Position numbers and translations under genes: made by a program. The notes under the pieces are model-generated. The model worked only from the letters and a program-made list of their open reading frames with translations, had not been told where the DNA came from and searched no databases. This document shows, piece by piece, positions 1 through 21,709 of a stretch of 21,709 nucleotides of DNA. The stretch spans positions 1 through 21,709 of the IMG/VR virus record IMGVR_UViG_3300008259_005613; one strand, 5' to 3'. The stretch is from a virus. Numbering within the stretch: position 1 is the stretch's first letter; each line of letters opens with the position of its first letter.

Positions 1-3000
1 GCTCTGCTCTAACAGAAGCCGGAGCAAACGCTGCGGCGACAGCGTTTAGGGGCACCGCTATTCTCAGCACTCTTTTGAGTGGATTTGATATTGCGGGGGC
101 AAAAGATCGCGGCGAAGCTCCTGGTCGAGCGTGGATGCGAAATATTTTCATGAATGCTGGCGCCTATGCAATGGCGCTTCCTGACGCTGCCGCCTTCTTA
201 GCCTCAGGCGGATCAGGCACCCTTGCAATTCTTGCGGCAAACGCAGCGGTTGCCACAGGAATGGATATCGCTGGCGGCAGTATTTACGACCTTCTCTTTG
301 GAAACGTCTGGGATGGAAAGCAAACACAGCAGTCTATTGATATGGGCCAGAAGAAAGACCTAGGCTTCTTTGGAAACTTGTTTAATTACAATCGCGGATT
401 CAACAACCCAGCTCCAAGGCGTACGCCAAAACCAACCTGGGGCGGCGGACGAGCTGAGGGCGGACCAGTTGATGTTGGCCGTGGATACGACGGGACGCTA
501 AGCTGGCTTGAGGACTACACCAACCCGGCCACCAGATTTATTCATCAGATTCTTCCGCCAATGATGAGCAACAGCAACTTGTCTGGCGCTGGCGGCTTTG
601 TTGATATTTTGAGTTCTCTTTACAGGGCTGGGCTGTCATCAATCATGCCTGGTCCGGATCTTGCTGACGCGTTAGCTAAGCTTGCTGGCTCTGGAAAGCT
701 TCCGGGACCACTTGAGGCCCTTGCTCGCAATATGTTGGGGCTGTCCCAGCTTTCTAATATTTCGCGCCCAATGAGCTTGCGAGACACTTACGAGCTTGAC
801 CCTGACCTCGATATTGTAAAGCGTGGTATTTGGGGGCGAGGATCACGGCCGCTGTCTACCGGCGTGGTGCGCTCTTACGTTGGCGGACTTGCTGGTGATT
901 ACGATCATTTGGGCAACCTGCTAAGCGGAAACGCCACCGACCTTATGGGCTTGGGCGGGGCAGACCCAATTACTTCGGTTGTTACCCGCGCAGGATACAA
1001 GCCACCTCATGTGACCACCTCATTCAATGACTTCCTATCCGGCGACTATCACTTCCCATTCTTTGCAACCGACCCAGCCTCATTCCCAGAAAGCAAGAGG
1101 ATAGGCTTTACTTCCGCTCTTCCCCAGAGCGGCAAGGGCGCAACCAGGCTTGCAGAGTTCCAAATTCCTGGCGGCATTCCAATTGATCAGATTGAGACCA
1201 TCCTTGGTCTACCAACACTCATTGATGACAAAGACGGCTACCGGCCGTTTACTGATGCCGAAGCAAAAGCAAGGGCTGCCGCGCTTGCAGAAATGGGCTT
1301 TACCGACCTTGGGAATCACGCAGTTGCGACTGACGTTCTTGAGAGGCAAATTGCCGACTGGCGAGCCTCATCTGGCGCTATGCCGGTTGACCCAGAGCAA
1401 ATTCTTGCAGCAAAGGAAGCGATTCTTCGCCAGCAGGAGACCGGTCGCATCCTTGCCGGCCGAGCGGCGCAAGCGGCATCTCTCTTGCGAGCAGGGGTGT
1501 TTACCAGCATAGACGAAGCCGCGCTTTACGCCGTTACTGCCGACGAGCACTTTAAGGGAGTACGCGCTAAAAACATTGACATCGAGGCGGAGCGAACTCG
1601 TGTTGCCAGGACAATTCCTCGCGGCGGATCCTTTGCGGACAAGGTTGCACTGATCCGAGAGCGCCTGCTCTACACCCAGCCAGAACTCTTCAACCTTGGG
1701 CCTGCAGAAGCCCCAGTGCTCAGGATGCTACTTGATGATGCACCGGTAATCAAGCCGGCTGACGGGGAGCAGCTCGACCTGTTCAAATTAAAGTCGGCTA
1801 GCGGATTTGATGTGGAGGATATTGAAGGCAGTCGACGTGATTCTGTGCGGATGAAGCCGGGCGAAGGCTTGAGTGGCCGCCCAGTTCGAACCGGAACAAT
1901 CTTAAAGCAACCGTCATCATTCCTTGGAAAGATTTTACACAATATGGGAGTTTTTGGTGACGCAGGTGATACAGAGGTTGATGGCCTTAGAGCTGGGCGC
2001 ACGCGCGGGGCAACGGGCAAAGATTTCCCTGGATACCTAGCAGATACCATTAGTTTTGACTGGGGAGATCTGCGAATACCACATGACTATCTGGACTATG
2101 TAGACATGAGCGCCATTGATGCAATATCTAGCGCTGCTCGTCTAGGGTTGGCCGCCGCACCATTTGGCATGTTTGACCCCTCTGATCCAAGCAAGCGTTT
2201 ATTGATTGATGTCGTAGATCAAATGAGTGGAGAATCCTTTTCGGGAAGGGTTACCCGCTCAGATCAAAATTATATACAGTTGAATAAGAACGATCTAAAA
2301 AGGGGGCAGCCGGAAACAATTCCCCATGAGATTGCTCACCTTATGCATAATAGAGCATTTGGTCCCCTTAAGATTCTACGTTCTCTCGTTGACCCTGAAA
2401 ATCGTAAACTTTTTTCTTCAAGATATAAAGAAGTACTGGGAATTTTTGAAGCTAAGAAAGATCCTAGTTACGATAATCAAGGACGGCCTAAGGGTCACCC
2501 GGATTATAAGAAAGAACCATACACAATTAAAGACACATTGTTTGGTCATGTAAGTGCTCTAAAAGCAGCTTTCTATAAAGTTCAAGAACGTTTGCAGCGT
2601 GAGCAACTTATTCGAGCCTACGAACGCGCTCTTATTGCTCAGGGATTAAACCCGGGCCAAGCTCGAGTTGAGGCTGCAAGTCTGCCGCTTAACCATGGCC
2701 TGGGGAAAAATGCCAAGGGATATCCGTACAGCATGCCGAGGGATTTCCCGCGCCCAACTACGTATGCCGGGACAGCCTGGCATGAACATTTTGCTGAGCT
2801 CTTTATGGGCCACACCATGGAATCTTTGCCAGATGATATGTTCACGATGCGAAACCCATTAAGTGAAAACCTCTCCGGTCGGAGTCGAACACATGACTTC
2901 CGAACCCGTTCACCCGAGTGGCAGGCTCAGCAAGGCGTACTGCAATCTGCTGGGCAACTGCTTGACCTTGAATACACAAGAGGTGTAGGCGACGTAGCAT

Positions 3001-4031
3001 CTGGTGCAATACCCGACCCTGATGGGCTTTTTGAACGTGCTATGGCAGCCAGGTCTCAATACCCAAGAGAATTGGCAAGAGAGTATGGTTGGAGGCCAAT
3101 TCAAGACCCTGGTGCGGTTGCTGCTGGATTGATGCCGGAGCTGTACACCTCTAAATCTCGCAGAATCCCCGTACCGCTTACTGGCGGCAAGCTAAACCTT
3201 AAGGGAATGCAGACTTGGACCCCAGACCAGGGCGGGTTTAAGGGCGGAGCCGCCAGGGCAGATAGTTTTGTCGGCACTAAAAAAGGTAACTTCCTCTCCG
3301 GATTCCTTGCAGACGTTGCAATGATGGCCTCTACTGGTAACTTTGATTTTGCCCAACTTATCCCCTCTTTAGGATTTAACCTCCTTAGCATCCTGCCAAA
3401 GATTGGCGGGCCGGCAGCCATGGTTGCAGGACTGCTGACGACGGGGGCTACTGGCGGCGACATGGGCCGAGCAATGGCCGGAACTATTGGCTCGCTGGTT
3501 GGCGGCCTCCTTGGCAATTTGATTCCAATCCCATTTATTGGCGGTATGATCGGCAGCATCCTTGGTGGAATGCTTGGAGACTTTATCTATACAAACTTCA
3601 TCAACCCAGAATCGGCAAATCAGGGAACCCAAATGATCCAGGCCGGTGGTGGGGCGGTGTACAACGTTGGCCCGAATGCCCCGTTCCCATTTAATGGGCC
3701 ATCGAATGTTCCATTCTCCGGCGAGCCACTTAGAAAGATTGGCGGTCGAGCCTTCGGCGGCGCCGTTCGGCCTAACGTTGGCTACATGGTCGGAGAGCGC
3801 GGCCCAGAGCTTCTTGTCCCAGGCGGCCTTGGCGGAAGCATTATCCCGAACCACAAGATGCGTGGGCCAGAAGGCGTGACCGCCGTGGGCGGCGGCCAAA
3901 CCGTAAACGCATCTGTAGTAATCAACAACCCAAGCGTCTCTAACGCCGGAGATATTGATAAACTAGCCAAGAAGGTAGCAGAGGCGCAAACGCGCGCTCT
4001 ACGCTCAGCCGGATATGCAAGGCCCTCATAA
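1..4031 (+). CDS. Tail tape-measure protein, 5'-partial, with embedded zincin-like domain
   Basis: The frame is open to the left window edge, so the true start lies outside; a TTG at 75 is only the first possible internal start. Residue numbers here count from that TTG (1318 residues to the stop). The C-terminus carries the motif GYMVGERGPELLVPG (about 1236-1250) followed by a short IIPN segment, which is typical of tape-measure proteins. Before it lies a Gly-rich hydrophobic stretch (about 1070-1175), as expected for the part that enters the host membrane. The protein sets tail length and is ejected ahead of the DNA. Oddly, residues about 745-910 contain HEIAH (H751) and later WHEHFAELF (E904xxA907). 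Together these match the HEXXH + ExxA layout of gluzincin metallopeptidases, which would provide two His and one Glu zinc ligands. The DNA here is AT-rich compared with its flanks. Whether the peptidase is active is unknown. The hub gene follows after 3 nt. Confidence 0.88.
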   Translation, partial: SALTEAGANAAATAFRGTAILSTLLSGFDIAGAKDRGEAPGRAWMRNIFMNAGAYAMALPDAAAFLASGGSGTLAILAANAAVATGMDIAGGSIYDLLFGNVWDGKQTQQSIDMGQKKDLGFFGNLFNYNRGFNNPAPRRTPKPTWGGGRAEGGPVDVGRGYDGTLSWLEDYTNPATRFIHQILPPMMSNSNLSGAGGFVDILSSLYRAGLSSIMPGPDLADALAKLAGSGKLPGPLEALARNMLGLSQLSNISRPMSLRDTYELDPDLDIVKRGIWGRGSRPLSTGVVRSYVGGLAGDYDHLGNLLSGNATDLMGLGGADPITSVVTRAGYKPPHVTTSFNDFLSGDYHFPFFATDPASFPESKRIGFTSALPQSGKGATRLAEFQIPGGIPIDQIETILGLPTLIDDKDGYRPFTDAEAKARAAALAEMGFTDLGNHAVATDVLERQIADWRASSGAMPVDPEQILAAKEAILRQQETGRILAGRAAQAASLLRAGVFTSIDEAALYAVTADEHFKGVRAKNIDIEAERTRVARTIPRGGSFADKVALIRERLLYTQPELFNLGPAEAPVLRMLLDDAPVIKPADGEQLDLFKLKSASGFDVEDIEGSRRDSVRMKPGEGLSGRPVRTGTILKQPSSFLGKILHNMGVFGDAGDTEVDGLRAGRTRGATGKDFPGYLADTISFDWGDLRIPHDYLDYVDMSAIDAISSAARLGLAAAPFGMFDPSDPSKRLLIDVVDQMSGESFSGRVTRSDQNYIQLNKNDLKRGQPETIPHEIAHLMHNRAFGPLKILRSLVDPENRKLFSSRYKEVLGIFEAKKDPSYDNQGRPKGHPDYKKEPYTIKDTLFGHVSALKAAFYKVQERLQREQLIRAYERALIAQGLNPGQARVEAASLPLNHGLGKNAKGYPYSMPRDFPRPTTYAGTAWHEHFAELFMGHTMESLPDDMFTMRNPLSENLSGRSRTHDFRTRSPEWQAQQGVLQSAGQLLDLEYTRGVGDVASGAIPDPDGLFERAMAARSQYPRELAREYGWRPIQDPGAVAAGLMPELYTSKSRRIPVPLTGGKLNLKGMQTWTPDQGGFKGGAARADSFVGTKKGNFLSGFLADVAMMASTGNFDFAQLIPSLGFNLLSILPKIGGPAAMVAGLLTTGATGGDMGRAMAGTIGSLVGGLLGNLIPIPFIGGMIGSILGGMLGDFIYTNFINPESANQGTQMIQAGGGAVYNVGPNAPFPFNGPSNVPFSGEPLRKIGGRAFGGAVRPNVGYMVGERGPELLVPGGLGGSIIPNHKMRGPEGVTAVGGGQTVNASVVINNPSVSNAGDIDKLAKKVAEAQTRALRSAGYARPS

Positions 4032-4034
4032 ACT

Positions 4035-7000
4035 ATGAACTACACTGGAACGATAACAGTAAAGATTAAGCCTAAGCTCCTAAACCATACCCCCGTGGGC
4101 GATGGCTTCTTTGACATTACCCGGCGCATTAGCTTCTCTGATGGGGGCTCAGACAGCGGTTTTACTTTTACTGAAAGCTCTGACGGATCGCTAGGCGAGG
4201 CCCAGTTTACGATGTTTACCATGTTCCCGCTGTCGATCACTGACTGGTCTAGCTACTCTGGGGCAACAGTAGATGACAAGCTGCAGGCAGCGCTAAACGA
4301 CCACACGTTTGACTTTGAAATTCCGCCGCGCGCTGAAGTTCAAATCTACGAGGACGCCACCCTGATCTTTGGCGGCATTGTTACCGAAGTTTCTCGGATG
4401 CGCGAAGGCGGTACGATTACCACCCAGGTAAAGTGCTCCGACTACACCGCTCTTCTTGACGAGATTGTTATTGACCGTTACAAAGCTCCGTTTGAAGTCT
4501 ACGACTACGAAATTATTCGCGGAGGCTACCAAACAGACCCAAACAAGAATGGCGTTAGCATCACTAAGGTGTCAAACGGCAGTAGCGGCGGCGGAAGCCC
4601 AACCCGGCTAATCACCGTCAATCTTAATGATGCGCACGACCTTATTGTCGGCCAAAAGGTAGACATCGACCGAACAAACAACTACGACGGCGAGTGGACG
4701 GTGGCATCTATCCTCTCTATTGTCAGCTATACCGCGTCAAGCGCATCTGCCTATGCTGGCCCGGTTTCGGCAAGCAATGCGGCCAGGGCTGGCACCACAG
4801 CAACGATTACAGTTGGCACGCACGCATTTGTTGCCGGGGACACGGTTGAGGTTGACCTTGCGACTGGCCCTACTGGATACGAGGCCCTCAACGGCACTTA
4901 CAAGATTACAAGTGTTGTAGCAAACACCTCTATTACTTACACCACAACGACCACTGGAACTGTTACATCAGGAGCAGCTACCGGAACGGTTGAGATTCCC
5001 GATGAAAAGTCTGGGCGCAGCACCCCGTGGACAATTTCGTTCTTTGAAGACGTCAACAAGACCGACCCATACTCCGGGACCTCTATGGCTCATAGCATTA
5101 ACTACGACAGCCCAACAAGCACAACCGGATATGTGGTTACGGGAAGCAATGATTGGCGCTTTAGCCCAATCAATTATGTTCCCGATGCACAGTTCCCAGA
5201 GAAGCTAGGGGCAAAGATCTTCCTTCCATTGTCCGAGGGTAAGTCAGACAGCGGCAGAGGTTCTGTTGATCCTCGTGCCTTAGACTCTGATCAGCGCCTC
5301 CGCCTATATCACCTTGAGAACGAAATTACTGAAAGGTACATTATCTCTAGCGTGGGGGCGTACGACCCGGCCACGAACTATCTTGACATTACAACGCTCT
5401 CAGAGCACAACTTTCAAAGTGGGCAGTTTTTGAATTTTGAAAATATTGACTCTAACCGCCCGGGGGACTATACGGCAGGATTTCGCGGGAATCGCCAATC
5501 CTCAACCACGCTTCGTCTAGAGACAGATGTTGACCCTGGTGTATCCGTCCGTTCGGCAACCATAACTGCGGCAAGCTGCGACGGAGAATACACTACGTAT
5601 ACCTGCAACAACACTTTCACAATTGGCGATGCAGTTGGAATCTCTGGAATTACCGAGTCTGGTAGCACTGGCAGCTACAACGTGGCGTTTTCTATAATTG
5701 AAGAGGCAACCGCGACAACGTTTAAGATCAAAAACCTTACGCTTAAAACATACACAAGCGGTGGTACTGCTTATACCTCTACTGTTGTTTTGAGAAAACC
5801 CCAATCGCTTAGTGCGGGGGAGTTCCGATCTAAAATTATTGCCGCAGAGCGAGTTGCCGGAATAACAACTATTTGGTACGACAAAAACCCTACGTATTTT
5901 AACATTGGAGATGTTGTGCATATTAACGGCACTACAACCTACGATGGAAGGTTTACCGTGACTGAAACGGGTTCGGCCGCAGGCAATCCAGGAAACCCAG
6001 CACGAGTAAAGAAAGTTTATAGAAAAGGCAATAAGGCATGGATTGAACTTGGAAAAAGCGCCTCTCCTTACGCATCGTGGGCAGCTCATCCGTTTAATAA
6101 GGGGGACGTTGTTGACATTACACTTCCATCTGAATTTACCGACCCTAGTTCTGCTATTGGCAACTGGGCTGGAAATGAAAAAACAATTACTGCAGAAGGG
6201 TTGGTCAGCGGAAGCGCGCAGCATGCCCGTATTCACTATGACAACACCGGCCCAAACACCAAGTATGGCGCTTACAGCCTAACTAATACCCAAGCTGCAG
6301 CTAGCTCAGTTACGTTTTCGACAACAAGATATTCTTACATTAAATTTGCTGATGAACGAGCGGACACAACCACGTCCGGTCGCGCAGTTCCCGCCGGCTC
6401 GTATGTATCGTTCCCGTATTACCTATGGTCCGCCGTTACTGGCGGATCTCGTACCAAAAACAACTATAGCCTTCAACCAATGATGCCAAATGACTCTCTT
6501 TCGTATATAGGGGGTAGGCAATCTGTTGACTTTGAGTCAAGTGAGTTAATGGGGATGTCAACAGCAAAATCTGCAACGCCATTGAGGCTCCAGCGCACAT
6601 CAAACAAGGTTACAATTCGCACGGTAGCACCCCACTCCTTTACTGAGGGAGAGACGGTAAATATTTTGCTATCTAATCCGGCCCCAATTAGCACCATGAA
6701 CGGGTCCTACCAAATTACCGAAGTAACTGTTGGGACAATCTCCTTTGCTTTTGCCGGAACAGACATCGCTGATCAGGCAGTGGCTGGCTCGGTGAATTCT
6801 CAGGGGCTTGGTTTTTATGCGGCAGGAAACAAAATGAGCTGTATTTGTGTGATTCAACCAGAGTCCCTTCCCGCTGCGTCGACATACCGCACAATTTGGC
6901 ACCATGGATCTTCTTATACCGGACAGCGTCGAGAGCTGCAGATAAATAGCTCTGGGGCTATTTGCTTTATGACTATTAATAACGGCGCCTCTACCGAAAG

Positions 7001-9392
7001 GTTTACCACGACCCTTACTCTTGTTGCGGGTGAGACAGCAATTATTTTTGTTTCATACGACCCAACTACCGGTGCACTAGTTATACAAAAAAATGATGAG
7101 GCTGCTCAGTCCACAACGGTATCCACAAAAGCAGCTACTAACTTGGGAGGCTTTGCAGTTGGCGTTGGCTACGCAACATCAGGGCCTCTTGGTCATAGCT
7201 CTTACTTTGATGGACTTATCGGAAACATTTACATTATTGATCGCGTGCTACCCGAGTCAGAGCGAGAACAGCTTATCGCATGGATGGCTCATTACTTTAC
7301 AATTTCTGACCTGCTAGCGGAAGATAATGCCTATCGATACCTGGCGGATCATCCAGGTAAGACTGAGGTCAATCGAGCAAAAGAGCCCTTTAATGGAATG
7401 ACTCTTCGCCAGGCTATGGACTACATCTGCAAGAAAACCGGTTCGCAGTATTGGGTTGATGCAAACAAGAACCTACACTACCAACGTCGAGATGTAAAAA
7501 ATGTTGTAGAGAATCCTACATTTGAGGACAAGTTTGGTAACGCAAGCACAATCGAGTGGGTCTTCGGTGGTTCGTTTGCCCTAAGCACACGATCTTCGGG
7601 CCCATATGGCTACGGATACTCCGCTACGGCCACCGGCTCTACCGAGTCGATTGCGCGCTCGCAATACTTTACGGTTACTGCCAACCAGGTTTACTTTGCA
7701 TCCACAATGATAAAGACCGGCAATAGCACAAAAAGCTTCTTGAAGATTCGTTTCTATAACGCATCAAACACTCAGGTTGGCACAGATGAGCTTATTGGCG
7801 CTGGGGTAACTATTAATAACTCCTGGGAAAAGATGTGGGGGATGGTCAAGGTTCCAACAACAGCCGGCATCGTAAAGGCTGCTCTGATTTTTCATCACAC
7901 AAGCCATAGCTCCAGCTACACGGACTATTACGCTGACCCGAATGTGGTGCAGATCACTTCGGAGTACGGATTTGCCGACTACGGCATTGCCCCTGGATCA
8001 AGTACCGAGATGCTGTTTGACTCAGCCCTAAATACTATTTTGCCAATGAAGACGTATGAGTCTCCAAAAAACATTAGTCAGCACGGAACACAGGCCAACA
8101 GGTTGTACCTATACGGCAAGGCCACGACAATCGACCAGTCAAACAATATCCTTACCCCTTATGTTGCTACCGGACAAGTCATCCGCTACACTTTCGATTT
8201 TGTGCAGGGTGTTTGGGATACCCACGGAAAAATTGTTGAAGCTTCAAAAACAAACGCTGACGTAGAGACGGTTGAAGACGCGGTGCTGGCCGCCAGCTCA
8301 TTTTGGGTAGAAAACGGAAAGAGCATTGAGTCTTATGAATTTGAGCACCCCAATAACGCAAGCGCTGGGAGGCTTACGGTCGGCTCCATTATTCCATTCC
8401 TCTGGAGCGAGGTTGGCATTACGGAGCCCCTGGTTGTAAAGAGCCAAACTGTTAACATTATTGGTGGGGAGATTTATTACAGTGTGCAGCTTGCTGGGGA
8501 GCCGGCCTTCCAAAAAAACGCCATTATCCTTGTGCAAAAAGAATACCTTACCGAGAACCTTGGTACTGGTAAAGTTAACTACATGACTCCAACTGCGGTT
8601 TCAAACTTGATTGTTAGGTCTGTTGACCAAGACAACCAGGCAGCTACGACGGCTCAAAACGTTGTGCTGACTTGGCTAACAGATCAAACTAACCCTCGAA
8701 ACAAAAAGATTGTTAACTACGACGTTCAGCGACGCGAGCAACAGCTTGTAAAAACATCTCTTGGAAAAAGCAATTTTGCAGCAGCCGCCGCTGTGGCCAG
8801 AACAGCCGCCGCAGCTGGGGCGGCCGCAACAGTCACATTAAAGTTTAAGAAGTCAACTGGTATTGACATTGGGACATATATTAACGTTAAGAATGGCCAG
8901 TTTGGCAAAAAGTCGGCTACCAACCCCTCAATTGCTGGTGATTTTGAAGTTACCAGCGTTTCGGCTGACGGAAAAACAATTACTTATCTGCAGTATGCCC
9001 CAGCAACTTCTGGCATTGTTGAAATTAAACCAAAAAACAACACAACAGCCAGCAATCAGCTTCCGGCTATTGTCGTTAGCTGGTATGAAGACGTTGCCGC
9101 AACTACCATATCAATTTGGAAGACAATTGCAAATCCGACTAATACCACCTATACTGACGACGGGCGCGCCAAGTCAACAGATACCGGCACCGGCGTTGAC
9201 ATTAAATACCGGTATCAGTACCGAGTCCGAGCGGTTGCAAAAGACCCTGCTAGCCCTACCATTCCGATAAGTGGCCCCTGGACGTACGTTCCAGCCGGAT
9301 ACCTCAGCACATCAAGCAATCTGGGGTGGATTTATATTACTGACAACTTGGTATTGTCAGGCGTAGTTGAGCCAACGGAGGCAACTGGATGA
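4035..9392 (+). CDS. Giant tail hub / minor tail protein with LamG-like and carbohydrate-binding-like insertions
   Basis: This 1785-residue protein starts at ATG 4035, 3 nt after the tape-measure stop, with only a weak AAGG upstream, so it is probably translationally coupled. Residues 1-165 resemble the N-terminal part of phage hub/minor tail proteins (an IYEDATLIFGGIVTEV-type strand pair). A hub-like helical segment returns at about 1091-1150, so the middle looks like a large insertion. Within it, degenerate beta-modules recur at about 191-240, 253-319, 449-500, 504-565, 605-650, 667-730 and 856-920. A LamG/concanavalin-like jellyroll covers about 933-1090 (ends with FDGLIGNIYIIDRVL). Residues 1160-1315 look like a CBM/galactose-binding beta-sandwich. 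A fibronectin-like segment begins near 1518, followed by an Ala-rich stretch and one more module (about 1596-1655). The likely role is a baseplate hub at the tail tip carrying glycan-binding domains. Domain names rest on pattern recognition only. Its last 4 nt overlap the fibre gene. Confidence 0.8.
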   Translation: MNYTGTITVKIKPKLLNHTPVGDGFFDITRRISFSDGGSDSGFTFTESSDGSLGEAQFTMFTMFPLSITDWSSYSGATVDDKLQAALNDHTFDFEIPPRAEVQIYEDATLIFGGIVTEVSRMREGGTITTQVKCSDYTALLDEIVIDRYKAPFEVYDYEIIRGGYQTDPNKNGVSITKVSNGSSGGGSPTRLITVNLNDAHDLIVGQKVDIDRTNNYDGEWTVASILSIVSYTASSASAYAGPVSASNAARAGTTATITVGTHAFVAGDTVEVDLATGPTGYEALNGTYKITSVVANTSITYTTTTTGTVTSGAATGTVEIPDEKSGRSTPWTISFFEDVNKTDPYSGTSMAHSINYDSPTSTTGYVVTGSNDWRFSPINYVPDAQFPEKLGAKIFLPLSEGKSDSGRGSVDPRALDSDQRLRLYHLENEITERYIISSVGAYDPATNYLDITTLSEHNFQSGQFLNFENIDSNRPGDYTAGFRGNRQSSTTLRLETDVDPGVSVRSATITAASCDGEYTTYTCNNTFTIGDAVGISGITESGSTGSYNVAFSIIEEATATTFKIKNLTLKTYTSGGTAYTSTVVLRKPQSLSAGEFRSKIIAAERVAGITTIWYDKNPTYFNIGDVVHINGTTTYDGRFTVTETGSAAGNPGNPARVKKVYRKGNKAWIELGKSASPYASWAAHPFNKGDVVDITLPSEFTDPSSAIGNWAGNEKTITAEGLVSGSAQHARIHYDNTGPNTKYGAYSLTNTQAAASSVTFSTTRYSYIKFADERADTTTSGRAVPAGSYVSFPYYLWSAVTGGSRTKNNYSLQPMMPNDSLSYIGGRQSVDFESSELMGMSTAKSATPLRLQRTSNKVTIRTVAPHSFTEGETVNILLSNPAPISTMNGSYQITEVTVGTISFAFAGTDIADQAVAGSVNSQGLGFYAAGNKMSCICVIQPESLPAASTYRTIWHHGSSYTGQRRELQINSSGAICFMTINNGASTERFTTTLTLVAGETAIIFVSYDPTTGALVIQKNDEAAQSTTVSTKAATNLGGFAVGVGYATSGPLGHSSYFDGLIGNIYIIDRVLPESEREQLIAWMAHYFTISDLLAEDNAYRYLADHPGKTEVNRAKEPFNGMTLRQAMDYICKKTGSQYWVDANKNLHYQRRDVKNVVENPTFEDKFGNASTIEWVFGGSFALSTRSSGPYGYGYSATATGSTESIARSQYFTVTANQVYFASTMIKTGNSTKSFLKIRFYNASNTQVGTDELIGAGVTINNSWEKMWGMVKVPTTAGIVKAALIFHHTSHSSSYTDYYADPNVVQITSEYGFADYGIAPGSSTEMLFDSALNTILPMKTYESPKNISQHGTQANRLYLYGKATTIDQSNNILTPYVATGQVIRYTFDFVQGVWDTHGKIVEASKTNADVETVEDAVLAASSFWVENGKSIESYEFEHPNNASAGRLTVGSIIPFLWSEVGITEPLVVKSQTVNIIGGEIYYSVQLAGEPAFQKNAIILVQKEYLTENLGTGKVNYMTPTAVSNLIVRSVDQDNQAATTAQNVVLTWLTDQTNPRNKKIVNYDVQRREQQLVKTSLGKSNFAAAAAVARTAAAAGAAATVTLKFKKSTGIDIGTYINVKNGQFGKKSATNPSIAGDFEVTSVSADGKTITYLQYAPATSGIVEIKPKNNTTASNQLPAIVVSWYEDVAATTISIWKTIANPTNTTYTDDGRAKSTDTGTGVDIKYRYQYRVRAVAKDPASPTIPISGPWTYVPAGYLSTSSNLGWIYITDNLVLSGVVEPTEATG

Positions 9393-12300
9393 GCTTTGAT
9401 ACAATCTCTAGCGGGAAGATCCGCGCTGACTCCGGCAACTCCTTCTCTGCTATTGAGATCGACGGCGACGGCGTTCTCATTAGAAATGCTGCTGACGAGA
9501 CCAACTCTTCTGGCGAGCTAGTTCTTGCTGGCAGCGAAGAGGTTCTCTCTTCCAATCGAGTAAGCGGGACTACTATCAACGCCAGCTACATTAAGACAGG
9601 CGTTCTTGACGCCAACCTGATGCGTGCCGGCCTTATCCAGACCGTGCCTTCCTGGAACACCAAGTGGTACGGCGCTCCAGAGGACCACGCGGCAGTGCAG
9701 ATGGGCTTTACCGGCGGCTCCATTGCGGCGACTGCCGTCTCAACCGGTACTGGCACCGTTAGCCTTACGCTCCCTGGCGGGCATGGCCTTATTACCGGCG
9801 ACTACGTTCGGGTATCCGGCCTGTACTTCACTACCGGCACCCTCTTGGGAGGCGTCGGGCTTAATCTTCCAACCAACGGCCCGCTTGACTATGCCTCTGC
9901 AACTGTTGCCACAAACACCCTGACCTACAGCAAGGCTGACATTACTAGCGGCCTGACTGCCTCTACTGCATCAACCGTGTACGTCGGCAAGGCGCACACC
10001 ATTACGGCTGTTGTCCGCTCCTTTGACAATCCGGACAACCCAGCGGAGCTCAGTACTGTTGTTGTTACTACCAGCGCGGCGCACGGCTTGTCCGTAGGAA
10101 ACTACGTTGAGCTTGTCAATGTTGCCCCTACCATTGATGGAGTTGCTTACATCAGCGCGGTTACCAGCACCACCTTTACCTTTAAGCAGCGCTTTGGCGA
10201 CGACGTTAACCTAGACCTCTCTGCCTCTGAGTTTGACCTGCCAAGCCTTCTTGCCCCAGTAGCCATCAAGGTCCTCAAGTCCTACACCCAGAACGCTGAC
10301 GGCTCCATTCACATTACATCCGGCACCGTCGACTCCACGCTTATTGTTGGCGAGATCTCCGCAACCGAGATCACCATTGGGTCCGGGGGAGACGTTGTTC
10401 GCGTCGGCAACTACCCAGACGCTATCACCCCAACCTTCCAAGGCATCTGGGCCGGAAGCGCCAACCCATCCACGGCTAAATTCTCGGTCAACACGCTTGG
10501 CGCCCTTTCCGCCACGAGCGGAACCATCGGCGGGTACACACTTGCTTCCGATAGGCTAACAAATGTATCAACCACTGGCTTAATAAGATATGCCGGACTT
10601 ATCGATACGGCTGCAGACGATGGTCTTGCCTTCTTTGCTGGCGCCACATCAACAGCGGGAGCAGAGGCAAAGTTCAGCGCCACTAACGCCGGCGCTGTCA
10701 CAGCAGCAAACCTTACTGTAACCGGTGGGAGCATAGACTTTGGTGACTTCAGGCTAAGCACGGACGGGCAAATCACCAAGGACCTTGTTCTCTCGCAAAA
10801 GTTTATCAAAAATGAAAATGGCGTTGAGCTAATTTCAACAGAATCGGATGGTGGGTCTGCGTACGCCCTTGGACCAGGGCTAAATCGAGCAATTGAGACC
10901 GGCATTATTAATGGGGACTTTGGCTCAATTCCCCCAACGGTCGGGTCAAACTTAAATAACTCCACAAACCGTTTGCCGTACTTCACAACCGAAGTCAGCC
11001 ACAACGACGCCACCGCCCCCTACGTACAGGCGGTTGCGGATGCGACCGCCGCATCGGGGCACGTCTTGCGCTTCACCATCCCGAGCGGCGCCGCAGTCGG
11101 GCGCTACGCCCGCATCGTGCGATATGTCGCCGTGCCCGGCTCAGCCGCCCGCACGTGGACAAATCAGCCCCGCGCAGCTTGGCGCAACGCCACGGGCACC
11201 ACCAAAACGCAGGCCGTCGTCACGGTCAGAACGCAGTACTACCAAAATGACGGCACCACCACCACGGGCACGCAGGGCACCAATGTCAGTAAGACCTTCG
11301 CAGACGTATTCGCCTCGACCTCCGCTTACGAAACGCAGGCTAACCCCAACGGCACCGGCGCAATCCCCACCGACGGCGCCTACCTCAAGATCGAGGTAGG
11401 AGTACAGGTCAGCGTGGAGACCACGAGCGCTATGACCGTAGACCTCACCGAGGTGCGCTACGACAGAGGGCTTATCCAACTGCTCCTCGCCGATCAAGTA
11501 GACCCGAGCGCCTACGGATACGGCGTCATCTACCTCAACAACGGCACCATGTGGATCAGGGCCAATGAGTTGGGCCCGAGCGGTACTAACCCCACAATTA
11601 CACTTAGCGCAGCCAGCGGAAACATTAACCTAGATTCTACCGGCACGGGGATAGTTATGGCCAATGGGTCTGAGGTAGCCCTAAAGAGCGACCTGACCGG
11701 AACCACATTTGACCTTACCGGAGACGTGACGGTTACGGCTGGATCGTTTACTCTTGGCGCAGCAAATAGCTACGTTGTATCTGTTGACAATGATAGCCAC
11801 ACGCACACTGCGGCGACACTCGGTATTCTTACCTTGGGAACTGATACGACTGGCAACTATGTTGGCGGCATCACATCTGCAAACTCACTTATTGCCGTCA
11901 GCGGGTCTGGCGGTGAGGGCACAACAGTTACGCTAACTGCCGACACAACGCCAACATTTACTAGCGTTACAACAACAAGTCTAAACGTAAGCGGCGTTGC
12001 TGACTTTACAAACGACGTAGATCTTGGAAATGATAGTACTGATGAGATTAAAGCAACCAGCCTGTATGGAACTACGGATATTACAAACTCACAAACGCTC
12101 AGGATTTACACCGTGGGTAATACAAGTCCTTCAAGGATTCCGTGGAGAATTTTCCGAGAAACATCCAGCGAAAGATTTAAGGTAAACATTACTCCGATGC
12201 CGGATTCTGAGGAAATCCTGGAAATTCAACCGTCTTCATACTACGATAAGGCCCAATACGAAACCAGCCCAAGCACTGCCGCTTTAAGTTACGGACTAAT

Positions 12301-12481
12301 TGCAGAGCAAATGGAAGAAAATCCAATTGGGTCTAAATTTGTTTCACACAATGAAGATGGTTTGCCCGAAACAGTTCAATATGACAAACTTGTAGTTCCT
12401 CTGCTGTCAGCCATGCGGGCACTCCGCACGCGCATTGAGGAGCTTGAGGCCAAGGTCGCAGAACTCGAGACCGGTGCCTAA
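9389..12481 (+). CDS. Tail fibre with C-terminal S74 intramolecular chaperone
   Basis: This 1030-residue protein overlaps the hub gene by ATGA and has a good ribosome site (GGAGG at 9376-9380). The N-terminus includes an INASYIKTGVLDANL-type segment, common where fibres attach to hubs. Two copies of the hub's beta-module follow (about residues 110-195 and 205-270). The C-terminal 105 residues match the peptidase S74 chaperone of endosialidase-type fibres. S926-S-E-R-F-K931 fits the S-x-x-R-x-K Ser/Lys dyad, GLIAEQM and VQYDKLVVPLLSAM are the conserved core, and the end is a coiled-coil-like helix. From the family, the chaperone folds the trimer and then cuts itself off just before S926. Residues about 533-728 are encoded by DNA of about 73% GC on sampled lines, against about 40% on both sides, which suggests a recombined domain. 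It probably binds the receptor. Confidence 0.86.
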   Translation: MSFDTISSGKIRADSGNSFSAIEIDGDGVLIRNAADETNSSGELVLAGSEEVLSSNRVSGTTINASYIKTGVLDANLMRAGLIQTVPSWNTKWYGAPEDHAAVQMGFTGGSIAATAVSTGTGTVSLTLPGGHGLITGDYVRVSGLYFTTGTLLGGVGLNLPTNGPLDYASATVATNTLTYSKADITSGLTASTASTVYVGKAHTITAVVRSFDNPDNPAELSTVVVTTSAAHGLSVGNYVELVNVAPTIDGVAYISAVTSTTFTFKQRFGDDVNLDLSASEFDLPSLLAPVAIKVLKSYTQNADGSIHITSGTVDSTLIVGEISATEITIGSGGDVVRVGNYPDAITPTFQGIWAGSANPSTAKFSVNTLGALSATSGTIGGYTLASDRLTNVSTTGLIRYAGLIDTAADDGLAFFAGATSTAGAEAKFSATNAGAVTAANLTVTGGSIDFGDFRLSTDGQITKDLVLSQKFIKNENGVELISTESDGGSAYALGPGLNRAIETGIINGDFGSIPPTVGSNLNNSTNRLPYFTTEVSHNDATAPYVQAVADATAASGHVLRFTIPSGAAVGRYARIVRYVAVPGSAARTWTNQPRAAWRNATGTTKTQAVVTVRTQYYQNDGTTTTGTQGTNVSKTFADVFASTSAYETQANPNGTGAIPTDGAYLKIEVGVQVSVETTSAMTVDLTEVRYDRGLIQLLLADQVDPSAYGYGVIYLNNGTMWIRANELGPSGTNPTITLSAASGNINLDSTGTGIVMANGSEVALKSDLTGTTFDLTGDVTVTAGSFTLGAANSYVVSVDNDSHTHTAATLGILTLGTDTTGNYVGGITSANSLIAVSGSGGEGTTVTLTADTTPTFTSVTTTSLNVSGVADFTNDVDLGNDSTDEIKATSLYGTTDITNSQTLRIYTVGNTSPSRIPWRIFRETSSERFKVNITPMPDSEEILEIQPSSYYDKAQYETSPSTAALSYGLIAEQMEENPIGSKFVSHNEDGLPETVQYDKLVVPLLSAMRALRTRIEELEAKVAELETGA

Positions 12482-12500
12482 CCTTGCCATCTTCCGTATG

Positions 12501-12522
12501 ATGTGCTAGCCGAGAGGCACAT
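12501..12522 (+). other. Small hairpin between fibre and lysin genes
   Basis: ATGTGC (12501-12506) pairs perfectly with GCACAT (12517-12522) around a 10-nt loop. No U-tract follows, so it is not a classical terminator. It could be an RNA processing or stability element in the intergenic leader of the lysin gene. Function is inferred weakly. Confidence 0.3.
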
Positions 12523-12540
12523 ATATGAAAGGGGTACCCC

Positions 12541-13275
12541 ATGAAATACAAGGTTAAGTCCCAGCTCGACCACGAGGAAAAGGGTGGGATTCTCGACGAT
12601 TGCGGTCCGTCTTCTGTGGCCGCAGCAGTGTCTTGGGCGTTTAAGTACGCTCCAGGCAAGGATTTCTCCGCCGCAGACGGCATTGCCGCCAAGGCAAAGG
12701 CTACCGGCTTTGTTGAAAAGCAGGGCGTCAGCGACAACGGCTCAACGCTTGCGGACCTGATCAAAACCGCACGGGTTCTTGGAGCCGAAGCTCGCTGGGC
12801 AACGGATTGGAACGACGTTATCAACTCTGCCAAGGCCGGCGCGGCTTTGGGCGTGTGGGTTGAGCAGCCTGCTGGCTATCCTAAGGGCTTGGAAGTTTCC
12901 GCCTGGCACGCTAAGTGGCAGCGCTGGTGGTGGGTCAAGCAGAAGCAGCCTAACCGCACGTATGGCCACATGACTTCAGCCGTATACGATCCAATCGACG
13001 GCTGGCAGTGGGTATGCCCAACGCGTTCCGGCAAAGGTGCCGAACAGTTTGGCGTCAAGATCGATGAGGCAACCCTCAAGATCCTTGCTGACTCCAAGCG
13101 CGTAAGCAAAAAGCACGTTGCGCCACCCCACAAGCATGTTATTATCATCTCAGCACCAAAGGGTTGGGTTGCTCCCAAGCCTGAGGCGGCTCCTGTGCCC
13201 CCGGCGGCACCAGTAGCACCAGCGCCCGTAAAGGCGCCTGTAAGTCCGGCTAAGTGCCCGACTTGCGGTAAGTAA
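12541..13275 (+). CDS. C39-like cysteine peptidase, probable endolysin
   Basis: The 244-residue product starts at ATG 12541 after AAAGGGG (about 12528-12534), a good ribosome site lying partly inside the palindrome GGGGTACCCC. The N-terminal domain carries DCGPSSVAAAVSW (C21), the nucleophile motif of C39/papain-like peptidases. The expected histidine and acid follow in YGHMTSAVYD (H143, D150). No signal peptide is visible, which fits a cytoplasmic lysin released by a holin. Residues about 207-236 form a Pro/Ala-rich linker, and the protein ends in KCPTCGK, a single CxxC rather than a full zinc ribbon. Position between the fibre and a holin gene supports a lysis role, most likely cutting peptide bonds in the cell wall. 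It could instead process phage proteins. No amidase or muramidase domain is seen. Confidence 0.7.
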   Translation: MKYKVKSQLDHEEKGGILDDCGPSSVAAAVSWAFKYAPGKDFSAADGIAAKAKATGFVEKQGVSDNGSTLADLIKTARVLGAEARWATDWNDVINSAKAGAALGVWVEQPAGYPKGLEVSAWHAKWQRWWWVKQKQPNRTYGHMTSAVYDPIDGWQWVCPTRSGKGAEQFGVKIDEATLKILADSKRVSKKHVAPPHKHVIIISAPKGWVAPKPEAAPVPPAAPVAPAPVKAPVSPAKCPTCGK

Positions 13276-13289
13276 TAGAAGGAGTACAC

Positions 13290-13688
13290 ATGAGCGCCAT
13301 TAAGAACGCAGTTCTATGGATCATGGCTAACACGGGTATCGACGAGATGCTCCTGGAGGCCGCACGCGCCTTTATCGCAACGTCGATTGCCGTTGCGCTT
13401 GGTCTTGGCATCCCGCTGCTTGATATTTCAGGCGGGGATTTCCGAACCGTAGTATCGGCTGGTCTGGCCGCCTGCTTGCAGGTTGTCGTCCGCGCCCTAA
13501 ACCCTGAAGATGCCAAGTTTGGCGTTGGCAAGGCAAAGGTCGCCCGAGCTGATGAGAAGGCTGCTGCCGAGAGCACGGCCCACATTCAGGGTACAGCTAT
13601 TGACACGGACGGCGATGGTATTGCCGACGAGCTTGCTGGAACCCTTGCAGGTGAGTCATTCCCAGACGAAGACGACCACAAGGCCTAG
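13290..13688 (+). CDS. Holin with calcium-loop-like C-terminal tail
   Basis: The 132-residue product starts at ATG 13290 after AGAAGGAG (13277-13284), a strong ribosome site, 14 nt behind the lysin gene. Two hydrophobic segments (about 24-45 and 52-69) are followed by RALNPEDAKFGVG, a sequence I associate with actinophage holins of the r1t-like type. It should form membrane lesions that release the lysin. The tail is charged. Residues 105-114 (DTDGDGIADE) match the D-x-D-x-D-G-x-x-D calcium loop seen in thrombospondin type 3 repeats, which is unusual for a holin. The acidic end (PDEDDHKA) is also notable. The gene is last in the plus-strand block and ends 22 nt before the terminator stem. Confidence 0.72.
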   Translation: MSAIKNAVLWIMANTGIDEMLLEAARAFIATSIAVALGLGIPLLDISGGDFRTVVSAGLAACLQVVVRALNPEDAKFGVGKAKVARADEKAAAESTAHIQGTAIDTDGDGIADELAGTLAGESFPDEDDHKA

Positions 13689-13700
13689 CCTGAAGGTCTG

Positions 13701-13748
13701 ATAAAATAAAAGAGGAGGGGCCCCGTGAGGCCCCTCCTCTTTTTGTTT
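13701..13748. terminator. Bidirectional intrinsic terminator between convergent operons
   Basis: A perfect 12-bp stem, AGAGGAGGGGCC (13711-13722) with GGCCCCTCCTCT (13729-13740), encloses a 6-nt loop. On the plus strand TTTTG TTTG follows. On the minus strand the A-rich run at 13701-13710 gives TTTATTTTAT. It therefore serves the holin gene from the left and the 58-aa minus-strand gene from the right. Confidence 0.93.
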
Positions 13749-13760
13749 GCCAGGAACTAA

Positions 13761-13937
13761 TTAGTCGTCTTCGCGCCAGCGAAGCGGACCGGTCACAAGC
13801 CATGCACCGGAGAGCGCAAGCAGGATTGAACCTACTACGTCTCGGGTCTCTCCCTCTGGGAGCACCGCCCAGGCGATAGCCAATCCGAAGATCGTCCAGC
13901 CCCCAGCGATAACATCGTTGATTGCGTTCTTAAGCAT
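13761..13937 (-). CDS. 58-aa small membrane protein
   Basis: Reading the minus strand from ATG 13937 gives 58 codons and a TAA stop. A strong ribosome site (GGAGGAG, 6 nt spacing) lies immediately upstream and overlaps the end of the preceding gene, whose stop is only 2 nt away. The peptide has two hydrophobic segments (about residues 9-27 and 36-50) joined by a short charged turn (PEGETRDVV), and it ends with RWREDD. This topology is that of a small two-TM protein such as a second holin or antiholin. No family is recognised with certainty. It is the last gene of the minus-strand cassette before the bidirectional terminator. Its position next to a coiled-coil/TM peptide gene supports a membrane role. 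Confidence 0.75.
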   Translation of the reverse strand: MLKNAINDVIAGGWTIFGLAIAWAVLPEGETRDVVGSILLALSGAWLVTGPLRWREDD

Positions 13938-13939
13938 GT

Positions 13940-15385
13940 TTATCTCCTCCCTTTTCTTCCGCTGGAAGACGAGCCACTTGCGCCGCCCCCACCTGAGCTT
14001 GATGTACTTGCCGCAGCCGCAGCTGCTGCCGCAGCCTGAGCCACTTGCGTTACCACTACGGCAGCAACAACCACAGGCGCAGCCTGCTTCTTCTCCTCTG
14101 GGCTGAGATCCTTGCCAAGATTGGTAACCGCAGTGACGGCTTTACCAACGTTTTCTACACTATCACCGATAGTATTAGCAATAGCCGCCGCAGCTTCCCC
14201 GATTGCCTCGCTGACTGCCTCTACTGCAGCGCCCGGATCAATTGGTCCAGGTGTGTCAGTAGGTACAGGGCTGGGATCAGGAGAAGGGGAAGGAGAGTCC
14301 GTAGGGGTGGCCGTTGGCTCGGGCGTCGGCTCGGGTGTGGCAGTCGGGTTCGGTGTCGGCTCATTTGTTACCTCCGGGCTAGGTGTTGGCTGTGGCGTCG
14401 GAGTCGGCGTCACAGAGGGCTCTGGCGTAGGGGTAGGAGCCACGCTGGGGCTTGGTGTTGGCGGTTCTGGTGTCGGCGTAGGTGTCGGCGTCGGTGTTGG
14501 CTCTGGGGTCGGCGTTGGCGTTGGCTCAGGAGTTGGGCTTGGGGTCGGTGGCGGCGGGGCCGGAACAAAGACGGAGACCGTGTCTGAAGCAGGCGAGTAC
14601 ACGCTCAGCGTGTCGTTGTCGGCCCTTACCCAGAATGTGTAGGTTTGATCAACGCCGCCTGTAATAACAAAGACGTTACTGGCAATGCCCATATTGGTCT
14701 CCGTAGACGCAACGCCCCAGCCCGATAGATTCCCCGTAGTCCAGAACACGCCGTATCGCTCAACGTCGGTACCGCTTGCTTCCGGGGCATTCCATGTCAA
14801 ATAAACGTTGCCATCGGTGTACACGGTGACCATGAGGCCCGTAGGGGCGTTGAGGTATGGGCTCGGCACGGGCGTAGGCGTTGGCTCTGGTGTCGGGGTA
14901 GGAGTTGGCTCAGGCGTTGGCGTCCACGTTGCGGACGGCGTTCCAGGGGCAAGCTCGGCGTCAAAGTTGCTAATGAGGTAGTAGTGATTGCCGTAGAAGC
15001 GATCAGCCGTTGGGTCTCCGCAGCACACCCCGGCGCGCACGCGATATTCGCCAGCGTCTACGGTGATAATAATGGTCGAGGCCAGGGAGTAGCCGCCAGT
15101 GTGATCTGTGTACGAGTCGTCGTTGGCAGCGAGAAGCGTGCCGTTGCTGTCGTACAGCCAAAGCATGGAGTCAACCGTGCCGGGGCACCAAGGGGCGGTG
15201 CTGTCGTCGCACAAGTCGGTCCAAAGGTGCAGCGACCCAGCTTCTGGAACGGTAATCCAGAAGTCCTTAGTTGCGTCTACATAGTTGCTCTGGGCTCCGG
15301 CTGCTGGCGAAGCGACAATGCTGTACACCAACGTTGAAAGGACAAGCCAAATCGTTGCGGCGATAGTGACAAACTTAGTATTCAT
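13940..15385 (-). CDS. Secreted PPC + fibronectin III + Pro/Thr-rich protein with hydrophobic C-terminus
   Basis: This 481-residue protein starts at ATG 15385, overlapping the previous stop by ATGA. It has a Sec-type signal peptide (basic start, hydrophobic 7-25, likely cut after AAGA at 31). Residues about 35-143 resemble a bacterial pre-peptidase C-terminal (PPC) domain ([20 protein letters not shown]) with four cysteines (59, 67, 121, 122). A Pro/Thr linker (147-176), a fibronectin III-like domain (179-275) and a long PTPEPT-type stalk (275-384) follow. The C-terminus has an amphipathic helix, a hydrophobic Val/Ala run (436-459), a Ser/Gly tail and GRKGRR. Such a layout suggests an exported, possibly wall-spanning protein with a membrane-held end. 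No LPxTG sorting signal is present. In a phage it may alter the host surface or act in lysis or exclusion. This role is inference. Confidence 0.75.
14234..14563 (-). repeat. Degenerate Pro/Thr/Glu-coding microsatellite
   Basis: Short imperfect units (variants of GGCGTCGGCGTTGGC on the plus strand) encode PTPEPTPTP-type sequence in the secreted protein. A shorter related tract lies at about 14858-14923, encoding the first linker. The units are multiples of three, so length changes would lengthen or shorten the stalk without breaking the frame. Confidence 0.8.
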
Positions 15386-15567
15386 TTGCCCTGCCCTGCC
15401 ATCCAGGCAACAAAGCTGCTAATGCCGGTCAGGCCGAGGATGCCAACAACAAATTTTGCAAGTCGATAGGCGCCACGAGTCTCCGCCATTTCAACACGCA
15501 TAGCGGAAAGCTCTTCCTCAATTTTCTCAAGGCGATCTAGGATTTGATTAACTTGGCTGGTCGTCAC
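15382..15567 (-). CDS. XhlA-like coiled-coil/transmembrane peptide
   Basis: The 61-residue product starts at GTG 15567; an ATG two bases upstream runs straight into a stop. A ribosome site (GAGGT) sits about 8 nt before the GTG. Residues 5-30 form a charged coiled coil ([20 protein letters not shown]), followed by one transmembrane helix (about 36-56) and a short basic tail. This coil-then-TM layout is that of XhlA-type phage lysis-accessory proteins and of some small holins. It opens the minus-strand cassette and overlaps the secreted-protein gene by ATGA, so the two are probably translated together. Confidence 0.7.
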
Positions 15568-15610
15568 ATCTGTACCTCAAACACTCTGCGCAAATGGGAT
15601 TGACGTACAC

Positions 15611-15639
15611 AATATACATAATGAAAACGTAACGAACAA
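15611..15639 (-). promoter_or_regulatory. Probable promoter of the minus-strand secreted-protein cassette
   Basis: On the minus strand TTGTTC (15639-15634) and TATATT (15616-15611) are separated by exactly 17 nt. The -10 box matches 5 of 6 consensus bases, the -35 box 3 of 6. Predicted transcription start is near 15604, giving a leader of about 37 nt before the GTG at 15567. It lies directly downstream of the preceding operon's terminator. Confidence 0.55.
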
Positions 15640-15642
15640 CAA

Positions 15643-15674
15643 ACAAAAAGTCTGCCGGAAAAAACCGACAGACT
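15643..15674 (-). terminator. Intrinsic terminator of the minus-strand fibre operon
   Basis: On the minus strand a 10-bp stem (15674-15665 with 15658-15649, one U-G wobble) closes a U6 loop and is followed by TTTTTG (15648-15643) and further T-rich sequence. It stands 25 nt past the stop of the 58-aa coiled-coil gene. On the plus strand the pair is a C-A mismatch and no good U-tract follows, so it appears to be one-directional. Confidence 0.85.
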
Positions 15675-15687
15675 CTTTAATACAAAA

Positions 15688-15705
15688 CGATTAATTAATT
15701 AATCG
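15688..15705. repeat. 18-nt perfect palindrome with stops in all six frames
   Basis: CGATTAATTAATTAATCG is self-complementary over 18 nt. Its TTAATTAATTAA core gives stop codons in all three frames of both strands. The stop codon of the 58-aa coiled-coil gene lies inside it. Confidence 0.85.
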
Positions 15706-15875
15706 CTGATGCTGCTGAAGCTCACTGTTGTTGTTGGATAAACATGTTCTTCCGACTTTGAAAGATTTGCAATCTGCTTCTGCAGCTTTTCAACCTGCGC
15801 TCGCAAGATATCGTTTTCTAGGGTAAGCGCGCCAATCTTGTAGATCAGCTGCTCGGTTGTTACTCGCTGGTCCAT
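15699..15875 (-). CDS. 58-aa coiled-coil peptide
   Basis: A longer reading from 15968 is possible, but ATG 15875 has AAAGGAG 5 nt upstream and follows the previous stop by 13 nt, so this start is preferred. Residues about 6-40 form an amphipathic heptad-rich helix (LTLENDILRAQVEKLQKQIANL) likely to make a coiled coil. The end (VYPTTTVSFSSISD) is polar. No TM segment or signal is present. It may be a small structural or scaffolding peptide; I recognise no family. It is the last gene of the minus-strand fibre operon. Confidence 0.72.
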   Translation of the reverse strand: MDQRVTTEQLIYKIGALTLENDILRAQVEKLQKQIANLSKSEEHVYPTTTVSFSSISD

Positions 15876-15888
15876 GATTACTCCTTTA

Positions 15889-16029
15889 CTACTCTGGCCT
15901 TGCATACATTGTGTTGCAACCGCCGCATTCCGCCTCTTCGCCGGAGATAGGAAAACTAATCCCGGCAAGCTCGCACCCCTCTGTGGTGCACACTAAATGC
16001 CAGAAATTAAGCTCAACAACTTCACTCAT
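15889..16029 (-). CDS. 46-aa zinc-ribbon-like peptide
   Basis: Minus-strand ATG 16029 has AAGGAG 6 nt before it, partly overlapping the stop of the upstream jellyroll gene. The peptide has four cysteines in a C-x4-C ... C-x2-C layout (C14, C19, C35, C38), which could bind one zinc ion. Composition is otherwise acidic and neutral, with no basic patch for DNA binding. It fits tightly between two genes of the same operon (13 nt to the next start), which supports it being real. Function is unknown. Confidence 0.72.
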   Translation of the reverse strand: MSEVVELNFWHLVCTTEGCELAGISFPISGEEAECGGCNTMYARPE

Positions 16030-16038
16030 GTTTACTCC

Positions 16039-16569
16039 TTACGCACTCATGTTGCCCATATAGACAACCGAGCATGCGGAAATTCTTGACCCACCAATTG
16101 TCTTGGCGGTTGTTGACGCAGATGCTCGGAAAACCAATGAGTCCGCTGCAGTTAGGTACTGGATTGTAGTAATCGCAGGAGTGTCATTGTTGGTGTTTGC
16201 TTGTGCCTGCGTCTCATTTCTCGCAACTACGGTTCCGTTCACCACAACGTACAGCCTAAATGCAAAACCGGTACCGAGGCCGCCGCCGCTGGCGAGGTGG
16301 CAAGTAATGCTGTACCAGCCAGTCAATGGAATAGTAATGGTTGAGCCAGAGGACCAGTAGGCATAGAGAGCAGTGTTTTTGATTGCACTAGACCAAGTAA
16401 TTGCCGTTGCGGATGCATCCGTAGATGTGTTTACGGTCAGGGTAGTAGTTCGTTGCAGGGTAATCCCGTGAACAAGGTCGGTTGTGACGCCGTCACCAGT
16501 AATCGCGCCAACAACGGTTAGATCGTCTGTTGTTGCGGGCAAAACGAGGTCGCTAAGAATTCTTACCAT
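16039..16569 (-). CDS. C1q/TNF-like jellyroll structural protein
   Basis: The 176-residue product starts at ATG 16569, 9 nt after the upstream stop. The N-terminal 35 residues are typical of phage fibre or decoration attachment segments. The rest is beta-rich with a C1q-like pattern: an ITLQRTTTLTVNTS strand region, TGWYSITCHLAS (83-94), then FRLYVVVNGTVVAR and TTIQYLTAADSLVFRAS. These strands form trimeric jellyroll heads in phage fibres and head decorations. In the operon it follows two fibre-like genes, so it probably belongs to the same appendage. The leader contains a small hairpin (GGGTA/TACCC) near its start codon and no clear ribosome site, suggesting coupling to the gene before it. 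Confidence 0.7.
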   Translation of the reverse strand: MVRILSDLVLPATTDDLTVVGAITGDGVTTDLVHGITLQRTTTLTVNTSTDASATAITWSSAIKNTALYAYWSSGSTITIPLTGWYSITCHLASGGGLGTGFAFRLYVVVNGTVVARNETQAQANTNNDTPAITTIQYLTAADSLVFRASASTTAKTIGGSRISACSVVYMGNMSA

Positions 16570-16578
16570 AGGGGTATC

Positions 16579-18060
16579 TTACCCTAGAACGACGACTCGG
16601 TATGTTCCTGCAAGGCTGATTGTGACCGTCAGCGTGTTTGTGGTGGCCGTTACCACATCACAGAACACCTGAGCGTCGCCCGAATCGTACACGGATACCA
16701 CTACGTCCTTGGTGCCAAGGTTGTGGGTAACGGTTTTGGCCTCGCCAGCCGTCCACGTTGCGCTGGTGTTGTAGCGAAGTGCTCCGCCGTAGGTCGAGGC
16801 GATAGCCGTACCCTGCCAAGTTCCTGCCGCAATGGTGCCGACCGTTGTAATGCTGTCATCACCGCTGTAGGTTCCGCCAGCAACCGCAGCAAGCGTGCTG
16901 TTGTAGGCCTGGACATTCGTGCCGATTGCAAGGCCAAGGGCTGTTCGTGCAGCGCCGGCGTCAGTTGCGCCAGTACCGCCGTTTGCAATGGCAATTGCGG
17001 TGCCGTTCCACACACCGGTGGCAATCGTGCCAACCGAGGTTAGGCTTGACCCGGTAACCCCTGAGCCAAGTGCAGTGCCGCTAAGGACCTCCGTGCCATT
17101 GATTCTGTAGACCTTGCCGTTAGCAATGTTTACATGCTCGGAAAGAGTCCAGGCGTCAGTTGCGTCAACCCAGTTAATTGTCTTGTCCGTAGCGCCCTTA
17201 AGGGTAATACCGCCGCCGTCAGCAGTTGCATCGCTTGGCGTGGTGACTGAGCCGAGCTCAATGTTCTTGTCGTCTACCGATAGGGTTGTTGAGTTGATGG
17301 TGGTTGTGGTCCCGTTGACCGTCAGATCGCCAGAAAGCACGAGGCTTGTACCGGTTGCCGCGCCAATGTTTGGCGTGACAAGTGTTGGCGTGTTTGCAAA
17401 TACCAAGGCGCCCGTTCCGGTCTCGTCGGTTACCGCACTGATAAGGTTGGCCGATGATGGCGTGGCTAGGAACGTTGCAACGCCAGTTCCAAGACCGGAA
17501 ACACCGGTGCTGATTGGCAGTCCGGTTGCGTTTGTAAGCGTCGCGCTCGACGGAGTTCCAAGCGCTGGGGTCACCAACGTTGGGCTATTAGCAAATACCA
17601 GCGCGCCAGTGCCCGTCTCGTCAGAGATAACACCGGCAAGCTCGGCTGATGTGGTAGCTGCAAAGTCGCTAAGCTTGTTTGAAGTGCTGGCCTTGCCGGC
17701 AGCGAGGTCATACGCAGCCTTTACGGAAGCAGGAACAGCGGCAGTGGTTGTTGAGGTGCTGGAGGTTGAGTTTTCTAGCTGGACAGCGCCCTTCTGCGAG
17801 GTTGTGCCGTCCTGAATGCTGATGGTTGGCGTGTTCCCGCCGGTTGACGAAAGCGGGCTAGAGGCGCTAACTGACGTGACGGTGCCGCCGCCGGTAGCAA
17901 GCGTTACCCACGCTGCTCCGTCATAGACCTTAATCGCGTCAGAGGCAGTGTTGTAGTAGATCTGACCCTGAACCGGCGAGGCCGGATCGGTCGCCAAATT
18001 CTGAATTGCCGCGTTCTGCAGCTCATTTTTCTGGAGATCAAGGTTTGTTAGGAATTTCAC
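16579..18060 (-). CDS. Repeat-rich fibre protein
   Basis: The 493-residue product starts at GTG 18060, with AAGGGGG upstream. The N-terminus (about 1-60) includes a GQIYYNTASDAIKVYDGAAWVTL motif very common at the start of phage fibre and head-fibre proteins. The middle has internal repeats: DETGTGALVFAN followed by PTLVTP occurs at 147-165 and again at 212-230, and GTIATGVWNGTAIA-like copies occur later. The last 60 residues contain THNLGTKDVVVSVYDSGDAQV, a domain of the type that often ends tail fibres. Composition is Thr/Ala/Gly-rich with almost no cysteine. It is probably a trimeric fibre or whisker built from beta-repeats. Whether it sits on the tail or head cannot be told. Confidence 0.78.
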   Translation of the reverse strand: MKFLTNLDLQKNELQNAAIQNLATDPASPVQGQIYYNTASDAIKVYDGAAWVTLATGGGTVTSVSASSPLSSTGGNTPTISIQDGTTSQKGAVQLENSTSSTSTTTAAVPASVKAAYDLAAGKASTSNKLSDFAATTSAELAGVISDETGTGALVFANSPTLVTPALGTPSSATLTNATGLPISTGVSGLGTGVATFLATPSSANLISAVTDETGTGALVFANTPTLVTPNIGAATGTSLVLSGDLTVNGTTTTINSTTLSVDDKNIELGSVTTPSDATADGGGITLKGATDKTINWVDATDAWTLSEHVNIANGKVYRINGTEVLSGTALGSGVTGSSLTSVGTIATGVWNGTAIAIANGGTGATDAGAARTALGLAIGTNVQAYNSTLAAVAGGTYSGDDSITTVGTIAAGTWQGTAIASTYGGALRYNTSATWTAGEAKTVTHNLGTKDVVVSVYDSGDAQVFCDVVTATTNTLTVTISLAGTYRVVVLG

Positions 18061-18069
18061 GTTGCCCCC

Positions 18070-18522
18070 TTAGTTTAGGTATGCTTTGCCGCCAAAAGAG
18101 GCAACAAAGGTTAGCCGCAGGCTGTTTGCATCAAGATACTCAATGTTTCCGTACACGACACTACCCGCTGAATCTACAACCATGACGGACGGGAAGCAGT
18201 TGAGGTTGTGCGTGACGTTCCAGGTGGCAGAAGCAGAGTTCTGGTTGTGCGTATACGTGGTATGCGAGGCCCCAGTGCCTTGGGCGCCTTGCGCTCCGGT
18301 TGCCCCCTGTGGACCTTGGGGGCCTTGCTCTCCGGTTGCGCCAGCAGGGCCGGTTGCCCCAGTGCTTCCTGGCGGGCCCTGCAGACCAAGGGTCCCAACT
18401 GTGACGCTATTAGTTGTTTGTAGTGCCGTAATAGAGTTGTTGGCCTGCGATACCGTTACCGAGTTATCTGCTTCTTCGGTAACTGTTAGGTTGATATCAA
18501 CAATATTTACATCCGGGCTCAT
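18070..18522 (-). CDS. Collagen-like short fibre with receptor-type C-terminal domain
   Basis: The 150-residue product starts at ATG 18522, overlapping the upstream stop by ATGA, with GGAGAAG about 8 nt before it. Residues 46-84 are 13 uninterrupted Gly-X-Y triplets (GPP, GAT, GPQ, GAQ), expected to form a trimeric collagen-like shaft. The C-terminal 50 residues (WNVTHNLNCFPSVMVVDSAG ... GKAYLN) match a small beta-domain often found at the tip of phage fibres. The same HNL...V.V.DSG signature appears at the end of the neighbouring 493-residue fibre. It is probably a short fibre or adhesin-like tip. Confidence 0.8.
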   Translation of the reverse strand: MSPDVNIVDINLTVTEEADNSVTVSQANNSITALQTTNSVTVGTLGLQGPPGSTGATGPAGATGEQGPQGPQGATGAQGAQGTGASHTTYTHNQNSASATWNVTHNLNCFPSVMVVDSAGSVVYGNIEYLDANSLRLTFVASFGGKAYLN

Positions 18523-18866
18523 CGTGTGACTTCTCCGGTGACAACAAAGTCCCCGGAGATCAGCCTAATAACAGCCCCAGCTCCAGAGATAAGCTCAAGA
18601 TCATAGACATAGTTCCCCGCCGGAACAGCCGCAAGCGTCGCCGCAGAGATAGCAATGGCAACTGTGCCCGCAGCTCCGCCAAGGGTAATCCCCGATGCTT
18701 GCGTAAGCGACAAGTATGGGGTTGTTGACCCAATCGTCTTTCGAACCTGCATCCTGGCCGAGTACCCGGTTAGATTGATAATTGTGTTGGCGCTATCGCG
18801 GTACGTAAGGGTAGCTGCGTAGTTTGCGCCCTGCTCAGCCGTGATGTCATACGTTGAACTTGCCAT
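18519..18866 (-). CDS. Beta-sandwich phage structural protein (BppU-N-like)
   Basis: The 115-residue product starts at ATG 18866 with AGGA 6 nt upstream. The pattern MASSTYDITAEQGANYAATL ... GYSARMQVRK ... YVYDLELISGAG ... GDFVVTGEVTR is a compact beta-sandwich resembling the N-terminal domain of baseplate upper proteins (BppU-type) and related small proteins common in phage tail or fibre operons. Such domains usually dock fibres to the virion. It overlaps the collagen-like fibre gene by 4 nt, which fits a docking partner for it. Confidence 0.65.
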   Translation of the reverse strand: MASSTYDITAEQGANYAATLTYRDSANTIINLTGYSARMQVRKTIGSTTPYLSLTQASGITLGGAAGTVAIAISAATLAAVPAGNYVYDLELISGAGAVIRLISGDFVVTGEVTR

Positions 18867-18895
18867 GATTTGTCCTATTGTTACAATTACACCGG

Positions 18896-19237
18896 TTAGC
18901 CGGTAAGGCCGGATCGGAGCCTTTTAAGGTTGTCTACCGCATTTTCAAACGCCCGCACCTGGTTGTCAATAGCTTCAAGCAATTTTGTGTTTGCCACCTG
19001 GATTCCAAGCATGGCAGTTGCCTCTTCTTGCTCCATCTGCATAAGTCGAGCACGAATCTTGTTGTATGCCTTGCTTCGCTTGGGCACTCCGGAAGATGCG
19101 TAGCACCGCATAGTCTCGGCAGTCAGGCCATATTTAGGGCCGGCAGCTGCGCATGCGTCTTTAATGGACTTAAACTCCGGGTAATCCCGGGCCAGCATAC
19201 GTTGGAGATCGCCTCCGTCAATGGGAACTCGATGCAT
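18896..19237 (-). CDS. Possible HTH plus coiled-coil phage protein
   Basis: ATG 19237 is chosen because TGAGGT, overlapping the upstream stop, lies 5 nt before it; a longer start at 19285 would overlap the zinc-protein gene. The 113-residue product has a helical N-terminal half (IKDACAAAGPKYGLTAETMRCYASSGVPKRSKAYNKI) that resembles a winged or MerR-like helix-turn-helix, and a coiled-coil C-terminal half (about 62-108). It could be a regulator or a DNA-binding packaging accessory. Its place beside terS and at the head of a structural operon allows either. No specific family is recognised. Confidence 0.6.
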   Translation of the reverse strand: MHRVPIDGGDLQRMLARDYPEFKSIKDACAAAGPKYGLTAETMRCYASSGVPKRSKAYNKIRARLMQMEQEEATAMLGIQVANTKLLEAIDNQVRAFENAVDNLKRLRSGLTG

Positions 19238-19244
19238 AGTCACC

Positions 19245-19481
19245 TCAATAATAGTCCGAGCAGGAGGCAAAATAGCCACACTCACAGATAAGCTTGCACT
19301 TCATCTCTTGCATCCGGGCCCCGCAGTTGGCGCACTGCAGCACAATGAGCTCGGACGCCGCGTCGCAAGGATAGCAAAGTTCTGCCTCGGCTGCATGGTT
19401 TTGGCAGCGTTTAAACGTAGTTTTACATAGCCTGCATGTACGTTCACTAGAAAGCTCGCAGGTGTCGCAGATACTGATCAT
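19245..19481 (-). CDS. 78-aa cysteine-rich multi-zinc-ribbon protein
   Basis: ATG 19481 is preferred over the longer frame because AAAGGAAA lies about 5 nt upstream. The product has 13 cysteines and H29 in pairs: C5/C8, C16/C19, C26/H29, C36/C39, C50/C53, C62/C66/C68 and C74. The first half resembles a B-box-like double site. The second half (CANCGARMQEMKC ... CECGYFASCSDYY) resembles a short zinc ribbon I associate with small conserved bacterial and phage proteins ending in CGYF.SCSD. Two or three zinc ions could be bound. It is the first gene of the minus-strand operon, divergent from terS. The role is unknown and might be regulatory. Confidence 0.75.
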   Translation of the reverse strand: MISICDTCELSSERTCRLCKTTFKRCQNHAAEAELCYPCDAASELIVLQCANCGARMQEMKCKLICECGYFASCSDYY

Positions 19482-19493
19482 GGTGATTTCCTT

Positions 19494-19502
19494 TGGTATA
19501 CT
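19494..19502 (+). promoter_or_regulatory. Extended -10 promoter placing terS transcript start on its ATG
   Basis: TGGTATACT is an extended -10 element (TG-n-TATACT). Its hexamer ends at 19502, so by usual spacing transcription would begin at about 19509, exactly the A of the terS ATG. No ribosome site precedes that ATG and no -35 box is clear. This predicts a leaderless mRNA. Confidence 0.6.
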
Positions 19503-19508
19503 ACAACT

Positions 19509-20033
19509 ATGGCAAAGCGTGGGCGCGTTGGCGCCGAACAACTGGGCGTACTTCGAGAAAAGATTAAAGGCCTGCACCTGCAGGGGGTTCCGATGCCGGA
19601 AATCGCCACTGCGGTAGACCTTTCGCCCGAAACTGTCCGGAAACATATCTATGCTATCAGAAAAGAGTGGTCTGAAGAGGGTCCTGATGCGGCAGCGAGT
19701 CGCCTTGAGCTAATCCAGCGGGCCAACCTCATTGGTAAAATGGCCGCCGGAGGAGCAGCCAGGGCGCGCGGCTCAAAGGAAGAGGCCATCTTCCTGAAGC
19801 TCCAGCTAGAGGTCGTCGACCGGCTTGCCAAGCTTACGGGAGCCTATACCCCAGAAAACTCTGTCCGAGCAGGGCAAACCAATGTTGCCATTCAGATTAA
19901 TACCGTGCACGAGATTGACAATTTGCCACCGGCAGAGCTTGCCAAGCGCCTGCAAATGTGGGCAACCGAAGTCACAGACAACCTTAAGGTGATTGAGGGG
20001 ACGGCCAAGGAAGATGACAGTGAGCGTCAATAA
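19509..20033 (+). CDS. terS: Terminase small subunit
   Basis: The 174-residue product carries an N-terminal helix-turn-helix (about 24-50: GVPMPEIATAVDLSPETVRK) for packaging-site recognition. A helical oligomerisation region (EAIFLKLQLEVVDRLAKLTG, about 91-112) and a basic/acidic C-terminal tail follow. This matches the layout and length of small terminases, which bind phage DNA and deliver it to the large subunit. There is no ribosome site before ATG 19509; the promoter at 19494-19502 suggests leaderless translation. It overlaps the large-subunit gene by 20 nt in another frame. Confidence 0.85.
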   Translation: MAKRGRVGAEQLGVLREKIKGLHLQGVPMPEIATAVDLSPETVRKHIYAIRKEWSEEGPDAAASRLELIQRANLIGKMAAGGAARARGSKEEAIFLKLQLEVVDRLAKLTGAYTPENSVRAGQTNVAIQINTVHEIDNLPPAELAKRLQMWATEVTDNLKVIEGTAKEDDSERQ

Positions 20034-21435
20034 CAATTACCGCGAGTGGTTGCGCGTTAAGGCGCAGACATCCGACGCCGCCTTTGCCGAGTATGTTAGC
20101 GGGCTTGTCTTCCCTAGGCACTTGCGTGAAATGGAACAGTTCCTTGACGAAAACGACCGTGGCCTAGTCCTCATGCCCCGTGGTCATGCCAAGACTACGC
20201 AGCTGATTCACCGGGCGGCTCGAATGATTGGCGTAACACACGGCAAGGTCCGCATTGGCGTACTGACAGCCGTCATGTCTGACGCCCTTGCTCGATCTCG
20301 GGCAATTAAAGCCCTGATTGAGTCACCGTACTTTGCCGAAGTCTTCCCCTGGGCCAAAGAAGGCGTGATCGGCTCTAAGTGGACTGATGAGGTTTGGACG
20401 ATTAAGGGCGCAAACATGGGCAAGGATGCCACGTGCTTTGCCGACGGCCTTGGCTCCATTAAGCCGGGTGCACGGTTGGACATCCTTTTTGCGGACGACA
20501 TGGTGGGCATGAAGGAAAACGCCACCGCCGTGCAGCGCCAGAAGGCAAGCGAGACGTACTGGCAGGTGGTTGACCCGATGCTTGTGCCAAAGGCTAAGCG
20601 CTGGTACATCGGCACGCGATGGCACGAAGACGATTTCTACGCAGAGCTTGTCAAGAAGAATGTTGCGCACTATCAGAGGCGAGCGGTAGAGGGCGACCAG
20701 GTTCTTTGGCCGGAGATGTACACGATGGCCGACATGGAGCAAAAGAAGATGGAGCTTGGTACGCCAATCTTCATGTTGCAGTTCCAGAACGACGTCACAT
20801 CCATGGGCGGCAACATCTTCCGCTTTGACAACTTCCAGCGGGTAGACAAAGTCCCTGAAGGGTCTCGCCGCCTTGGCGTCGACCTTGCATCCTCTGCTTC
20901 ACAAAGAAGCGACTACACCGCCGCCGTGGAGATTGTGGTTGATGAGCAACACAACATTTATATCGTTGGCAGCTGGAAAGCCCGGCTGCAAGAAGGGCAC
21001 AGGGCCTGGCTTACGGGCATTGACTCAAACGGTGGGCTTGACTACGACTCTGGGCCGCGTGCCCTATGGCCACAGCGCCTGGTTGGAATCAAAGGGCTTG
21101 ACCCAGAGCTTGACGACGCACGATTCTTTGAGTCGATCAACATTGAGGCCGTCCAGCACCAGAGCACATTTGTTCGGGAGATTCTCTCCACGACCACTCT
21201 TCCGGCTCGACCCGTCCGACCAGACCGCGATAAAGTTACGCGATCTAGGGCCCTTGCGGCTAGGTACGAAGCCGGAAAAGTGTTCCATGTTAACGGCGCT
21301 CCCGGAATTGACGATCTTGAGATGCAGCTTATGGCATTCCCAAACGGCTCACACGACGACGTTGTGGACGCCCTGGTGTACGCATCTGATCTTGGCGGAG
21401 ACGGTTTTTACTTCACCTCAGCCAAGCGCTACTAG
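20014..21435 (+). CDS. terL: Terminase large subunit
   Basis: ATG 20014 gives 473 residues; GTG 20020 is an alternative because AAGGA at about 20007-20011 is spaced better for it, and TTG 19993 is unlikely. Numbering from ATG 20014, the ATPase has Walker A PRGHAKTT (55-62), Walker B LDILFADD (D161, D162) and the coupling motif GTRWHEDD (about 200-207). The C-terminal RNase H-like nuclease shows GVDLASS with D290, then SDYTA with D300, and HDDVVDALVYA (D448, D449) as expected metal ligands. The enzyme cuts concatemeric DNA and drives it into the procapsid with terS. The short ribosome spacing and overlap suggest coupling to terS. Its stop interlocks with that of the convergent subtilase. Confidence 0.96.
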   Translation: MTVSVNNNYREWLRVKAQTSDAAFAEYVSGLVFPRHLREMEQFLDENDRGLVLMPRGHAKTTQLIHRAARMIGVTHGKVRIGVLTAVMSDALARSRAIKALIESPYFAEVFPWAKEGVIGSKWTDEVWTIKGANMGKDATCFADGLGSIKPGARLDILFADDMVGMKENATAVQRQKASETYWQVVDPMLVPKAKRWYIGTRWHEDDFYAELVKKNVAHYQRRAVEGDQVLWPEMYTMADMEQKKMELGTPIFMLQFQNDVTSMGGNIFRFDNFQRVDKVPEGSRRLGVDLASSASQRSDYTAAVEIVVDEQHNIYIVGSWKARLQEGHRAWLTGIDSNGGLDYDSGPRALWPQRLVGIKGLDPELDDARFFESINIEAVQHQSTFVREILSTTTLPARPVRPDRDKVTRSRALAARYEAGKVFHVNGAPGIDDLEMQLMAFPNGSHDDVVDALVYASDLGGDGFYFTSAKRY

Positions 21436-21709
21436 CACATCCACCAATCATCGGTGCAAAGATCCGGGGCAAACTCATCTCCCGAGAACATTTGCAACAA
21501 AGCCTTGGTGGTGTTAAGCCTCTGGGCAATGGTCATGGTGTTAGAAGTTGCCTCCATCACCATATTCAAAGCCTCTTCGGTAGTGACCCCATTCTCTGCT
21601 GCGTAGGCCGCAATAGCCCCAGAAACATACGGAGCTGAGAACGATGTGCCGCTTACCAGCCTCTCGTCGGTTGGGCCCATGGCCAGCACGTTGGCACCCG
21701 GAGCATAAA
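21432..21709 (-). CDS. Subtilisin-like serine protease (S8), C-terminal part only
   Basis: The minus-strand frame is open to the right window edge, so the start and most of the catalytic domain lie outside. The visible 91 codons read YAPGANVLAMG and then SGTSFSAPYVSGAIAAY, the conserved APGxxV strand and catalytic-Ser block (GTSxSAPxVSG) of subtilases. A helix (TTEEALNMVMEATS) follows as in the family. The end has a short extension with a CTDDWWMC tail (two Cys, two Trp). Phage subtilases are uncommon. It could process virion proteins, be secreted, or be cargo. The stop TAG overlaps the terL stop in CTAG (21432-21435), and no terminator separates them. Confidence 0.85.
   Translation of the reverse strand, partial: YAPGANVLAMGPTDERLVSGTSFSAPYVSGAIAAYAAENGVTTEEALNMVMEATSNTMTIAQRLNTTKALLQMFSGDEFAPDLCTDDWWMC

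Follow-up and report, generated by a model that had tools for sequence, protein, structure and literature searches.

A putative gluzincin-type zincin domain in a very large siphophage tape-measure protein with polyvalent-type domains

Introduction

It is already known that phage tape-measure proteins (TMPs) can carry M23 and muramidase domains and, in one case, an RNA polymerase, that a tape-measure-like CIS effector carries a HEXXH-bearing DUF4157 domain, and that polyvalent zincins occur in other virion proteins. Among the domains of polyvalent proteins, zincin metallopeptidases (MPTases) are the most frequent and DdrB-ParB is confined to the phage type; the core of these MPTases comprises an N-terminal helix, three strands, the HEXXH helix and a later helix with a Glu (Iyer et al. 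2017, PMC5512222). A zincin is also part of the ejected, giant virion RNA polymerase of N4 and the Schitoviridae (PMC8472413, PMC5512222), and the zincin domain of the related phage CB1 matched the metalloprotease PPEP-2 (PMC8472413). Among the TMPs, the 5002-residue protein of Thermus phage P23-45 carries a terminal enzyme and, at some distance along the chain, a metallopeptidase (PMC10770324), while T5 pb2 is muralytic and has a reported C-terminal metallopeptidase motif near a hydrophobic stretch (PMC10038345). In bacterial injection systems, Tme and other DUF4157 effectors as well as VgrG2b fuse a HEXXH domain to a tape-measure-like or spike protein (PMC11126660, PMC8213781, PMC6899460).

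Here we analyzed a 21.7-kb fragment of an IMG/VR contig (21,709 nucleotides, hereafter the window), in which the original prediction had placed a zincin domain inside a TMP. The locus resembles the polyvalent MPTases in its HEXXH helix and in a later Glu that follows a variable insert, and also in its multidomain phage carrier, a DdrB-ParB-like domain, more than one MPTase-like domain and a virion-gene setting. It differs in its tape-measure backbone, since the text of Iyer et al. never mentions ‘tape measure’ (PMC5512222); it has no Pfam match to these MPTases, of which 12 clades are published. With the N4 enzyme it shares a zincin within an ejected giant virion protein, but that enzyme is packaged in the head of short-tailed phages and is not a tape measure. 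The metallopeptidase of the P23-45 TMP is an M23 peptidase (Pfam, 7.5e-22) and the enzyme at its end is the RNA polymerase, whereas the motif annotated in T5 pb2 is of the M14 type. Neither TMP contains HEXXH anywhere, which rules out both as direct relatives and agrees with the remark in the original prediction that this type of zincin was unfamiliar in TMPs. Finally, Tme, the other DUF4157 effectors and VgrG2b belong to bacterial systems, the DUF4157 domain of Tme is N-terminal, and no Pfam DUF4157 match was found here.

Results

Tape-measure identity and features of the window

The plus-strand frame that enters at the left edge of the window (base 3) stays open until 4031 and encodes 1342 residues. 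PHROG profiles of the tail tape measure match its C-terminus (1.2e-5 and 1e-4). The whole gene is present in a related 80.8-kb contig, G005 (18624-32015, 4464 residues), where the middle of the protein matches TMP_3 (1e-7, under the curated cut-off) and phrog_1686 (2.4e-11), and where the protein also matches phage TMPs by tblastn. The G005 gene is preceded by genes for the head, the connector and the tail. Based on the TMP profile matches and on its position as the largest ORF of the tail module, we conclude that the window ORF is the C-terminal part of a very large siphophage TMP. Searches of IMG/VR found relatives in six further contigs only; no similar protein was found in GenBank phages, and GTDB genomes gave no further relatives. 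The residue numbers of the original prediction were counted from a TTG at 75 and need correction, because the gene starts outside the window. The features of the window are as follows:

3-4031, plus strand: giant TMP, C-terminal 1342 residues; gene start outside the window (4464 residues in the relative G005)
1833-3089, plus strand: block exchanged as a unit between phages, ends approximate (45-55% DNA identity to the related contig L003; flanks 87-93%)
2049-3029, plus strand: zincin-like domain (zincin-2), conserved from ISFDWGD to beyond the LDLEYTRG helix (alignments, model and structural matches)
2325-2339, plus strand: HEIAH, predicted zinc-binding and catalytic motif on the active-site helix (conservation, model)
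2463-2537, plus strand: insert of 25 residues that lies between the helices of the two motifs and is missing from the L003/L004 allele (alignments)
2781-2804, plus strand: HEHFAELF, whose E at 2784 is proposed to complete a gluzincin-type zinc site as third ligand; E-H-F-A is invariant in the relatives
2802-2822, plus strand: invariant F-x-GHT-x-E, with H2811 or E2820 as alternative ligands (alignment)
3384-3557, plus strand: hydrophobic, glycine-zipper-like segment that separates the zincin from the C-terminal tail (positions transferred from G005)
3792-3812, plus strand: VGERGPE, second copy, a motif that recurs near tape-measure C-terminal ends (first copy at G005 residue 2861)

Conservation of the two motifs

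The first motif is ...PETIPHEIAHLMHN..., in which the H, E and H of HEXXH are encoded at 2325, 2328 and 2337, respectively (window frame 3), and the second reads ...GTAWHEHFAELFMGHT..., with E at 2784. As originally proposed, the two share one frame about 150 residues apart, the measured distance from the second His of HEXXH to E2784 being 149 residues. The equivalent residues of the 4464-residue G005 protein are H3896, E3897, H3900 and E4049. Shuffling this protein 20,000 times produced HExxH in 1.0% of the resulting sequences; in 0.06%, an ExxA[E/D] came no more than 200 residues after the HExxH. At the DNA level the HEXXH pattern by itself is not unusual for the window; therefore, conservation is the stronger evidence. 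The H, E and H of HEXXH together with E-H-F-A are kept in 6/6 relatives, that is, in all seven contigs including the window, so that both motifs pass the conservation check that had been suggested for them.

This retention spans considerable divergence. The L003/L004 allele is 48% identical to the window over the domain, and within the 30 residues around HEXXH this most divergent allele shares only 7/30 (23%) with the window, three of the seven being the H, E and H themselves (hypergeometric, 0.009). Between the motifs the L003/L004 allele is shorter by one stretch of 25 and two of 7 residues and longer by 3 residues, which brings its motif spacing to 113. Past the second motif, H2811 and E2820 in F-x-GHT-x-E are as invariant as E2784.

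Fold and class assignment

Single-sequence AlphaFold2 prediction of window residues 600-1033 gave an unusable model (pLDDT 35). A usable model was obtained for the L003 allele from five sequences; with a mean pLDDT of 46.8 it is useful for the first 100 residues only, over which the block-mean pLDDT is 54-73. The model contains a helix (20-34), three strands (51-56, 66-70 and 75-79) and a helix that bears HEVGH (87-101), and thus shows the N-terminal helix, three strands and HEXXH helix of the polyvalent MPTase core; the later helix is of low confidence, with a pLDDT of about 28-31 in the region of the distal Glu. In VIA-align the top structures were gluzincins, namely M1 enzymes, LTA4 hydrolase and M61, followed by M9 collagenases, with Wss1 lower. 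The L003 model matched PfA-M1 with a Z of 9.5 (rmsd 2.5 over 87 residues) and LTA4 hydrolase 3b7s with a Z of 9.1 (rmsd 2.7 over 89 residues), only slightly above the background Z of 7-8 stated for the method. E94 of the model falls on E296 of 3b7s, the residue named as mutated in the title of that entry, because the ends of the aligned range (103 to 305) place the two together. Foldseek alone gave no significant match in PDB and BFVD (best E 0.035), which leaves room for families absent there, and it ranked HECT domains above metalloproteases. Of the structural checks proposed originally, the prediction thus returned a zincin core with HEXXH, in a modest model, and Foldseek returned no significant match.

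Sequence searches of Pfam and PDB gave no match for the domain (best Zincin_1 at 0.09, below the cut-off), and Pfam at E up to 10 returned no polyvalent MPTase model, no M34-type and no M1 match. Pfam Peptidase_M23 was absent from the window TMP and the G005 protein, and matched the P23-45 positive control. The M1 aminopeptidases, like LTA4 hydrolase, M61 and M9, have a superposable core with HEXXH in register; however, we do not place the domain in the M1 family, where the arrangement is HEXXH-x18-E versus a spacing of 149 or 113 here, and the best match covers about 90 residues.

The modest model supports a zincin core whose active-site helix bears HEXXH, with the caveat that the model may in part reflect the motif itself. 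The domain is most likely a zincin metallopeptidase of the gluzincin type that uses the two His of HEXXH and the Glu of EHFA[E/D], and motif conservation, TMP profiles, the model and the structural matches together uphold the proposed zincin-type domain inside a tape measure. E2784 is the third zinc ligand suggested by conservation, and H2811 or E2820 could serve instead. The motif resembles that of M34-type (lethal-factor-like/PPEP) zincins, in which HEXXH is followed by E-x-F-A-E on a later helix. From these data we infer zinc binding, the third ligand and peptidase activity, as well as the place and time of action and the target of the domain considered in the Discussion.

A search with a DNA pattern for HEIGHL[MI]xN yielded zincin-like ORFs on four other contigs. 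A later ExxA[E/D] is present in three of these ORFs, including L035 (1576 residues, polyvalent-like) and L036 (stand-alone, 214 residues). Profile comparison with these zincins showed local similarity around HEXXH only. The L035 ORF, from 6372, combines a J-domain-like stretch with HEIGHLIDN...ELYADWI, a comparable zincin on a different carrier.

Exchange and fast change of the zincin block

Compared with L003, the window has a DNA identity of 45-55% within the block (G005 residues about 3731-4150), against 87-92% on its left side and 89-93% on its right. Synonymous divergence of the same pair ranges from 1.8 to saturated in the block, and outside it is about 0.3-0.5 in the clean flanks and 0.9 and 0.55 in two edge segments. 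L003 and G005 show the same block pattern, with flanks up to 97-99% identical. Because the divergent block sits in near-identical flanks, these alignments indicate that two old alleles of the block circulate by recombination.

For sequences of one allele, comparing the window with the others gives a pN/pS of 0.5, and comparing those others with each other gives 1.3-2.2; the excess over 1 is not significant (Fisher p 0.07-0.31), and we dropped positive selection as a firm claim. In the last 240 TMP residues dN/dS is about 0.01-0.18 in most comparisons. Quick change with the motif residues kept fits what would be expected of an enzyme facing a changing partner.

Polyvalent-type domains in the rest of the protein

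The window holds the C-terminal third of the protein only, and the HicA-like, DdrB-ParB-like and second HEIAH domains are known from the relatives. In G005 the TMP is laid out as follows (residue numbers):

128-196: HicA-like domain (phrog_2089, 2.4e-10)
231-343: DdrB-ParB-like domain (3.3e-5 in the isolated region; 24.5 bits versus a cut-off of 27.6)
851-928: Ala/Thr linker, low complexity
1023: second HEIAH domain (zincin-1), with an invariant H-x-DPMF 50 residues further on
about 1500-2650: TMP core
2861 and 4385: VGERGPE copies
2915-2981: Pro/Thr linker, low complexity
3804-4130: zincin-2
4249-4306: glycine-zipper-like hydrophobic stretch

The N-terminal domains are present in all three contigs compared there (G003, G004 and G005). 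The HicA-like region also gave weak tblastn matches annotated as HicA-like toxin (E 0.3). Zincin-1 and zincin-2 of the same TMP have no detectable similarity beyond HEIAH, and searches with the second HEIAH region found no relatives in plasmids or phages. The relatives thus combine disparate domains in one ORF with adjoining virion genes. Since zincin MPTases and DdrB-ParB typify polyvalent proteins and are here combined with a TMP, the architecture looks as if a tape measure had served as the base of a polyvalent protein or had received one as a graft, and the likeness to polyvalent-protein peptidases that the original prediction had raised gains from these further domains on the same polypeptide.

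The two VGERGPE copies are 1524 residues apart, as if a module that brought its own tail end had been added to extend the TMP; this apparent module stands after the Pro/Thr-rich linker.

Discussion

We propose that the zincin would ride inside the tail tube as part of the TMP and that, near the TMP end that leaves first, it would emerge at the host envelope on expulsion of the TMP and cut proteins there after ejection. Siphophage TMPs get expelled into the envelope (PMC6116005), and an early exit would be expected since the domain lies 330-660 residues from the C-terminus, the end located at the tail tip in T5 (PMC10038345). We give an even chance to the zincin being a protease delivered with the tape measure and cutting proteins. 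Host proteins, in the envelope or just inside, are a somewhat more likely target than the TMP itself, because the block is exchanged and changes fast. A precedent for a TMP-fused enzyme acting in the host is the P23-45 RNA polymerase (PMC10770324).

A wider version of this proposal, which we put forward tentatively, is that the TMP doubles as a polyvalent effector and that the tail ruler delivers an ordered set of enzymes. The N-terminal HicA-like RNase, the ParB-like nuclease and the first zincin would then enter behind the DNA. The C-terminal zincin would exit first and either prepare the envelope or cut the other domains free. Polyvalent injected proteins were previously known on head-packaged or MuF-type carriers, and a tape measure would be a different carrier; if true, it would join tail-length control to effector delivery and predict the order of arrival in the host. 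If a large part of the 4464 residues is cargo, how the size of this TMP translates into the length of the tail becomes a further question. The conserved HEXXH offers one clean mutation target. In the open-licence literature we found no phage tape measure that combines a HEXXH gluzincin with a polyvalent domain set, although absence from this literature is weak evidence.

The zincin may instead act on its own carrier, cutting the giant TMP in tail assembly or freeing the other domains after ejection. Cleavage of TMPs is documented, as the T5 TMP is cut after R1127 during morphogenesis and the lambda TMP is cut too (PMC10038345), and Iyer et al. proposed self-processing by MPTases as a logic of polyvalent proteins, with P1 DdrB being processed (PMC5512222). 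Here, one polypeptide has two HEXXH domains, and its low-complexity linkers (851-928 and 2915-2981 in G005) would be accessible sites for self-cutting. We regard self-processing as the main alternative, though a less likely one than a host target: the block swaps and evolves fast, yet the flanking TMP parts to be cut are conserved, and the N4 virion RNA polymerase is packaged uncut with its MPTase (PMC5512222).

Breaching of the wall, in which the zincin would open peptidoglycan cross-links at the entry site in the manner of the M23 and muramidase domains of TMPs, is improbable, even though the zincin is next to a membrane-prone segment and to the distal, C-terminal end of the TMP. Such a role is at odds with the usual targets of HEXXH gluzincins, which are ordinary peptide bonds. 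Wall-cleaving domains do occur in the TMPs of T5, TM4 and others (PMC6116005), but the TMP wall enzymes examined are of other types (M23 in P23-45, an enzyme without HEXXH in T5). In VgrG2b, the comparable protein studied in most detail, a tail-like spike carries a HEXXH domain that acts as a toxin in the periplasm but showed no peptidoglycan hydrolase activity (PMC6899460). Very unlikely is a dead or purely structural zincin fold, an ex-peptidase retained for binding or assembly: the domain changes fast, the motif spacing varies and the third ligand is a prediction only, but H, E, H and EHFA are retained in all relatives despite the saturated synonymous distance.

Neighboring genes

The TMP gene is followed in the window by a 1785-residue ORF (4035-9392) with a concanavalin-A-like lectin domain (Laminin_G_3, 2.5e-7) and no PHROG match, and by a 1030-residue tail protein (9389-12481; PHROG, 1.8e-14), at whose C-terminus an S74-like intramolecular chaperone scored 0.0012, below the cut-off. 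The 244-residue ORF at 12541-13688, which in G005 starts ...DDCGPSS..., looks C39-like by eye and has no Pfam match; together with the short ORF that follows, which contains hydrophobic stretches, it is possibly a lysis pair. In G005, a Subtilase-family protein (S8, 3.3e-21; L021:13647-14606) is encoded on the opposite strand directly past the terminase, and an open minus-strand ORF at the right end of the window (21432-21707) occupies the place that matches this gene.
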